Assembly: GCA_024236215.1 (NCBI GenBank)
Contig: JACKKX010000001.1
Location: forward strand, 981,501-1,045,500
DNA: 64,000 bases
Direction of reading: 5' to 3'
Origin: Novosphingobium sp.
Lineage (GTDB): Bacteria > Pseudomonadota > Alphaproteobacteria > Sphingomonadales > Sphingomonadaceae
Shown in pieces: positions 1 through 64,000 of this stretch; the stretch's first letter is position 1; each line of letters starts with the position of its first letter. The translations under genes were made by a program, and so were the position numbers. The notes under the pieces are model-generated. The model did not search any database, had not been told where the DNA came from, and saw only the letters and a program-made list of their open reading frames with translations.

Positions 1-2
1 AT

Positions 3-233
3 GTTGCAATCTACGATTTCAACCGCAGGATCATCACCCTTGTCGGCAACGTTGCCCTCAACCGGGGCGGCGATACGCTCAACGGCGGGCGGCTGGTGAT
101 CGATCTGGCATCGGGCATCGCCAGCGTCGATGGGCGCGCGGGTGGCGGCTCTTCGGCGGTGGGCAGCCCGGTCGGCTCGTCCAAGAGCGGGCGCGTTTCG
201 GGGACTTTTTCGGTTCCCAAGTCCGGCACCTGA
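3..233 (+). CDS. lptA: LptA/OstA-like lipopolysaccharide transport protein, C-terminal end only
   Basis: Only the last 76 codons are inside the window; the 5' part lies upstream. The readable tail has the repeated beta-strand pattern of the OstA/LptA fold (for example VGNVALNRGG followed by GGRLVIDLASG), ending in a low-complexity Gly/Ser tail before TGA at 231-233. LptA forms the periplasmic bridge that carries lipopolysaccharide from the LptBFGC pump to LptD. The usual next gene, lptB, is not downstream; the next gene starts 14 nt later and belongs to another family. The call rests on a short tail, so confidence is moderate. Confidence 0.6.
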   Translation, partial: VAIYDFNRRIITLVGNVALNRGGDTLNGGRLVIDLASGIASVDGRAGGGSSAVGSPVGSSKSGRVSGTFSVPKSGT

Positions 234-247
234 TTCCCCTCTCGGTC

Positions 248-1423
248 ATGGAACGGCCCGAGCTCTGCCGCCTCTTGCTGGCTCTGGTCGGCACCAGGGA
301 CGAAGCAGCGCCAGGCGAACTTGGGGCCGCCGACTGGGAGGCACTGGATTCGCTGGCCGAGGCGCACCGGCTGCAAGGGCTGCTGTACGCCAGGCAGCGT
401 GACAATCCGGCGATCCCCGCCCCGGTCCGCGCAGGCTGGCAAGCGGCGCATCGCGGCAACGCGATGATGGCATTGGTGCAGCGCGCCGAGCTGGGCGAAA
501 CGGCGCGTCTGTTGCAGGCCGGGGGAATCGATCCGCTTGTGCTCAAGGGTGGCTGGTTGGCCTGGAATGCCTATCCCGAAGCCGCTCAGCGCCCGCTGCG
601 CGATATCGATCTGCTGTTGCCCGAATCCCGCTTTGTCGAAGGCTGGAACCTGCTCTGCGCCGCAGGCTATCGCGCTGCCGAGGCGCCCGATCTGCCGCTT
701 GCGCAGTTGCTCGAGGTCGACAAGAGCCCGCCGCCCCTGATCGCGCCGCGCGGCACGCCGATCGAGCTGCACCTGCACGCATGGTTCCCTGAAGGCAGGC
801 TGGAATATTTCAGCCCACCGCCCGACGATGCGGGCCTGTTTGCGCGCGCCTTGCGCGGCGGGGATGGCGTGCTCCACCCAAGCGCCGAGGACATGCTTGG
901 GCATCTGGTGATCCATGCGCTCTACAGCCATCGGCTCGATTGCGGGCCGCTGCTGCTGTCCGACGTCGATTTCCTGCTCGCCAGCGGCGCGTTTGACTGG
1001 GACGCTTTCTGGAGCCGGGCCATGGCCGCGGGCTGGGCCGAAGGGGCGCGTCTGGTGCTCGATCTGGTTGCCCGGTATCGCGCGAGTGCCGCTGTCGGTC
1101 TGGCCATGGCGCCGGTTCCGCCTACCCCGCCCGAGTTGCTTGCAACCGCGCAGGAGCTTTTGCTGCAGGATCTCGACACCCGGTCCAGTGCCTCCTTTGC
1201 GGCCTCGGGGCTGGCCGGCGGACTGGCCAGCCTCTGGCCGCGCATCACCCGCCGCGTTTCAGCCGGGGAAGGGCCAGCTCACCACCGCGACAGCGCCGCC
1301 GAAGGGGGCTATCTCAAGTGGGCGGCAAACAGGTTGGGGCGCACTGTGGGCGATCTGCGCCGCGCGGATGTCCGCCGCCAGTCGCGCCAGCTTGCCCGGT
1401 TGAACCGTTGGCTGGCCCGGTGA
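248..1423 (+). CDS. nucleotidyltransferase-like protein (NTP_transf_5 family)
   Basis: A 391-aa protein resembling the uncharacterised nucleotidyltransferase family PF14907. Visible hallmarks are LKGG at about residues 99-102 and RPLRDIDLLL at 115-124, where D119 and D121 would be the metal-binding acidic pair of a polymerase-beta-like fold. Family members often sit in polysaccharide or peptide-modification loci. Here the gene's TGA overlaps the GTG start of a glycosyltransferase by 3 nt, which points to translational coupling and a joint role in surface-glycan assembly. That role is inference; the family's substrate is not established. There is no signal peptide, so a cytoplasmic location is expected. 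Confidence 0.7.
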   Translation: MERPELCRLLLALVGTRDEAAPGELGAADWEALDSLAEAHRLQGLLYARQRDNPAIPAPVRAGWQAAHRGNAMMALVQRAELGETARLLQAGGIDPLVLKGGWLAWNAYPEAAQRPLRDIDLLLPESRFVEGWNLLCAAGYRAAEAPDLPLAQLLEVDKSPPPLIAPRGTPIELHLHAWFPEGRLEYFSPPPDDAGLFARALRGGDGVLHPSAEDMLGHLVIHALYSHRLDCGPLLLSDVDFLLASGAFDWDAFWSRAMAAGWAEGARLVLDLVARYRASAAVGLAMAPVPPTPPELLATAQELLLQDLDTRSSASFAASGLAGGLASLWPRITRRVSAGEGPAHHRDSAAEGGYLKWAANRLGRTVGDLRRADVRRQSRQLARLNRWLAR

Positions 1424-2658
1424 AGCGCGCGAATATTCTGTTCGTCGGGCTCAACTACGCGCCCGAGCCGGTCGGGATCGGGCCCTATTCGCAGGGTCTG
1501 ACCCAGGCTCTCGTCGCGCGGGGCCACCGGGTCGAAGCCGTGGTTGGCAAACCCTATTACCCGCAGTGGCGGACCTATCCCGGCTTTGCCGGTGGCGGCT
1601 GGAGCACTGCCGTGGAGGAGGGGGTAACCGTCACGCGGTGCCCGCATTATGTTCCGGCCAATCCTTCCGGCGCAAGGCGGATCGCCCATCTGGCGAGTTT
1701 CGCGCTGTCGGCGCTGGGACCCGGCTTGAGGGCAGCCCTTCGCCCGGCGGAGGCGCGTCCGAAGGTTGTGGTTACCGTCGCTCCGGCGCTGCTCAGCGTG
1801 TTTACGGCCTGGCTGGCGGCGAAACTGGCCGGAGCCAGACTATGGATCCACGTTCAGGATTTCGAGGTCGAGGCCGCGCTTGCCACCGGTCTGCTGCCCG
1901 ACGCCGGTTGGGCAGCGCGGCTGTCGCGCTGGCTCGAAGCGCGCCTGCTGCGGCTGGGCGACAAGGTTTCGACGATCAGCCCGCAGATGTGCGCGAAACT
2001 GGTTGCCAAGGGCGTGGCGGGCGATCGCGTGGTCGAAATCCGCAACTGGGCCGATACGCGCTTTGCTCCCGACCCCGCCGGGGCCGAAGCGCTTCGCCGC
2101 GAATGGGGTCTGGGGGAGCAAAAGGTCGCGCTCTATTCGGGCAACATCGCACGCAAGCAGGGGATCGAGATCCTGATCGAGGCCGCGCGGCTGCTTGAAA
2201 AGCGGGACGACATCGTCTTCGTGATCTGCGGCGAGGGTCCCAACCGGGCAGCGCTGGAACAGCTTGCGAGCGGTCTCCGCAATTTCCGGCTCCGCGATCT
2301 CCAGCCGGCCGAGCGGATGGGCGCAATGCTGAACATGGCCGATCTGCACTTGCTGCCGCAGATTGCCGGCGCAGCAGATCTGGTTCTGCCATCGAAGCTC
2401 ACCAACATGCTATTTTCGGGCCGCCCGGTGGTGGCGACGACCGAGCCGGGAACCGGGCTCTATGACGAGGTCGATGGTTGCGGGGCGATTACACCGCCTG
2501 GCGATGCGGTCGCTCTGGCCAAAGCGATTGCGGCCTTGTCCGACGATCCCGCTCGCCGCGAAAGTCTGGGTGCCGCAGCACGGAAGCGCGCGGCGGAACG
2601 CTGGATGAAAGAGGCTATTATCGCCCGGATGGGACAGGAGCTGGACCGGCTGGCCTAG
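1420..2658 (+). CDS. WcaI-family glycosyltransferase (GT4)
   Basis: A GT-B fold glycosyltransferase, 412 aa from the chosen start. The N-terminus VKRANILFVGLNYAPEP with the following GIGPYS is typical of the WcaI family of colanic-acid-type exopolysaccharide enzymes, and the C-terminal half has the donor-binding segment (SGNIARKQG, then CGEGPN and LPSKLTNML). An in-frame ATG exists 102 nt upstream inside the previous gene, but GTG at 1420 overlaps that gene's stop (GTGA), which fits a coupled start. It probably transfers a sugar from a nucleotide-sugar donor at the cytoplasmic face of the membrane; acceptor and sugar cannot be read. Its TAG stop shares a CTAG palindrome with the stop of the convergent gene. 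Confidence 0.85.
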   Translation: MKRANILFVGLNYAPEPVGIGPYSQGLTQALVARGHRVEAVVGKPYYPQWRTYPGFAGGGWSTAVEEGVTVTRCPHYVPANPSGARRIAHLASFALSALGPGLRAALRPAEARPKVVVTVAPALLSVFTAWLAAKLAGARLWIHVQDFEVEAALATGLLPDAGWAARLSRWLEARLLRLGDKVSTISPQMCAKLVAKGVAGDRVVEIRNWADTRFAPDPAGAEALRREWGLGEQKVALYSGNIARKQGIEILIEAARLLEKRDDIVFVICGEGPNRAALEQLASGLRNFRLRDLQPAERMGAMLNMADLHLLPQIAGAADLVLPSKLTNMLFSGRPVVATTEPGTGLYDEVDGCGAITPPGDAVALAKAIAALSDDPARRESLGAAARKRAAERWMKEAIIARMGQELDRLA

Positions 2659-2939
2659 GCGGCTTCGGCCTCTGCTTCGACCTTGTCGGTCTGTCCCGCC
2701 TTGTCCGAACCTTCGTCCACGGTTTCATCGACGGGGCTGGGATCGAAAGGCGCTTCGGCTTCGTCTTCCTGCGCGGAGGCGGCCGGAGCTGCCGCAGACG
2801 ATGGTGCCGGTGCCGGGACCACCGCAGGGGCTGGCTCAGCAGCTGGAGGCTCCTCTCCGGCAAAATGCGCGGCGACCAGTGCGGTTACCCCAACCGCACC
2901 CGCCAAGATCAGCTTCCAGCTCGCTCCGATCCCGTTCAT
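2655..2939 (-). CDS. small membrane-anchored acidic Ala/Pro-rich protein
   Basis: A 94-aa protein of unknown function. The start MNGIGASWK leads into one hydrophobic segment (about residues 9-26), then a low-complexity Ala/Pro/Glu/Asp tail to the end. It lies 8 nt after the stop of the small gene 2948-3133 and both follow mutS on the same strand, so the three are probably co-transcribed. The same frame stays open to 3143, but that extension overlaps the 61-aa gene and is arginine-rich without protein character. The stop overlaps the stop of the convergent glycosyltransferase. I do not recognise a family. Confidence 0.55.
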   Translation of the reverse strand: MNGIGASWKLILAGAVGVTALVAAHFAGEEPPAAEPAPAVVPAPAPSSAAAPAASAQEDEAEAPFDPSPVDETVDEGSDKAGQTDKVEAEAEAA

Positions 2940-2947
2940 CGTGTCCC

Positions 2948-3133
2948 TCAATCCTTGGCCCAGGGCGATTTGTGCCTGGCCGCTTCGGCGGCGACCTTGT
3001 GTTCTTCGTGCCGACGCGCCTGATCGGCCATCGGCACGGTGCAATAGGCGGTGAGCAGCACGCCCATCGCCCAGCCGACCGCCTTCCAGCGGCTCTTGAA
3101 CACGGTGTTCAGTTTCGGTCCGAAGCCCAGCAT
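2948..3133 (-). CDS. small one-pass membrane protein downstream of mutS
   Basis: A 61-aa reading frame starting MLGFGPKLNTVFKSRWK, with a basic N-terminus, a hydrophobic stretch WAMGVLLTAYC at about 21-31 and a charged C-terminus ending HKSPWAKD. The layout suggests an inner-membrane protein with a short charged cytoplasmic tail. It lies 25 nt after the mutS stop and just ahead of another small membrane gene. The frame is open further upstream into mutS, but that part reads as mutS antiframe. I do not recognise a family and no function is proposed. Confidence 0.5.
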   Translation of the reverse strand: MLGFGPKLNTVFKSRWKAVGWAMGVLLTAYCTVPMADQARRHEEHKVAAEAARHKSPWAKD

Positions 3134-3158
3134 GGACAGGCATCGTAATGCAGCCGGG

Positions 3159-5762
3159 TTAAGGAAGCTTTCCCGCCTCTTGCTTGAGCGCGTAGAGCAG
3201 CTCGAGCGCCTCGCGCGGGGCCAGGGCATCGACATCGAGTGCGGCAAGCCGTTCGCGCAGGTGATCGACCACTTCTTCCTTGTGCTCAGTTGCGGCGGCG
3301 AACAGCGGAAGATCGCCCAGCCCGGCAGCGAGGCCGCCGGTTTCGGCTCGGCCTTTCTCGAGCCGGTCGAGCACGGCCCGCGCCCGCGCCACCACGGGCG
3401 TTGGAACCCCGGCCAGTTTGGCCACGGCAAGGCCATAGGAGCGATCAGCCGGTCCCTCGGCCAGTTCGTGGAGCAGCACCAGATCGCCCTGCCATTCGCG
3501 CGCGCGGACATGGTGGAGCGAAAGCGCCTCGCAGCTCTCTGCCAGCCGCGCCAGCTCGTGGTAATGCGTCGCGAACAGGCAGCGGCAGCGGTTGGCCCCG
3601 TGCACTGCCTCGACCACCGCCCAGGCCAGCGCCAGACCGTCGTAGGTCGAGGTGCCGCGCCCGACCTCGTCGAGGATCACGAAGCTGCGCTCGCTCGCCT
3701 GGGCCAAGATCGCCGCGGTTTCGACCATTTCGACCATGAAGGTCGAGCGCCCGCGGGCAAGATTGTCCGAAGCACCCACCCGGCTGAACAGCCGGTCGAC
3801 CAGCCCCACCACCGCCCGTTCTGCCGGCACAAAGCCTCCGGCCTGGGCCAGCAGCACGATCAGTGCGTTCTGACGCAGGAAGGTGCTCTTGCCGCCCATA
3901 TTGGGGCCGCCGATCAGCCACAGCCGATCCTCGGCGCCCAAACGGCAATCATTGGCGACAAAGCGCTCGCCACGTGCCGCCAGCGCGGCCTCGACCACCG
4001 GGTGCCGCCCGCCCGCTATCTCCAGCACCCGGCCGGCATCAATTTCGGGTCGGCACCAGCCGCCCTCTGCCGCGCGTTCGGCCTGTCCGGCGGCAACGTC
4101 GAGCCGGGCCAGCCCGGTGGCGGTGGCGGCGATGGCGTGGCGCGCCTTGATCGCAAGCGCAGTCAGGTCCTCGAAATGGGCCTCCTCGGCCGCCAGCGCG
4201 TGTCCGCCAGCCTGGGCGATGCGGCTCGCCTCCTCGTGCAGCGCCAGGGCGTTGAAACGCACCGCCCCGGCCATGGTCTGGCGATGGGTAAAGCCGCTGT
4301 CAGGCGCCATCAGCGCATCGGCGTGTTTGGCCGGAACCTCGACGAAATAGCCCAGCACCCCGTTGTGGCGGATCTTGAGCGCGGCGATCCCGGTATCGGC
4401 GCGGTAACTGGCCTCAAGCGCGGCGATCGCGCGGCGCGCGTCGCCCGAAATCCGCCGCAGCTCGTCAAGCGCGGCATCATAGCCTTCGGCGATGAACCCG
4501 CCCTGGCCGCGCTCTGTCGGAGGAGAGGGCACCAGTGCGCGCGAATAAAGGTCGGTCAGCGCGCCGTGACCGGTCAGGCTGGGCAGCAGCGCATCGAGCA
4601 GCACCGGGCGATCCGTTCGCGCGGCAAGGTGATCGTGGATCCGCCGCGCTTCGCCCAGTCCGTCGCGCAGCTGGCCCAGATCGCGCGGGCTGCCGCGCCC
4701 CGCCACCACCCGGCCCAGCGCCCGCCCGAGATCGGGCAAGGCGCGCATCACCGCGCGCAGATCGGCGCGCAGCAAGGGATCGTCGTGCAGCCATTGCACC
4801 AATGCCAGGCGCTGCTCGATCGCGGCGGAATCGGTGAGCGGGGCAGAAAGATCCTCGGCCAGCTGGCGCGCGCCCGCGCCGGTCACGCAGCGATCGACTG
4901 CCTCGACCAGGCTGCCGCGACGCGTGCCCTGGCTCGAAACGAGGATTTCCAGGCTCGCGCGGGTCGCCTCGTCCATCGCCAGATGCGCCTCGCCGGTGCG
5001 CGCCAGCGGCGGCAGCAGCAGCGGCAGACTGCCGCGCCCGACGTGATCGAGGTAAGCAATCAGCCCCCCTGCCGCCGCCAGCATCGGACGAGTGAAACTT
5101 CCGAACCCGTCGAGCGTGGCAACCTCGTGCAGCTTTTTGAGCCGGGCTTCACCGGCATCACTCGAAAAATCGCGCGCCGGGCGGGCGATCGCATCGGCGG
5201 GCGCACTTTCCAGCCCTTCTGGCACCACGGTCTCGCTCGCCCCCAGCCGGGCGAGGGCAGCCCCGAGCCGTTCGGGTGCGCATTCCTCCAGTTCCATCCG
5301 CCCGGTTGAGATGTCGCTTGCAGCGATCCCGATCGCGCCGCGCAGCTCGCACACTGCCGCCAGCACATTTGCCCGGCGCGGTTCGAGCAGGGCTTCCTCG
5401 GTCAGGGTTCCGGCAGTGACGAAACGGACGATGTCGCGGGCCACCAGTGCCTTGGAGCCACCGCGCTTCTTGGCCTGTTCGGGCGTTTCGGTCTGGTCGG
5501 CGATCGCCACCCGGCATCCGGCCTTGATCAGCCGGGCAAGATAGCCCTCGGCGGAATGGGCCGGAACCCCGCACATCGGGATCGGAACCCCGTGATGCTC
5601 GCCCCTGCTGGTCAGCGCGATATCGAGAATCTGCGCCGCCGCCTTGGCATCGTCGAAGAACAGCTCGAAGAAGTCGCCCATCCGGTAGAACAGCAGGCAA
5701 TCTCCCGCCTCGGCCTTGAGGGCGAGATACTGGGCCATCATCGGGGTTGCTGCGCCGTGCAT
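3159..5762 (-). CDS. mutS: DNA mismatch repair protein MutS
   Basis: 867 aa, the usual MutS length. MutS recognises base mismatches and small loops and recruits MutL. The mismatch-contacting Phe-x-Glu lies in GDFFELFFDDA (F31, E33). The C-terminal ABC-type ATPase has Walker A GGPNMGGKST from residue 618, Walker B VILDEVGRG around 696-704 and the switch FATHYHEL. Start ATG at 5762 (MHGAATPMMAQY) is plausible; a second Met seven codons later could also serve. The gene diverges from maeB across about 110 bp that must hold both promoters, and it heads a run with two small membrane-protein genes. Confidence 0.97.
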   Translation of the reverse strand: MHGAATPMMAQYLALKAEAGDCLLFYRMGDFFELFFDDAKAAAQILDIALTSRGEHHGVPIPMCGVPAHSAEGYLARLIKAGCRVAIADQTETPEQAKKRGGSKALVARDIVRFVTAGTLTEEALLEPRRANVLAAVCELRGAIGIAASDISTGRMELEECAPERLGAALARLGASETVVPEGLESAPADAIARPARDFSSDAGEARLKKLHEVATLDGFGSFTRPMLAAAGGLIAYLDHVGRGSLPLLLPPLARTGEAHLAMDEATRASLEILVSSQGTRRGSLVEAVDRCVTGAGARQLAEDLSAPLTDSAAIEQRLALVQWLHDDPLLRADLRAVMRALPDLGRALGRVVAGRGSPRDLGQLRDGLGEARRIHDHLAARTDRPVLLDALLPSLTGHGALTDLYSRALVPSPPTERGQGGFIAEGYDAALDELRRISGDARRAIAALEASYRADTGIAALKIRHNGVLGYFVEVPAKHADALMAPDSGFTHRQTMAGAVRFNALALHEEASRIAQAGGHALAAEEAHFEDLTALAIKARHAIAATATGLARLDVAAGQAERAAEGGWCRPEIDAGRVLEIAGGRHPVVEAALAARGERFVANDCRLGAEDRLWLIGGPNMGGKSTFLRQNALIVLLAQAGGFVPAERAVVGLVDRLFSRVGASDNLARGRSTFMVEMVETAAILAQASERSFVILDEVGRGTSTYDGLALAWAVVEAVHGANRCRCLFATHYHELARLAESCEALSLHHVRAREWQGDLVLLHELAEGPADRSYGLAVAKLAGVPTPVVARARAVLDRLEKGRAETGGLAAGLGDLPLFAAATEHKEEVVDHLRERLAALDVDALAPREALELLYALKQEAGKLP

Positions 5763-5872
5763 CGCAACGGGTTAGCGCCTGCGGGGCCGATTCGGGAGGC
5801 CACTGCCCACAGCTTTCCCCTATCGCAACGCCGCGCGCTGGGTTAGGGCGAAGGCGATTTCAGGAGAAACCG

Positions 5873-8152
5873 GTGTCCGAGATTACCCCCAGCGACGAAA
5901 CCAACCTCCGCTTCACCGAGCGCGAGGCGCTGTTCTATCACAAGACCATCCGTCCGGGAAAAATCGAGATCATCGCCTCCAAGCCGATGGCGACCCAGCG
6001 CGACCTGAGCCTGGCCTATTCGCCGGGGGTAGCCGTCCCCGTTCAGGCGATTGCCGACGATCCCGGTGCCGCCTTCGACTATACCGCCAAGGGCAACCTC
6101 GTGGCGGTGATTTCCAACGGCACCGCGATCCTGGGCATGGGCAACCTGGGCGCGCTGGCGTCCAAGCCGGTGATGGAAGGCAAGGCGGTGCTGTTCAAGC
6201 GCTTCGCCGACGTCGATTCGATCGACATCGAACTCGCCTCCGAAGACCCCGATGCCATTATCGAGGCCGTGGCGCTGATGGAGCCGAGCTTCGGCGGGAT
6301 CAACCTTGAGGACATCAAGGCGCCGGAATGCTTCGTGATCGAACAGGCCCTGCGCGAGCGGATGAAGATCCCGGTGATGCACGACGATCAGCACGGCACC
6401 GCGATCATCGCCGCCGCCGGGCTGGTCAACGCCTGTCACCTGACCGGGCGCCAGTTCAAGGACGTGAAGGTTGTGGTCAACGGCGCCGGGGCTTCGGCGC
6501 TGGCCTGCACCGCGCTGATCAAGTCGATGGGCGTGCGCCACGAGAACGTGACCGTCTGCGACCGCTCGGGCGTGATCTGGCGCGGGCGCGAAAGCGGCAT
6601 GGACCAGTGGAAGAGCGCCCACGCGATCGACACCGCCGCGCGCAGTCTGGAAGAGGCACTGGTTGGCGCCGACATCTTCCTGGGCCTGTCCGCCGCCGGG
6701 GCGCTGAAGCCCGAATACGTCGAGAAGATGGCCCCCAGGCCGATCATTTTCGCCATGGCCAACCCCGATCCCGAAATCCGCCCCGAGGATGCCAAGGCGG
6801 TCCGCCCCGATGCGATCATCGCCACCGGGCGCAGCGACTATCCCAACCAGGTCAACAACGTGCTGGGATTCCCGTTCATCTTCCGCGGCGCGCTCGATGT
6901 CCACGCGACCACGATCAACGAGGAAATGAAGATCGCCGCCGCCCGGGCGATCGCCGAGCTGGCGCGCGAGACCGTGCCCGAGGAAGTGGCCGCGGCCTAT
7001 GGCAAGAAGCACCAGTTCGGCCCCGAATACATCATCCCTGCACCGTTCGATCCGCGGTTGATGGAGGTCGTCTCCTCGGCGGTGGCCAAGGCGGCGATGG
7101 ACAGCGGCGTGGCGGGCAAGCCGATCGAGGATTTCGACGCTTACCGCACCAGCCTGAAGGCCCGGCTCAACCCCACCACCTCGGTGCTCACCCAGGTTTA
7201 CGAGCAGGTAAAGGCCAGCCCCAAGCGGGTGATTTTTGCCGAGGCCGAGAACGAAGTCGTGCTGCGCGCGGCGATCCAGTACCGCGATTTCGGCTATGGC
7301 GAACCGGTGCTGGTCGGGCGCACCCAGGCGGTTCGCGACAAGCTGATCGAACTGGGGATCGGCAACCCCGATAGCTTCCAGATCGAGAATTCGGCCACTT
7401 CGGAACATGTTCCCGGGATGGTGGATGAGCTTTATCGGCGGTTGCAACGACGCGGGTTCCTTGAACGCGACGTGCGGCGCATGGTCAACCAGGACCGCAA
7501 CATCTTCGCCTCGCTGCTGCTCAAGCTGGGAGTGGGCGATGCGATGGTCACGGGTATGACCCGGCCCTTTGCCCAGACCATGCGCGAGGTGATGCAGGTA
7601 CTCGATCCGGCGCCGGGCAAGATCCCCTTCGGCGTGCACCTGATGATCGGCAAGAATTACACCGTGTTCCTGGCCGACACCACGATCAACGAACGGCCGA
7701 GCGCGGAAATGCTGGCCCACATCGCCACCGAAACCGCCGCCGTGGCGCGCCGCTTGGGGCATGAGCCGCGCGTGGCCTTCCTGTCCTATTCGACCTTCGG
7801 CAACCCGCCGGGGCGCTGGCTTGAGGGGATTCGCGACGCGGTCACTCTGCTCGACCAGCAGGGGGTCAATTTTGAATACGAGGGAGAAATGGCTCCCGAC
7901 GCCGCGCTCAATCCCACGGTGATGAAGAACTATCCGTTCTGCCGCCTCACCGCCCCGGCCAATGTGCTGATCATGCCCGGGCTGCAATCGGCCAACCTCT
8001 CGGCCAAGCTGCTGCGCGAACTGGCGGGCAATGCCACGATCGGGCCGATGCTGCTGGGGATGGAAAAGCCGGTGCAGGTCGCCCCGATGACCGCGATCGC
8101 GCCCGATGTGCTGACCCTGGCAGTGCTGGCGGCAGCGGGGGTTTGCGGATGA
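5873..8152 (+). CDS. maeB: NADP-dependent malic enzyme (malic enzyme-phosphotransacetylase fusion)
   Basis: A 759-aa MaeB-type protein. Residues 1 to about 430 are the malic-enzyme part (MHDDQHGTA metal/substrate site, VVVNGAGASALAC nucleotide fold), which oxidatively decarboxylates malate to pyruvate. Residues from about 440 on are a phosphate-acetyltransferase-like domain that in known members regulates activity rather than catalysing. GTG at 5873 was chosen because AGGAGA at 5861-5866 precedes it with good spacing and the N-terminus SEITPSDETNLRFTEREAL begins the family homology; the frame is open upstream but without homology. The gene ends 4 nt before a convergent racemase gene. Confidence 0.95.
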   Translation: MSEITPSDETNLRFTEREALFYHKTIRPGKIEIIASKPMATQRDLSLAYSPGVAVPVQAIADDPGAAFDYTAKGNLVAVISNGTAILGMGNLGALASKPVMEGKAVLFKRFADVDSIDIELASEDPDAIIEAVALMEPSFGGINLEDIKAPECFVIEQALRERMKIPVMHDDQHGTAIIAAAGLVNACHLTGRQFKDVKVVVNGAGASALACTALIKSMGVRHENVTVCDRSGVIWRGRESGMDQWKSAHAIDTAARSLEEALVGADIFLGLSAAGALKPEYVEKMAPRPIIFAMANPDPEIRPEDAKAVRPDAIIATGRSDYPNQVNNVLGFPFIFRGALDVHATTINEEMKIAAARAIAELARETVPEEVAAAYGKKHQFGPEYIIPAPFDPRLMEVVSSAVAKAAMDSGVAGKPIEDFDAYRTSLKARLNPTTSVLTQVYEQVKASPKRVIFAEAENEVVLRAAIQYRDFGYGEPVLVGRTQAVRDKLIELGIGNPDSFQIENSATSEHVPGMVDELYRRLQRRGFLERDVRRMVNQDRNIFASLLLKLGVGDAMVTGMTRPFAQTMREVMQVLDPAPGKIPFGVHLMIGKNYTVFLADTTINERPSAEMLAHIATETAAVARRLGHEPRVAFLSYSTFGNPPGRWLEGIRDAVTLLDQQGVNFEYEGEMAPDAALNPTVMKNYPFCRLTAPANVLIMPGLQSANLSAKLLRELAGNATIGPMLLGMEKPVQVAPMTAIAPDVLTLAVLAAAGVCG

Positions 8153-8156
8153 GAAG

Positions 8157-8852
8157 CTAGTCCGACATCGCCGCCCGCGCTGCAGCTTCGGCATGCAGGC
8201 GGGTGGTGTCGAACAGCGGCACCGCGCTGTCTTCCTCGTGCACCAGCAGCATGATTTCGGTGCAGCCAAGGATGATGCATTCAGCCCCGCGCGAAACCAG
8301 CCGGGCGATCACCTGCGCATAGGCCGTGCGCGATTCCTCGCGGACAATACCGGCAACCAGTTCGTCGTAGATCACGCGGTGGACCAGCGCGCGGTCCTGC
8401 TCTTCGGGCACCAGAACGTCCAGCCCGTGCCTTTGTGCCAGTCGCCCCTTGTAGAAGCCATGCTCCATGGTGAAGGCCGTGCCGAGCAGCCCGACACGCG
8501 CGAATCCAGCCGCCTTGATCGCCTTGGCGGTGGGATCGGCAATGTGCAGCACTGGCGCTTGCACCGCGGCCTCAACTTCGTCTGCCATGCGATGCATGGT
8601 ATTGGTGCAGATCACCAGCAGGTCGGCGCCGCCAGCCTTGAGCCGCGATGCCGCATCGGTCATCCGGGCCGTCAGCGCGGGCCAGTCACCGGCGTGCTGC
8701 AGCGCCTCGATTTCCGAAAAATCGAACGACCACAGCAGCAATTCGGCGGATGCGGTCGGCCCGCGCGCCTCGCGCACGCACTGGTTGATGATCCGGTAGT
8801 AGTGGGTGGAGCTTTCCCAGCTCATCCCCCCGATCAGCCCCAGCGTTGTCAT
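8157..8852 (-). CDS. aspartate/glutamate racemase family protein
   Basis: 231 aa. It has the two-cysteine active site expected for cofactor-independent amino-acid racemases: VICTNTMH (first Cys) and ILGCTEI (second Cys), with the opening LGLIGGMSWESS typical of the YgeA-like branch. It should interconvert L and D forms of an amino acid, with aspartate or a broader substrate possible. ATG at 8852 overlaps the stop of trmB (ATGA), indicating coupling; an in-frame ATG nine codons upstream would sit inside trmB. Its link to tRNA methylation is unclear and the pairing may be only transcriptional convenience. Confidence 0.88.
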   Translation of the reverse strand: MTTLGLIGGMSWESSTHYYRIINQCVREARGPTASAELLLWSFDFSEIEALQHAGDWPALTARMTDAASRLKAGGADLLVICTNTMHRMADEVEAAVQAPVLHIADPTAKAIKAAGFARVGLLGTAFTMEHGFYKGRLAQRHGLDVLVPEEQDRALVHRVIYDELVAGIVREESRTAYAQVIARLVSRGAECIILGCTEIMLLVHEEDSAVPLFDTTRLHAEAAARAAMSD

Positions 8853-9568
8853 GCGCGCCTCCGATAGCGGAAGTACCACACTTCGTGCCCGTAGACGGTG
8901 CGCGCCTTGTGCTCATAGCGGGTTTCGGGCCATCCGCCCGGCCGCACCTGGAAATCGCCGGGCTTCTCGATCAGCCAGTCGAACTGGTGGCGATGTCGCC
9001 GCATCACCATCAGCGCGTGGCGGACGTAGACCGGGTGATCGGTGCCGAAGCGGAATTCACCCCCGGGGCGCAGCTTGGCGGCGAACAGGTCGACCGGGCC
9101 GTCGTTCATCATCCGCCGCTTGGCGTGGCGCGCCTTGGGCCAGGGATCGGGATGGAGCAGATAGAGGAACGATAGCGCGCCATCGGGAATACGCTGGAGA
9201 ACGTCGAGCGCATCGCCGTGATGGATGCGCACGTTGCCCAGCTGTGGATGGACCCCATGATCGCCGGACACGTGGACCAGCGCCTGCGCAACCCCATTTA
9301 CGAACGGTTCCGCGCCGACGAAGCCATGATCGGGCAACATGTCGGCCCTCGCCGCCATGTGCTCTCCCCCGCCAAAGCCGATTTCGAAATGGAGCGGGCA
9401 GGCGTGGCCGAAAAGCCGCTCGGCAGTGACCTCGCCCTCGGGCGGCACGGCGATCTGCGGCAGCAGGTCGTCAACCAGCGTCTGCTGCCCAGCACGCAGC
9501 GGCTTGCCCTTGGAGCGGCCATAGAGCCGGTTGAGCGTGGTCGGATCGCCGGATTTGTGGGCTGTCAT
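8849..9568 (-). CDS. trmB: tRNA (guanine-N7-)-methyltransferase
   Basis: 239 aa from ATG at 9568 (MTAHKSGDPTTLNRLYGR). It matches TrmB, the SAM-dependent enzyme that makes m7G46 in tRNA variable loops. Visible motifs are the SAM-binding FEIGFGGGEH, the acidic GAEPF strand end, LHPDPWPKARH around the active site and TRYEHKA near the C-terminus. The frame stays open upstream to 9973, but that extension is low-quality and overlaps the start of the divergent HTH gene. It is translationally coupled to the racemase gene downstream. Confidence 0.95.
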   Translation of the reverse strand: MTAHKSGDPTTLNRLYGRSKGKPLRAGQQTLVDDLLPQIAVPPEGEVTAERLFGHACPLHFEIGFGGGEHMAARADMLPDHGFVGAEPFVNGVAQALVHVSGDHGVHPQLGNVRIHHGDALDVLQRIPDGALSFLYLLHPDPWPKARHAKRRMMNDGPVDLFAAKLRPGGEFRFGTDHPVYVRHALMVMRRHRHQFDWLIEKPGDFQVRPGGWPETRYEHKARTVYGHEVWYFRYRRRA

Positions 9569-9689
9569 GGGCTGGCGTTTGGCAGCCGCCTCCGGGGTGG
9601 TCAAGCGCACCGGGTGCCGCACCGCCGGGCAGCCGTATCCCAAGAAATTTGGGATGGACGCCCCGGCATGGCTGTGGTGAGCAGCACCC

Positions 9690-10515
9690 ATGCCGGTCAC
9701 CGCCCCCGCATCCAGCCAGCTTGCCGCGCTTACTGACACGGAGTGCGAGATTCTGCGCCTGTTGACCGCCGGGCATACGGTCAAGACCATCGCCGTCCGC
9801 CTCGGCCGATCGGAAGCTTCGATCAACGAGCGCCTACGCGACGCCCGCCGCAAGACCGGGACCGGTAGCAGCCGCGAACTGGCGCGCATGCTCGCCGCCC
9901 AAAAAAAACTGGGACAAGAATATCGATCTATCGCCGAATTCCTCACCGCCCGACGATCCGGACCTGCCCTCACCAGCCGGGGGGGCCGGATCGAAAGGAA
10001 TCCTTCTCATACTGATAACCATGCCGCTCGCCGCTGTCGGGCTCTACATCGCTGCTTCGGGTGCAGAACTTCAACAGGCCTCCCCCGAAACCGCCCATGC
10101 CATTGCTCCACGGCAGTCGCCTCTGGCCGGTATCTGGTCACTCGACGTCACCCGCATTCCCGCCGAAGAACGCCCCCGGCGGGTGACCATCGCATTTCGC
10201 GTCGCATCCGATGGCAAATGGACCAGTGAGGTCGAGATCGTCGCCCCCGATGGTTCGAGCCGGCACGGAGAATCGACCGCGGCAACCGACGGCGTTCCGG
10301 CTCCGATCACAGGAAATCTGGGCTTCGCCGATACTGTTTCGTTGCGGCAGCCCGCACCAAACACGCTGGTGATGACTTTCGGAAAGAAGGGCGCGCCGGT
10401 TTCGACCCGGGTCTACACGGTTGAAAAGGACCGGAAAGCGATGAAGGAAACGATAATCTGGGCCGGCGAGAGTATCCCGAAGCTGGAGACCACCTTTTTC
10501 AGCCGGATCGGCTGA
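9690..10515 (+). pseudogene. LuxR-type HTH protein with C-terminal membrane/periplasmic domain, split by a frameshift at an A8 run
   Basis: Positions 9690-9900 encode a LuxR/GerE-type helix-turn-helix (LTDTECEILRLLTAGHTVK, then SEASINERLRDARRKTG). After eight adenines at 9901-9908 this frame loses protein character but stays open to 10229. One frame over, the sequence continues KNWDKN, a Pro/Ser-rich linker, one membrane segment (GILLILITMPLAAVGLYIA) and a periplasmic-looking domain ending at 10515. Removing one A joins the two into a single protein of about 274 aa. The sphingomonad HTH-linker-membrane layout, as I remember it, is one gene. So this is a real mutation, a slippage-dependent gene or a sequencing error. 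The last 165 codons can start independently at ATG 10021. Confidence 0.65.
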
Positions 10516-10532
10516 CGCGGGGGTCGAACGAA

Positions 10533-10560
10533 AACGGCCCGCCTCAAGGGGCGGGCCGTT
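10533..10560. terminator. bidirectional hairpin terminator between the HTH gene and ctrA
   Basis: A perfect 11-bp stem (AACGGCCCGCC, loop of 6, GGCGGGCCGTT) lies between the convergent ends of the HTH/membrane gene (10515) and ctrA (10586). Because arms start with AA and end with TT it can act in both directions, though the U-tract is short. Confidence 0.75.
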
Positions 10561-10585
10561 GCCGTGACGAATTGATCGGATCGGA

Positions 10586-11281
10586 TCAGGCGGCGACCGC
10601 CTCTTCGCCCGGATCGCGCAGCACATAGCCGCGGCCCCAGACGGTCTCGATATAGTTGTCACCCCCGCAGGCGTGCGCCAGCTTCTTGCGCAGTTTGCAA
10701 ATGAACACGTCGATGATCTTGAGCTCGGGCTCGTCCATCCCGCCGTAGAGGTGGTTGAGGAACATTTCCTTGGTCAGCGTCGTGCCCTTGCGCAGCGAAA
10801 GCAGTTCAAGCATCGCGTATTCCTTGCCGGTCAGGTGAACCCGCGCGCCATCGACCTCGACGGTCTTGGCATCGAGGTTGACCGCCAGCTTGCCGGTGCG
10901 GATGATCGACTGTGAATGGCCCTTGGAGCGGCGCACCACGGCATGGATGCGGGCGACCAGTTCCTCGCGGTGGAACGGCTTGGTGACATAGTCATCCGCG
11001 CCGAAGCCGAAGCTGCGAACCTTTGAATCCATCTCGGAAATGCCTGAGAGGATCAGTACCGGGGTCTGCACCTTGGCGACGCGCAGCTTCTTGAGCACAT
11101 CGTACCCGTGCATGTCAGGCAAGTTCAGGTCGAGGAGTATGATATCGTAATCATACAGTTTTCCCAGATCCAGGCCTTCTTCGCCAAGATCGGTCGAATA
11201 GACATTGAAGCCCTCGGAAGTGAGCATCAATTCGATAGCCCGGGCCGTGCTCGGCTCGTCCTCGATCAACAACACGCGCAT
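10586..11281 (-). CDS. ctrA: cell-cycle response regulator CtrA
   Basis: 231 aa, OmpR/PhoB-type. The receiver domain has the acidic pocket IEDE and the phospho-acceptor D51 in LLDLNLPD; the C-terminal winged helix includes KEYAMLELL and [11 protein letters not shown]. It matches alphaproteobacterial CtrA, which controls cell division, motility and (in several genera) gene-transfer-agent expression. A terminator closes the gene. Upstream, between 11282 and 11438, are a perfect 8-bp inverted repeat and a TTAA-N7-TAAA box that could serve autoregulation. In Caulobacter CtrA is controlled by CckA-ChpT phosphorelay, DivK and proteolysis; divK is in this window at 18.9 kb. Confidence 0.95.
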
Positions 11282-11314
11282 GGGTAGTCCCCCTTTGCCC
11301 CGTTTCGCAGGTGC

Positions 11315-11334
11315 TAACCCTTTGCCAAGGGTTA
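11315..11334. promoter_or_regulatory. perfect inverted repeat upstream of ctrA
   Basis: TAACCCTT, 4-nt spacer, AAGGGTTA: a perfect 8-bp dyad starting 34 nt upstream of the ctrA start codon. Position and symmetry suit a dimeric repressor or activator site in the ctrA promoter; it could also form a short hairpin in the leader. It differs from the usual TTAA-N7-TTAA CtrA box. Confidence 0.4.
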
Positions 11335-11373
11335 TTGCCCGCCATTAACCATATGAGCAATGAAGTGAAAAGG

Positions 11374-11388
11374 TTAATTTCTCGTAAA
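11374..11388 (-). promoter_or_regulatory. candidate CtrA box upstream of ctrA
   Basis: TTAA-N7-TAAA on the plus strand (TTTA-N7-TTAA on the gene strand), about 93-107 nt upstream of ctrA. The consensus CtrA site is TTAA-N7-TTAA, so one half is perfect and the other has two of four bases displaced. A half site TTAACCAT lies nearby at 11345-11352. AT-rich boxes stand out in this high-GC DNA, but two weak matches do not prove a site. Confidence 0.35.
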
Positions 11389-11438
11389 CGCCCAGAAACG
11401 CGCGAGTCGCGAAGGGCGTCAGGCAGGCATGCCGCGCG

Positions 11439-12914
11439 TCAGCGCCTGGGCTTGAGCGCCAGCGGGACCAGCGGATGGATGTTCCAGGGATTGACCGCGA
11501 AGCCCGTAACGCCGCCGGAAACCAGCGACCAGCGGATCGGCACCCCCAGCGGGAGGTAGTTGTTGGCGATCGTCAATTGCGCCTCGGCCTGGGCATAGAG
11601 GTCGGCGCGCTTGGCAGGATCGCTTTCCTGCTGGGCTTTTGTCGCCAGTTGATCGGCCGTGGGGCTGCACAGGCCGCGCGCGTTGCCGCAGGAAAGCTGG
11701 TTGAGAAACCAGTCAGCCCGGGCGTAGCGCGCAACGGTATCGACCAGACGCAGGTCGGTATCGGCGCCGCTGCCAACTCGCCGGGCCTTGAGCCCGACTG
11801 CCTCAAGGTCGGCGGCCAGCCGCTTGAACAGCACGTCCGCACCCGGACCGGAAGGGAGCGCGATCCTGATCGGCGCGATCTCCTTCCCACCGGATTTCCA
11901 CTCATCGACCCGCTTCGAAGCCTGAGCGCGGCGATCATCGAGACTGCGTCCGGGCCAGCGCTCGCCCACGCTTCCATCGTCGCCGGCCAGCCTGGGATTG
12001 ACCACCCGGGTGGTCGAACTCCAGCCACCGATGTTGAGTGCCGTGGCAAGCGCGTCGCGATCGATCGCCATGGCCAGCGCCTCGCGGTTTTCCGGCTTGC
12101 CCAGAAAGCCGTCGCCGCGAACAACCATCAGTCCGAACAGCCCCGAAACCGGATCGAGTCGGATCGCTCCGCGCGGAACTCCGCTCGCATCGAGCCGGGG
12201 GAAATCCTCTACCCGCCCACCCAGGACCATATCGGCCTCGCCGGCGTTGAACGCTTCGACAGCCTTGCCCCCTGGTATGGCCGCCAACCGCAGTCGCCGC
12301 ACCCGCTCGCCCCAATCCTCTTCGGCCGGCAGACCGCGGTCCTCCGGTGCGATCAGCCGCAGCAGTGCTCCGTTCTTGCTGCTCACCAGCCGCATCGGCC
12401 CCGCGCCGCGCCCCCGATTGAGCAAGCCAAGCTCTGGCTGAGCAAGCAGTTGCAGCAGGTCGGGCGATTGGCGATCAAGCCGGATCTCGATCACCCGCCC
12501 TGCCATCGTGCGCACCTCGCCGATGACGGCCAGATCGAGCCCCAAGGGAGTGCCGCGCACGGCCGCTATTGCCCTCAGCAACGCAGCGCGGGCGCTTTCG
12601 CCGGTTATCTCGCTTCCGTCCGGCCAAGTCCCGTCGCGCAGGCGGAAAATGTAGCTCAGACCGTCATCGGTAACGATCCAGCGATCGGCCAGCGCCGGGG
12701 TCACCCGGCCCTGCTCGTCAAAACCGACCAATCCTTCGCTTATGGCCGAACGCAGCAATTGTGCCGATGCGGGCAGGCGCGGCCCGGTAGCCATCAGACC
12801 ACCGGGATCGCCGATCACCGCGACCTCGACCGGTCTTGCGCTATCGTCGCCGCAGCCCTGCAGCGCCCCGAGAAGGGCGGCGGAAGCGATCAAGCTGGGG
12901 CGGAAGGATGGCAT
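11439..12914 (-). CDS. lipoprotein peptide/nickel-type ABC transporter solute-binding protein (SBP_bac_5)
   Basis: 491 aa. The N-terminus has a lipoprotein signal with the lipobox cysteine at residue 21 (GALQGCGDD), so it should be lipidated and held at the membrane facing the periplasm. The body matches family-5 extracellular binding proteins: SEGLVGFDEQGRVTPALADRW near the start and FRLRDGTWPDGSEI later. These proteins bind oligopeptides or metal chelates. No permease or ATPase gene is adjacent, so the partner transporter is elsewhere or it acts otherwise. A CGNARGLC pair near residue 410 could form a disulfide. It lies upstream of ctrA on the same strand, with a 157-bp gap. Confidence 0.85.
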   Translation of the reverse strand: MPSFRPSLIASAALLGALQGCGDDSARPVEVAVIGDPGGLMATGPRLPASAQLLRSAISEGLVGFDEQGRVTPALADRWIVTDDGLSYIFRLRDGTWPDGSEITGESARAALLRAIAAVRGTPLGLDLAVIGEVRTMAGRVIEIRLDRQSPDLLQLLAQPELGLLNRGRGAGPMRLVSSKNGALLRLIAPEDRGLPAEEDWGERVRRLRLAAIPGGKAVEAFNAGEADMVLGGRVEDFPRLDASGVPRGAIRLDPVSGLFGLMVVRGDGFLGKPENREALAMAIDRDALATALNIGGWSSTTRVVNPRLAGDDGSVGERWPGRSLDDRRAQASKRVDEWKSGGKEIAPIRIALPSGPGADVLFKRLAADLEAVGLKARRVGSGADTDLRLVDTVARYARADWFLNQLSCGNARGLCSPTADQLATKAQQESDPAKRADLYAQAEAQLTIANNYLPLGVPIRWSLVSGGVTGFAVNPWNIHPLVPLALKPRR

Positions 12915-12976
12915 GGGCCATTCCTCCTAGAGGATTTTGCGGATCGGCGACAGGTGCCTTGCGGGAATTCCCGCGT

Positions 12977-13351
12977 TCAGATTTTGCGCACTTGCCCGCT
13001 GGCCGCTTCGGCAACCGAGGCACTGTAGTAGGCCGGGCGATGGACCAGCAGGTCGGTCGGCGATGGAGGCGCGGCCGCACGCGTCAGTCGCGGATCGATC
13101 TCGTTGCGAAAGGCGATGCCGAAACGATTGTCCTGTACCCAGGCAACCGTCCCTTCGACCCAACCGAGATTGCGCAGCGCGATCCACACCACCTGTCCGC
13201 GCGTCGGCTGGATCGTTCCTTCGGCCATCAGGCCACCGGTCGAAAGATTGCGCACACGCACACGGTGCTCGCCGACCATGCCGTCGACGCGCAGATCGGC
13301 CATGACGAACAGGCTGTCGCGCGCGATATGCCGATGCTCGTTGTCGTCCAT
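12977..13351 (-). CDS. PilZ domain protein
   Basis: 124 aa from ATG 13351 (MDDNEHRH). It carries the two c-di-GMP-binding signatures: R7-x3-R11 in HRHIARDS and the (D/N)xSxxG-type NLSTGGL in the following strand, so it probably binds c-di-GMP and relays it to motility, polysaccharide or cell-cycle targets. The frame can begin at ATG 13396, but the extra 15 residues are Cys-rich and precede the usual PilZ start. AGGAG lies 13 nt upstream, longer than ideal. After the stop there is a self-complementary GCGGGAATTCCCGC (12961-12974) that may form a weak hairpin. Confidence 0.85.
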   Translation of the reverse strand: MDDNEHRHIARDSLFVMADLRVDGMVGEHRVRVRNLSTGGLMAEGTIQPTRGQVVWIALRNLGWVEGTVAWVQDNRFGIAFRNEIDPRLTRAAAPPSPTDLLVHRPAYYSASVAEAASGQVRKI

Positions 13352-13476
13352 TTCAGCCCACACACTCCTGCACAGGCAGCCGATGCGGCCTGTCAAACTG
13401 CAGGGTAGTTAGGTCCCGCAGATTGGCTGGAATCTAAACCCGAGTGGCAAAAAAGCGGTTAACGCGGCCATGTGGT

Positions 13477-13935
13477 TCAATCGTCGCGAGAAATCTTCTC
13501 GCGGCGCTCGTGCGCTTCCTGGGCCTCGACCGTCATGGTTGCGATCGGACGGGCGGAAAGCCGCCCCAGACCGATCGGCTCGCCGGTTACCTCGCAATAG
13601 CCGTATTCGCCTTCTTCGATCCGGCGCAGCGCCGAATCGATCTTGGCGATCAGTTTGCGCTGGCGGTCGCGGGTGCGCAGTTCGATCCCCCAATCGGTCT
13701 CGCTCGAAGCACGATCGTTGAGATCGGGTTCGCGGATCGGTCCGTCCTGAAGTTGCTGGAGTGTGTCCTTCGCCGCGGAAAGGATCAGCTTTTTCCATTC
13801 CTGAAGCAGTCGGCGGTAATAATCCAGCTGCGCCTCGCACATGTAGGCTTCGCCATCCGTGGGGGCATAGTCGCCCGCGATCGCCCGCTTGGCCTTGGCA
13901 AGAACGTCAATCTCATCACCGGCAACAGTCGCCAT
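13477..13935 (-). CDS. dksA: RNA polymerase-binding transcription factor DksA
   Basis: 152 aa from ATG 13935 (MATVAGDEID). The central coiled-coil segment (YYRRLLQEWKK then IDSALRRIEEGEYGYC) and the C-terminal RLSARPIATMTVEAQE match DksA, which enters the secondary channel of RNA polymerase and adjusts stringent-response promoters with ppGpp. Only one cysteine (GYCEVTGEPIG) of the classical four-cysteine zinc finger is present; the others are replaced, as in cysteine-poor alphaproteobacterial DksA. The frame extends seven codons further upstream (MVWRGEF), less likely. It precedes the PilZ gene on the same strand, separated by 125 bp. Confidence 0.93.
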   Translation of the reverse strand: MATVAGDEIDVLAKAKRAIAGDYAPTDGEAYMCEAQLDYYRRLLQEWKKLILSAAKDTLQQLQDGPIREPDLNDRASSETDWGIELRTRDRQRKLIAKIDSALRRIEEGEYGYCEVTGEPIGLGRLSARPIATMTVEAQEAHERREKISRDD

Positions 13936-14260
13936 AAACTCTCCACGCCAGACCATCCGGGTAGCTGGATCCTGCGGCCGCGGATGTTCCCGCTGACCTC
14001 CCGGGGCCGGTTACGAGCGCGCATATAGGGGCCGCCCGATAGCGGCACAAGCGCGAATACGGATTGCGCCACTGCGGGCAAGATTAGGCAAGAATAGGCC
14101 GCCGTAAGGGTGCGATTCATCAAGCTGAAACAGCCGTATCCGAAAGCTAGACGGGCAAGCGCGGCATTTTTTGCCGATCGCGTTAACCTTTTGTTGACCA
14201 TGATCGGGAAGGTTCGGTCCATCGGCAGACCAGGGGGTCTGTGCAGAGGGGGTACACGAG
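13936..14260. other. 325-bp divergent intergenic region between dksA and the Sel1 gene
   Basis: No convincing coding sequence. It must contain the promoters of dksA (minus) and the Sel1-repeat gene (plus). The clearest element is the TTAA-N7-TTGA box at 14183-14197. The run GAGGGGG about 10 nt before 14261 is the ribosome-binding site of the plus-strand gene. Confidence 0.5.
14183..14197 (+). promoter_or_regulatory. candidate CtrA box upstream of the Sel1-repeat gene
   Basis: TTAACCTTTTGTTGA fits TTAA-N7-TTAA with a single mismatch and starts with the preferred TTAACC. It lies 64-78 nt upstream of the ATG at 14261, a position where CtrA commonly binds near the -35 region. TTGACC overlapping its right half could itself be a -35 element. 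Confidence 0.45.
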
Positions 14261-14614
14261 ATGAGCACTGCCTGGATTCTCGACGGCAAGTCCAACAATC
14301 CCTTCGCCGGCGCGATCAGCCCGGCGGACGAAAGTGCGGAAGACATGCTGGTGGCCAGCTGCCTTGCCGCAGCGGCCCAGGGCGATATCAGCGCCTATTA
14401 CGATCTGGGCGTCGCCTATTCGACCGGCAGCCACGGCGTTGGCTGCGATCTGATCGAGGCGCACAAGTGGTTCAACCTGGCCGCGGTCAACGGTCATGCC
14501 GAAGCCGCGATGTGCCGGGCCGACATTTCCGAGGAAATGACCGCGCGCGAAATCGCCGAAGCCCAGCGCCGCGCCCGTGAGTGGATTGCCGCCAGCCGCC
14601 GCAAGGCCGCCTGA
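14261..14614 (+). CDS. Sel1-like repeat protein
   Basis: 117 aa. Two Sel1-type helical repeats are visible: AAQGDISAYYDLGVAYSTG and HKWFNLAAVNGHAEAAMCRAD, which usually mediate protein-protein contact. The C-terminus is basic (ASRRKAA). There is no signal peptide or membrane segment, so it is probably a cytoplasmic adaptor. GAGGGGG precedes the ATG at good distance. A near-consensus CtrA box upstream suggests cell-cycle-linked expression, which is inference. It converges on the epimerase gene, whose end is 3 nt away. Confidence 0.8.
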   Translation: MSTAWILDGKSNNPFAGAISPADESAEDMLVASCLAAAAQGDISAYYDLGVAYSTGSHGVGCDLIEAHKWFNLAAVNGHAEAAMCRADISEEMTAREIAEAQRRAREWIAASRRKAA

Positions 14615-14617
14615 TCG

Positions 14618-15598
14618 TCAGGCTGGAAACGTCTCAACGGTCTCCATCCCGGCTTCGCGGGTAATTACCGGACGATAGCCCAGTTCGCGCTCTGCCTTGG
14701 CGGTGCTCAGGGTCACCTCTACCCCGACCGTGCCGTATTCCTGTCCACCGATCGGCGGATGGAACCGCCCCCTGCTGAGCCGAGCCAGCAAATCGCCGAC
14801 CCGCGCCAGTGCAGCAACGACGCTGCGTGGCACCGTCTTTTCCGGGGGCGCGATCCCCGCGTGCTCAAGCAATTGCGAAACAAAGCCGCGAAATTCCACC
14901 GGCGCTCCATCGGTAATGAAATAGGCCTCGCCCCCGCGTCCCTTTTCCAGCGCCAGCACGATCCCTTCGACAACATTGTCGATATGCGCGGTCGAAGTGA
15001 GATAGCGTCCGCCTCCGATCCACACGAGCTTGCCACTGCGCGCAGCCGCCGCCAGCTGCGGCAAGGCGGTGGTGTCGTCCCTCCCCCAGACAAAGCGAGG
15101 CCGCACCGCCACCACCGGGCATTGCGGTGAATTGAGGTCGATAGCCGCTCGCTCGGCCGCAGCCTTGCTGGCGGAATAGCTTCCGGCATGGCGCGTGGGG
15201 ATTGGTGCGGTTTCATCTGCCATCACCAACGGCTGTCCATCGAGCAGGACGGCTTCGGTGCTGACATGAACCGCGCGACCGATTCCGGCGGTGCGGGCAG
15301 CGGTGAAAACGTTACGGGTCCCGGCAAGGTTGGTGTGGTGCTGGCTCGCCTCGAACGCGCCATGGCCGGTATCGGCAGCCGCATGGACCAGCCTGTCACA
15401 CCCGGCCATACCCTTGGCCAGGCTTTCCGGATTGAGGATGTCGCCCCCGACCGTATGGGCTCCAAGGGACTCGAGCTTCGCGGCCGACGCGGGGCTGCGG
15501 GCCAGGGCAACCACCCGGTGTCCGTCGCGCACCAATCGCCGGATCAGGTTGCGCCCGATATAGCCGCTGCCGCCGGTAACGAAGACTGTATTGGCCAT
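14618..15598 (-). CDS. NAD(P)-dependent epimerase/dehydratase (extended SDR)
   Basis: 326 aa. An N-terminal Rossmann fold with TGGSGYIGRNL and the extended-SDR active-site YSASK (Tyr and Lys) mark it as an extended short-chain dehydrogenase. The overall shape resembles the sugar-nucleotide epimerase/3-beta-hydroxysteroid dehydrogenase-like branch. Substrate cannot be read. It is the last gene of a minus-strand run (HAD, RidA, glycerophosphodiesterase, acyltransferase-like protein, this gene) with gaps of a few bases, so an operon is likely; only 12 nt separate it from the gene upstream. Confidence 0.85.
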   Translation of the reverse strand: MANTVFVTGGSGYIGRNLIRRLVRDGHRVVALARSPASAAKLESLGAHTVGGDILNPESLAKGMAGCDRLVHAAADTGHGAFEASQHHTNLAGTRNVFTAARTAGIGRAVHVSTEAVLLDGQPLVMADETAPIPTRHAGSYSASKAAAERAAIDLNSPQCPVVAVRPRFVWGRDDTTALPQLAAAARSGKLVWIGGGRYLTSTAHIDNVVEGIVLALEKGRGGEAYFITDGAPVEFRGFVSQLLEHAGIAPPEKTVPRSVVAALARVGDLLARLSRGRFHPPIGGQEYGTVGVEVTLSTAKAERELGYRPVITREAGMETVETFPA

Positions 15599-15610
15599 AT
15601 CTGTCCTCCC

Positions 15611-16732
15611 TCATCCCTTTCTGAACGGCGTGCGCTGGTCGAGCCACAGCCGATCATTGCTCACTCCAGCGCGCTCGCGCTCAAGAAAGTCCGCTACTGC
15701 AGCGCGAAAGCCCGGATGGGCGATCCAGTGCGCCGACCAGGTTTCGACCGGCTCATAGCCACGCGCCAGCTTGTGCGGGCCTTGCGCCCCGGCCTCGACC
15801 CGTGACAGGCCGAGTTCGATCGCCGCCTCGATTGCCTGATAATAGCACAGCTCGAAGTGGAGGAAGGGTCGGTCTTCCACCGCGCCCCAGTAACGCCCGT
15901 ATAGCGCATCGGGGCCGATGAAGTTGAGCGCCCCGGCGATCGGACGCCCCTCGTCGTGGGCCAGCATCAGCAGGATGCGGCCCGCCATGCGCTCCCCCAG
16001 GAGGGAAAAGGCCTCGCGGGTCAGGTATGGTCGCCCCCACTTTCGCGCGCCCGTATCCTGATAGAACCCCCAGAATGCATCCCAATGGTGTTCGCGGATC
16101 GCGGGGCCGTTCAGCACCTCGATTGCCAGTCCCTGCCGGGCCGCCTCGCGCTCTTTGCGGATCGCCTTGCGCTTGCGCGACGATAGCGCCGCGAGGAAAT
16201 CATCGAAGCAGCGGTAGCCGCGGTTGAACCAGTGGAACTGGATGTCGCTGCGCAGCAACCACCCGGCCCGCTCGAAATGCGGCAATTGCTCCGGCTCGAT
16301 GAAGGTGGCGTGAGCCGAGGACAGGCCGTTGTCCTCACACAGCTGTTCGGCCGCGCGCAGCATGGGCTGGGCCAGCGCTACATCGGCGAGCAGCAACCGG
16401 GGGCCGGTGGCGGGCGTGAAGGGCACCGCGATCTGCAGCTTGGGGTAGTATGATCCGCCCGCGCGGTGCCATGCATCGGCCCAGGCGTGGTCGAACACAT
16501 ATTCGCCCTGGCTATGCGCCTTGAGCCAGGCTGGAAGCGCGGCAGCGAGGTGTCCGGCGCTGTCCTCGATCACCAGCGGAGCCGGGGTCCAGCCGGTGCC
16601 GGGTCCTACACTGCCCGAATCCTCCAGCGCGGTAAGGAAAGCGTGGGAAAGGAACGGATTGCCCCCGGTCAGCGCATCCCATTCGCCCGCCGCAAGCTCA
16701 CCGACCGTGCGGGCGACGCGGGCCTCGATCAC
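15611..16732 (-). CDS. FemAB-like/GNAT-fold N-acyltransferase
   Basis: 373 aa, matching the peptidoglycan-biosynthesis/recognition FemAB-like family (PF04339). Family-type segments are WADAWHRAGGSYYPKLQIAVPFTPATG in two pieces, SSRKRKAIRKERE and the C-terminal GAQGPHKLARGYEP. Members have two GNAT-like domains; enzymes of the wider group add amino acids to peptidoglycan or other acceptors, but this subfamily's reaction is unknown. Its start overlaps the stop of the phosphodiesterase gene by 4 nt (ATGA), so the two are coupled. Confidence 0.85.
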   Translation of the reverse strand: MIEARVARTVGELAAGEWDALTGGNPFLSHAFLTALEDSGSVGPGTGWTPAPLVIEDSAGHLAAALPAWLKAHSQGEYVFDHAWADAWHRAGGSYYPKLQIAVPFTPATGPRLLLADVALAQPMLRAAEQLCEDNGLSSAHATFIEPEQLPHFERAGWLLRSDIQFHWFNRGYRCFDDFLAALSSRKRKAIRKEREAARQGLAIEVLNGPAIREHHWDAFWGFYQDTGARKWGRPYLTREAFSLLGERMAGRILLMLAHDEGRPIAGALNFIGPDALYGRYWGAVEDRPFLHFELCYYQAIEAAIELGLSRVEAGAQGPHKLARGYEPVETWSAHWIAHPGFRAAVADFLERERAGVSNDRLWLDQRTPFRKG

Positions 16733-17499
16733 GCCAGCCCGGCGCCTTCGGCGATCGGCGCGTCGGCATGTTCGTCTGCGCGTTCGCGGTGCTCGGCGCT
16801 GCGCACGGTCCAGGTCAGCACCGGCAGGCCCCGGCGGCGCTGTGCAGAGGCGAAGCGGCTGGGCAGATCGCGGATATCATAGGCGAGGAAATCGGGCCGG
16901 GCATGCCACAGCGAGAGGCGCCGCCGGATCATGCCGGACAAGGTCTTGCCATTTTCCTCGGTCACCACCAGCCCGCGCAGGGTCAGCGGCGAATGGTCGG
17001 CAAACCAGCGCACGATCCGCGGATCGAAGCTCATCACTGCGTGCCTGCCCTGATAGCCTTCGAGCACTCGGCGCACCGCCATGCAGGTGGTGGAAACCCG
17101 GCGCAGCTCATCCTTGGGTGATTTGATTTCGATCAGCAGCGGAACCTTTCCGCCGATCTGGTCAAGCACGGCACGCAAGGTGGGGATGGAGTCGCTGCCA
17201 CCCGAAAGCACGATCCGGCCCAGTTCCTCGGCCGTGCGCCGCGCCACCGGGCCGTGCTCGGCCGTCAGGCGGGAGAGATCGGCATCGTGGAACACCATCG
17301 CCTGCCCGTCGTAAGAACGCTGGACATCGCATTCGATCCCCATGCCCCGCCCGATCGCGGCGGCGAAGGCGGCGGGGGAGTTTTCCGGAAGGCCGGGGCC
17401 ATGCAGTCCGCGGTGGGCATAGTCCCACTCGCCCAGCCAGGCGACCCTGGCCGGATCGGGAGCCGGCGCGCGCCAGCGGTCAAGCAGGCTTAACGGCAA
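16729..17499 (-). CDS. glycerophosphodiester phosphodiesterase
   Basis: A GDPD-family TIM barrel. The catalytic and metal residues are visible: AHRGLHGPGLPENSPAA (His/Arg and Glu), then ECDVQRSYDGQAMVFHDADLSR in two pieces (Glu/Asp metal ligands and the second His), and LLIEIKSP. It should hydrolyse glycerophosphodiesters to glycerol-3-phosphate and an alcohol. There is no signal peptide, so a cytoplasmic role in lipid turnover is likely. The start is uncertain: ATG 17577 would overlap RidA by 98 nt. TTG at 17499 gives 256 aa and begins where family homology begins; CTG 17487 is another option. Confidence 0.85.
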   Translation of the reverse strand: MPLSLLDRWRAPAPDPARVAWLGEWDYAHRGLHGPGLPENSPAAFAAAIGRGMGIECDVQRSYDGQAMVFHDADLSRLTAEHGPVARRTAEELGRIVLSGGSDSIPTLRAVLDQIGGKVPLLIEIKSPKDELRRVSTTCMAVRRVLEGYQGRHAVMSFDPRIVRWFADHSPLTLRGLVVTEENGKTLSGMIRRRLSLWHARPDFLAYDIRDLPSRFASAQRRRGLPVLTWTVRSAEHRERADEHADAPIAEGAGLA

Positions 17500-17941
17500 C
17501 GATCGCGTCCACTTCGACTGCGACGCCCAGCGGGAGGCTGGGCACGCCGACCGCACTGCGGGCGTGCTTGCCGGCATCGCCGAACACCGCGACCATCAGT
17601 TCCGAGGCGCCGTTGGCAACCTTGGGCTGATCGGTGAAATCGGCGCTCGAATTGATGAAGGCTCCCAGCTTGACCACGCGTTCGACCCGGTCGAGCGAAC
17701 CCAGCGCAGCCTTGAGCTGGGCGAGGATCATCAGCCCGCAAGCCCGCGCGCCTTCGACCCCCTGCTCCAGGCTGAGGTCTTCACCCAGCCGCCCCTTGAG
17801 CAACTGCCCGCCGACGATCGAGACCTGCCCCGAAACGTGGGCAAGGCCGCCAGCCACCACTACCGGAACATAGGCCGCGACCGGCGCGGCGGCTTCGGGA
17901 AGAACGATGCCGAGTTCGGCGAGGCGGGCTTCGATGCTCAT
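17480..17941 (-). CDS. RidA family protein (Rid/YjgF/UK114)
   Basis: 153 aa from ATG 17941 (MSIEARLAELGI). It fits the longer RidA-like branch: HVSGQVSI early, the central GARACGLMILAQLKAALG helix and C-terminal RSAVGVPSLPLGVAVEVDAI, where the Arg is the carboxylate-binding residue. RidA proteins hydrolyse reactive enamine/imine intermediates from PLP enzymes. AGGA is 8 nt upstream of 17941; the alternative ATG at 17950 would place that AGGA too close. The gene sits between the HAD and phosphodiesterase genes with almost no spacing. Confidence 0.9.
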   Translation of the reverse strand: MSIEARLAELGIVLPEAAAPVAAYVPVVVAGGLAHVSGQVSIVGGQLLKGRLGEDLSLEQGVEGARACGLMILAQLKAALGSLDRVERVVKLGAFINSSADFTDQPKVANGASELMVAVFGDAGKHARSAVGVPSLPLGVAVEVDAIVAVKPA

Positions 17942-17951
17942 AGTCTTCATC

Positions 17952-18566
17952 CTACAATCGCGAGAGCAGCCAGGGCAAGGCATGCTCCCAGGTGTCGATC
18001 CGGGCATGGGCGTGTCCAGCCTCGAACCCGCAGTTGATGTGCGGCGCCAGGCTGGGCTCGCCGCACAGGTGCAGCCGGTCGATGTGCGGCACATGCTCGG
18101 CCGCCGATCCGTGATGCTGGGCCAGATCGTCGATGAACACCGCCTTCGAGGGCCGATACCGATCGATAATCGCCTGCAAGGCCGGTCCCTTGGGCCCCTG
18201 ATTGGTGAAGACCGGAAAGTCGATCCCGTGTTCGGCCAGCTGGCGCCGCCGCGCCTCGTTGTGCCGGTCGGCGAGGTTGGTGAGGATCACCACATCGGCC
18301 TGGGCGGCTAGCTGGTTGATCGCGCCGACCGCCCCGGCGATCGGCGTCTGGCGGTGCATCTCGCCATCGAAGAACAGGTTCAGCAGCCGCCAAATCTCGG
18401 CCGGTTCGACCGGTTCACCGCTTTTCTTGTCGCGGATCGCGTGCGAGAAATCGTTGCCGATCAGCTTGAAGGACACCGGCTGGGTCTCGTCGAGCCATTG
18501 CCCGAAGGGCACGATCATGTGCAGCAGCACTTCGTCGCAATCGCTGATGATCAGCGGCCTCGCCAT
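17952..18566 (-). CDS. HAD-superfamily hydrolase
   Basis: 204 aa. Haloacid-dehalogenase motifs: motif I SDCDEVLL (nucleophile and acid/base Asp), motif II VVILTNLAD, the conserved Lys in NQGPKGPA and motif IV KAVFIDDLAQ. A single alpha/beta core with a helical cap insertion between motifs I and II. It is probably a small-molecule phosphatase; substrate unknown. It belongs to the minus-strand run that continues into RidA, 10 nt downstream. A DUF3572 gene lies 3 nt upstream. Confidence 0.85.
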   Translation of the reverse strand: MARPLIISDCDEVLLHMIVPFGQWLDETQPVSFKLIGNDFSHAIRDKKSGEPVEPAEIWRLLNLFFDGEMHRQTPIAGAVGAINQLAAQADVVILTNLADRHNEARRRQLAEHGIDFPVFTNQGPKGPALQAIIDRYRPSKAVFIDDLAQHHGSAAEHVPHIDRLHLCGEPSLAPHINCGFEAGHAHARIDTWEHALPWLLSRL

Positions 18567-18569
18567 CGC

Positions 18570-18857
18570 TTAAAGCCTTTCCCGCGCGGCGATCAGCTCA
18601 CCAGGTTCGACCCCCAGCGCCGCGCTGGCGGCCAGCAGATCGGGTTCGTGCGCGGCCAGGAAATCGAACACCGCGCCCAATGTCGCAGGATCGTCCAGCC
18701 CCGCACGCAACGCCTCGACCGACAGTCCGGTCAGGGCCAGCAACCGCCCCGCGCGCGCCTCATCGCTCAGCACCCAGCCGAGTGCGTTCAGCGCCAGGGT
18801 GGCAGGATCGGCAGCCGGGGATTGGGGTTCGCGAAGAATTGTCAGCCTCACCTGCAA
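18570..18857 (-). CDS. DUF3572 family protein
   Basis: 95 aa, matching the alphaproteobacterial DUF3572 family: ALNALGWVLSDEARAGRLLALTG (in part) and the closing GVEPGELIAARERL. Predicted all-helical and cytoplasmic. Function unknown; in many alphaproteobacteria this gene lies directly divergent from divK, as here, where the two starts are 17 bp apart. That arrangement hints at a shared promoter region. Confidence 0.8.
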   Translation of the reverse strand: MQVRLTILREPQSPAADPATLALNALGWVLSDEARAGRLLALTGLSVEALRAGLDDPATLGAVFDFLAAHEPDLLAASAALGVEPGELIAARERL

Positions 18858-18874
18858 AGCGTAGGGCTGCGCTC

Positions 18875-19252
18875 ATGGCAAAGCGCATCCTCGTTGTCGA
18901 GGACAACGACCTCAACCGCAAGCTGTTCTGCGACGTGCTGCGCAGCCAGGGCTATGCCGTGGAACCCTGCGCCGATGGGCTGGGCGCGCTCGATGCGGCG
19001 CGCCAGTTCGTCCCCAACCTGATCATCATGGACATCCAGCTGCCCAACGTTTCCGGGCTTGACCTGATCGAGGCGGCCAAGGCCGACGCCATGCTGCGCC
19101 CGATCCCGGTGTTGGCGGTGACTGCCTATGCCGGCAAGGGCGACGAGGAACGGATCCGCGATGCCGGGGCCGAAGGCTATCTGGCCAAGCCGGTCTCGAT
19201 CGGTCCGTTCATGGCGGCGGTTAAGGGACTGGTGGAGCGACCCCCGGCTTGA
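18875..19252 (+). CDS. divK: single-domain response regulator DivK
   Basis: 125 aa, receiver domain only. VVEDND at residues 7-12 and D53 in IMDIQLPNVSG form the phosphorylation site; AVTAYAGKGDEERIRDAG and YLAKPVSI complete the switch. Close to Caulobacter DivK, which binds the kinases DivJ/PleC/DivL and so controls CtrA phosphorylation and asymmetric division. ATG 18875 is the receiver start; the same frame is open upstream without homology. ctrA lies 7.6 kb away in this window. Confidence 0.93.
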   Translation: MAKRILVVEDNDLNRKLFCDVLRSQGYAVEPCADGLGALDAARQFVPNLIIMDIQLPNVSGLDLIEAAKADAMLRPIPVLAVTAYAGKGDEERIRDAGAEGYLAKPVSIGPFMAAVKGLVERPPA

Positions 19253-19327
19253 CTTTTCGGCCAGGGCGCCGCTTTTCCGCCCCATTCCTCGGCCAATGCG
19301 CCGCAACACTTTCAGGAGCAATGTTAG

Positions 19328-19567
19328 ATGGACCGCGCTGAAACTGCCGCGAAGATCGCCGCACTGATCGAACCGTTCAACAAGAAGGGGGTGGCGATTT
19401 CCGACGCCACCACCTTTGCCGGCGATCTGGAGTTCGACAGCCTGACGGTGATGGATTTCGTCGCCGCGATCGAGGATGATTTCGACATCATCATCAGCAT
19501 GAACCAGCAGGCCGAGATCGAGAACTACGGCCAGCTGATCGATGCCGTGGTCAAGCTGCAAGGCTGA
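19328..19567 (+). CDS. acyl carrier protein associated with serine palmitoyltransferase
   Basis: 79 aa. The phosphopantetheine attachment serine is S38 in EFDSLT. Composition and the position 37 nt before the serine palmitoyltransferase gene fit the dedicated ACP that feeds the acyl chain to bacterial sphingolipid synthesis (known from Sphingomonas and Caulobacter). Its stop and the spt start are close enough for one transcript. Confidence 0.92.
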   Translation: MDRAETAAKIAALIEPFNKKGVAISDATTFAGDLEFDSLTVMDFVAAIEDDFDIIISMNQQAEIENYGQLIDAVVKLQG

Positions 19568-19604
19568 GGCCCGGTTGCGGCAAGCAGAGGAATTACCAAA
19601 CGCC

Positions 19605-20804
19605 ATGACCGACCTTTTTTCCAAGTTCGATCCGCTGATCGAGATGCGCGCCAACCTGCTCGCCTCGGGGGTGGAGGATCCCTTCAATCTGGTGATGGAA
19701 AAGGTGCTCTCGCCGACCGTGGCGATCTGCAACGGGCGCGAGACGATCCTGCTGGGCACCTACAACTACATGGGCATGACCTTCGATCCCGACGTGATCG
19801 AGGCGGGCAAGGAGGCCCTTGACGATTTCGGCAGCGGTACAACCGGCAGCCGCGTGCTCAACGGCACCTATGCGGGGCACCGGGCGGTGGAAGACGCGCT
19901 CAAGGATTTCTACGGGATGGATCACGCGATGGTCTTTTCCACCGGCTATCAGGCCAACCTTGGAATCATCTCCACCGTGGCCGGAAAGGGTGATTACATC
20001 GTTCTCGACATCGACAGCCACGCCTCGATCTGGGACGGCTGCAAGATGGGCGATGCCGAAGTGGTGCCCTTCAGGCACAACGATATTGAGGCGATGGAAA
20101 AACGCCTCAAGCGCATCCCCGCAGGTGCGGGCAAGCTGGTCGTGCTCGAGGGCGTCTATTCGATGCTGGGCGATATCGCCCCGCTCAAGGAAATGATCCG
20201 CATTGCCAAAGAAAACGGCGCGATGGTGCTGGTCGACGAGGCGCACTCGATGGGCTTTATCGGCCCCAACGGACGCGGCGTGGCCGAAGAGCAGGGCGTG
20301 CTCGACGATGTCGATTTCGTGATCGGCACCTTCTCCAAGTCGGTCGGCACGGTTGGCGGCTTCTGCGTTTCAAACCATCCCAAGTTCGAGATCCTGCGGC
20401 TGGTCTGCCGGCCCTATGTCTTCACTGCCAGCCTGCCGCCCAGCGTGGTCCACACCGCCGCGACCTCGATCCGCAAGCTGATGCATGCCGGCAACAAGCG
20501 CGCGCATCTGTGGGAGAATTCGCGCACTCTGCACAAGGGCCTGCGCGATAAGGGTTTTCAGCTTGGTACCGAGGAGCCGCAGAGCGCGATCATCTCGGTG
20601 ATCATGCCCGATCTGGAGCGCGGCGCGGCGATGTGGGAGGCGCTGCTGCACGAAGGGCTCTACGTCAACCTCGCCCGGCCTCCGGCGACCCCGGCGAACA
20701 TGACCCTACTGCGCTGCTCGCTCTGCGCGGAGCATACCGCCGAGCAGGTGCAGACCATCATCGGCATGTTCGAACGCGCCGGAAAGCGCGCGGCGATCAT
20801 CTGA
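19605..20804 (+). CDS. spt: serine palmitoyltransferase
   Basis: 399-aa alpha-oxoamine synthase. It condenses L-serine with a long acyl thioester, using PLP, to give 3-ketodihydrosphingosine, the first committed sphingolipid step. The PLP lysine is K245 in GTFSKSVG; DEAHSMG (residues 211-217) supplies the PLP-contacting Asp and His. The protein is soluble, as in Sphingomonas paucimobilis SPT, without the membrane anchor of eukaryotic enzymes. ATG 19605 was chosen over 19542, which lies within the ACP gene. The next gene starts 11 nt downstream, indicating an operon. Confidence 0.95.
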   Translation: MTDLFSKFDPLIEMRANLLASGVEDPFNLVMEKVLSPTVAICNGRETILLGTYNYMGMTFDPDVIEAGKEALDDFGSGTTGSRVLNGTYAGHRAVEDALKDFYGMDHAMVFSTGYQANLGIISTVAGKGDYIVLDIDSHASIWDGCKMGDAEVVPFRHNDIEAMEKRLKRIPAGAGKLVVLEGVYSMLGDIAPLKEMIRIAKENGAMVLVDEAHSMGFIGPNGRGVAEEQGVLDDVDFVIGTFSKSVGTVGGFCVSNHPKFEILRLVCRPYVFTASLPPSVVHTAATSIRKLMHAGNKRAHLWENSRTLHKGLRDKGFQLGTEEPQSAIISVIMPDLERGAAMWEALLHEGLYVNLARPPATPANMTLLRCSLCAEHTAEQVQTIIGMFERAGKRAAII

Positions 20805-20815
20805 GCCGCGCTGCC

Positions 20816-21622
20816 GTGGCCTGGCCCCGCACGCGCATCCTGGTTCCCGTTCTGCTGGCGGCGCTGGCGCTGGCCGGATGGCAGGCGCGCGGCCTGCTCT
20901 TTCCCGGCCAGCTGGTGCAGATGCGCGACAATCCCTGCCCCGCTCCCGCGAATGAGGCCGACGAGGCCGTGCCGGTAAAATACGACTGGGTCGATCTGTG
21001 CCGCTATGTCCATGACAACGCCCGGGTGCTGGCGCGCGGTGCCCCGATCGAGGCTGTGTTCTTCGGGGATTCGATCCTCGCCTACTGGCAGGAAGAACCC
21101 AATGCCCCGTTCACCCCGGTGCGGCTCAACCGGGCAATGCCTGGGCAGACCAGCCAGCAACTGCTGCTGCGCATGCGCCAGGATGTGATCGCGCTCAAAC
21201 CCCGGGTGGTGGTGATCGAGGGCGGGATCAACGATGTGCTTGGCAATACCGGGCTGATCGGCCCCAAAGGCTATTTCGACGATGTCGAAAGCATGATCGA
21301 TCTGGCCCAGGCCCACGGGATCGCGGTAGTGCTGGTTTCGCTTCCCCCGGCGGGGCGCCATGAAAAGCGGCCCGACGTCGATTTTCCGCCGCGCGTCGCC
21401 CAGCTCAACCGCGGGCTGGCCGAGCTGGCGGCGCGGCGCGGGGTGGTCTTTGCCGACATCTACACCCCGCTGGCCGGCCCCGGCGGATTGCCGCGTGCCG
21501 ATTGGACCACCGACGGCATTCACTTGACCCAGGACGCCTACGGCGCGATCCGTCCGGTAATCGACCGGGCGGTCGAACAGGCGCTGCGAGCGGCGCCGGA
21601 ATCGGGAGCAGAAGGCCGATGA
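20816..21622 (+). CDS. SGNH/GDSL hydrolase with N-terminal membrane anchor
   Basis: 268 aa from GTG 20816, giving a basic N-terminus and a hydrophobic segment (ILVPVLLAALALAGW) that is either an uncleaved anchor or a signal peptide. SGNH blocks: FFGDSIL (nucleophile Ser), the Gly in PGQTSQ, GGINDV (Asn) and the DGIHLTQ catalytic Asp/His. It is an esterase/lipase-type enzyme acting outside the cytoplasmic membrane, substrate unknown. It shares the CP..., YDW..LCRY and GDSI layout with the SGNH gene at 22380, so the two are paralogues. It overlaps the SDR gene by 4 nt (ATGA). Confidence 0.82.
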   Translation: MAWPRTRILVPVLLAALALAGWQARGLLFPGQLVQMRDNPCPAPANEADEAVPVKYDWVDLCRYVHDNARVLARGAPIEAVFFGDSILAYWQEEPNAPFTPVRLNRAMPGQTSQQLLLRMRQDVIALKPRVVVIEGGINDVLGNTGLIGPKGYFDDVESMIDLAQAHGIAVVLVSLPPAGRHEKRPDVDFPPRVAQLNRGLAELAARRGVVFADIYTPLAGPGGLPRADWTTDGIHLTQDAYGAIRPVIDRAVEQALRAAPESGAEGR

Positions 21623-22380
21623 GTCAGAGACTTGCGGGCAAGCGGGCGATCGTCACCGGAGCGGCGCGCGGGATCGGCAGGGCCATTGCCGGGGCCTTCG
21701 CTGCGGAGGGTGCCGATCTGCTGCTTGCCGACATCGACACGGCAGCGGTGGAGCGGGCGGCGGCGGAGCTTGACGCCGAAGCGCTGACGCTCGACGTATC
21801 GCGCAAGGCCGAGATCGAGCGCCTGTTCGCGCAGGCCGCGGCCAAATGGGGCGGGCTCGATCTGCTGGTCAACAACGCCGGGATCACCCATGCCGCCGAG
21901 CTCGATACGTTGCTTGAGGAGGATTTTGACCAGGTTTTCGCGACCAATCTCAAATCGGCGCTGTGGGCCACCCAGGAAGCGGCGCGGCTGATGGGGCCGG
22001 GCAGCGCGGTGATCAACATGAGTTCGGTCAACGCGGTGCTGGCGATCCCTAACCAGATACCCTACGCGATATCCAAAGGGGCGATCAAACAGCTGACCAA
22101 TGTAACCGCATTGGCACTTGCCCCTAAAGGCATCCGGGTCAACGCGATCGGACCCGGCTCGATCATGACCGAGATGCTCGCCGGGATCATGAACGACCGC
22201 GCCGCCGAGGAGAAGATCCTCAGCCGCACCCCGCTGGGCCGCTGCGGCGAACCGGAAGAAGTGGCGGCGATCGCGGTGTTCCTGGCCTCAGCCGAAAGCT
22301 CCTATGTCACCGGGCAGACGATCTATCCCGACGGCGGCCGGCTGGGTCTGAACTACACCGTGCCGGTTGCGGGAGCCTGA
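21619..22380 (+). CDS. short-chain dehydrogenase/reductase
   Basis: 253-aa classical SDR: TGAARGIGRA (NADP-type cofactor loop), NNAG, and the Ser-Tyr-Lys triad with YAISK. The stretch PGSIMTEML and YVTGQTIYPDGG are typical. It lies in the serine palmitoyltransferase run, coupled by 4-nt overlap to the SGNH gene before it and by a 1-nt overlap to the SGNH gene after it. The missing enzyme of this pathway would be 3-ketodihydrosphingosine reductase, also an SDR; assigning that role here is a guess from context. Confidence 0.88.
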   Translation: MSQRLAGKRAIVTGAARGIGRAIAGAFAAEGADLLLADIDTAAVERAAAELDAEALTLDVSRKAEIERLFAQAAAKWGGLDLLVNNAGITHAAELDTLLEEDFDQVFATNLKSALWATQEAARLMGPGSAVINMSSVNAVLAIPNQIPYAISKGAIKQLTNVTALALAPKGIRVNAIGPGSIMTEMLAGIMNDRAAEEKILSRTPLGRCGEPEEVAAIAVFLASAESSYVTGQTIYPDGGRLGLNYTVPVAGA

Positions 22381-23177
22381 TGATGAAATCTGTCCTTTTC
22401 TCACCACCCGCTCTGTTGCTGGCCCTTGCCACCCCGGCACTCGCTGACACGCCCCAGCCCGAGCCGCCGGGCAAGGGGATGATCGAACAGCCCTGCCCAG
22501 ACGTCACCGGGCTGTGGTTCGCCTCGCCCTATGTCAAACAGTACGACTGGGCCTTCCTGTGCCGCTATGCCGCCGAAAACGCCGCGCTCGATCCGGCCCA
22601 GCCGGTACGCGCGGTGTTCATCGGGGATTCGATCACCGAAGGCTGGAAGGGCAAGGCGCCGGATCTGTTCGGCGCAGAAGTGCTCGATCGCGGGATCAGC
22701 GGCCAGACCACCCCGCAATTGCTGGTGCGCTTTTCGCCCGACGTGCTCGCACTTCACCCGCGCGTGGTGCACATCATGGGCGGAACCAACGATCTGGCCG
22801 GAAATACCGGCCCCAACAGCATCGACCAGTTCCGCGCCAACATCCGCGCGATGGTAACCCTGGCCAAGGCCAACGGGATCACGGTCATCATCGGCTCGAT
22901 CCTGCCGGCCGATCATTTCAACTGGTCGCCCGGTCTGCAACCGGCCCGGCAGATCGCCGAGCTGAATGGCTGGTTGCGCAAGTTCGCGGCCGACAACGGC
23001 CTGGTCTATGCCGATTACTATTCCGCCCTGGCCGGCCCCGCTGGCGAGCTTCCCGCAGCCTACAGCGGCGACGGGGTTCACCCCAACGCGGCAGGCTATG
23101 CGGTGATGGAGCCGATCGCGCGGCGCGCGCTGGAAAAGGCCGAGGCGCTTGCCGGTCCGCCCGAGGACAGGCGCTAA
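22380..23177 (+). CDS. secreted SGNH/GDSL hydrolase
   Basis: 265 aa. A clear signal peptide ends at about residue 23 (LATPALADTP), so it is periplasmic. SGNH blocks: FIGDSITEGW (Ser), GISGQTTPQ (Gly), MGGTNDLAGN (Asn), GDGVHPNAAGY (Asp/His). Paralogue of the gene at 20816. Starts at ATG 22380 or 22383; the stop of the SDR overlaps. It ends by overlapping the 3' end of the convergent acyltransferase gene by 4 nt. A deacylase or esterase acting on surface lipid or glycan is plausible but unproved. Confidence 0.85.
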   Translation: MMKSVLFSPPALLLALATPALADTPQPEPPGKGMIEQPCPDVTGLWFASPYVKQYDWAFLCRYAAENAALDPAQPVRAVFIGDSITEGWKGKAPDLFGAEVLDRGISGQTTPQLLVRFSPDVLALHPRVVHIMGGTNDLAGNTGPNSIDQFRANIRAMVTLAKANGITVIIGSILPADHFNWSPGLQPARQIAELNGWLRKFAADNGLVYADYYSALAGPAGELPAAYSGDGVHPNAAGYAVMEPIARRALEKAEALAGPPEDRR

Positions 23178-24280
23178 ACAGCAAGCCTGCGCCGCAGCCA
23201 GGCCCTTGTCGGCCCGTCCCACAGCCGCAACGCCAGCCAGGCTACCACCAGCGTCATCGCCACCGCACCGATTCCGGCAAGCGCGATCGCCTGGGGCGAA
23301 GGCTTGGTCACCAGCACGTAGTTCATGTAGACATAGAGGAACGGGAAATGGGTGATGTAGAGCGGATAGGATAGCCGTCCGGCCAGCCGGACAAACGCGG
23401 AGGCCCGGCCCTGCGATCCGCTGTGCGCCCCGGCGATCACCACCAGCGGGAACAGCCCCACGACGCACAGCGCCTCGAACAGTCCGTTGAGCTTCACTCC
23501 GCCCAGCTCGGGCATGATCGGCAGCAGGAACACCGCAGTCAGCGCCAGGCTCAGCGGCACGAAGCCGGCGCGAAAGCGGGGCAGGCGCGGCTGGAGCCGG
23601 AACAGCAGCAGCCCGGCGGTAAAGGGAAAGACCAGCCGTACCACCGCCATGGGAAAGGTTTCCCAATATGATCCCAGATCGAGCGTGCCCGCCCTGGTCG
23701 CCAGTACCACCTCAAGCAGCCCGGCCCCGGCGGCCAGGATGGCCAGGCGCCGCGTTTCCAGCTTGCGCAGCACCAACGCGTAGGCGATATTGCCGAGATA
23801 TTCCTGAAACAGCGTCCAGGCCGGGCCATTGAGCGGATGGGTATCGGTCCAGCGGTTGGGCAAGGTCATGCTCGGCAGGGCCAGCAACCCCAGCGCGAAG
23901 ACCGCAATTAGCCGCTCCACAGGCACCTGCTGCAACGATCCGGCAAAGGGATCGAGCAGATAGCTCGCCAGCCCCAGCACCATTCCCAGCACCAGCATGG
24001 GATGCAGCCGCACCAGCCGCAGGGTCAGGAATTGCCGTAGGCTCATGCGCACCCAGCGATCGTCATAGGCGTAGCCGATCACGAACCCGGACAGCATGAA
24101 GAAGAAATCGACCGCCAAGGGCGCGTGATGCAGCAGCACCTTCGACCCTTCGAACACCACGGTGATCCCCTGGACGTGGAAGATCACCACCAGCAGCGCG
24201 GCGGTACCACGCAGTCCGTCGAGCACCGCGAAGTGCTGCTTGCCGGTGGCGGTCGTTTCCGGCCCTGCCGCTTGCTCCAT
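23174..24280 (-). CDS. membrane O-acyltransferase (acyltransferase 3 family)
   Basis: 368 aa with about ten hydrophobic segments. The family signatures are at the N-terminus: LDGLRGTAALLVVIFH (with the catalytic-type His) and LAVDFFFMLSGFVI with the conserved RLVRLHP afterwards. OafA/NodX-type enzymes transfer acetyl or other acyl groups to surface sugars or lipids across the inner membrane. It faces the two SGNH hydrolase genes, which could remove or remodel such groups; that link is inference. The start ATG 24280 fits a short cytoplasmic tail. Confidence 0.9.
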   Translation of the reverse strand: MEQAAGPETTATGKQHFAVLDGLRGTAALLVVIFHVQGITVVFEGSKVLLHHAPLAVDFFFMLSGFVIGYAYDDRWVRMSLRQFLTLRLVRLHPMLVLGMVLGLASYLLDPFAGSLQQVPVERLIAVFALGLLALPSMTLPNRWTDTHPLNGPAWTLFQEYLGNIAYALVLRKLETRRLAILAAGAGLLEVVLATRAGTLDLGSYWETFPMAVVRLVFPFTAGLLLFRLQPRLPRFRAGFVPLSLALTAVFLLPIMPELGGVKLNGLFEALCVVGLFPLVVIAGAHSGSQGRASAFVRLAGRLSYPLYITHFPFLYVYMNYVLVTKPSPQAIALAGIGAVAMTLVVAWLALRLWDGPTRAWLRRRLAV

Positions 24281-24307
24281 CGCTGCCCCTATTGCCTTGA
24301 TCGCATT

Positions 24308-24949
24308 TCAAACCGGAAGCGGCTCGCCCCCGGCCTGCGCCGCAATTGCCCGCCCGAATCCCTCGCGCCGCGAAAGCCGTTCGAAATAGGCCCGCATCCC
24401 CGGTGTCACCTGTTCTTCCAGCCCGATCGAAAGCGCCAGCATCACCGCATAGCCCAGCGATATATCGGCCATCGTGAAACGCCCGGCGCAGGCATGATCC
24501 CCTTCAAGCAGGGTCTCGGCATTGCGCAGCCGCGATCCGAACCACTGGGCATAGTCCTCCGCCGCCTGCGCCACGCGGCGCTCGGGCGGCTCGAAGCGGG
24601 TGTAGCGCAGGTGGATGGTCTGCGGGAAAGTCAGCGTCGCCTCGCCCATGAGAAGGAAATTCATATAGGCCATATAGCCTGGCTCGTGCGGGGCAACGGC
24701 CAGATCGGAAGGGCCGAAACGGGTCGCCAGAACGTGCGGAATCGCCGCGCTTTCGGTCATCAGCTGGCCATCGACCAGACAGGCGGGAACAGTGCCGAGC
24801 GGATTGATCGCGCGGTATCCCTCGCGGCGCGCGCGCGGGGGAAACGCCATCAGCTCAAGCTCGTAGGGCAGGCCCAGCTCCTCGAGCGCCCAAAGCACCC
24901 GGAACGAGCGGGAATCGCGGCAGTGATAGAGTCTGACCCGCGCGCTCAT
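24308..24949 (-). CDS. glutathione S-transferase family protein
   Basis: 213 aa. An N-terminal thioredoxin-like half (LYHCRDSRSFRVLWALEELG, split here as one segment of 20, then NPLGTVPACLVDG with the cis-Pro and TESAAIPH for glutathione binding) and a helical C-terminal half. It probably conjugates or reduces small electrophiles with glutathione; substrate unknown. ATG 24949 overlaps the stop of the upstream membrane gene (ATGA), so it is coupled to it. Confidence 0.87.
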   Translation of the reverse strand: MSARVRLYHCRDSRSFRVLWALEELGLPYELELMAFPPRARREGYRAINPLGTVPACLVDGQLMTESAAIPHVLATRFGPSDLAVAPHEPGYMAYMNFLLMGEATLTFPQTIHLRYTRFEPPERRVAQAAEDYAQWFGSRLRNAETLLEGDHACAGRFTMADISLGYAVMLALSIGLEEQVTPGMRAYFERLSRREGFGRAIAAQAGGEPLPV

Positions 24950-25581
24950 GGTGCGGCAACCGCCGCCGCCTCGCACTTGGCATTGGTCTTCTCGGCCCCG
25001 CCGCCAAGCATCACTACAGCGACAAATCCGGCGACCACGACGGCCGCGAAGAGTGCCGTGGCGAGCGCCAGGTACTTGTCGATGAATGCCTTGATCGGCG
25101 CTCCGAACGCGCGGAACAGCACCCCCACGATCATGAAGCTGATCGCCCGGCTGACCAGGCTGGCAGCCAGAAAGGTGCCCAGCGGCATGGCGATGAACCC
25201 GGCGGTGATCGTCAGCAGCTTGAACGGGATTGGGGTCGCGCCCTTGATCATGATGATCTCGGCCCCGTATTCGCGCAGGTAGCAAGCGGCGCGGGGGAAG
25301 CTCTCCGAAAGCCCCAGCGCCGCGAGCATCTGGGTGCCCACGCTGTCATAGACGAAATGGCCGATGGCATAGCCCAGCATCCCGCCGCAGACCGAGGCCA
25401 GCGTGGCGATCGCGGCAAAGCGCACCGCTTTTTTGGGCTCGGCCAGGCACATCAGCCCCAGCAACGGATGCGGCGGGATCGGGAAGAAGCTGGCTTCGAC
25501 AAACGCGAAAGCAGCCAGCCACCATTCGGCGCGCGCGTCCGCCGCCTTGGCCATGGTCCAGTCATAAAGGCGGCGCAGCAT
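24946..25581 (-). CDS. YqaA/DedA-like membrane protein (VTT domain)
   Basis: 211 aa from ATG 25581 (MLRRLYDWTM), with AGGATCCCG just before it. Several membrane segments, and the VTT-type core ASFFPIPPHPLLG and KGATPIPFKLLTITAG, where the Gly/Pro-rich re-entrant loops lie. DedA-superfamily proteins act in lipid scrambling or proton-coupled transport; YqaA-like members are uncharacterised. The frame is open to 25659, but the extension is arginine-rich and precedes the ribosome-binding site. Confidence 0.85.
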   Translation of the reverse strand: MLRRLYDWTMAKAADARAEWWLAAFAFVEASFFPIPPHPLLGLMCLAEPKKAVRFAAIATLASVCGGMLGYAIGHFVYDSVGTQMLAALGLSESFPRAACYLREYGAEIIMIKGATPIPFKLLTITAGFIAMPLGTFLAASLVSRAISFMIVGVLFRAFGAPIKAFIDKYLALATALFAAVVVAGFVAVVMLGGGAEKTNAKCEAAAVAAP

Positions 25582-25780
25582 CGGGATCCTTTCGCGGAGC
25601 GGTCCGCGTCTGCCTAGCCGCAGCGCCAGATGGCGACAAGTCTGGTCTTCGTGAACCATATCGGTTCTTTTATCTTGACATCGTCACGCTGTTATGGCAC
25701 AAATACGGAACATCGCGATAGACCGATTCGCCCCGCCAGGAGGCGGGCCGCGGCGCACCCCAGCCACCAGGAGCATGCCC

Positions 25781-26323
25781 ATGACCACGGCCCCCAAGGA
25801 GCCGAACACATCCGCGCGTGGGCGCACTTCGCGAACCGGCGCAGCCAGACAGAAGGCGAAGGTGCGTGTAACCAAGCGGACCCGCGAAGACGGAGACAAT
25901 CCGGGAACCGGGCATTGGCGGGTCTATTTCCTCGAGCATCTGATCGAAACCTCGAACATCACCGCATCGGCGCTCTACGCCAAGACCGTGCCCAGCCGGG
26001 CCTATCGCACCCGCAAACAAGATCCGAAATTTGCCGCGCAGTGGGATGCCGCTCTGACCGAAGGCTACAAGAACCTCGAGATGGATCTGCTCGCCTATCT
26101 GCGAAACCCCAATCCCGAGCGCAAGATCGATGTCGCCAGCGCGATCCGCCTGCTGACCTTGCACCGACAGGCGCGCGCTCAAACCATTGCCCAGGACGAG
26201 GATTGCAGCGAGCAGGAGGCGCTCGACGCGCTCGACGCCATGCTTGAGGACATGCGCAGGCGGGCCGCCGCGAACACCGCGCTGCTCGCCGCTGAGGGCG
26301 ATCCCGGCGAGGCAGGGGAATGA
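25781..26323 (+). CDS. terminase small-subunit-like protein of a gene-transfer-agent locus
   Basis: 180 aa from ATG 25781, with AGGAG at 25769-25773. After a basic Ser/Thr-rich head comes a helix-turn-helix typical of phage terminase small subunits: FLEHLIETSNITASALYAK then SRAYRTRKQDPKFAAQWDAAL in two pieces. The C-terminus is helical and acidic. It overlaps the terminase large-subunit gene by 4 nt (ATGA), the standard order at the start of alphaproteobacterial gene-transfer-agent clusters. The rest of the cluster is missing here, so this gene is probably a relic without function. Confidence 0.65.
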   Translation: MTTAPKEPNTSARGRTSRTGAARQKAKVRVTKRTREDGDNPGTGHWRVYFLEHLIETSNITASALYAKTVPSRAYRTRKQDPKFAAQWDAALTEGYKNLEMDLLAYLRNPNPERKIDVASAIRLLTLHRQARAQTIAQDEDCSEQEALDALDAMLEDMRRRAAANTALLAAEGDPGEAGE

Positions 26324-26784
26324 GCCGGGCGAGCCAGCGCAGGATCGACGAACTGCTCGGTCTTTCGCAGCCAAAGCGGCGCGCACTGCTGATGAAGATG
26401 AGCGAAAGCCAGCGCCGCCCGCTGCGCCACAGTTGGCAGTTGTGGGCGCACCAGGGCCAGCTTGCCCCGGAAGGTGACTGGCTGATCTGGCTGATCCTCG
26501 CCGGGCGCGGCTTCGGCAAGACCCGCGCCGGAGCGGAATGGGTCCGGGCGCGGGCCGAGACCGACCCGCAGGCGCGGATCGCGCTGGTCGGCGCTTCGCT
26601 GGGCGAGGCGCGCGCGGTGATGGTCGAGGGGGAGAGCGGACTTCTGGCGATCGCTCCACGCGGTCAGCGCCCCCGTTACGAGCCCTCGAAGCGGCAGCTG
26701 CTCTGGCCCAACGGCGCGCGCGCAACACTCTATTCGGCAGGCGAGCCGGAGAGTTTGCGCGGCCCGCAGCACAGCCACGCTCGC
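26320..26784 (+). pseudogene. terminase large subunit (gene-transfer-agent type), truncated
   Basis: The first roughly 154 codons match the N-terminal ATPase of GTA/phage large terminases (DNA-packaging motor): LAGRGFGKTRAGAEW is the Walker A region and the frame continues to GEPESLRGPQHSHA. Homology stops there, just before the family's usual Trp-x-Asp-Glu (Walker B region). The same frame then reads through 55 nonsense codons to a stop at 26949. One frame over, from about 26785, begins a DUF2793 sequence. An internal deletion has therefore fused the first and one of the last genes of the cluster, leaving no nuclease domain. Confidence 0.8.
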
Positions 26785-27181
26785 CGGGCAGACGCAGAAA
26801 GAGACATTCGTCAACGAGGCGTTCGTGCGGATCGATACCCTGCTTCACTGTGCGATAGAGGGGGTCCTGGCCAGTCCTCCGGCCACTCCGGCGGAAGGGA
26901 CTTGCTGGCTGATCGACGAGGGTGCGGGCGGCGCATGGGCCGGCAATGAAGGGCAGATCGCGGCATTCGCGGGGGGCAACTGGCTGTTTTTCGCCCCGCG
27001 TGACGGGATGCGCCTATTGGACCGCTCGAGCGGTCGGGACCTTCGCTATGCGGGCGGCTGGGTCGCTCCGGATAGACCCAACGCTCCGAGCGGAGGTGGC
27101 GTGGTCGATAGCGAAGCGCGAGCCGCAATTGCCGCTCTGACCCAGTGTCTTGTCGACGCTGGAATTGTCCCCGCTGCATGA
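26785..27181 (+). pseudogene. DUF2793 protein of the gene-transfer-agent locus, 5' end lost
   Basis: Reads from LAGQTQKETFVNEAF (about 26783 on) through CAIEGVLASPPATP, CWLIDEGAGGAWAGN and NWLFFAPRDGMRLL, the pattern of DUF2793 proteins, which are found at the distal end of sphingomonad GTA clusters. The first residues and the start codon are missing: the sequence joins directly to terminase codons in another frame. A GTG at 26825 could start translation internally. The stop TGA at 27179-27181 is intact. Confidence 0.75.
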
Positions 27182-27371
27182 GCAACGATTGACGGGACTG
27201 CCCGACTCTGGCGGTGATCGCCGCATCTAAAGGGCGTTTCATGCGATCCGGGCAAGGATTCGCGACATTATTGCAACAGTTGAAGGCTTTGAGAGCTTGC
27301 GAAGTGCATGCGATCCCGTTAGAAAACCGTGCACTCGGTGGCTCAAACCTTTCAATAAGGGGAAAACGATA

Positions 27372-28479
27372 ATGCGCAAACTGGTCCTTGGGATGGCATT
27401 GGCCTCCACGGCCCTTGCGTCGCCGGCCTTGGCTCGCGACGATTCGTGGTATGTCGAAGGTGATCTCGGCGCGACTCTGGTCGAAGACGGTCATTTCGAC
27501 GTCAACGGTCTGCACGACGCTCTCAAGTCGGACTATGGCACCGGCTTCGATGTCGGCGGGATTGTCGGTTATGACTTCGGCGGCTTCCGCCTCGAAGCCG
27601 AAACCAGCTATCGCCGCGCCGGGCTCGACAGGCTGACCGATTCGAGCGGCTCTCTCGATCGCGCTGGCGGCCTGACCGGCAATGCCAACGCACTGAGCTT
27701 CATGCTCAACGGTCTGCTCGACTTTGGCGCCGACGATGAGGTTCAGGGCTTTGTTGGCCTCGGCGGCGGTATCGGCCGCGTCCATGGCAGCGCCGACTTC
27801 GCGGGCCCGATGCTTGACGATTCGGACACCGGTTTTGCCTGGCAGGCGCTCGCTGGCATCCGCTTCCCGGTCAACGACAATGTCGATCTCGGCCTGAAGT
27901 ATCGCTTCTACAACCAGAGCAATGTCGATCTGGTCGATCTGGCTGGCGATGATCTGCATGGCAAGTTCCGTTCGCACTCGCTGATGCTGACGCTGGGCTA
28001 CAACTTCGGTGCGCCGGCCGCTCCGCCGCCGCCGCCGCCCCCCCCCCCCGCCCCGCCGCCGCCCCGCCGCCCCGCCGCCCCCGCCGCCCCCCGCCGCCCC
28101 GCCACCGCCGCCGCCTCCGCCGCCGCCGTGCAACAAGGGGCCGTACATCGTGTTCTTCGACTGGGATAAGTCGGACATCACGCCTGAGGCTGCTTCGATC
28201 CTCGACAGCGCGGTCACTGCCTATGGCAACTGCGCCAACGTTCCGATCATGCTGGCCGGCTATGCTGACCGTTCGGGCAAGCCCGCCTACAACCAGGGCC
28301 TGTCGGAGCGTCGCAACGCCTCGGTCACCGATTACCTGACCTCGCATGGTGTCCCGGGTGGCGCCATCAGCAGCCAGGGCTTCGGCGAAAACAACCCGCG
28401 CGTTCCGACCGCGGACGGCGTGCGCGAACTGCAGAACCGCCGGGTGGAAATCACCTACGGTCCGGGTTCGGGCATGTAA
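27372..28479 (+). pseudogene. OmpA-family outer-membrane protein, reading frame broken in a proline-codon linker
   Basis: ATG 27372 starts a signal peptide (cleavage after ASPALA, residue 21), then an eight-stranded beta-barrel domain (EGDLGATLVEDG through SHSLMLTLGYNFGAP). A Pro-rich linker coded by CCG/CCC runs includes twelve consecutive C at 28038-28049. In the first frame the protein goes on to nonsense and stops at 28169. In the frame shifted by one base it continues CNKGPYIVFFDWDKSDIT to NRRVEITYG: a complete OmpA peptidoglycan-binding domain to the stop at 28479. Both halves are well conserved, so either the C-tract is miscounted or expression is phase-variable. The protein would tether outer membrane to peptidoglycan. 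Confidence 0.8.
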
Positions 28480-28506
28480 GCCACCCACAAGTTGCAAAAA
28501 GAATTG

Positions 28507-28533
28507 GGGGCCGGAGCGATCCGGCCCCTTTTT
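28507..28533 (+). terminator. rho-independent terminator of ompA
   Basis: Perfect 9-bp stem GGGGCCGGA / TCCGGCCCC with a 4-nt loop, followed by TTTTT at 28529-28533. It lies 28 nt after the ompA stop. Confidence 0.9.
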
Positions 28534-28596
28534 CTTTGCCGCCCCAAGGAAGGTTCGGTCCTCACCTTTCGGTGCAGGAATTCCTGGGCCACTCAA

Positions 28597-28866
28597 CTAG
28601 GCCGTAAACTCATAAACGGCACCCTCGAGGTTTGAGTCAAAATGGCTCAGTGCGAGGAGGGAAGGCGCAGGAATATGTCGATATTTCCAGACTTCCCGAC
28701 GCGGCAATGGGCCATTTTGAACAAATCCCTGCGGGACGCCGGAATGGCTTCCATCTCGGCCAAACCCGCCCTTGGAAAGGCAACCAGCCTTCCCGGCGGG
28801 CGGCTTCGCCCGATCTGTCCGCCATTCCGGCGCCTCGAGGGTGCCGTTTATGAGTTTACGGCCTAG
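28597..28866. mobile_element. 270-bp MITE-like element with perfect 34-bp terminal inverted repeats
   Basis: Left arm 28597-28630 and right arm 28833-28866 are exact reverse complements over 34 bp, both ending in CTAG at the outside. Inside are two further perfect inverted repeats: 28637-28646 with 28711-28720 (10 bp) and 28737-28747 with 28822-28832 (11 bp), so one strand can fold into a long stem with two side hairpins. Short ORFs in it have no protein character and end identically because of the arms. The layout fits a non-autonomous element mobilised by an IS transposase; the outer TA or CTAG would suit an IS630- or IS5-type target duplication. No related IS is in the window. Confidence 0.7.
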
Positions 28867-28971
28867 GCTAGAGCACTCCTCGACCAATCTGGATTAATCC
28901 AGATTGTGCCCCAGATGCGGATGCCGCCGCACCTGGCCGATCTGACTTGTGGGCAATTTTGCAGATGCGGT

Positions 28972-30543
28972 CTATTCACCCGCCCTTTGGGCCACCGTGG
29001 CTTCGGCTGAGGGAACCGTGCGATAGGCATAGATCAGCAGCGCCAGCGCCAGTGGTGCCACGCCAACCAGGGAAAGAATGCCGGTGCGCAGGTCCCCGAC
29101 CAGCTTGCCGTTGACCATTGTTCCGGCAAGATCGGATATCTGCCCGACCATGTAAGGCCCGAACGACAATCCGACCAGGGTCGTCCCGAGGAAAAACGAG
29201 GCCGTCGCCGTGCCGCGCATGCGGGGCAGCACGAGATCCTGGGTCGTCGCCGCTGCAGCGCCGAGCCCGGCGGCGCCAAACATTCCGGCCAGGAAATTCA
29301 TCGAATAGAACAAGGTGACATTGGAGGTCGAATAGCCGATCCAGATCGGCGCGATCGGGGCCAGCACCCCGAAGAGAATGACCAGGACACGCCCAGCCGG
29401 ATTGCGCGCGCGAAGCGCATCGGCAGCCCTTCCGCCGATGATCACACCCAGGAACCCGCTAAGCGCACCGTTGGCGCCGAGAACGAAGGCAAGCCCCGAT
29501 TTGTCGAGACCAAGCACGGTCTCGGCATAGGGCGCGGTCCAGAAGGCAAGCGCATAGGCCGCGAGCGAGACCAGGCCGTAGCCAAGTGTGGTGCAGACAA
29601 AGGCCGGGGTTCCCCAGATCAGCCGGAATGTCGCCGGATCCTTTTGCCGCAAATTGCTCGCCCAAGAAAACACGGCATAATACCCCAGCGCCACAGCGCT
29701 CCATTGTGGCTTGTTTCCGGTCAGCCCGATCATCGCCCAGGCGAACAGAGCCAAGCCAATTGCAACGGCAAGATTGATTGCCAGCGCGGCGCTCCCCCGG
29801 CGCATTGCTCCATAGACCGTAAATGGCGGAACGATTGTCGAAAGGTCGGCCAGAAATGCACCAAAGGCGTTGCCGCTCCGCACGGTCGGTGTCCCGTCCA
29901 TTGCCCCGCGCAGCGGCTCGCGCAGGGTTGAAACCCACAATGCCATCAGCAGGCCGGGAAACCCGACCGCAAGGAACGCTGCTTGCCATCCGACCAGACC
30001 GAGCGGCCCGCCCAGCGGATGGGCGCTGTTCCAGGCCTGAACGATCTCAGCGCCAATGAACAACGACACGCCGCCACCAAGATAGAGCCCCGAAGAATAA
30101 ATCGCCAACGCGGTGGCTTTCTGGTGCCTGGGGAAATAGTCTGAAATCAGCGAATAGGCCGTCGGGCTTGCGGTTGCCTCACCGATTCCCACGCCCATTC
30201 GCGCCAGCGACAGCGAAAGCTGATCGCGGGCAAGGCCCGACAGCGCGGTCATCGCCGACCACAACGCCAAGCCCAGGCTCAGGAGCCTCACCCGGTGCCA
30301 GTTATCGGCCAATCTTCCCAACGGAATCCCGAACAGCGCATAGAACACGGCGAAGGCCGCGCCGCCCAGAAAACCCATGTCCCCATCGCTGAGGCCCAGG
30401 TCAGCCTTGATATCGACCGCCAGGATCGAGACGATCTGCCGATCGATGAAATTGAGGACATAGACCAGCACCAGTACGCCCAGCACATACCAGGAATAGG
30501 GCTGGGCCTTGCGCGGCTGCTCCGCGTTTTCGGGCTCGCTCAC
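28972..30543 (-). CDS. MFS transporter, spinster-like
   Basis: 523 aa with twelve expected membrane helices. Family features: VLVYVLNFIDRQIVSILA in helix 1, the MFS loop GRLADNWHRVRLL and GVGIGEATASPTAYSLISDYFP in two pieces, typical of spinster-like MFS carriers that sphingomonads have in many copies. Spinster-type proteins in animals move sphingolipids, but bacterial members have unknown and probably diverse substrates. It is separated from the MITE-like element by about 105 bp and from queC by 15 bp, the latter suggesting a shared transcript. Confidence 0.9.
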   Translation of the reverse strand: MSEPENAEQPRKAQPYSWYVLGVLVLVYVLNFIDRQIVSILAVDIKADLGLSDGDMGFLGGAAFAVFYALFGIPLGRLADNWHRVRLLSLGLALWSAMTALSGLARDQLSLSLARMGVGIGEATASPTAYSLISDYFPRHQKATALAIYSSGLYLGGGVSLFIGAEIVQAWNSAHPLGGPLGLVGWQAAFLAVGFPGLLMALWVSTLREPLRGAMDGTPTVRSGNAFGAFLADLSTIVPPFTVYGAMRRGSAALAINLAVAIGLALFAWAMIGLTGNKPQWSAVALGYYAVFSWASNLRQKDPATFRLIWGTPAFVCTTLGYGLVSLAAYALAFWTAPYAETVLGLDKSGLAFVLGANGALSGFLGVIIGGRAADALRARNPAGRVLVILFGVLAPIAPIWIGYSTSNVTLFYSMNFLAGMFGAAGLGAAAATTQDLVLPRMRGTATASFFLGTTLVGLSFGPYMVGQISDLAGTMVNGKLVGDLRTGILSLVGVAPLALALLIYAYRTVPSAEATVAQRAGE

Positions 30544-30558
30544 TTGTATCTCCCCAAA

Positions 30559-31257
30559 TCACACCGCAGCGTAGCGGGTCGTATCCTGAAGTCCGGCCTT
30601 GGCTAAGCCCTCGCGGCGCAGGCGGCACGAATCGCACAGCCCGCAGGCCAGGCCGCCGGGTTGCGGATCGTAGCACGACCAGCTCAGCGCCGGATCGAGC
30701 CCAAGGCGGTGCGCTTCGCGGGCAATCTCGGCTTTCCCAAGATATTGCAAAGGCGCGTGAATCGCGAAAGCGTTGCCCTCTGCCCCGGCCTTGGTCGCAA
30801 GCCGCGCGGTCTCGGCGAAGGCAGCGATGAATTCGGGGCGGCAGTCCGGATAGCCTGAATAATCGAGTGCATTGACCCCGATGAAGATGTCGCGCGCTTG
30901 CAAGGCTTCGGCCCACGCCAGAGTGAGTGACAGGAATACCAGATTGCGCGCCGGGACATAGGTTACCGGAATCTCGGAGCCAACGCCGTCCTTGGGTACG
31001 GCGATGTCGTCGGTCAGCGCCGAACCGCCAAACTGGCGTAGATCGAGCGGAAGGATAACGTGGCGCTCCGCGCCAAGCAGCCCGGCGATATTGCGCGCGG
31101 CATCAAGCTCGCGGCGGTGGCGCTGGTTGTAATCGATTGTCAGGGCGTTGATCGAAAAGCCCGCTTCCCTGGCAAGCGCGGCGACCACCATTGAATCGAG
31201 TCCGCCCGAAAGCAGGACTACCGCCCTTTTTCCCGTTCCCTCGAGGCCCGATACCAT
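30559..31257 (-). CDS. queC: 7-cyano-7-deazaguanine synthase
   Basis: 232 aa. QueC converts 7-carboxy-7-deazaguanine to preQ0 with ATP and ammonia, for queuosine tRNA modification. The PP-loop ATP site is [10 protein letters not shown] near residue 15, and the zinc site is the C-terminal cysteine cluster in [11 protein letters not shown] plus an earlier Cys in WSCYDP. No other queuosine gene is adjacent. The start ATG 31257 leads straight into the PP-loop fold. Confidence 0.95.
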
Positions 31258-31296
31258 CGCGCTGGGCTAGCGGCTCGCTCCCGCGCTGGCAACCGG

Positions 31297-31707
31297 TCAG
31301 GCGCCGCAGTCCCCCACACGGCGCCCCTCGGCCGAAAACTCGAACGGCAGCCCGTCGGCAATGCCCTGGCTGTCGATCTGCACCAGCCGGTCGGTCTCGC
31401 GCCGGATATGGGTACGGCCATAGCCGCGACCGCGGCAGGTATACTGCACGGTAATCTCGCTGGCGCTGTTCTGGACCACGAATTGCTCGCAGGCGCCCTG
31501 TGGGTGGCGCAACTGGATCAGTCGGCGTGAATCCGGCAGGCAGATCCGCTCAGGAACTGCTCCGGCTTCTCGGATGCGCAATTCCCATCGCCCGGGCTCA
31601 AGGCTCGAAAGCATCGTCAACGAAGGACCCTGGGCCGACGCGGGAACACCCAGCGCGACCATCGCCCCCGCTGCCATTGCGGCCAATCGGATGACCTTCT
31701 TCCCCAC
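31297..31707 (-). CDS. secreted DUF3617-like protein
   Basis: 136 aa from GTG 31707, giving a signal peptide (KKVIRLAAMAAGAMVALGV, cleavage after ASA). The mature part has LEPGRWELRIREAG, two cysteine pairs (ERICLPD, GACEQF, YTCRGRGYGR, GDC) and ends at the last Cys, resembling DUF3617-type periplasmic proteins of sphingomonads. The frame is open to 31803, with ATGs at 31803 and 31776, but only the later start gives a normal signal peptide. Function unknown. Confidence 0.7.
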   Translation of the reverse strand: MGKKVIRLAAMAAGAMVALGVPASAQGPSLTMLSSLEPGRWELRIREAGAVPERICLPDSRRLIQLRHPQGACEQFVVQNSASEITVQYTCRGRGYGRTHIRRETDRLVQIDSQGIADGLPFEFSAEGRRVGDCGA

Positions 31708-31824
31708 CAGATCGAATCCCGTGTCCTTGTTCGTTGCGCGCACATCGGCGCAGTTGCTGACAAAGACTTGTATCATAGCGACGCGCGGCGGCCAAGTGTG
31801 CATTTCTGTCGACGAACCGAGTGG

Positions 31825-32733
31825 CTAGGCTGAAATCTCGAAAAGCCTTGAGCAGAAAGCACAGTCCACAATCACCAGTCCTGCTTCGTTGCGCATCTCT
31901 GCGCGGTCTTCTTCGGGGAACTTGGCCAGCACGGCCTGGTAGTGCTCGATCGAGCAGCGGCAGCCGCGGGTCAGTGGCGCGCCGGGCAGCACGCGGACTT
32001 CTCCCTCTTCGTGGAACAGCCGCCAGATCAGCGCCTCGAGCGACAGGTCCGGATCGACCAGCTCGTCATGCCGGGCCGATCCCGCCAGCACCGCAACGTG
32101 TTCCCACTCGGGATGATCCATCCGTACGTGGAGCCGCTGGCGTCCGTCTTCCCCTTCGGCGAGGTGCTGCACCAGCAGCCCACCGGCGACCGCGCCCTGC
32201 CGGTCAGAGCGCACCGCAATCCTGAGCAGCGTTGGCACCTGTTCGGACTGGGCGAAATAACTTTCGCACGCCTCGGCCAGCGACCCGCCTTCGAGCGGCA
32301 CGATCCCCTGGTAGCGCTCACCGCTGCTCGCCATGTCGAAGGTGATCGCAAGGTAACCCTGCCCGAACAGCGCATAGAGCGATGGGTTGGCGCCCAGCAT
32401 CGCCAGCCGCTCGGCATCGTGGCGAACATAGCCGCGCAGCTCCCCCGCGCGGTAATCGCAGACCAGCAGATCGACGATGCCGTTTTCAGTCTGGGCCTGC
32501 ATGGTCAGCTGCCCATCTCCGTCCTTGAGCAGCGAGCCGATCAGCGCGGTGATGGTCAGGGCTTCGGCGAGCAGGTGACGGATGGCGGGCGGATAGTCGT
32601 GCGCGGCCAGGATCCGGTCGAGCACCGGGCCAAGCCGGACCACGCGCCCGCGCGCATGGCGTGCCGGCAAGGTAAAGCCCATCACCCGGTCATAACCGGT
32701 TTCGCCCTCGGCGATGTGCTCGGGTGCGCTCAC
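31825..32733 (-). CDS. hslO: redox-regulated chaperone Hsp33
   Basis: 302 aa. Hsp33 is a cytoplasmic holdase activated when oxidation releases its zinc. The zinc-binding cysteines are visible at the C-terminus: CRCS and, further on, DCAFCSR. The N-terminal substrate domain includes [12 protein letters not shown] and [18 protein letters not shown]. The start overlaps the argF stop by 4 nt, so hslO is the last gene of an argD-argF-hslO run, an order seen in other sphingomonads. Confidence 0.95.
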
Positions 32734-33656
32734 AACTGGCCGAACACCCAGCGCAGCACTGACTTCTGGGCATGGATGCGGTTTTCCGCCTCATCCCAGA
32801 CGACCGAACGCGGCCCATCGATCACCTCGTCGGTCACTTCCTCTCCGCGATGCGCGGGCAGGCAGTGGAGGAACAGGGCATCGGCCTTCGCCCGGGCCAT
32901 CAGACGGGAATCGACCTGATAGGGCGCCATCGCCGCGAGCTTGTTGTGGGCATGATCCTGCCCCATCGACACCCAGGTATCGGTTACGACCCCGTCCGCG
33001 CCCGCAGCAGCCTCAGCTGCATCGCGGTGCAGTGTGATCCGCGCGCCCAGTGCCCGCGCCCGTTCGATGTATCCGGCGTCGCTCTCATAGCCTTGCGGAA
33101 CCCCGATCCGGACGTTGAACTTCATCAATCCAGCCGCCTCGACGATCGAATTGAGCACGTTGTTGCCATCGCCCAGCCAGGCCACCTCGAGCCCGGGCAG
33201 AGCCTTGCCGTGTTCGACCAAGGTCAGCAAATCGGCAACGATCTGGCAGGGATGCGACCGGTCGGTCAGCCCGTTGATCACCGGCACGGTGGCAAAATGC
33301 GCCAGTTCCTCGATCTTGGCGTGATCGTCGGTGCGAATCATGATCGCATCGACCATCCGGCTCAGCACCCGGGCGGTATCTGCGATAGTTTCGCCGCGAC
33401 CGAGCTGCGTAGTTCCCGCCTCAAGCACCAGTGCCGATCCGCCGAGCTGGCGCATCGCCATATCGAACGAGACCCGGGTGCGGGTCGAATTCTTCTCGAA
33501 GATCATCGCCAGCACCCGGCCCGCGAACGGCGCATCGGCATCGGCCTGCCCCTTGGGCAGCGCGGCGCGCGCCGTCTTGCGGGTCTGCGCGTCGTTCAGC
33601 ATGGCGGCAAGAGCATCGCCGCCCGCGTCGGAGAGATCGAGGAAGTGCCGGATCAT
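32730..33656 (-). CDS. argF: ornithine carbamoyltransferase
   Basis: 308 aa. Catalyses carbamoyl phosphate + ornithine to citrulline in arginine synthesis. The carbamoyl-phosphate loop [11 protein letters not shown], the HPCQIVADL segment, the ornithine-binding VSMGQD and the catalytic [13 protein letters not shown] are all intact. It overlaps argD by 4 nt upstream and hslO by 4 nt downstream, so the three are translationally coupled. Confidence 0.97.
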
Positions 33657-34846
33657 TGCGCCCCCTCGGGCGGCTGATAGCTCGCCGCCCCGGCTGATAG
33701 CTTGTCGAAGAATTCGTCGATGTGTGCATCGTCGATCACCAGTGGCGGCACCAGCCGCAAAGTGTTGTCACCCGCCGCGACGGTCAGCAACTGGTGGTTG
33801 TCGCGCAGGTGGGCAACCATGGCGCGCGGCTCCTGCGTCATCTTGATTCCCAGCATCAGCCCCATTCCGCGTACCTGGGTGAACAGGTCGGGATAGTTGC
33901 CGATGAACTGCTCGAGCCGCCCGCGCAGGCGTTCGGCCTTGGCCCGGACATCGGCCAGGAACTCATCATTGGCAACTGCGTCAAGCACGGCCTCCCCTGC
34001 GGCCATGGCCAGCGGGTTGCCGCCATAGGTCGAACCGTGGCTGCCGATCACCATGCCGCGCGCGGCCTTTTCGCTCGCCAAGCAGGCGCCGATCGGGAAA
34101 CCGCCACCGAGGCCCTTGGCGCTCGCCATCACATCGGGTTCGATTCCGTACTGTTCATAGGCATAGAGCGTGCCCGAGCGCGCCATGCCGCACTGCACCT
34201 CGTCGAGCGCGAGCAGCAGATCGTGCTCGTCGGCCAGAGCGCGCAAACCCTGCATGAACTCTTGCGAGGCCGGACGGATCCCGCCTTCGCCCTGCACCGG
34301 CTCGACCAGAAAGCCCGCAGTGTTGGGGCCGATGGCCGCCTTCGCGCCCTCAAGATCGTCGAAATCGACGTACTTGAATCCTTCGAGCAGCGGATAGAAG
34401 CCCTTGTGCATCTTCTCCTGGCTCGAGGCGCTGATCGTCGCCATGGTCCGGCCGTGGAAGGCATTGCGGAAGGTGATGATCTCAAACTTGTGATCGTTGC
34501 CGACGTGCTGATGATAAGCGCGGACGGTTTTGATCGCGCATTCCACCGCTTCGACCCCCGAATTGGTGAAGAACACGGTATCGGCAAAGGTCAGATCGAC
34601 CAGCCGCTGCGCCAGATGCTCGCCCTGCGGGCTGCCGTAGAGATTGGAGACGTGCATCAGCGTCGCCGCCTGCCGCTGGATCGCGCCGATCAGTCCTTCA
34701 TGCGAATGGCCCAGCAGGTTGACCGCGATCCCCGCCGCGAAATCGAGATAGCGTCGGCCGTCTTCCCCGATCAGGTGGCAGTGCTCGCCGCGCACCGGGC
34801 GAAAGCCGCAACGGGGATAGACTGGCATCAGCGGGGTAATCGACAT
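33653..34846 (-). CDS. argD: acetylornithine aminotransferase
   Basis: 397 aa from ATG 34846 ([17 protein letters not shown]), preceded by AAGGAAG. A class-III PLP aminotransferase that makes N-acetylornithine; may also serve succinyl-diaminopimelate synthesis. Motifs include [14 protein letters not shown], the metal/PLP segment [14 protein letters not shown] and the PLP lysine in [14 protein letters not shown]. The frame is open 16 codons further upstream but without homology. A 13-bp hairpin lies upstream at 34892-34938. Confidence 0.96.
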
Positions 34847-34891
34847 GGAAACTTCCTTCGCTTCACTGGGATAACGGGAAAACGAAAACGA

Positions 34892-34938
34892 CAAATGGCG
34901 GCCCCCAGAGTCCGGTGAGACTTAAGGGCCGCCATTTG
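34892..34938 (-). terminator. 13-bp hairpin between the cold-shock gene and argD
   Basis: CAAATGGCGGCCC (34892-34904) and GGGCCGCCATTTG (34926-34938) are exact reverse complements around a 21-nt loop. On the minus strand it follows the double cold-shock gene and is followed by TCGTTTTCGTTTTCC, an imperfect U-rich tract. It may terminate the cold-shock transcript or regulate argDF read-through. Confidence 0.6.
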
Positions 34939-34995
34939 CATACATCTAGAACTAGGCTGGTCCCGGGACAACCCCCGGGACGAATGCGATCGGGA

Positions 34996-35724
34996 TCAAT
35001 CCTGACGCGGCGTCAGATTGACCGCCGAGTACTTGCCTCGTCGATCGACTTCGATATCGAATTCCAACCGGTCGCCTTCGTTGAGGCCGGACATTCCCGA
35101 ACGCTCAACCGCGCTGATATGGACGAAGGCATCGGCCTGTCCATCATCGCGGGTGATGAAGCCAAAGCCCTTCATCGCGTTGAAGAACTTGACCGTGCCG
35201 GTGGCGCGTTCGCCGGTCAGCTGGCGCTGGGGCGCGGCATCGCGCTTCTGCACCGGAATGACATCGCCGACCGCCTCGAGATCGCTCGCGGAAACCTTGC
35301 CGCCACGATCGACCAGCGTGAACTTGACCTGCTGGCCTTCGGCCAACCCTTCAAGCCCGGCGCGCTCAACCGCGCTGATGTGCACGAACACGTCTTGCCC
35401 GCCTTCGTCCTGCTGGATGAAGCCGAAACCCTTGGCCGCGTTGAAGAACTTGACCACGCCGGTGCCTTCGCCGACCACCTGGGCCGGCATGCCGCCGCCG
35501 CGCGGGCCGCGATCGCCGCCGCCAAAGCCGCCGCCGCCACCGCCAGCGCCGCCACCGAAACCACCCCGGCCACCGCCGCCGCCGAAACGGTCACCGCCGC
35601 CAAAGCGATCTCCTCCGCCGAAGCGGTCACCACCGCCACCGCCGCCGAATGGATCGAAACCCTCCTCGCCGAAACCGTCCCGCTTGTCGCGGCCCCGACC
35701 GCGCCGCCCTCTATCAAAACCCAT
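34996..35724 (-). CDS. double cold-shock-domain protein with Gly-rich N-terminal tail
   Basis: 242 aa from ATG 35724 ([17 protein letters not shown]). Residues 1 to about 80 are low-complexity, with GGGDRF repeated three times and Gly/Phe/Arg stretches. Two cold-shock domains follow, each with RNP1 (KGFGFI) and RNP2 (VFVHIS): about 85-150 and 170-240. It should bind single-stranded RNA or DNA and act as an RNA chaperone. Most bacterial Csp proteins are about 70 aa with one domain; two-domain forms are known in alphaproteobacteria, but a long Gly-rich tail is less usual. The frame extends to 35811 without support. Confidence 0.92.
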
Positions 35725-35979
35725 AAACCCGAACGTACCTTCATTTCGCCCCAAGCAACAAATCCCGGCAGCGTGGACGAATCGCACCGGGCAACGAGAA
35801 TCGCGGGGCACAAGACCCCCTCCTCTACAGCTCGTCCGTTACCCGAAACGGCTCATCTTTGCGAATCGAATCGCGCGATCGCGCGATGAGCACCGCACGA
35901 AGCGCCCAAGTGTGACATTTCTGCCAGTAAATGCGTTGCGATCTTGCCACCGGGAGCGGTGCTTGGCAGAGCATTTCCG

Positions 35980-36777
35980 ATGGACATCCTGGCCCTGCTC
36001 TCCGATCCGGCCGCCTGGGCCGCGCTGCTCACCCTGATCGCGCTCGAGCTGGTGCTGGGGATCGACAACCTGGTGTTCATCGCGATCCTTTCCAACAAAC
36101 TGCCCCCCGCACAGCAACCGCTGGCCCGGCGGATCGGGCTGGGGCTGGCGCTGGGCCTGCGGATCCTGCTGCTTCTGCTGATCGGCTGGATCGTCTCGCT
36201 GCAGCAGCCGCTGTTCGATCTCGGGCTGTCCGGCGCGCCGGGACCGCACGGCGAACCGGGGTTCGAGACGGCCTTTTCGGGTCGCGACCTGATCCTGCTG
36301 GCGGGCGGGCTGTTCCTGCTGTGGAAGGCCACCAAGGAAATCCACCACGCGATCGACAAGGAAGGCGAAAGCGGCGAACTGCTCGATCACGACAAGGGTG
36401 TGGGTGAGATCGCCTTTTCCGCCGCGATCGCCCAGATCATCGCGCTCGATCTGGTCTTTTCGGTCGATTCGATCCTCACCGCGGTGGGGATGACCGACCA
36501 GGTGCCGATCATGATCGCCGCCGTGGTGATCACCGTCTGCCTGATGATGATCGCCGCCGACCCGCTCGCCCGCTTCATCGAAGCCAACCCCACGCTGGTC
36601 ATGCTGGCGCTGGCCTTTCTGGTGATGATCGGGGTGGTGCTGATCGCCGACGCCTTCGGGCTGCACATTCCCAAGGGCTATATCTACGCCGCGATGGCCT
36701 TTTCGGCGCTGGTCGAATCGCTCAACATCGTCGCCCGCAACCGCCGCGCCCGGCGGAAGAAGGAACAAGCCGCATGA
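35980..36777 (+). CDS. TerC family integral membrane protein
   Basis: 265 aa from ATG 35980 ([13 protein letters not shown]), with seven or so hydrophobic helices. TerC signatures are [15 protein letters not shown] in helix 2 and [14 protein letters not shown], each with the conserved Asp that is proposed to bind metal. TerC proteins are linked to manganese or tellurite handling and to metal loading of exported enzymes. The stop overlaps the next gene's ATG by 4 nt. The 255 bp upstream contain a perfect 16-bp palindrome TCGCGCGATCGCGCGA at 35871-35886. Confidence 0.92.
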
Positions 36778-37208
36778 CCTTCCGCCAGCTCAGCGAGCAG
36801 GTTTTTGCCAGCCCCCAGATCGGGATCGAGCAGGTGCGCGAAGCCGCGCGGCAGGGGATCACCCTGATCGTCAACAACCGTCCCGAAGGCGAAAGCGAGG
36901 ACCAGGCCCCGGGCGAGGCCATCGCCGCCGCCGCGCGCGAGGCGGGCCTTGATTACATCGCGATCCCGATCACCCATGCGGGCTTTTCGGAAAGCCAGGT
37001 TGCCGCGATGCGCGATGCGCTTGCAGGGGCAGCGGGCCCGGTGCTGGCCTATTGCCGTTCGGGCACCCGCTCGACCCTGCTGTGGGCGCTGGCCGAGGCG
37101 AGCCGCGGGCAAAGCCCGCACACGCTGGCCGCCGCCGCAACCCAGGCCGGTTACGATGTGACCCCGGTGCGGGCCTTGATGGACATGCTGGCGGCGCGGG
37201 GGCAATAG
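36774..37208 (+). CDS. TIGR01244-family beta-lactamase-hydrolase-like/sulfur-transferase phosphatase protein
   Basis: 144 aa, a DUF442-type fold related to dual-specificity phosphatases. The P-loop is [13 protein letters not shown] (Cys-x5-Arg), and the N-terminal part [13 protein letters not shown] and NNRPEGES are typical of the stand-alone BLH-like domain. Family members are associated with sulfide detoxification and the Blh-type dioxygenase fusions, but stand-alone members lack a settled role. It is coupled to terC and followed 6 nt later by a small membrane-protein gene. Confidence 0.85.
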
Positions 37209-37214
37209 CGGGCG

Positions 37215-37616
37215 ATGCTGTTCCAGATTGTCCAGGTTACCGTCTCGCTCGCCGCGATCCTGCTGGTCGCCTGGCTGGTCGCCCGGCTGGGGCTGGGCGC
37301 CGATGTCCGGCTGAACGGCGAGGACCAGGCCCGCGAGCTGGCCCGTGCATCGCTTTGCGGGTTCGAACCGGCCGATGTCGCGCTCGATCGCGCGGGGATC
37401 GGGGCGCTGCTGCGCGGAGCCGATGGCCGGGTGATGCTGCTGCGCCGCCACGGCGCGCAGTTCGCCGCGCGGATCCTTGACAGCCACGCCTTCGCCCGGC
37501 TCGATCGCAATTTCCTGACCATCGGCACCGGCGAGCCGACCTTTGGCAAGGTCACGCTCGATCTGGGCGATCAGGCCCAGGTCTGGGCCGCCAGCCTGCG
37601 CCGGGTGAAAGGCTGA
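37215..37616 (+). CDS. membrane-anchored hypothetical protein
   Basis: 133 aa. One N-terminal membrane helix (VTVSLAAILLVAWLVARLG), then a soluble domain of about 105 residues with RASLCGFEPADVALDRAG and GRVMLLRRHGAQFAARIL. The family is unrecognised by me, though the compact layout resembles small sphingomonad proteins co-transcribed with sterol-desaturase genes. It starts 6 nt after the phosphatase-like gene and ends 3 nt before the sterol-desaturase gene, so it is part of that operon. Confidence 0.75.
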   Translation: MLFQIVQVTVSLAAILLVAWLVARLGLGADVRLNGEDQARELARASLCGFEPADVALDRAGIGALLRGADGRVMLLRRHGAQFAARILDSHAFARLDRNFLTIGTGEPTFGKVTLDLGDQAQVWAASLRRVKG

Positions 37617-37619
37617 CCC

Positions 37620-38516
<897 letters not shown>

Positions 38517-38522
38517 CGAATC

Positions 38523-39305
38523 CTAATGCCCGCAGGCGAGCGCGGCGACCACGTCCTCGAGCCGTGCCGGATCGCCCAGCGCGAGGACGTGGCCCGAGCT
38601 TGCGGCGTGGAGCGGTTCGCCGTTCCAGTCGGCCATCAGCCCGCCCGCACCTTCGACCACCGGGATCAGCGCGGCATAATCATGCAGCTTGAGATTGGCT
38701 TCGCAGACCACATCGATGAAGCCCGAGGCGAGCATGGCGTAGTTGTAGCAATCGCCGCCCATCACCATGCGCTTGTGATCGGTCCGCGCCGCCAGCGCCA
38801 TGAAATGCTCGCCGTCGTGGTCGTCGAAATAGTGCGGCCCGGTGGTGGCAAGCGCGGCTTCGCCCAGGCTTGGGCAGCCCCGTGTGCGCACCGTGTCACC
38901 GTTGAGTGTCGTTGCCCTGCCCGTCGCCCCCAGCCAGCGCTCACCCAGCACCGGCTGGTCGATCACCCCCAGCACCGGCCAGCCCTCGACCACCAGCGCG
39001 ATCAGGGTGCCGAAGATCGGCCGGCCGGCAAGAAAGGCGGTGGTCCCGTCGATCGGATCGAGCACCCAGGTCCGCCCCGAGCTGCCGTTGCTCGCGCCGA
39101 ACTCCTCCCCGAACACCGCATCCTCGGGCACTTCGGCGGCCAGGATCGCTCGCATCGCCTCTTCGGCGGCGCGGTCGGCCAGGGTTACCGGGGTGCGATC
39201 GGCCTTGCGCTCGCTGGGAAGCGGGGTACGGAAATGCGGCAGAATCGCCCCCCGCGCCGCATCGGCCAGGCGGTTGGCAAGGGCGATCTCGGCATCGAGC
39301 TTCAT
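38523..39305 (-). CDS. hisN: inositol-monophosphatase-family phosphatase, probably histidinol-phosphatase
   Basis: 260 aa from ATG 39305 ([15 protein letters not shown]). Metal-binding motifs of the family: GEEFG (Glu), WVLDPIDGTTAFLAG (Asp/Asp/Thr) and LHDYAALIPVVEGAGG (second Asp site, with the HDY variant common in histidinol-phosphatases). Whole-protein pattern resembles HisN of actinobacteria and alphaproteobacteria, so histidinol-phosphate hydrolysis is the best guess; other small phosphates are possible. The start overlaps the prs stop by one base, so it is coupled to prs, a histidine-pathway precursor gene. Confidence 0.85.
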   Translation of the reverse strand: MKLDAEIALANRLADAARGAILPHFRTPLPSERKADRTPVTLADRAAEEAMRAILAAEVPEDAVFGEEFGASNGSSGRTWVLDPIDGTTAFLAGRPIFGTLIALVVEGWPVLGVIDQPVLGERWLGATGRATTLNGDTVRTRGCPSLGEAALATTGPHYFDDHDGEHFMALAARTDHKRMVMGGDCYNYAMLASGFIDVVCEANLKLHDYAALIPVVEGAGGLMADWNGEPLHAASSGHVLALGDPARLEDVVAALACGH

Positions 39306-40240
39306 CAGTCGAACAGGCTTGAGACCGAGCTTTCCTCGGCGATGCGGTGGATCGCCTCGCCCACCAGCGGAGCGATCGAGAGCACGCGGATCTTGGAGGA
39401 GGCAAGCGTCGCCTCGCTCGGCTGGATCGAATCGGTGATCACCAGTTCCTTGAGCACCGAAGCATCGACCCGCTCCACCGCCTTGCCCGAAAGCACCCCG
39501 TGGGTGAGATAGGCGCGCACACTGGCCGCGCCGGCATCGATCAGCGCCTGGGCGGCGTTGCACAGCGTGCCGCCCGAATCGATGATATCGTCGATCAGGA
39601 TGCAGTCCCAGCCGCTGACATCGCCGATGATGTTCATTACCTCCGAAACGCCCGGCTTGTCGCGGCGCTTGTCGACAATCGATAGCGGCGCGTTGTCGAG
39701 CCGCCGGGCCAGCGCCCGGGCGCGCACCACCCCGCCGACGTCGGGCGAAACCACCATCAGGTTGTCGCTGCCGCCCTGCGAAAGAATGTCCGCCGCCATC
39801 ACCGGCGCGCCATAAAGGTTATCGGTCGGGATATCGAAAAAGCCCTGGATCTGCCCGGCGTGAAGGTCCACCGCCAGCACCCGGTCGGCTCCGGCCTGGG
39901 TAATCAGGTTGGCGACCAGCTTGGCCGAAATCGGCGTGCGCGGCCCCGGCTTGCGATCCTGCCGGGCATAGCCGAAATAGGGCACCACTGCGGTGATCCG
40001 CTTGGCCGAGGCCCGGCGCAGCGCGTCGATGCAGATCAGCAGTTCCATCAGGTTGTCGTTGGCCGGGTAGGAGGTCGACTGGACCACGAACACGTCCTCG
40101 CCGCGCACGTTCTCGTGGATTTCGACGAACACTTCCTCATCGGCAAAGCGCCGCACCGAGGCATCGGTCAGCGGCATTTCGAGATAACCGGCGATGGCGC
40201 GCGCCAGCGGCAGGTTGCTGTTTCCGGCCATGATCTTCAT
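39305..40240 (-). CDS. prs: ribose-phosphate pyrophosphokinase
   Basis: 311 aa. Makes PRPP from ribose-5-phosphate and ATP, feeding purine, pyrimidine, histidine and NAD synthesis. Signature segments: [13 protein letters not shown], the Mg/ATP-binding [11 protein letters not shown] and the PRPP loop [10 protein letters not shown]. Start ATG 40240 ([17 protein letters not shown]). It is directly followed by the hisN-like gene, whose product uses a pathway that begins with PRPP. Confidence 0.97.
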
Positions 40241-40345
40241 GCGCTGTGCCCTTCCCCGCGATTCAGCCCGGATCGGGCCTTATCCGACAGTCCCGCGAAT
40301 GCAACAGGGGCGCGGCGCGATTTTCCGCATTTGCGCGATCCGCGC

Positions 40346-40990
40346 CTACCAGCGCAGCTGCGAATAACCGGTATAGCGTCCCGGACGGTGCCACAGATAG
40401 ACCACGATCCCCATCACCAGCGCGCTGAGCGAGGACCATCCCAATTGCGCGGGGGCGAGATAGGCGGCGCTCAACCCCAGCACTACCACGTCCACCGCCA
40501 GCTGGCTGCGCCCGACCAGCCAGCCGTAGCGCTGGTTGAGCCAGACCGTCAGCACGCCGAAACCGCCCAGCCCGGCGCCGTGCCGCACCAGGGTCAGCAC
40601 ACCCTGGCCCAGCAGCGCACCCCCGGCGATCGCCGCCACCAGCGGATTGTCGATCCCGATCCGCATGCTCTGCTGCCAGACCAGCGAAAGCGCGGCGATC
40701 ACCAAACTGGCCAGCACCGTTCGCACCGCGAACAACGGCCCGATCGCCCGCCAGGCCAGCACCAGAAACGGAATGTTGAGCAGCGCCAGAAGCACCCCGG
40801 GGGTCAGCGGCACGAGGTGCGAGACCAGCAGCGCCAGCCCGGCCATGCCGCCGGTGACCAGCCCCGAAGCGCGCAGGATCGCCAGGCCCGTGGCAACGAA
40901 CACGCTGCCGAAAAACAGCGCGGAGGCATCCTCAAGCAAGCCGTGGGGCTGCGGCGCGGGTTCGTTCAGCGGCCGGGAATCAGTGGTCAT
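40346..40990 (-). CDS. YitT family membrane protein
   Basis: 214 aa from ATG 40990. Five or six hydrophobic segments; the YitT-type opening ALFFGSVFVATGLAILRASG followed by GGMAGLALLVSHL is typical of the DUF161/YitT family, whose function is unknown. It has no DUF2179 C-terminal domain, unlike the longer Gram-positive members. It stands alone between prs and glpX, the latter separated by 42 bp. The frame extends to 41026 without support. Confidence 0.85.
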   Translation of the reverse strand: MTTDSRPLNEPAPQPHGLLEDASALFFGSVFVATGLAILRASGLVTGGMAGLALLVSHLVPLTPGVLLALLNIPFLVLAWRAIGPLFAVRTVLASLVIAALSLVWQQSMRIGIDNPLVAAIAGGALLGQGVLTLVRHGAGLGGFGVLTVWLNQRYGWLVGRSQLAVDVVVLGLSAAYLAPAQLGWSSLSALVMGIVVYLWHRPGRYTGYSQLRW

Positions 40991-41032
40991 GGCAGAGCAT
41001 TGCCCCGAACCGGGCGGTCCTGACAAGCTTGC

Positions 41033-42004
41033 CTACTTGCGATGCTCGCCGCGCACCCAGCGCACTGTGCCCGAGCTGGCGCGCATCACCACGCTGTCGG
41101 TGGTCATGACATGGCCCTTGAGCCGCTTCACCCCCTTGAGCAGCGACCCATCGGTCACCCCGGTGGCGGCGAAGATGCAATCGCCCTTGGCCAGCTCGTC
41201 GCGGGTGTAGATCTTGTTCAGATCCTCGATCCCCCATTTGCGTGCGCGTTGGCGTTCGTCCTCGTTGCGGAACACCAGCCGCCCGTTGAACTGCCCGCCG
41301 ACGCAGCGCAGCGCCGCCGCCGCCAGCACCCCTTCGGGAGCGCCGCCCTGGCCCATGTAGAGATCGATGGTGGTTTCCGGATTGGTCACGGCAATCACCC
41401 CGGCAACGTCGCCATCGCCGATCAGCACCACCCCGCAGCCCAGCGAACGCAGCTCGGCGATCAGCTCGGCGTGGCGCGGCCGGTCAAGCACGCAGACGAT
41501 GATCTCGCCCGGCTCAACCCCCTTGGCCGCAGCAACCGCGCGCACGTTTTCACTGGGCGATTTCGCCAGATCGATGATCCCGTCGGGATAACCCGGCCCG
41601 ACCGCCAGCTTGTCCATGTAGACATCGGGCGCGTTGAGCAGATTGCCGGCCTCGGCGCAGGCCAGCACCGCCAGCGCATTGGGGCCGGCCTTGGCGGTGA
41701 TGGTGGTTCCTTCGAGCGGATCGAGCGCGATATCGATCTTCGGCCCCGCGCCGACCGCCCCGCCGACCTTTTCCCCGATGTAGAGCATTGGCGCCTCATC
41801 CCGCTCGCCCTCGCCGATCACCACGGTACCGTCGATCTCGAGATCGTCGAAGGCCTTGCGCATCGCCTCGACCGCGGCGTGATCGGCGGCCTTTTCATCG
41901 CCGCGCCCAACCAGCGCCGAGGCCGCGATCGCGGCGGCTTCGGTAACGCGAACCATTTCGAGAACGAGGACGCGATCGAGGACCTTCGAGGCGGGAGTGG
42001 ACAT
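41033..42004 (-). CDS. glpX: class II fructose-1,6-bisphosphatase
   Basis: 323 aa. GlpX removes the 1-phosphate from fructose-1,6-bisphosphate in gluconeogenesis. Family motifs: GEGERDEAPMLYIGE with metal-binding acidic residues, IDIALDPLEGTTI, and GGAPEGVLAAAALRC. Start ATG 42004. It could also act on sedoheptulose bisphosphate. In many sphingomonads glpX is downstream of hom; here hom lies 0.6 kb away, with one plus-strand gene between. Confidence 0.95.
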   Translation of the reverse strand: MSTPASKVLDRVLVLEMVRVTEAAAIAASALVGRGDEKAADHAAVEAMRKAFDDLEIDGTVVIGEGERDEAPMLYIGEKVGGAVGAGPKIDIALDPLEGTTITAKAGPNALAVLACAEAGNLLNAPDVYMDKLAVGPGYPDGIIDLAKSPSENVRAVAAAKGVEPGEIIVCVLDRPRHAELIAELRSLGCGVVLIGDGDVAGVIAVTNPETTIDLYMGQGGAPEGVLAAAALRCVGGQFNGRLVFRNEDERQRARKWGIEDLNKIYTRDELAKGDCIFAATGVTDGSLLKGVKRLKGHVMTTDSVVMRASSGTVRWVRGEHRK

Positions 42005-42124
42005 GGCTGAGCTGTTACCTTTGCTTGAATACGTATGTGGCTGCGCCGCTTAGACAGCACATGGTGCAATGTCGAGAGGGAGGACCCGCCAGGCGCACTG
42101 TTCACGCCGGATTAAGCCGCCCGG

Positions 42125-42583
42125 ATGCCACACGCGGCCATGCGCCGGTCCGGACTTCTGTTGCTCTTCCTCTTGCCGGAACCGGCCCTTGCGCAAACGG
42201 GCGACGCGATCGACGCGCGGGTCGAGCAGCGCATTGCTGCGGCGCGAGCCAAATTCGGAGCCCCGGCGCCGCGTCGGCGCTGCGAAAGCGACAGTGCGGA
42301 CCCCGACGCGATCGTGGTCTGCGCGCCCGATCGCGGCGAGGACCAGCGGGTGCCATCGACCGCCGAAACCGACCCCAATTCGCTTGCCGCGCGGCTCTAT
42401 CTCAACAACGGCGTTCCGCGCGCTCCGCAGCTCGATCGCGGATCGTGCAAGGGTCAGCCGGGATGCTTTGTCGGCGGTTGGGTGCCGCCGCCGGTCTATT
42501 ACATCGATCTCAAGGCGATCCCCGAGGCGCCCGAAGGTTCGGACGCGGACAAGATCGCCAAAGGCGAAATGCCCGCGCCCTGA
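42125..42583 (+). CDS. secreted hypothetical protein
   Basis: 152 aa. Signal peptide (MRRSGLLLLFLLPEPALAQ, start either ATG 42125 or the internal ATG 42140, which gives the tidier signal). The mature part is helical near the N-terminus (DARVEQRIAAARAKFG), then has cysteine pairs (RRCESDS, IVVCAPD, GSCKGQPGCFVGG) and a Pro-rich end. Periplasmic; function unknown. It converges on hom with a 5-bp gap. Confidence 0.72.
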   Translation: MPHAAMRRSGLLLLFLLPEPALAQTGDAIDARVEQRIAAARAKFGAPAPRRRCESDSADPDAIVVCAPDRGEDQRVPSTAETDPNSLAARLYLNNGVPRAPQLDRGSCKGQPGCFVGGWVPPPVYYIDLKAIPEAPEGSDADKIAKGEMPAP

Positions 42584-42588
42584 AGCGG

Positions 42589-43917
42589 CTATTCGCCCAG
42601 GATCTGCATCACCAGCGGTGGCTCGGTCAGGCTGTCGGACCCCTCAAGCAGGCGCAACGCTTCGCTGACCGCGCTTTCCGGGCCCTCGTGGGTGACCATC
42701 GCCACCATCACCTGTTCCCCTGCCTCGCCGCCGCGCCCCTTCTGGATCATGCTTTCGATCGAGACACCGGCATCGCGCAGCGCGGCTGTGATCTCCGCGA
42801 GCACACCGGGACGGTCGGCCACCATGAAGCGCAGGTAGGCACGGCCCATGCGGTGACCGCTTTCGGCCCGGGGCATGGTCTCGAGCTCGGCCACGGGGAC
42901 CGAGAACGGCGCGCCGATCTCACCGCGCGCGATGTCGATCAGGTCGGCCACCACCGCGCTCGCGGTCGGCCCCTCGCCCGCACCGGCACCCTGGAACAGC
43001 AGTCGGCCCGAGAAATTGCCTTCGGCCACCACCGCGTTGGTGGCGCCATCGACGTGGGCCAGCGGGTGATCGAACGGCACGAGATGCGGCTGGACCCGCT
43101 GGAACAGGCACTGGGCACCGGCGGCGCCTTCGGTCTCGGCCATGCCGATCAGGCGGATGACATAGCCCAGCGCATCGGCCTGGGCGATATCCGCAGCGCG
43201 CAGCCGGGTGATCCCGGTGGTATCGACCGCGCCGAAATCGACCCGCGAACCGAACGAGATCGCGGCCAGGATCGACAGCTTGTGCGCGGCATCGGTGCCT
43301 TCGATATCGAAGGCCGGATCGGCCTCGGCATAGCCTTTGGCCTGGGCCTCGGCGAGAACATCTGCGAAGTCACGCCCGCTGTCTTCCATGGTCGAGAGGA
43401 TATAGTTGCAGGTGCCGTTGAGGATGCCATAGACCCGCTCGATCGCATTGGCCGCGGCGCCTTCGCGCAGCCCCTTGATCACCGGGATGCCTCCCGCCAC
43501 CGCGGCCTCGAACTTCAGCGCGACGCGCTTGTCCTCGGCCTTGGCCGCCAGTTTCAGTCCGTGGTGCGCGATCATCGCCTTGTTGGCGGTGACCAGCGCC
43601 TTGCCCGCCTCGATCGTGGTGCGCGCGCAGCTCAGCGCAGGACCGTCGGCCCCGCCGACCAGCTCGACCACGACATCGACATCGTCGCGCTCGCCCATCA
43701 CCACCATGTCGTCTTCCCAGGCGTAGGGCGACAGATCCACCGGGCGCTTCTTGCTGCGATCGCGCGCGCCAACCACCGAAATCACGATCGGTCGCCCGGC
43801 GCGCCGCGCGATCAGCGCGGCATTGGCCTCGATCAGGCGGATGACGCCCGCTCCGACCGTTCCCAGTCCAGCAAGGGCAACGCGCAGCGGTGCAGGCAGT
43901 TCGGCAGGTTCGGCCAT
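42589..43917 (-). CDS. hom: homoserine dehydrogenase
   Basis: 442 aa from ATG 43917 (MAEPAELPAPLRV) with AAGGGA before it. N-terminal NAD(P)-binding domain (ALAGLGTVGAGVIRL), catalytic part (KFEAAVAGGIPVIKGLREG, GILNGTCNYILSTM, KGYAEADPAFDIEGTDAAHK with the catalytic Lys/Asp, each under 20 residues apart) and a C-terminal ACT domain (YLRFMVADRPGVLAEITAAL) that usually senses threonine. It reduces aspartate semialdehyde to homoserine for threonine and methionine. The frame is open 17 codons upstream; not used because the Shine-Dalgarno lies between. Confidence 0.96.
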   Translation of the reverse strand: MAEPAELPAPLRVALAGLGTVGAGVIRLIEANAALIARRAGRPIVISVVGARDRSKKRPVDLSPYAWEDDMVVMGERDDVDVVVELVGGADGPALSCARTTIEAGKALVTANKAMIAHHGLKLAAKAEDKRVALKFEAAVAGGIPVIKGLREGAAANAIERVYGILNGTCNYILSTMEDSGRDFADVLAEAQAKGYAEADPAFDIEGTDAAHKLSILAAISFGSRVDFGAVDTTGITRLRAADIAQADALGYVIRLIGMAETEGAAGAQCLFQRVQPHLVPFDHPLAHVDGATNAVVAEGNFSGRLLFQGAGAGEGPTASAVVADLIDIARGEIGAPFSVPVAELETMPRAESGHRMGRAYLRFMVADRPGVLAEITAALRDAGVSIESMIQKGRGGEAGEQVMVAMVTHEGPESAVSEALRLLEGSDSLTEPPLVMQILGE

Positions 43918-43986
43918 CGGATTCCCTTTCGCGCCGCGGCCCTTAGGGGCGGGTAGCACGGGCCGCAAGCGCTTGTATTGCGCGTG

Positions 43987-44835
43987 CTAGCTGCGGCTGC
44001 GCGGGCAGGGGCCGAGTTGTTCGAGCACAAACCGGTAATCGGCGGCGGCCCTGGCCCGGTCGGGCGCGGTGCTCGAGGTTATGACCCCGGCTGGCAGGGC
44101 TGGCGGCAGGAAGCAGGCGAGTCGGTACCAGGCCAGCGTGTCGCGCGCGGGAACCGAGCTGTCGTCGCCAACCAGTTCGGAGAACGAGACCGACCAGCGC
44201 GGAGCCCGACCCGGACTGCGGCTAACGGTGATTGCGGCGGGTTCGCCATCGGCCGTGGCAAGGAAAAGCTGGGTATCGCTTTCTCCCGCCAGGTCGCCGC
44301 CGATGCTGATCGCCTCGCGCAGCCCCGAAATCGCCTGGATCGCCCCCGGCGCGTTGAGCTCGGCGATGACCTTCCCCAGCCGCCCCTCGAGAACGGAATC
44401 CCATGCCAGCTGTGCATCGCGCGCAACCAGCTGCAGCTCGCCGGGGCGCGATGCCACGGGCCGGGCAAACAGGATCACCGTCTGCTTGCGCAGCTTGGGC
44501 GGCTTGCCCTTGGCGTCGAGCGGCAGGTCGACCAGGTAGCGCAGCTGCTCGCCCAGTCCCGAGCTGCCGAACAGCACCGCCTGGGTCCTGGCTTCGACGT
44601 AGAAGCGGCCTTGCCCGGCCCGCAGCCCCGGAGCGCGCGCGGGATCAACCGCAACAAGCTTGCGCACCTGGGCGCGAATCACCAACGGCGCGTGGTCGGT
44701 CAGATCGGCCAGATCGGCGTAGGTTGCCGCAGAAGAAGGCGCCGCCGGGAGCGAATCGGCTGCCTTTGCGACCGCGCAAGCGGGCGTCAGAACCAGCGCG
44801 AGGGCGAGCGCGAAGGGGATCGAAGAGTGGCGCAT
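43987..44835 (-). CDS. secreted hypothetical protein with signal peptide
   Basis: 282 aa from ATG 44835 (MRHSSIPFALALALVLTPACAVAKA), a signal peptide with cleavage near residue 24. The mature part is rich in beta strands: APLVIRAQVRKLVAVDP, GRFYVEARTQAVLFG and a later WSVSFSELVGD, closing with a Cys near the end (QLGPCPRS). No recognised family. It could be a periplasmic or outer-membrane-associated factor. The frame extends to 44919 without support. It precedes hom on the same strand with about 70 bp between. Confidence 0.75.
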   Translation of the reverse strand: MRHSSIPFALALALVLTPACAVAKAADSLPAAPSSAATYADLADLTDHAPLVIRAQVRKLVAVDPARAPGLRAGQGRFYVEARTQAVLFGSSGLGEQLRYLVDLPLDAKGKPPKLRKQTVILFARPVASRPGELQLVARDAQLAWDSVLEGRLGKVIAELNAPGAIQAISGLREAISIGGDLAGESDTQLFLATADGEPAAITVSRSPGRAPRWSVSFSELVGDDSSVPARDTLAWYRLACFLPPALPAGVITSSTAPDRARAAADYRFVLEQLGPCPRSRS

Positions 44836-45174
44836 GTCGTCTCCAATATGGCTTCCATCGCCCGGGGCAAGCGGCGAAGGTACGAATTTTCGCGCAGTTT
44901 TCCTTAGGTTTGAGCCCAAGGCAAGTGAATCACCGGTTAATGGATAAAGCGTTGCACCCCAGCAAGCTGGCCGCTAAAGCTCCGGAAAACCGGGCCTGAC
45001 AAGAACAATGGGTCCCGATCTGGGCTTGCGAATGTCGGGCGTTCGCATGATTTGCCGGGTTGACCGCATGGTGGAATTATTGAGTTTGGGCGATCGAATC
45101 TCCGTGCAGGAGATTCGGGCGTCGAGTCCGGGTTTCGGCCCGGTGGGGACTGAACTTAGGAGAGATGCGTTTTA
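44836..45174. other. 339-bp divergent intergenic region upstream of tonB
   Basis: No protein-like reading frame. It must hold the promoter of the TonB operon and that of the secreted-protein gene. A 5-bp stem CCGGG / CCCGG at 45128-45143 lies in the tonB leader, and AGGAGAG at about 45158 is the tonB ribosome-binding site. I saw TTGACC near 45060 as a possible -35 but no clear -10 and no obvious Fur box. Confidence 0.45.
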
Positions 45175-45828
45175 ATGGCATACGCAGATCGTGATACAAC
45201 CAGCGAGAACATCGTTGGCCTCATCGTTTCCGGCGTGATCATTGCCGTTGTCAGCTGGGGGCTGATTTCGGGAATGGCGGTCGAGGGCTTCCGGGCTGTG
45301 GTCAAGAAAGTGACCACGGTCGACATCAAGAAGGAAGAACCCAAGAAGGAACCGCCGCCGCCGCCCAAGAAGGTCGCCGCGCCGCCGCCGATCGTGGCGC
45401 CGCCGCCGAAGATCAACGTCAGCGTGGCGCCGCCGCCGGTGCAGACCGTGGTGACCCCGCCCCCGCAGGCGCCGGTCGTGCCAATCATCGCGCCCCCGGC
45501 TCCGGTGGCACCGCCGCCGCCCAAGTTCCAGCCCAAGCAGCCGCAGCCCAAGGGCCGGTCGACCGAGTGGGTGACAACCAACGACTATCCCTCGCGCGCG
45601 CTGCGCGAAGAGCGTGAAGGCACCACCCGCTTCCGCCTCACCGTCGGTCCCGACGGCAAGGTGACGGACTGCCAGATCACCGGTTCGAGCGGCAGCCCGG
45701 ACCTTGACGATGCGGCCTGCGCCAACCTGCGGCGGCGCGCCCGCTTTGCTCCGGCCACCGATGGCGAAGGTCAGCCGACCACCGGCTACTACGCCAATGC
45801 GGTGCGCTGGCAGATTCCAAAGGATTAA
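45175..45828 (+). CDS. tonB: energy transducer TonB
   Basis: 217 aa. One membrane helix (about 13-33), a Pro-rich spacer with EPKKEPPPPPKK and APPP repeats (about 55-125) that spans the periplasm, and a C-terminal TonB domain from about 130 (TNDYPSRALREEREGTTRFRL, split; QITGSSGSPDLDDAAC). It transmits proton-motive energy from ExbBD to TonB-dependent outer-membrane receptors. It heads the operon tonB-exbB-exbD-exbD. Confidence 0.95.
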   Translation: MAYADRDTTSENIVGLIVSGVIIAVVSWGLISGMAVEGFRAVVKKVTTVDIKKEEPKKEPPPPPKKVAAPPPIVAPPPKINVSVAPPPVQTVVTPPPQAPVVPIIAPPAPVAPPPPKFQPKQPQPKGRSTEWVTTNDYPSRALREEREGTTRFRLTVGPDGKVTDCQITGSSGSPDLDDAACANLRRRARFAPATDGEGQPTTGYYANAVRWQIPKD

Positions 45829-45847
45829 GTTCAACCAAGCCTTTACG

Positions 45848-45865
45848 GCCGGTTTTTGCCGGCCA
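45848..45865 (+). terminator. hairpin in the tonB-exbB gap
   Basis: GGCCGG / CCGGCC, 6 bp, loop TTTTTG. It lies 20 nt after the tonB stop and 37 nt before exbB. There is no U-tract after it, so it is more likely an mRNA processing or attenuation hairpin than a full terminator. Confidence 0.4.
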
Positions 45866-45902
45866 AACCATCCATTCAAATTCTTCTTGAGAGGGACACT
45901 CC

Positions 45903-46670
45903 ATGCAAATCCTTAAGCTTCTGGCCGATGCACCCGCCAACGCCGCGCCCCAGACCCAGTTCGGCATCAAGGAAGCCCTGATGCCGCACGGCGAACCCAA
46001 CTGGGTTGGCATTGTCGTGCTCATCCTGCTGGTCATCATGCTGTTCGGCTCGCTCTTCATCCTGTTCACCAAGTGGTATGACCAGAACAAGATCCTGGGC
46101 CAGTACGCCAACCTGAAGGCCAATTTCTGGCGCGCTCCCTCGCTCAAGGAAGGCGCCGCCAAGCTCGAGAAGGACAGCGCCTGGCGCCAGATCGTCGACG
46201 ACGGCCTTGCCGCAGAAGAAACCCACAGCAAGATGACCGACGCGATGGAAGCGCACGACTGGCTGCACGGTTCGCTGGCCCGCTCGGAAGCCTCGATCAA
46301 CTCCTACCTCGCCAAGGGCCTTCCCTGGCTGGCCACCACCGGCGCGACCGCTCCGTTCATCGGGCTGTTCGGTACGGTTATCGGTATCTACCGCGCGCTG
46401 ATCAACATCGGCATCGCCGGTTCGGCCTCGATCGACAAGGTTGCCGGTCCGGTCGGTGAAGCGCTGATCATGACCGCGATCGGTCTGCTCGTCGCGGTGC
46501 CCGCGGTGCTTGCCTACAACTACCTGCAGGGCCGCAACAAGCGCATCGCCGAACTGCTGACCGGCTTCTCGACCGATGTTCTTGCCTACATCAACTCGAA
46601 GGGCGCGGTTAAGCCGGCTGCTGCGGCCGCCAAGCCCGCCGCCGCTCCCGCTCCGGCCGCCAAGAAGTAA
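45903..46670 (+). CDS. exbB: ExbB proton-channel protein (MotA/TolQ/ExbB family)
   Basis: 255 aa. Three membrane segments: one near residues 37-58 (VGIVVLILLVIMLFGSLFIL), two around 130-180 with the conserved TTGATAPFIGLFGTVIGIY and LIMTAIGLLVAVPAVLAYN. It forms the pentameric channel that uses proton flow with ExbD to energise TonB. The C-terminal tail is Ala/Pro/Lys-rich. GAGAGGG precedes the ATG. Third-party family members include TolQ, but the TonB neighbour settles the role. Confidence 0.95.
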   Translation: MQILKLLADAPANAAPQTQFGIKEALMPHGEPNWVGIVVLILLVIMLFGSLFILFTKWYDQNKILGQYANLKANFWRAPSLKEGAAKLEKDSAWRQIVDDGLAAEETHSKMTDAMEAHDWLHGSLARSEASINSYLAKGLPWLATTGATAPFIGLFGTVIGIYRALINIGIAGSASIDKVAGPVGEALIMTAIGLLVAVPAVLAYNYLQGRNKRIAELLTGFSTDVLAYINSKGAVKPAAAAAKPAAAPAPAAKK

Positions 46671-46792
46671 GCCGCCAAGCATGGCCCGGGCGGAAGCCAG
46701 CTTCCCCCGGGTCCGGCTTTCTGACCGGTTGCTGGCCAGGGCGCCCCGCGCGCCAGACAGCGACCGGACAACGCAAGGATAGGATGTAACCC

Positions 46793-47329
46793 ATGGCGAT
46801 TTCGGTAGGCGGCGCCGGCGCGGAAGAAAAGCCGATGTCGGACATCAACACCACGCCCCTCGTGGACGTGATGCTGGTGCTGCTGATCATCTTCCTCATC
46901 GCGGTTCCGGTCGCCATTCAGACGATCGAAAAGCTGCACATTCCGGTCATGGCTTCGGTAGAATCGAAGGACAAGGTCGAGAACCTGCTGCTGACCGTCA
47001 GCACCTCCGACTCTTCGGGTCGCAGCGCTGGCGATCCGGGGTTCGAAGGCGCTTCGACCTACGGCGAATGCCGGATCTATTTCAACAACATCACGCCCGT
47101 CGATTCGAACGAACTGCGCGATCTGGCCTTCAAGCGGCTCGACGCGATCGTGAAGAAGGCTGGCGGCCCCGAAGCGCTCGTCGCCAACCCGGAACTGGTC
47201 CCGCAGGTCCATATCCGCGGTGACGTCAACGCTCCGTGGCGCTGCATCGCTGGCGCGATCTTCAACGTCCAGATCTCGGGCTATCCGACGGTGGGCTTCA
47301 TTTCGACCCCGGTTGATCCCAACGGGTAA
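46793..47329 (+). CDS. exbD: ExbD biopolymer transport protein, first copy
   Basis: 178 aa. The short cytoplasmic head (EEKPMSDINTTPLVDVMLVL) carries the conserved membrane Asp in PLVDVML, followed by one helix (LLIIFLIAVPVAI) and a periplasmic domain. With a second ExbD next door it may form a mixed dimer inside the ExbB ring. Its periplasmic domain is about 25 residues longer than that of the second copy and includes two cysteines (GECRIYF, WRCIAGA), which could form a disulfide. 122 bp separate it from exbB. Confidence 0.94.
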   Translation: MAISVGGAGAEEKPMSDINTTPLVDVMLVLLIIFLIAVPVAIQTIEKLHIPVMASVESKDKVENLLLTVSTSDSSGRSAGDPGFEGASTYGECRIYFNNITPVDSNELRDLAFKRLDAIVKKAGGPEALVANPELVPQVHIRGDVNAPWRCIAGAIFNVQISGYPTVGFISTPVDPNG

Positions 47330-47381
47330 TCCGGCTGTCCGGCTGAAGCAGGCCGCAACCATTTTTCAGGAGTAAACCACC

Positions 47382-47840
47382 ATGGCAATGTCAGGCGGCA
47401 AGGACGATGGCGAGCCGATGATGGAAATGAACACGACGCCGCTTATCGACGTCATGCTCGTTCTGCTCATCATGTTCATCATCACCATCCCTCCGGCGAC
47501 CCACTCGGTGAACATCGACCTGCCCAACCCGTCGGCCCCGCCGCCGGATGTCGTGGTCAAGCGCGACAAGAACAAGCTGGTCATCACCGCGGACAACCAG
47601 ATCCTGTGGAACGGGACCGTGCTCGACGGCGGACAGCTGCTCGGCACGCTCCAGTCGACCATGGCGATCAAGCCCGAACCCGAGTTGCAGTTCCAGCCCG
47701 ACCCGCAGGCGCCCTATGACACCGCGGCCCAGGTGCTGAACATCATCAAGGGATCCGGGGTGACCGCATTCGGTTTCGTCGGCAACGAACAGTTCTCCGA
47801 ATTCGGCAAGGCCCCGAATGCCCCCAAGGCGACGATGTAG
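47382..47840 (+). CDS. exbD: ExbD biopolymer transport protein, second copy
   Basis: 152 aa. Same plan as the first copy: MMEMNTTPLIDVMLVLLIMF with the membrane Asp, one helix and a periplasmic domain (NKLVITADNQILWNG, VLDGGQLLGTLQ). No cysteines. The two copies differ enough to be ancient paralogues; many sphingomonads and xanthomonads have such pairs, and the second ExbD is needed for only some substrates in Xanthomonas. Ribosome-binding site AGGAG precedes it, and a strong terminator follows. Confidence 0.94.
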   Translation: MAMSGGKDDGEPMMEMNTTPLIDVMLVLLIMFIITIPPATHSVNIDLPNPSAPPPDVVVKRDKNKLVITADNQILWNGTVLDGGQLLGTLQSTMAIKPEPELQFQPDPQAPYDTAAQVLNIIKGSGVTAFGFVGNEQFSEFGKAPNAPKATM

Positions 47841-47869
47841 GCCCAGTCGAACCTCGGCAACGAACCAGA

Positions 47870-47898
47870 GGGGGCGGAACGATCCGCCCCCTTTTTTT
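47870..47898 (+). terminator. rho-independent terminator of the TonB operon
   Basis: Perfect 9-bp stem GGGGGCGGA / TCCGCCCCC with a 4-nt loop, followed by seven T at 47892-47898. It lies 30 nt after the second exbD stop. Confidence 0.93.
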
Positions 47899-47960
47899 GT
47901 CAGGCATGTCGCCGCCTATCCCCGCGATCGATCGCTGCCAAGGTGATCCCCCGCTGAGAC

Positions 47961-50414
47961 TCAGTCCGTCTCGGCTTGCCCGCTGGCGCGCATTGCCGCT
48001 CCCGCCAGGCTCTCCGCCTCGAACAGCAATTCGTCGTCGGCCATGCCCTGCGGCATGCTCTCGCGCCCGATCATCACCAGCACCGGAACCGCCAGCGGGC
48101 TGACCTGGTTGAGCCGGACATGGCGAACCTCGCGCCCGGCCCGATCGAGCAATCCGGCGAGCCGCGCCACGTCGGTCATCCGCGCCCGGGCATCGGCCCA
48201 GGCGGCATCGATCAGCACGTGATCGGGCTCGTATTTGCGCAGGACATCGTAGATCAGATCGGTCGAGAAGGTCACTTGCCGCCCGGTCTTGCGTTTGCCG
48301 GGGTGCTGCCGCTCGACCAGACCCGAGATCACTGCTACCTCGCGAAAGGCGCGGCGCAGCAGGTAGCTTTCCTGAACCCATTCGACGAATTCGTGGGTCA
48401 GAATGTCGGGTGAAAGCAGCGCGGCAGGATCCTCGATCGGCCTCAGCCCCCAGACCGCCAGCGCATAGTCATTGGCAACGAAGCCCAGCGGCGCCAGACC
48501 GCGCTCCTCCATCCGCCGCGTCACCAGCATGCCCAGCGACTGGTGCGCCGGCCAGCCTTCGAAGGTGTAGAAGACGCAGTAATGGCGCCTTTCATGCGGG
48601 AAGGTTTCGACCAGAAGCGTCCCCGGTTCGGGCAGCGCCGATCGCCAGTCCTGCATTTCGAGCCATTCGCGCAGATCGTCGGGGAAGCGGGCCCAGCCCG
48701 CCCGGTCCGCCATCAGGCCCTGCACCCTTTGCGAGAGGTGGGTGGTGAGCGGCATGCGCGCACCCATGTAGCTGGGGATCGCACCCGAACCCTTGGCCGC
48801 GCGGACCAGCAGCTGCGTTTCGCGGATCGCTTCGACTTCCAGATCAAGCCCCGCAAAGCGGAAGGTCGCACCAGGCCGCAGGCTGGCGGCGAAATTCTCT
48901 TCGACCCGCCCCAGCGAGCGGCCGTTGCGGAAGGCCACCTCAACCATCTCCGCATCGAGGATGATCCCGGCGTTGAGGCGGTGGCGCGCGGCGTGTTCGG
49001 GGTGGGTCAGTCGCCACAACCCGTCCCGGCCCTGAACGATCCGTCGCAGCTTCTCGTAGGCGCGCAGCGCATAGCCCCCGGTGGCAACGAAATCGATCAC
49101 CCGCCGCCAGCCGGCCCCGTCGAGCCAGCGGTAGGCGCGCGCCGTGCGCACTTCGGCCAGCAGAGCGGCGGCATCGAACGGCCCGGCACAGGCCCGGCCC
49201 ATGACATGCTGGGCCAGAACGTCGAGCCCGCCCGCGCGGAACTCCTCGCCGTCGCGTTGGCCCTCGACCACGGCTTGCTGCGCGGCGAACGCCTCAAGGA
49301 ATTCAAAGCGGTTGCCCGGAACCAGCAGCGCCTTGCTCGGCTGGTCGAGCCGGTGGTTGGCCCGTCCGATCCGTTGCAGCAGCCGCGACGAGCCCTTGGG
49401 CGCACCCATCTGCACCACCAGATCGATATCGCCCCAGTCCACCCCCAGATCGAGGCTGGCGGTACAGACCAGCGCGCGCAGCTCGCCCCGCGCCATCGCC
49501 CCTTCGACCTTGCGCCGCGCCTCTTTCGAGAGCGAGCCGTGATGGATCCCGATCGGCAGGTGATCTTCGTTGGCATCCCACAACTTCTGAAAGATGAATT
49601 CGGCCAGAAACCGCGTGTTGGTGAAAACCAGCGTGGTGCGGTGCGCCCGGATCGCATCGTAGAGCTGGGGCACCGCCCAGGCGGCGGCGTGGCCGCCCCA
49701 GGGCACGCGGGCATCCTCGGGCAGGAGGATCGCCAGCTCGGGCGCGGCGCCTTGCTCTCCTTCGACCAGCGCGACCCGCTCCGCCTCGCCATCCGGCGCC
49801 AGCCAGCCGCGGTAGTCGTCCGGATCGGCCAGTGTTGCCGAGAGCGCCACGCGCTGCATCGCCGGGGCCAGTGCCTGAAGCCGGGTCAACGCCAGCGCCA
49901 GCAGATCGCCGCGCTTGGTGTTGGCAAAGGCATGGACCTCGTCGATCACCACCCGCTTGAGCGTGGCGAACAGCACATCCGCCTCCGGGTAGGACAGCAG
50001 CAGGGATAGCGATTCGGGCGTGGTCAGCAGCACGTGCGGGGGCCGCGCACGCTGGCGGGCCTTGCGTTCGGACGGCGTATCCCCGCTGCGCGTCTCGATC
50101 CTGAGCGGCAGGTCCAGATCGGCAACCGGCGCCAGCAGGTTGCGCTGGACATCGTGGGCCAGGGCCTTGAGCGGCGAGACATAGAGCGTGTGCAGTCCCT
50201 CGGGCGGAGCCGACGGCGCCAGCGCGGATGGACAGAAATCCGCCAGGGTGGGCAGGAAGCCCGCCAACGTCTTGCCCGCGCCGGTATCGGCCACCAGCAG
50301 GGCGTGACGGCCAGCCCGTGCAACCTCCAGCATTTCCGCCTGGTGCCGCCGCAGCCGCCAGCCGCGCGCGGCGAACCATGCAGCAAGTTCGGGGGGAAGC
50401 GCCGGGGCGGTCAT
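47961..50414 (-). CDS. Lhr-like DEXH helicase (ligase-associated DNA damage response type)
   Basis: 817 aa. A superfamily-2 helicase: Walker A VADTGAGKTLAGF, DEVH box (VVIDEVHAF), SAT motif VALSATLAD and the second RecA-like domain with LDLGVDWGD and QRIGRANHR, then the Lhr-type C-terminal domain. The layout fits the ligase-associated DEXH box helicase family, which usually sits with a DNA ligase, an MBL-fold exonuclease and PdeM. None of those is adjacent; it ends convergent with the exbD terminator and starts divergent from an MgtC-like gene. Start ATG 50414 is good. Confidence 0.92.
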   Translation of the reverse strand: MTAPALPPELAAWFAARGWRLRRHQAEMLEVARAGRHALLVADTGAGKTLAGFLPTLADFCPSALAPSAPPEGLHTLYVSPLKALAHDVQRNLLAPVADLDLPLRIETRSGDTPSERKARQRARPPHVLLTTPESLSLLLSYPEADVLFATLKRVVIDEVHAFANTKRGDLLALALTRLQALAPAMQRVALSATLADPDDYRGWLAPDGEAERVALVEGEQGAAPELAILLPEDARVPWGGHAAAWAVPQLYDAIRAHRTTLVFTNTRFLAEFIFQKLWDANEDHLPIGIHHGSLSKEARRKVEGAMARGELRALVCTASLDLGVDWGDIDLVVQMGAPKGSSRLLQRIGRANHRLDQPSKALLVPGNRFEFLEAFAAQQAVVEGQRDGEEFRAGGLDVLAQHVMGRACAGPFDAAALLAEVRTARAYRWLDGAGWRRVIDFVATGGYALRAYEKLRRIVQGRDGLWRLTHPEHAARHRLNAGIILDAEMVEVAFRNGRSLGRVEENFAASLRPGATFRFAGLDLEVEAIRETQLLVRAAKGSGAIPSYMGARMPLTTHLSQRVQGLMADRAGWARFPDDLREWLEMQDWRSALPEPGTLLVETFPHERRHYCVFYTFEGWPAHQSLGMLVTRRMEERGLAPLGFVANDYALAVWGLRPIEDPAALLSPDILTHEFVEWVQESYLLRRAFREVAVISGLVERQHPGKRKTGRQVTFSTDLIYDVLRKYEPDHVLIDAAWADARARMTDVARLAGLLDRAGREVRHVRLNQVSPLAVPVLVMIGRESMPQGMADDELLFEAESLAGAAMRASGQAETD

Positions 50415-50500
50415 CTGCCAAATGTGGGTGCATCGGCGCCGGGAAGGAAGAACAAAAGTTTGCCCTTCCCAGCAGGTCGCGCGGCTGTCACATCGAAGCC

Positions 50501-51775
50501 ATGCAGATCGACGGTCTTCCCAGCTATGCCGAGCTGTCCGGCATCGCCCTGGCGCTGGCGTTGGGTCTGCTGGTGGGAATCCAGCGCGGCTGGGCCCTGC
50601 GCCGGCAAAGCGGGGGGAGCCGGTTCGCCGGGGTTCGCACCTATGGCCTGCTCGGTCTGGCGGGCGGGATCGCCGGGGCGCTTCAGGTCAGGGCATCGGG
50701 GCTGGCAACCGTGCTGCTGGCGGCCTGTGCGGCGCTGGTGGTACTGGGATACTGGCGCGCCAGCAGGCGCGGCACGAATATCAGCGGCACGGCCAGCCTG
50801 ACCGGCCTGATCTGCCTCGCGGCGGGCTTCCTGGCCGGAAGCGACGAGTTTGCCCTGGCCAGCGCCGCCACCGGGGTAACCGTGCTGGTGCTGTCGCTGC
50901 GCAGCCGGCTGCACCACCTGCTCAGCCACATCGACGAGCAGGAGATGATGGCGATAGCCCGCTTCGCGCTTATCGCGCTGGTGATCCTGCCGCTGCTTCC
51001 CGACGCGCCCTATGGCCCCTATGGTGCCTGGCGGCCGCGCCAGCTGTGGCTGATCGTAGTGCTGGTTTCGGGCTTTTCCTTTGCCGGCTATGTCGCCGCG
51101 CGGGTTCTGGGACCGCGGCTGGGGGTGCTGGCGACATCCACCGCCGGGGCGCTGGTTTCCTCCACCGCTGTCACCGCCTCGCTGGCGGGCAAGATGCACG
51201 AAGAGGCGATCGACCCCGCGCTGGGCAACGCGGGCGTGTCGCTGGCCTCGGCGGTGATGTTCGCCCGGGTCATGCTGCTGAGCGCCGCGCTGGCGGGCTT
51301 TGCCTTGCCAACGCTTGCCACGCTGGCGGTTCCGGGGATGCTGGTGAGCCTGGCCGCCACAGCGCTGATCCTGCGCAACCGCCGCGATGGCACCGCGCCC
51401 GAAGCGGCGGAGATGGGACTGCGCAATCCATTTGACATCAAGCCCGCGCTGGCTCTGATGGCGCTGACCATGGTGCTGACGGTTGTCGCCCACTGGATGC
51501 TGGCGCGCTATGGCGATACCGGCCTGGCAACGGTGCTGGCGATTTCGGGCGTGGTCGATGTCGATTCGGCGATCATCACCATGGGCAATCTGCCCGCCGG
51601 CACGCTCGAGCCGCGTATTGCCGGGCTGATCCTGATGCCGCCGGTGGTGCTCAACTCGCTGTTCAAGTCCGCCACGTTGATCTCGATCGCAGGGCGCCGG
51701 AACGGCTGGAGCGGCGCGGCGGCGATGATCGCCAGCATCCTGGCCTCGGCCGCGGCGCTGCCCCTGGCTCTCTGA
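50501..51775 (+). CDS. MgtC/SapB-DUF4010 membrane protein
   Basis: 424 aa from ATG 50501 (MQIDGLPSYAELSG). About twelve hydrophobic helices. The N-terminal MgtC-like part has the family's ALALGLLVGIQRGW and GVRTYGLLGLAGG; the C-terminal part (GYVAARVLGPRLG, STAGALVSSTAVTASLAG, SGVVDVDSAIITMGNL) is DUF4010. Single-domain MgtC proteins are linked to magnesium limitation and virulence; the two-domain form is unstudied to my knowledge. The frame extends upstream to 50228 across the helicase start. It converges on the phosphohexomutase gene with a 4-bp gap. Confidence 0.88.
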   Translation: MQIDGLPSYAELSGIALALALGLLVGIQRGWALRRQSGGSRFAGVRTYGLLGLAGGIAGALQVRASGLATVLLAACAALVVLGYWRASRRGTNISGTASLTGLICLAAGFLAGSDEFALASAATGVTVLVLSLRSRLHHLLSHIDEQEMMAIARFALIALVILPLLPDAPYGPYGAWRPRQLWLIVVLVSGFSFAGYVAARVLGPRLGVLATSTAGALVSSTAVTASLAGKMHEEAIDPALGNAGVSLASAVMFARVMLLSAALAGFALPTLATLAVPGMLVSLAATALILRNRRDGTAPEAAEMGLRNPFDIKPALALMALTMVLTVVAHWMLARYGDTGLATVLAISGVVDVDSAIITMGNLPAGTLEPRIAGLILMPPVVLNSLFKSATLISIAGRRNGWSGAAAMIASILASAAALPLAL

Positions 51776-51779
51776 ACAA

Positions 51780-53186
51780 TCAGTGCCCGGCCTGCGGCCC
51801 GCGCTTGAGGCCGGACTGCGCCAATTGGGCGTCGATCTGGGCAAGCAGCCGCTCCAGCCCCGCCTGTTCCTCGCTTTCGGCACGGGCGACCAGCACGTCC
51901 TGCGTGTTGGACGCGCGCAGCAGCCACCAGCCATCGGGGGTTGAAACGCGCACCCCATCGGTCGCGTCGACATCGGCCCCCGTCGCCACGAGCCGGGCCT
52001 TGACCTCGTCCACCACGCCGAACTTGCGGCTCTCGTCCACCTGGAAGCGCAGCTCGGGGGTGTTGACCAGCGCGGGCATGGCGCCGCGCAGCGCGGTGAC
52101 CGAGCGGCCCAGCCGGGCCGAGGCCGCGATCAGCCGCACCGCGGCATAGAGCGCATCGTCGAAACCATAGAACTGGTGCGCGAAGAACACGTGCCCGCTC
52201 ATTTCCCCGGCCAGCGGCGCGGAAACTTCCTTCATTTTGGATTTGATAAGGCTGTGTCCGGTTTTCCACATAAGCGGCCGTCCACCAAGGCTTGCGATCT
52301 TTTCGTATAGCGCCCGCGATGCCTTCACATCCGCGATAATCGTGGATCCGGGCAACTGCTGGAGCAGATCCTCGGCATAGATCATGAGCAACTGGTCACC
52401 CCAGATCACCCGCCCTTCTCCGTCGATCGCGCCGATCCGGTCGCCATCGCCGTCGAAGGCAATTCCGAAATCGAGGTTCTTGTCCGCGACCAGCGCCTTC
52501 AGATCGGCGAGGTTCTTCTCCTCGGTAGGATCGGGATGATGGTTCGGGAACGTCCCGTCGACTTGGGTGAAGAGAAGATGGTGTTCGCCAGGAAGCTTTT
52601 GCGTCAGGAGTTCGAGGGCGGGGCCGGCGGCCCCATTGCCGGCATCCCAGCCGATGCGGAGACCCGAAAGGCGCGCGGGATCGATCCCGGCCAGCCCTTC
52701 GACCAGCCGGTCGACATAGGCATGGAGGACCTCGCGGCCTTCGCTGCTGCCGCTGCCGTCGATCCAGTCCCCCTGCGCCGCCATCCGGCCGAGGTTCTGG
52801 ATGTCTTCGCCGAAGAACGGACGGCCAAGAAATACCATCTTGAAGCCATTGTAATTGGCGGGATTGTGGCTGCCAGTTATCTGAATGCCGCCCTGCACAT
52901 CTTCGGCTGAAGCCTCGGCATAGTAGAGCATCGGGGTTGGCCCCATGCCCACTCGCACCACGTCCACGCCGCTGGCGGTCAGCCCTTCGACCAGGGCCTT
53001 TTCGAGCACCGAAGAACTGGTCCGCCCGTCATAGCCAACCGCCACCCTGGTTCCGCCGGCACGGCGCAGCAGCGTGGCGAACCCACGCCCGATTGCATAG
53101 GCGTCGGCCTCGTCCAGGGTTTCGCCAACGATCCCGCGAATATCGTATTCGCGCAGCACCGTGGGGTGGAACTGATGGCTTTTCAT
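51780..53186 (-). CDS. phosphomannomutase/phosphoglucomutase
   Basis: 468 aa, alpha-D-phosphohexomutase superfamily, close to AlgC-type bifunctional PMM/PGM. The phosphoserine loop is [11 protein letters not shown], the metal loop is [12 protein letters not shown] and the sugar-binding loop EMSGHVFF. It interconverts mannose or glucose 6- and 1-phosphates for nucleotide-sugar, LPS and exopolysaccharide synthesis. Start ATG 53186 overlaps the J-domain gene's stop by 4 nt, so the two are coupled. It could serve the WcaI-type glycosyltransferase at 1.4 kb. Confidence 0.94.
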
Positions 53187-53476
53187 TGACCGCCTTCCTG
53201 TCGTTCTAGGCGCGCCAGCAACAGGTCGCGGGCGCGATTGGCCTCATGCACCTGTTCGTTGGTCCCGCCGCGATCGGGATGAACGCAGGCAAGCAAACGG
53301 CGATGCGCATCAAGCACTTCCTCGCGCCTAGCGCCGCGATCGACCCCAAGCAAGGCGCGCGCCTGGGCTTCCGCCTGCGCGCGCTCCGATGTGGCCCACA
53401 GCTGCCAGGGCCATTGCCCGGTCAGCGCGCGCACCAGCAGCGAAGCAAGCAGGGCGATGACGATCAGGCGGCCCAT
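53183..53476 (-). CDS. membrane-anchored J-domain protein
   Basis: 97 aa. An N-terminal helix ([17 protein letters not shown]) then a short J domain: [22 protein letters not shown] and the diagnostic HPD in [15 protein letters not shown]. The layout resembles the Tim14/DnaJ-like one-helix co-chaperones of alphaproteobacteria and mitochondria, which stimulate an Hsp70 at the membrane. No dnaK is nearby. It is translationally coupled to the phosphohexomutase gene and lies 14 bp after mipZ. Confidence 0.88.
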
Positions 53477-53490
53477 CGTGCCGGTTCCTG

Positions 53491-54309
53491 TCAGCCCTGC
53501 GCCGCCAGCGCCAGTTCGGGCTCACGCCGCGCGGGAACCGGCAGGCGCAGCTGCGCCAGCAGCGCGCGCAGTTCCTGCCGGGCGACCAAGTGACTGGTGC
53601 CCAGCTCTCCCAGATGGCCCTTGTCGAGCAGGGTCAGCCCCGAGGGGAACAGCTCACGGTAGATCACGCGTTCCGAAAGCCCGTTGGCGATGCGAAAGCC
53701 GACGCGCTTGGAAAGCTCGGTCAGCGCCTGGTCGAGCCGGCGCATGTTGCGCGCCTCGATATGGCCGGTGCGGTTGCGCACCACCACCCAGTCCATCTCG
53801 CGCCGGTTCTCGCGGATGCCGGTCATCGCGCGCTTCTTGCGCGCCTCCCAGATCAGCTCGGCATAGAACGACAGGCGGCGGACCTTGAAAGTCTCCGCAT
53901 CGACCTGCCCGATCAGGTCGAAATCGACAAAACTGTCATTGAGCGGCGTGACCAGCGTATCGGCCCCGGTCGCGACATGGCGGGCCAGCGGATCGTCGCG
54001 GCCCGGGGTGTCGAAGAGCACGAAATCCATGCCTTCGCCCATTTCCCGCGCCATCAGATCGAGTTCGGCGGGATCGTCGCCGCGATAGACCGCGAAGCTG
54101 GCGCTGGGCAGCTCGATCCCGCGCCGCCGCATGGTCTCGGCCCGGTTCTCCAGATAGCGGTGCAGCGTGCGCTGGCGCGAATCGAGATCGATCGCCGCCA
54201 CCCGCGCGCCCTGATAGGCCAGCGCGATCGCCACATGGACCGCCGTGGTCGATTTGCCGGTCCCGCCCTTTTCGTTGGCAAACACGATTCGGTGAGGAGC
54301 ATGGGGCAT
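53491..54309 (-). CDS. mipZ: division-plane positioning ATPase MipZ (ParA family)
   Basis: 272 aa from ATG 54309 (MPHAPHRIVFANEKGG). The deviant Walker A NEKGGTGKSTT contains the signature Lys (K14) of ParA/MinD proteins. Length and C-terminal pattern (RKKRAMTGIRENRREMDWVV, split; RVGFRIANGLSERVIYRELFPSG) match MipZ, which forms a gradient from the ParB-bound poles and inhibits FtsZ there. The frame is open to 54375 with no homology. mipZ diverges from panC over about 100 bp. Confidence 0.92.
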   Translation of the reverse strand: MPHAPHRIVFANEKGGTGKSTTAVHVAIALAYQGARVAAIDLDSRQRTLHRYLENRAETMRRRGIELPSASFAVYRGDDPAELDLMAREMGEGMDFVLFDTPGRDDPLARHVATGADTLVTPLNDSFVDFDLIGQVDAETFKVRRLSFYAELIWEARKKRAMTGIRENRREMDWVVVRNRTGHIEARNMRRLDQALTELSKRVGFRIANGLSERVIYRELFPSGLTLLDKGHLGELGTSHLVARQELRALLAQLRLPVPARREPELALAAQG

Positions 54310-54413
54310 GGACACGGCAGGCAGGGCTCGCTTCAAAGGGTTGATGTCCGCTGCAGCGCAGCATAGGAGCGGCACAACAGCCGCCCGAGCTTTCTACCCG
54401 AGGGGATTTGCGC

Positions 54414-55274
54414 GTGCAAACGATTGGCCAGCTTGATCCACTGCGCAGCGCCGTGGCGGCCCTGCGCGGCGATGGTCCGATCGCGCTGGTGCCGACGATG
54501 GGGGCGCTGCACCAGGGCCATCTGAGCCTGATCCGCGAGGCAAGGGCCCGCGCCGCGCACGTGATCGTTTCGATCTTCGTCAACCCGCGCCAGTTCGGCC
54601 CGAGCGAGGATCTGGCCACCTATCCGCGTCCGATCGAGGCGGATTCGGCGCTGCTCGAGGCGGAAGGGGTCAGCCTGCTCTGGCTTCCCGATCCGGCAGC
54701 CATGTATCCGGCGGGCTATGCCACCACGGTCTCGGTTTCGGGCGTGGCGGACAATCTGTGCGGAGCCGCCCGCCCCGGCCACTTCGAAGGCGTCGCCACG
54801 GTGGTCACCAAGCTGTTCAATCAGGTCGGTCCGGATATGGCCTTCTTCGGCGAAAAGGACTGGCAGCAGCTCGCCGTGATCCGCCGCATGGCCCGCGATC
54901 TCGATCTGGTCCAGCCCGCCGCGCCGGCAATTTACGGTGTCGCCACGGTGCGCGAGAAAGACGGTCTGGCGCTGTCCTCGCGCAATGCCTACCTCTCGCC
55001 GTCCGAACGCGCCAATGCGGCATCCCTGCCCCGGGCAATGCGCAGCGCTATCGCCGCGATTGCAGCCGGAGCGCCCTATCGCGATGCGCTTGAGACCCTG
55101 CGGCAAACCTTGCTCGCGGCCGGATTCTCCTCGCTCGACTATGCCGAGGTGCGCGATGCCGATACGCTCGCACTGCGCGAGGCACCACACCCCGACCCGG
55201 CCCGGCTGTTCGTCGCGGCGCGGATCGGCAAGACCCGCCTGATTGACAATATGGCACTGATCGCACCCGCGTGA
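54414..55274 (+). CDS. panC: pantothenate synthetase
   Basis: 286 aa from GTG 54414 (MQTIGQLDPLRSA), with AGGGG at 54401-54405 eight nt upstream; an in-frame TTG at 54408 would be too close. It joins pantoate and beta-alanine with ATP. Motifs: VPTMGALHQGHLSLI (nucleotide HIGH-like), FVNPRQFGPSEDLATYPR and FFGEKDWQQL, KDGLALSSRN. panB and panD are not in the window. Confidence 0.96.
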   Translation: MQTIGQLDPLRSAVAALRGDGPIALVPTMGALHQGHLSLIREARARAAHVIVSIFVNPRQFGPSEDLATYPRPIEADSALLEAEGVSLLWLPDPAAMYPAGYATTVSVSGVADNLCGAARPGHFEGVATVVTKLFNQVGPDMAFFGEKDWQQLAVIRRMARDLDLVQPAAPAIYGVATVREKDGLALSSRNAYLSPSERANAASLPRAMRSAIAAIAAGAPYRDALETLRQTLLAAGFSSLDYAEVRDADTLALREAPHPDPARLFVAARIGKTRLIDNMALIAPA

Positions 55275-55389
55275 CGCAAATATGCAAGGCGGCGGTATCG
55301 GCGGTATGTAGGGATGCGAACATCCTTGCGTTGTGATATCCGGGCGCGCAGCCAAAATCCGCCGCCCGCCGAGATGGGAGAAAATTCCG

Positions 55390-56166
55390 ATGCGTAAATC
55401 TGTTGCCGCCGCTCTGGCCCTTGCCGCGCTCTTCAGCGCCCCGCCTGCCTTTGCCAAGGAAAAGGGCTCGTCCGGACATCAGGCCCAGGCCAAGGGCACC
55501 CGCGAAATCCCGCATTGCACCCACAAGCTTGGCGCGATCGCGATCGTCGAGCCGGACAACCAGTGGTGGCGCGAATACAACCTCGGCAGCCCCGAGGCGA
55601 TTTTGCGTGTCTTTGTCAAGGAATCGGGCTGCTTCACCCTCGTCAATCGCGGACGCGCGATGCAGAGCCGCTCGATGGAACGCGCGATGGCGGATTCGGG
55701 TGAGCTTCAGGACGGCTCGAACCTGGGCAAGGGCCAGGTCCGCGTCGCCGACTATTTCATCCAGCCCGATATCGTCACCGCCAACCGCAACTCGGGCGGT
55801 AACGCCATCGGCGGGGTGCTCGGCGGGATCGGCGGCGGGCTGTTCGGGCGCGGCGCGGGCGCGATCCTGGGCGGAATCAACATCAAGAAGGGCGAAGCCA
55901 GCGTTACCCTGACCGTGGTCGATGCCCGCACCACCGAGGAAGTCGCCTTGACCGAAGGCTATTACCGCAAATCGGACCTCGGCTGGGGCGCGGGAGGCGG
56001 CCTTTTCAGCGGCGGCACCTTCGCCGCGGCGGGCGCCGGTGGCTATCAGGACACCGCGATCGGGCAGATTATTGTGCTGGCCTATCTCGATGCCTACACC
56101 AAGCTGGTGAGCGAACTGGGCGGCCTGCCCGACGATGCCGCTGCAGCCGCACCCGAAGCAAAGTAG
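55390..56166 (+). CDS. secreted CsgG/HfaB-like protein
   Basis: 258 aa. Signal peptide with cleavage after PPAFA (residue 22). The mature protein has the CsgG-like pattern VFVKESGCFTLVNRGRAM, then GKGQVRVADYFIQPDI and the Gly-rich GGVLGGIGGGLFGRGAGAILGG, then SVTLTVVDARTTEEVALTEG and a closing amphipathic helix. There is no lipobox cysteine at the signal cleavage site, unlike CsgG or HfaB. Members act in outer-membrane export of curli or in holdfast anchoring; here that is only family analogy. It stands alone, 115 bp after panC. Confidence 0.8.
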   Translation: MRKSVAAALALAALFSAPPAFAKEKGSSGHQAQAKGTREIPHCTHKLGAIAIVEPDNQWWREYNLGSPEAILRVFVKESGCFTLVNRGRAMQSRSMERAMADSGELQDGSNLGKGQVRVADYFIQPDIVTANRNSGGNAIGGVLGGIGGGLFGRGAGAILGGINIKKGEASVTLTVVDARTTEEVALTEGYYRKSDLGWGAGGGLFSGGTFAAAGAGGYQDTAIGQIIVLAYLDAYTKLVSELGGLPDDAAAAAPEAK

Positions 56167-56341
56167 GCCCGCCAGACCCGGCCCGCAATGCGCTCGGCCA
56201 AGTGCCGATCGCGCGCGGGTTCGGGGCCGCCCGTCGCCCGGCAAAGCGGGGCAGACAAAAGACTAAGTTGACAAGCGCCCCCACCCCCCGCTAGTGGCGC
56301 GCTCCTACCCGGCGGCGGGCGATTTGGCTCACCGCCCCCGT

Positions 56342-56428
56342 GCCCAGATGGCGGAATTGGTAGACGCACCGTCTTCAGGTGGCGGCGCTGGAAACGGCGT
56401 GGAGGTTCGAGTCCTCTTCTGGGCACCA
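56342..56428 (+). tRNA. tRNA-Leu (anticodon CAG)
   Basis: Full class-II tRNA cloverleaf: acceptor GCCCAGA pairs with TCTGGGC, D-arm GCGGAATTGGTAGACGC, anticodon loop TTCAGGT giving CAG for the CUG codon, a long variable arm, T-loop TTCGAGT between GGAGG and CCTCT, discriminator A and encoded CCA. It reads toward the integrase gene 178 bp downstream, a classic tRNA integration site for genomic islands; the 3' half may be the attachment site. Confidence 0.95.
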
Positions 56429-56464
56429 TTTGTTCTCATCAGAACGTTCCAAAACATTGCAGAA

Positions 56465-56484
56465 ATGGCGGAATTCTGCCATTC
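56465..56484. repeat. near-palindrome between tRNA-Leu and integrase
   Basis: AATGGC-G-GAATTC-T-GCCATT: three palindromic hexamers with single-base spacers. The first 11 nt from 56465 (ATGGCGGAATT) also occur in the tRNA D-arm at 56348-56358, so this is a direct repeat at 117 bp distance. It might be an integrase arm-binding site or a regulatory dyad for int, which starts about 120 bp downstream. Confidence 0.4.
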
Positions 56485-56605
56485 TTGACCTCTAGCGCAG
56501 AAAGCGAGGTCTTGTTTTGTTCCGCTTTGTTCCAACGTCTGTGGGGGCCTCGGCTGGGGGCTCCAGGTCAAAAGCCCCCAAATCGCACGAAAGTGAGGCC
56601 CCCAA

Positions 56606-57808
56606 ATGAGCCTCAATGTGCAGGAAATCAAAGGCTTCCGGGCTGCCGACAAGTCGTACAAGAAATACGACTCGCGGGGGCTGCTGCTTCTGGTGAAGCC
56701 GAACGGCTCCAAGCTCTGGTATTTTAAGTACCGCTTCGGCGGGAAGGAAAAGAAGCTGCCCATCGGCGCGTTCCCAGAGGTCAGCTTGTCGCAAGCGCGT
56801 CAGCTTCGCGACCGAGCACGGCTCAAGGTTTCGGATGGCATCGATCCGATGCTGGAGCGCAAACGCAAGAAGGCCAGGATCAAGCTAGGTGCGGAGAACA
56901 CCTTTGAGGTCATCGCTAACAAGTACATCGACGAGAAGATGGTGCCCGAAGGCAGGGCAGAGGCCACGCTGCGCAAGGCGCGCTGGTTCCTCGAACTGCT
57001 CAAGCCCGCAATCGGCAATATGCCGATCAATGACGTCGATCCGCAGTTGATGTTGGCGGCGCTCAAGAAACTCGAAGCCAAAGGCAATCTCGAAACCGCG
57101 AAGAAGTGCCGATCGTTCTCAAGCCGGGTGTTCCGGTATGGGGCCGCGCTCGGCCAGTGCCAAACCGATCCAACATCGATCCTGCAGGGCGCTTTGGTCA
57201 CGCCGAAGGCACGGCACTACGCGGCGATCCTAGAACCAGAGAAGTTGGGTGGGCTGCTTCGTGCTATCGATGATTTCGAATGCTACCCGGCGACGAAGTT
57301 CGCGCTGAAGATCGCACCGCATGTTTTTGTGCGACCCGGTGAGCTACGCCACGGCGAGTGGCACGAGATCGATTGGGACAAGGCTACCTGGACAATTCCG
57401 GAAGGCAAGATGAAGGCGCGCCGGACCCATGTGGTGCCGCTATCTCGCCAGGTGCTGGATCTGTTCCGAGAGCTAAAATCGATCACCGGCGGCAAGGGCT
57501 ACATTTTCCCTGCATTTCACACAAGCCAGCGCCCCATGAGCGAGAATACGATCAACGCCGCATTTCGGCGTATGGGGTTCACCAAAGACGAAGTGACCGC
57601 CCACGGGCTGCGCTCGACGGCCTCGACCATGCTCAACGAGTGCGGCCTCTGGCATCCCGATGCCATCGAGAGGGCGCTCGCGCACGGCGACAGCAACGCA
57701 ATTCGCGGTGTCTACAATCGCGGCAACTACTGGGATGAACGGGTGAAAATGGCTCAGTGGTGGAGTGATTACCTGGATCGACTGCGAGCAGATTGCGTGA
57801 AAGATTGA
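56606..57808 (+). CDS. tyrosine-type integrase of a tRNA-Leu genomic island
   Basis: 400 aa, P4/CP4-57-type. N-terminal DUF4102 arm-binding domain (about 20-85), core-binding domain (about 100-190), catalytic domain with R243 in VRPGELR, H333-x2-R336 in HGLRSTAS, H360 and the nucleophile Y370 in RGVYNRGNYWDER. It integrates and, with an excisionase, excises circular DNA at tRNA 3' ends. GTGAGG 7-8 nt before ATG 56606 supports the start. No excisionase is recognisable nearby. It points into the accessory region and faces the retron. Confidence 0.95.
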   Translation: MSLNVQEIKGFRAADKSYKKYDSRGLLLLVKPNGSKLWYFKYRFGGKEKKLPIGAFPEVSLSQARQLRDRARLKVSDGIDPMLERKRKKARIKLGAENTFEVIANKYIDEKMVPEGRAEATLRKARWFLELLKPAIGNMPINDVDPQLMLAALKKLEAKGNLETAKKCRSFSSRVFRYGAALGQCQTDPTSILQGALVTPKARHYAAILEPEKLGGLLRAIDDFECYPATKFALKIAPHVFVRPGELRHGEWHEIDWDKATWTIPEGKMKARRTHVVPLSRQVLDLFRELKSITGGKGYIFPAFHTSQRPMSENTINAAFRRMGFTKDEVTAHGLRSTASTMLNECGLWHPDAIERALAHGDSNAIRGVYNRGNYWDERVKMAQWWSDYLDRLRADCVKD

Positions 57809-57906
57809 GCCAGCGCACAGTGGTTCGGCATCGGAATTCGCCAGATTATTCCGCTCCTATTTCGAAGTGAATTGGGAGAGATACTGAGCAGGCGACGGAA
57901 AATCGA

Positions 57907-59640
57907 TCAAGGCTTTGCCGCGTGGTGCTGGATTGCCTTGTTAATCCGCTCCAGCAGGGGATCAAAACCTGAGAAGTCGATCTTGTCCGCGTTGGCCTTT
58001 ACCACAGATTTTGCAAATGCCTCCTTGCTCAAATCCTTGGTTGGATCGATCTTGCTTGCTGTATTGAGCTTCTTCCCGTTGATCCTATGATCACGCCATT
58101 TCTTTGGGAACATGTCTTCGATGCACGTTTTTCGTGCGCCGTTCTCAGGCGTCTTCACGATATAAAGGTTTTCCGTCACATTGTAGAAATCGGCGGTGGA
58201 TTTTATGTCGATTGCCACCCCGAAATTCTTCTTCACGGTACTCGCGACGGCAGCCAGCCCTTCGTCATTGTCGAGAACGATGATGACAGGATGATGCATT
58301 GGCTCGTGCGCAAAGGGTTTGTGTGAATCCTTCGATGGCTTGAGATTGCGCAGATAGTCCAGCGGGATCGACTTCAGATCGCCTGTGCCGCCACCCAAAT
58401 CCATCACCTCGTGAGTCAGCCCGCCGTAATTGAAGTACCTCACGGTATGCTTGAAGCCGTCCTTTCCAGGCGCTCCGAGCGCAGGATGGAATTTTGTTCG
58501 GCTCCTGACGGCTTCCCGCAAGTAGACCGGATCGGTTTTCCCCTCAGTGATGATCAATGGCTCCTTCAGGGCCATGCAGTGCTTGTAGAAAAGGAAGCGG
58601 CGAAACAGCTTGCGGATCGCGCGAGGTTTTTGTCGCTGCTCGGAAATCTCCCTACGTTCCTCGCTTTGCGTCACCGAGTAGATATGTCCGAGGATGCCCT
58701 GAAGCGGGTTCAAATTGCTGGTCAGATCAGGTTTGGGTTCCTCGTCCTCGTCGTCCGGCTGGATCACAACCTTGTAATATTGCCCAGTCTGGAAAAGCAT
58801 GTCGCACATGGCGCGAGCGCGTCTGTAGTAGTCGCTGCGGATGTTGACCTTTTCGTTGACTACCAAGCCGGTGACCATCTGCCTGCTGCCGCGAAAGTGC
58901 ATTCGGGTCTTGGCGTTGTTGATCGTAAACCCAGAGTTCACGATCTTGCCCACAAGCTCTTCGCTCAAATGCCAAACCGCAGGGTCGTTCGGATCGACGG
59001 CCGCCAAGCCGGTCGGAAAGTCCTTCTGGCTTGTCGAGAATGTGATGTCGTCGGCGTAGCGCGTGTAGGTCACGCCATATTTCTTGGCCAACCGCACGAG
59101 GCGCATGTCAAGAATCTGAGCAATAAGTTCAGAGATCACAGGCGAGCACGGGCTACCCTGAGGGAGAGCAATGCCGTCACACGCAATTTGTGCAATCGTA
59201 GTTGCCACCTCGGGATTCAGGGCAAACGCCTTATCCTTCAGAAAAAAGCCGCGCACTCGGCCAAAGTTGAAGGACGGGAAGAAGTCTTCCAGATCGAGAT
59301 TGAGAACCCAGCGCCTTCTTTTGTGGCGTGATGCATTTTCAGCGACTGAGCGATTCTTCCGAAACCCGAAGGAAATCGGCGTTGCGCCGCGTTCCCGCTC
59401 GATTTCCGCAAGGCACTGATAAAGCACATGAGAAAGGTGCGATTGCAACTTCTTGAGCTTGGGTATCGGGGCTTTGATCGTCCGTTTGCCACCAGACTTC
59501 TTATCGATGTCGAACGTCGTATACTTTGCGGCGGGCAGTGTCTGGTAGACGATCGCAGTCATTGTCTTGGGCTGGTATCCCAAGATCGCTGCAAGCTCTT
59601 TTCTGGATGTGGCGGCTCTTAATTTCTGCAGATGAGACAC
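57907..59640 (-). CDS. retron reverse transcriptase fused to a TOPRIM domain
   Basis: 577 aa from GTG 59640 (VSHLQKLRAATSRKELA). RT motifs: NASRH at 102-106 fits the retron region-X NAxxH, LNLDLEDFF has the first catalytic Asp (D116), ALPQGSPCSP 158-167, YADD at 195-198, and MVTGLVVN at 255-262 fits the retron region-Y VTG. After a charged linker a TOPRIM domain follows: ITEGKTD (E366) and VLDNDEG (D457, D459). RT-TOPRIM fusions are a recognised, little-studied retron class (type I-C in one scheme, from memory) thought to defend against phage. TTG and other GTG starts lie up to 12 nt upstream; the longer open frame to 59880 runs through the msr-msd RNA and is not coding. Confidence 0.92.
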   Translation of the reverse strand: MSHLQKLRAATSRKELAAILGYQPKTMTAIVYQTLPAAKYTTFDIDKKSGGKRTIKAPIPKLKKLQSHLSHVLYQCLAEIERERGATPISFGFRKNRSVAENASRHKRRRWVLNLDLEDFFPSFNFGRVRGFFLKDKAFALNPEVATTIAQIACDGIALPQGSPCSPVISELIAQILDMRLVRLAKKYGVTYTRYADDITFSTSQKDFPTGLAAVDPNDPAVWHLSEELVGKIVNSGFTINNAKTRMHFRGSRQMVTGLVVNEKVNIRSDYYRRARAMCDMLFQTGQYYKVVIQPDDEDEEPKPDLTSNLNPLQGILGHIYSVTQSEERREISEQRQKPRAIRKLFRRFLFYKHCMALKEPLIITEGKTDPVYLREAVRSRTKFHPALGAPGKDGFKHTVRYFNYGGLTHEVMDLGGGTGDLKSIPLDYLRNLKPSKDSHKPFAHEPMHHPVIIVLDNDEGLAAVASTVKKNFGVAIDIKSTADFYNVTENLYIVKTPENGARKTCIEDMFPKKWRDHRINGKKLNTASKIDPTKDLSKEAFAKSVVKANADKIDFSGFDPLLERINKAIQHHAAKP

Positions 59641-59657
59641 ATACACTCGCAAATAAA

Positions 59658-59800
59658 AAGGCTTACAGGCACTCCTACGCGAACATCGGGCATCTGAACG
59701 AAACGGACAACCCGCAATAAGTGTCAAGGGAGCACAAGTGCCCTCCTGGCATTGGTACATATGTCTCGAAGCCGGACAACAATTCTGCCTGTAAGCCCTT
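59658..59800 (-). ncRNA. putative retron msr-msd RNA with a1/a2 inverted repeats
   Basis: On the minus strand, just before the RT gene, GGCTTACAGGCA (59797-59786, read 5' to 3') and its exact complement TGCCTGTAAGCC (59671-59660) enclose 114 nt. A bulged outer AA/TT extends the stem. This is the a1/a2 arrangement that frames retron ncRNAs, with a2 ending about 20 nt before the RT start. Inside, GGAG-GG-CAC-TT-GTG-CTCC (around 59746-59727) can form a hairpin and GACA/TGTC (around 59723-59704) another short stem. The exact branching guanosine and the msd limits cannot be fixed by eye. Confidence 0.75.
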
Positions 59801-59947
59801 GAGGCGCCTACACCCTTGGATCGGTAATTGGCAACATCCAAGAGCCGGCAAACATGATTGTAGATGTCGCTATCTGTCACTGGCGTCGCTTGCCAAGCGA
59901 ATACTCCGATTGGAAATAGTCGATGGACATTCCCAATGCCTCGAGGG

Positions 59948-59966
59948 CCGGGCGCTAAGCGCCCGG
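59948..59966 (-). terminator. hairpin containing the stop codon of the 74-aa gene
   Basis: Perfect 8-bp stem CCGGGCGC / GCGCCCGG with a 3-nt loop; the minus-strand TAG stop of the small gene (59957-59955) lies in loop and stem. No U-tract follows, so it may stop translation-coupled read-through into the retron, or stabilise the mRNA end. Confidence 0.5.
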
Positions 59967-60179
59967 TTCCTTCTTCTCGTCGTCCAGCGGCGTGCGAAGG
60001 ACGATCCGGCCATTGATCGGCACGACTTCAAGCTGAAGCGAAAGCCCCTTGCGGTCGCGGTGGAACCACGCGGCTCCAATGCGGGTCCAGAAGCCCTTGT
60101 CGCCCTTGTTGGCGACATGCCAGGCGAGGAAGTCCGGCGGATTGATCTCCTGCGCGGGTGCAGTGCTGCTGCGTGCCAT
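59955..60179 (-). CDS. small cytoplasmic island protein
   Basis: 74 aa from ATG 60179 (MARSSTAPAQEINPPDF), with AAAGGAAA 7 nt upstream. A compact beta-rich body: FLAWHVANKGDKGFWTRIG, GAAWFHRDRKGLSLQLEVVP, NGRIVLRTPLDDEKK. I recall similar small proteins on plasmids and conjugative islands of alphaproteobacteria, with no known role. The upstream frame to 60365 is not protein-like. It is upstream of the retron on the same strand but separated by the hairpin at 59948-59966 and about 150 bp. Confidence 0.7.
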   Translation of the reverse strand: MARSSTAPAQEINPPDFLAWHVANKGDKGFWTRIGAAWFHRDRKGLSLQLEVVPINGRIVLRTPLDDEKKEPGA

Positions 60180-60524
60180 GATGATTTCCTTTCGTGTCTG
60201 GTGGCTCGTTGCACCAAACGGGAAGGCCGCATGGTCAAGGTAAGGATTCATGTCCAACACGGGTGAGCAGAGCGAACTGGCGCGGGCCGGGCATTGAAGG
60301 CTGACCGCGTGCGGCCAATTCGGGTGCTCAAAACGAAGGCGACTGATCGAAAGGCGTCCGAGCACTTAGCCACTCGCTACACTTGCGCGCTGGACCACTC
60401 TCGCTCAAACCTTCGCCATGATCGCCGAGGGCAGATCGGAGCACATGATCGGCTCACAAAGTCGCGCCTGATGATTGGCGTTCTGAATAGCGGTAGTGGC
60501 CCAGACAAACTGGGTGGAGGGCAA
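60180..60524. other. 345-bp region between the small island protein and the GIY-YIG gene
   Basis: Divergent promoter region. The open plus-strand frame from 60294 has no protein character (Arg-rich, no domain). GGTGGAGG at 60513-60520 is a ribosome-binding site for the GTG at 60525. No repeats or operators were seen. Confidence 0.4.
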
Positions 60525-61364
60525 GTGGAATTCGAAGGAAATCGTGCCGCTGCGGATAGCTATCTGAACACGATTTCAGGGCGGTACTACGTCTATGTAC
60601 TGTGCCGCCCAGATGGGCGACCATTCTATGTCGGAAAGGGCCTCAATCGGCGGGCATTGGAACACGAGGCTGAGGCCCGTCGACATCACCCAATCGGCGA
60701 AACCAATCCCTTCAAATGCAATGTGATTCGAAAAATCATTCGTGATGGGCACGAGGTCACGTATCGGATCGAGGCGCATTACGACGCAAGCAATCAACAG
60801 GCCTGCCTGGAACGCGAAGCTGCGCTCATCAAGGAGTATGGCCGCCTTCATGAAGGCGGTCACCTTACGAACCTTGCCGGTGGCGTTGGGAATATGTCCG
60901 GTGCAGCACCTTTCAGCCTTGAGCGACACGCGGCGACGCTTTCGGGTGAGCCGGAAGGCAATCCAGAGCGAGCAACATTGAATCGTTTTCTGCAAGGCTT
61001 CGGCGAGGTCGGCAGCGTTCCCGTCAAGCCGGTCAGCCAAATATCGCGCGTCCTTCCGACCACGCCGCATCCAAATGCAAGATCGCCGACACAACGCTGC
61101 GCCTATGCACTATTGGCAAGTGCGGCGGCGTCCGGAGTGTTGTTTTCAGATAAGCCCGTGACGATCCCAAGAGCCTTCACATACCAGAATGTCGATGCAG
61201 TAATCGAAAACGGTGTGGCGCGAGACATCTTGAAGGCCGGAATGGCTGACCTCTTGGCCAACCCAAACCCCCTCGACGAAGCATTTATCCTGTCTGATCG
61301 GCATGTGGCCATTCTGGTCGATCTGGTAGGCGAAATGACACTGATCGAGCGGGGTCTTCTATAA
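60525..61364 (+). CDS. GIY-YIG-domain nuclease-like protein
   Basis: 279 aa from GTG 60525 (VEFEGNRAAADSY), chosen for GGAGG 4 nt upstream; ATG 60471 and the frame opening at 60294 are alternatives. Residues about 20-110 form a GIY-YIG-type domain: YYVYVLCRPDGRPFYVGKG holds the two beta-strand signatures, then NRRALEHEAEA, and LEREAALIKEYG with the catalytic-type Glu. The C-terminal 150 residues are unrecognised. The pattern is nearest to LEM3-like or homing-type GIY-YIG proteins. In an island next to a retron, a defence nuclease is plausible but unproved. The gene ends right at the truncated acyl-CoA synthetase. Confidence 0.72.
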   Translation: MEFEGNRAAADSYLNTISGRYYVYVLCRPDGRPFYVGKGLNRRALEHEAEARRHHPIGETNPFKCNVIRKIIRDGHEVTYRIEAHYDASNQQACLEREAALIKEYGRLHEGGHLTNLAGGVGNMSGAAPFSLERHAATLSGEPEGNPERATLNRFLQGFGEVGSVPVKPVSQISRVLPTTPHPNARSPTQRCAYALLASAAASGVLFSDKPVTIPRAFTYQNVDAVIENGVARDILKAGMADLLANPNPLDEAFILSDRHVAILVDLVGEMTLIERGLL

Positions 61365-62123
61365 TCCTATATCGCCTTGATGAACGAGCCATCGGTGCGC
61401 GCGGATCAGTTCACGTCTTATCGCACGATGATCAGCGGCGGCGCACCGACCCCGCTGGGTGCGTTGCGCGCGTTCGAGGAACGGTTCGGCATCGTCCTGC
61501 GCAACGGATATGGCATGACCGAAACGTCCGGCATCGCCATCGTTTGCCCGCTGGATTCAGAGCCGCGCGTAGATGCCGACACGGGGGGCATCGCGTTGGG
61601 CAAGGCCATAGAAGGGTTCACCATCACTATCGTGGCCGATGATGGCAAGCCTGCAGCGGCCCATGCGGTGGGAGAGATCGTGATGAATTCGTCCGCCCTG
61701 TCCTGCGGATACTGGCTGAACGAGGACGCGACGCGCGCCTCGCGCTGCGAATACGGGCTCAAGAGCGGCGACGTCGGCAAGATGGACGAGGATGGGTATA
61801 TCTACATCGTCGACCGGAAAAAGGACGTCATCATCGCCGGCGGGTACAAGGTGTGGCCGCGCGAAGTGGAGGATGTCCTGTATCAGCATCCCGCCGTGCG
61901 GGAGGCGGCCGTGGTCGGCGTCGCCGATGATTATCGCGGCGAAACGGTCAAGGCGGTGGTAAGCCTGCGCCCCGGCATCCAGGCCGATCCCGATGAAATT
62001 CGTGAGTTCTGCAAGGATCGCCTGGCCGCGTATAAATATCCGCGCATCGTCGAAATCATCGACGAATTGCCAAAGACGGTGACGGGCAAGGTGCTGCGCC
62101 GCGAATTGCGCGACAACGCCTGA
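61365..62123 (+). pseudogene. acyl-CoA synthetase (AMP-binding) lacking its N-terminal half
   Basis: Only the C-terminal part of an ANL-family acyl-CoA ligase is present: TMISGGAPTPLGALRAFEERFG, NGYGMTETSGI (ATP/AMP site), GDVGKMDEDGYIYIVDRKKDVI and the closing PKTVTGKVLRRELRD with the catalytic Lys. Homology begins near YIALMNEP, about 250 residues into a normal enzyme, directly after the GIY-YIG stop in the same frame. A TTG at 61377 followed by ATG could start a fragment, but the adenylate-forming P-loop is lost. The boundary marks a recombination junction. Confidence 0.85.
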
Positions 62124-62178
62124 TTGCGGCCTTGCCGGCCCTGCACCGGCGATCCGTCGATGCAGGGCCGGTCAGGAC

Positions 62179-62493
62179 TTATTTGTCGTAGCTGAAGATC
62201 TCTTCGACAAAGAGCAGCTTGTTTTCGGGCGAGATCGCATCCGACGGAGTCAGCGAAGCGCCGTTCTGCGCGAGCGAGGCAAGCGCCGTGGCCGCGTCCT
62301 CGACCTCGTAGATCACGGCATAGCTGAAATCGGGATCGGCGAACTGCGTCGCATCGGCCTTGAACCTTTTGGCACCGACGAACCCGTCAAGCGCGCACAC
62401 TTCGGGAACGTGATAGGTGTTGTACCACGCGTTGAACGCGTCTTCCTTGTCCGGCGACGACGGATTGGTCAGGGCAATCAGATATTTCGGCAT
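62179..62493 (-). CDS. small dimeric alpha/beta-barrel (EthD/ABM-like) protein
   Basis: 104 aa from ATG 62493 (MPKYLIALTNPSSPDKED) with AAAGGAATACC before it. Pattern of a ferredoxin-like dimeric barrel: FNAWYNTYHVPEVCALDGFVGAKRF (split) and SYAVIYEVEDAATALASLAQ. This group includes EthD and small catabolic-cluster proteins; the exact DUF is uncertain. Next to a P450 and an acyl-CoA ligase remnant it suits a xenobiotic or terpenoid degradation cluster. It reads toward the pseudogene and away from P450, 148 bp upstream. Confidence 0.7.
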   Translation of the reverse strand: MPKYLIALTNPSSPDKEDAFNAWYNTYHVPEVCALDGFVGAKRFKADATQFADPDFSYAVIYEVEDAATALASLAQNGASLTPSDAISPENKLLFVEEIFSYDK

Positions 62494-62641
62494 TCGGTAT
62501 TCCTTTCGGCCAGACATTACATTCGTTAAACAAAAACCGATTCCGTGGGCCGCGCGGTCACGCGCCGCGGCCACCGTGTCCCAGCCATGATTTCGACGAA
62601 GGACATGCGACGGACAAACCCTCACAATCATGAACGCGCAT

Positions 62642-63886
62642 TCACCAGCTGGCCGGAAGCTCCTTGAGGCCGCGCAGCACGAAGGTCGGCCGCCACTTCG
62701 GATTTTCCACGTCGTCGATGCGCAGATTCGGAATCCGGCGCAGCAGCGTCGTGAGCGCGACCTCGGCTTCGAGCCGCGCGAGCTGCGCGCCGAGGCAGAA
62801 GTGAATACCACCGCCGAACGACAGCGGCCGCACGTTCGGCCGCGTGATGTCGAGCCGATCCGGATGATCGGGATAGACAGCCGGATCGTGATTGGCCGAG
62901 CCGAGCAGACACATCACGTTGTCGCCCTGCGGAATTTTCACGCCGCCGATCTCGACATCCTCCATCGCGACGTGGTAGGTGAGCTGCACCGAGGAGTCGT
63001 AGCGCAGGAATTCCTCGATCGCGTTCGGCATCAGCGACAGGTTGGACTTCAGCAGTTCGAGCTGGTCCGGATTGCGATGCAGCGCCAGCAGCGCATTGCC
63101 GATCAGGTTCACCGTGGTCTCGTGACCCGCGCCGAACAGCAGGATGATGTTCGCGGTCAGCTCTTCGTTGCTGAGCTTGCTGCCGGCCTCTTCCGCCTGA
63201 ACCAGTTGAGTCGTCAGGTCGTCGCCCGGCTCGCGGCGGCGCAGATCGAACAGCCGCTGGAAATAGGCTTCGGAATTGGCGTGCGCGGCATTGGCCTCGT
63301 CGATCTCGGCGCGCGACAGCGGCACCGGATCGAGCAGACGGCCGCCGGTGCGCTCGCGCTTGAAGAAGATTTCGCGATCCGTCTCCGGAATGCCGAGCAT
63401 GTCGCAGATGACGATGACTGGCAGGCGGAACGCGAAGTCCGAGATCAGGTCCATGCGGCCCTGCCCGATCACCCGGTCGATCGAGTCGTCGACGATCGCC
63501 TGGATCTTCGGACGCATGTCCTCGACGCGGCGCGCCGTGAACGCCTTGACGACAAGGCCGCGCAGGCGGGTGTGGTCGGGCGGATCCTGCGTCAGCATCC
63601 AGCGGCCCATCGCGCGATAAACAGGCTCGTTCAGCGCTTCCGGCCAGCGGCGCGTGATGCGGGTGACGTAATCCTTGCCGAACCGCTTGTCGCGCAGCAC
63701 CAGCGCCGCGTCGGCATTGCGGCTGACGAGATAGCCGTTCAGCGCCGGCAGATGCAGCACCGGCGCGTGCGTGCGCAGCTTGTCGTAGGAGGGATAGGGA
63801 TCGCGGATGAAGTCCGGAGACAGCGGGTTGAACAGCGGCTGGGCGCTTGCCGTCTGGGTTGTAGCCCCTTGCAACTGCTCGTTCAT
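62642..63886 (-). CDS. cytochrome P450
   Basis: 414 aa from ATG 63886 (MNEQLQGATTQTA). Heme-binding loop FGGGIHFCLGAQLARLE with Cys364, I-helix oxygen-activation site LLFGAGHETTVN, and the K-helix ExxR in IEEFLRY. Soluble bacterial class-I type, so it needs a ferredoxin and reductase that are not in the window. The substrate is unknown; CYP107-like and similar families are near by overall pattern. It is on the accessory side of the window, together with the acyl-CoA ligase remnant and small barrel protein. The frame extends 28 codons upstream without support. Confidence 0.93.
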   Translation of the reverse strand: MNEQLQGATTQTASAQPLFNPLSPDFIRDPYPSYDKLRTHAPVLHLPALNGYLVSRNADAALVLRDKRFGKDYVTRITRRWPEALNEPVYRAMGRWMLTQDPPDHTRLRGLVVKAFTARRVEDMRPKIQAIVDDSIDRVIGQGRMDLISDFAFRLPVIVICDMLGIPETDREIFFKRERTGGRLLDPVPLSRAEIDEANAAHANSEAYFQRLFDLRRREPGDDLTTQLVQAEEAGSKLSNEELTANIILLFGAGHETTVNLIGNALLALHRNPDQLELLKSNLSLMPNAIEEFLRYDSSVQLTYHVAMEDVEIGGVKIPQGDNVMCLLGSANHDPAVYPDHPDRLDITRPNVRPLSFGGGIHFCLGAQLARLEAEVALTTLLRRIPNLRIDDVENPKWRPTFVLRGLKELPASW

Positions 63887-64000
63887 GAATGTCTCCCTGA
63901 AAATAGTTAATGCGATCACGCCGCGTTTGGCTGCCGTTTTACGCGATCCCGGACCGGAAGCACAAGACAATTATACCTGCATTCCCCAAGTGGCGTGGCG

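What the first reader, a model, noticed from the sequence alone, without database searches (positions are those of the whole stretch)
57907..59800. A complete retron with an RT-TOPRIM fusion in a tRNA-Leu island
The reverse transcriptase carries both retron-specific marks (NAxxH before the first catalytic Asp, VTG after YADD) and a C-terminal TOPRIM with Glu and DxD metal ligands in one 577-aa chain. RT-TOPRIM retrons have been catalogued bioinformatically but, as far as I know, none is mechanistically understood; TOPRIM nucleases cut or nick nucleic acid, so it could act as an effector triggered when phage disturbs the RT-msDNA complex. There is no separate effector gene, making this a single-protein defence system.
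Basis: partly seen in the sequence, partly recalled or inferred. Interest (0 to 1): 0.9.

Follow-up and report, generated by a model that had tools for sequence, protein, structure and literature searches.

The report
Eco2-type retron on a mobile island
This stretch holds what looks like a complete bacterial anti-phage retron of the already described Eco2 (Ec67) kind, a reverse transcriptase fused to a TOPRIM nuclease with its RNA template beside it, on an element inserted next to a leucine tRNA gene; it is a good new example of a known system whose mechanism has been published.

Summary
The minus-strand ORF 59640-57907 (577 aa) carries NAxxH, YADD, VTG and a C-terminal TOPRIM with Glu and DxD. 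It is a type I-C (Eco2/Ec67-family) retron: PADLOC RT-Toprim_I-C 715 bits, NCBIfam retron_Ec67_fus 672 bits against a cut-off of 450, near full-length match to the solved Eco2 protein, 2e-111. The template RNA is there: a1/a2 repeats at 59800-59786 and 59671-59657. A covariance model built from 19 other loci, without the window and its closest kin, finds exactly 59800-59657 and nothing else in 64 kb (E 3.6e-22). An RT tree puts it inside the I-C clade, away from group II and DGR enzymes.

The claim that no RT-TOPRIM retron is understood is out of date. Eco2's structure, RNase activity and probable DenB trigger are published (PMC12405507); tRNA cleavage is in a preprint that I know only through PMC12956279.

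The island is real: an exact 25-bp copy of the tRNA-Leu end lies 28.5 kb away, with Mza-like and relaxase genes between. One difference: the loop bearing R332, which Eco2 needs, is missing in 15 of 17 aligned proteins, this one included.

The parts
57907..59640 (-). RT-TOPRIM fusion protein, 577 aa, GTG start at 59640 (GTG at 59646 also possible)
   Evidence: profiles begin at this point, not at the upstream GTG of the open frame
58561..59640 (-). Reverse transcriptase domain, about residues 1-360: NAxxH 102-106, YADD 195-198, VTG 256-258
   Evidence: Pfam RVT_1 3.3e-20; residues read; invariance. The boundary is inferred from Eco2
57910..58560 (-). TOPRIM domain, about residues 361-577: E366, G367, D370, D457-N458-D459, E508, K539
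   Evidence: Aligned to Eco2 E374, D378, D460, D462, E515; invariant in 17 of 17. No Pfam TOPRIM match
59657..59800 (-). Retron non-coding RNA (msr-msd), 144 nt
   Evidence: Only match of leave-out covariance model R1 in the window at E up to 10: 84.9 bits, E 3.6e-22
59786..59800 (-). Repeat a1 (15 nt)
   Evidence: pairs with a2, 14 of 15 pairs show changes on both sides among 23 loci
59785..59785 (-). Presumed branching guanosine, first base after a1
   Evidence: Invariant G in 23 of 23 aligned RNAs; corresponds to rG15 of Eco2 by position; inferred
59762..59778 (-). msr stem-loop
   Evidence: 6 of 7 pairs show changes on both sides; two inner pairs are not standard in the window
59673..59750 (-). 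Predicted msd template, about 78 nt (ends uncertain by a few bases)
   Evidence: Inferred from Eco2 numbering in the paper and my recall of the Ec67 RNA; coordinates
59657..59671 (-). Repeat a2 (15 nt)
56342..56428 (+). tRNA-Leu (CAG), attachment gene of the island
   Evidence: its 3' 25 bp (56404-56428) recur exactly at G000:C1:1066391-1066415
56606..57808 (+). Tyrosine integrase of the island
   Evidence: Pfam Arm-DNA-bind_3, Phage_int_M, Phage_integrase

Best explanation
It is a type I-C (Eco2/Ec67-family) retron. Shown by sequence: an RNA with paired ends a1/a2, a conserved G after a1, and an RT-TOPRIM protein with complete RT and TOPRIM motifs just downstream. Inferred from Eco2: the RT primes from the 2'-OH of that G and makes an msDNA (about 78 nt here). 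The RNA-DNA hybrid stays bound to the protein and keeps the TOPRIM shut. A phage function that cuts or removes the msDNA frees the TOPRIM, which cleaves RNA, probably tRNA, and stops translation before the phage can multiply. Which phage triggers it, and which RNA is cut, are unknown for this lineage.
For: Family matches: PADLOC I-C 1.6e-215, NCBIfam Ec67 671.8 bits over a cut-off of 450, solved Eco2 chain 2e-111 over residues 2-573. Tree: window inside a 20-row I-C clade (97/99), split from group II and DGR rows by 100/99. RNA: 23 loci, 86.5% of cells paired against 70.8% in shuffles (0 of 500) and at most 43.1% when slid; leave-out model hit E 3.6e-22; the same model hits 5 of 16 sources, all 5 with RTs of the window's part of the I-C clade, and none of the 11 others. 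Catalytic residues invariant in 17 of 17. Purifying selection: dN/dS 0.059 and 0.051 against L001 and L003 (no value for L002 and L004, dS saturated). Eco2 mechanism: PMC12405507.
Against: No msDNA, RNA cleavage or phage protection was measured for this locus. The Eco2 stretch with D331-R332-Y333 is missing here; [quoted passage not shown] Eco2's metal-B ligand S513 is Cys here, although that column varies among relatives. Two inner pairs of the msr stem are not standard in the window, the isolated RNA is not unusually stable (z -0.09), and one of the five covariation measures, the number of further pair types, is not above shuffles (38 against a mean of 39.7; 420 of 500 as high). Pfam shows no TOPRIM domain.
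Confidence: 0.85

Rival explanations
1. It is a type I-C retron, but its TOPRIM cuts DNA (as OLD/Gabija TOPRIM nucleases do) rather than RNA.
For: The TOPRIM fold is shared with DNA-cutting OLD and GajA nucleases (PMC12405507); the ligand position S513 of Eco2 is Cys here.
Against: The closest solved and tested protein, Eco2, shows RNase activity that depends on the equivalent E374 and D378; E366, D370, D457, D459 and E508 are all kept.
Confidence: 0.12
2. It is a decayed or domesticated copy that no longer makes msDNA.
For: Several relatives look broken: L005, L008 and L030 align in two pieces in different frames, L039 is annotated as 500 aa and matches the profile only to position 455 of 568.
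Against: Frame intact, catalytic residues present, dN/dS about 0.05 where it could be computed, RNA intact with conserved a1/a2.
Confidence: 0.04
3. It is another kind of reverse transcriptase (group II intron, DGR or DRT) that merely resembles a retron.
For: Weak match to the group II maturase profile, 51.8 bits against a cut-off of 300, and to Drt2 and Drt3a, 30.3 and 26.9 bits, also below their cut-offs.
Against: Tree, the a1/a2 RNA and NAxxH/VTG all say retron.
Confidence: 0.01

Closest known systems
Retron-Eco2 (Ec67), type I-C; PDB 9lm3, 9i2f, 9i2g, 9s1f
   Same: RT and TOPRIM in one chain, aligned over residues 2-573; RNA with a1/a2, branching G after a1 and one msr stem-loop as described in PMC12405507; TOPRIM Glu/DxD/Glu
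   Different: Lacks a 14-residue stretch holding Eco2 D331-R332-Y333; Cys at Eco2 S513; predicted msd about 78 nt (inferred) against 67 nt; sits on a tRNA-Leu element, whereas the E. coli Ec67-family locus L039 lies beside phage portal and terminase genes
Relatives: Porphyrobacter sp. MCMED-G16 (L001), Gluconobacter frateurii (L002), a Sphingomonadales assembly (L003), Sinorhizobium meliloti GR4 plasmid pRmeGR4b (L025)
   Same: 91, 85, 83 and 65% identical RT-TOPRIM with the same kind of RNA upstream
   Different: Hosts of Sphingomonadales, Acetobacteraceae and Rhizobiaceae, which points to horizontal transfer; L025 is on a plasmid and annotated as retron Ec67 family
Type I-B retrons (OLD ATPase-TOPRIM effector, e.g. 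Retron-Eco8)
   Same: TOPRIM effector under retron control (PMC10568477, passages)
   Different: There the TOPRIM is in a separate ATPase protein; here it is fused to the RT

Membership tests
Type I-C retron (Eco2/Ec67 family) | Single chain RT + C-terminal TOPRIM matching the family profile | tested here: met
Type I-C retron (Eco2/Ec67 family) | Retron RT motifs NAxxH, YxDD, VTG | tested here: met
   the three motifs are named as conserved in Eco1 and Eco2 in PMC12405507
Type I-C retron (Eco2/Ec67 family) | RT falls in the I-C clade | tested here: met
   (97/99; the program warns of long outgroup branches)
Type I-C retron (Eco2/Ec67 family) | ncRNA upstream with complementary a1/a2 and a conserved G after a1 | tested here: met
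Type I-C retron (Eco2/Ec67 family) | TOPRIM active site Glu, DxD and second Glu | tested here: met
   the metal-B Ser is Cys here, a column that varies in the family
Type I-C retron (Eco2/Ec67 family) | Branched msDNA (2'-5' link) is made | not testable with these tools
   Needs msDNA extraction
Type I-C retron (Eco2/Ec67 family) | Anti-phage activity by RNA cleavage after msDNA damage | not testable with these tools
   Reported for Eco2 in PMC12405507 (the msDNA-damage step is proposed there, not shown directly)
Eco2 itself (not required of the family) | Trimer-contact loop 328-342 with R332 | tested here: not met
   14-residue gap; only 2 of 17 aligned proteins (L027, L029) have a long segment there
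Group II intron maturase | Match above the family cut-off and tree position | tested here: not met
   51.8 bits against 300
Diversity-generating retroelement RT | Tree position with a DGR RT | tested here: not met
   with BPP-1 Brt as the single DGR row (long branch)

The most novel reading that the evidence does not exclude
Most type I-C retrons compared here, this one included, lack the R332 loop that Eco2 needs for defence. They may therefore assemble and be held inactive in another way than the Eco2 trimer (through msr RNA alone, or not as a trimer), and may sense another phage function than DenB.
Probability: 0.3. Interest if true: 0.45.

Novelty: new member of a known kind. Interest (0 to 1): 0.25.

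Why it matters
It adds an intact alphaproteobacterial member, evidently under selection, to a retron class whose mechanism I found described for one E. coli example. Comparison shows which Eco2 features are general among the proteins aligned here (RNA a1/a2, the conserved G, msr stem, TOPRIM Glu/DxD/Glu) and which are not (the R332 loop, S513, H281). That makes the generality of the Eco2 model testable.

Tried and rejected
The open frame running upstream through the RNA (129 codons in the window) might have meant an N-terminal extension, with a Cys-rich stretch. Rejected: it is 14 codons in L001, 28 in L002, 12 in L004 and none in L025, and the best profiles begin at residues 80-84. Against this, L003 is also open for 75 codons, i.e. 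through its RNA.

RNA folding of the single sequence was uninformative (z -0.09), and Rfam had no family for it at gathering score. A search for att copies inside the window found only the tRNA itself; the copy lies beyond the window's end. The sigma-70 scan found no promoter-like site on the minus strand in 57800-60300.

The RNA as a chance inverted repeat: the window's score alone is reached by 2 of 200 shuffles, and the weakest of the 22 loci (L035, 9.3) is near the window's shuffle mean (8.99), so the case rests on comparison between loci. The RNA regions were cut at each locus's best inverted repeat (for L008 at the inner part of a longer one), so helix 1 counts lean towards pairing; the leave-out model and the msr stem, not used for cutting but drawn by eye from these sequences, are the better tests.

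Rows left out of the 17-row protein alignment A2: L005, L008, L030 (two tblastn pieces in different frames), L013, L037, L009 (partial), L039 (short C-end), duplicates L010, L012, L032, L033, and L053 and L054, which were fetched later. The rows called 'retron' in the tree were labelled by me from their motifs and the PADLOC search that fetched them. The AlphaFold model could not be made, so the fold rests on sequence match to the solved Eco2 chain. The paper's catalytic lysine K562 could not be matched: by my count residue 562 of the chain is Asp; the invariant lysine here (K539) aligns with chain position 546.

Full report
Observation. The minus strand of the window holds an open reading frame that ends at 57907.

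Identity. PADLOC's best match is RT-Toprim_I-C, 1.6e-215. NCBIfam's is retron_Ec67_fus, 671.8 bits over a cut-off of 450, full profile; TIR-retron, St85 and group II profiles stay below their cut-offs. Pfam shows only the RT domain above its cut-off. Among solved structures the best are the Eco2 (Ec67) chains 9lm3 and 9i2f, E 2e-111, residues 2-573. In a tree of 38 RTs the window lies in a 20-row clade of I-C enzymes and three candidates (97/99). A 100/99 branch separates the 30 retron-like rows (two of them, L015 and L017, other RTs) from the 8 group II, DGR and other rows (the program warns of long branches, the DGR row and L017 among them).

The RNA. In 22 of 22 loci examined (290-nt stretches, 260 before and 30 after the RT start), the best inverted repeat lies at or overlaps the same conserved ends, AGA after a1 and GAGT at a2, although the repeat sequence differs. 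On an alignment of 23 RNAs (an E. coli locus, L039, added), 14 of 15 a1/a2 pairs and 6 of 7 msr-stem pairs show changes on both sides. 86.5% of cells are paired, against 70.8% in shuffles (0 of 500 as high) and at most 43.1% with the partner slid; the number of further pair types is not above shuffles (38 against 39.7, 420 of 500 as high). Because regions were cut at their repeats, I built a model from 19 loci without the window, L001, L002 and L003. It finds 59800-59657 as the only match in the window at E up to 10 (84.9 bits, E 3.6e-22). Over 16 sources it finds 5 (window, L001, L002, L003, L054) and none of 11 others: eight loci that I labelled as other retron RTs, L053 (a candidate at the base of the I-C clade), one group II locus and one DGR locus. 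Eco2's numbering in PMC12405507 puts the branching rG15 at the end of the repeat and the stem-loop from G20; the window has G at 59785, AATT, then the stem region. The msd of about 78 nt (59750-59673) is inferred partly from recall of the Ec67 RNA.

Function. Eco2 is published. I read the abstract, Results and Discussion of PMC12405507. It reports an msDNA:RT-Toprim trimer that inhibits itself, a Toprim that cleaves RNA and is toxic alone, mutations of the Toprim site that abolish defence, and phage escape mutations in denB; that DenB degrades the msDNA is proposed there, not shown directly. [quoted passage not shown] I did not see that preprint. By homology the same chain of events is most likely here; every step after the sequence anatomy is inferred. 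The classification paper for retron types (Mestre 2020) is not held; the label I-C comes from PADLOC. Searches of the held library for 'retron' with 'RT-Toprim' (4 papers), with 'Sphingomonadales' (1, unrelated by its title and abstract), and for two of 'retron', 'Alphaproteobacteria', 'Ec67' (40 papers, 15 listed) showed no study of this lineage in what was listed. Two alphaproteobacterial papers from that list were checked by passages: one names a 314-aa retron-like RT on a Paracoccus plasmid (PMC3832669), the other a retron with a separate NDT effector (PMC10221251); neither is an RT-TOPRIM in the passages seen.

Differences from Eco2. The stretch with Eco2 D331-R332-Y333 falls in a 14-residue gap of the window protein. 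Between two invariant residues (G315, E366) the window has 52 residues; L027 has 72 and L029 has 66, the other 15 of 17, window included, have 51-55. R332A abolishes Eco2 defence, but it only partly impairs the trimer, which the authors ascribe mainly to msDNA. So most of the type I-C members aligned here must manage without that contact. Eco2 S513 is Cys here and varies among relatives; E515 is invariant.

Distribution. 7 of 396 genomes drawn from the order hold a relative at E up to 1e-60, the own genome included. 2 of 61 genomes (own and relatives) pass the family cut-off. In E. coli, 525 of 5426 complete genomes match the Ec67-family stretch of plasmid record CP088398 (L029), 512 over at least 80% of it. 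The plasmid collection gave 36 records and the phage collection 8, at E limits of 1e-30 and 1e-20. An 85% identical copy sits in Gluconobacter (Acetobacteraceae), so the retron probably moves between orders.

Setting. The 3' 25 bp of tRNA-Leu (56404-56428) recur exactly at G000:C1:1066391-1066415, 28.5 kb on. Between the copies lie the integrase, the retron, a GIY-YIG ORF weakly like PD-T4-3, an AMP-ligase fragment and a P450, a DDE transposase, genes matching MzaB, MzaC, MzaD and MzaE, Vsr, a C5 methylase, and a TrwC-type relaxase and a TrwB-type coupling protein. This looks like an integrative mobilisable element loaded with defence genes; an empty site was not checked.

Verdict. Observation confirmed; the kind is known and its mechanism is published for Eco2. 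New member of a known kind, interest 0.25. The missing R332 loop is the one point that a specialist could use.

Noticed in passing
window 56404-56428 and G000:C1:1066391-1066415 (beyond the window end): Exact 25-bp direct repeat of the tRNA-Leu 3' end bounds a 28.5-kb element. An empty site was not looked for.
   Followed up: partly
L085:3598-10879 and L086:2-1950 (G000:C1 about 1048598-1057950): Genes matching MzaB, MzaC, MzaD and MzaE in a row, then a C5 cytosine methylase (475 of its 510 aa scanned; no MzaA among the 25 of 48 PADLOC matches shown) and Vsr: an Mza-like defence system on the same element.
   Followed up: partly
window 60294-61364 (+): GIY-YIG domain ORF with a weak match to the anti-phage protein PD-T4-3 (36-37 bits), beside the retron.
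   Followed up: partly
L086:1955-6522 (-): TrwC-type relaxase/helicase and TrwB-type coupling protein; the element may be mobilisable.
   Followed up: partly
window 61377-62123 (+): AMP-binding ligase matching the main profile only from position 281 on, i.e. without its N-terminal part, next to a P450 at 62642-63970.
   Followed up: no
window 59955-60179 (-), inverted repeat at 59948-59966: Small ORF without Pfam match, upstream of the retron on the same strand; a perfect 9-bp inverted repeat overlaps its 3' end, which the terminator scan lists on the + strand.
   Followed up: no
L053 (G514): RT in a 606-aa frame at the base of the I-C clade without an RNA that model R1 can find; perhaps another I-C subgroup.
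   Followed up: no
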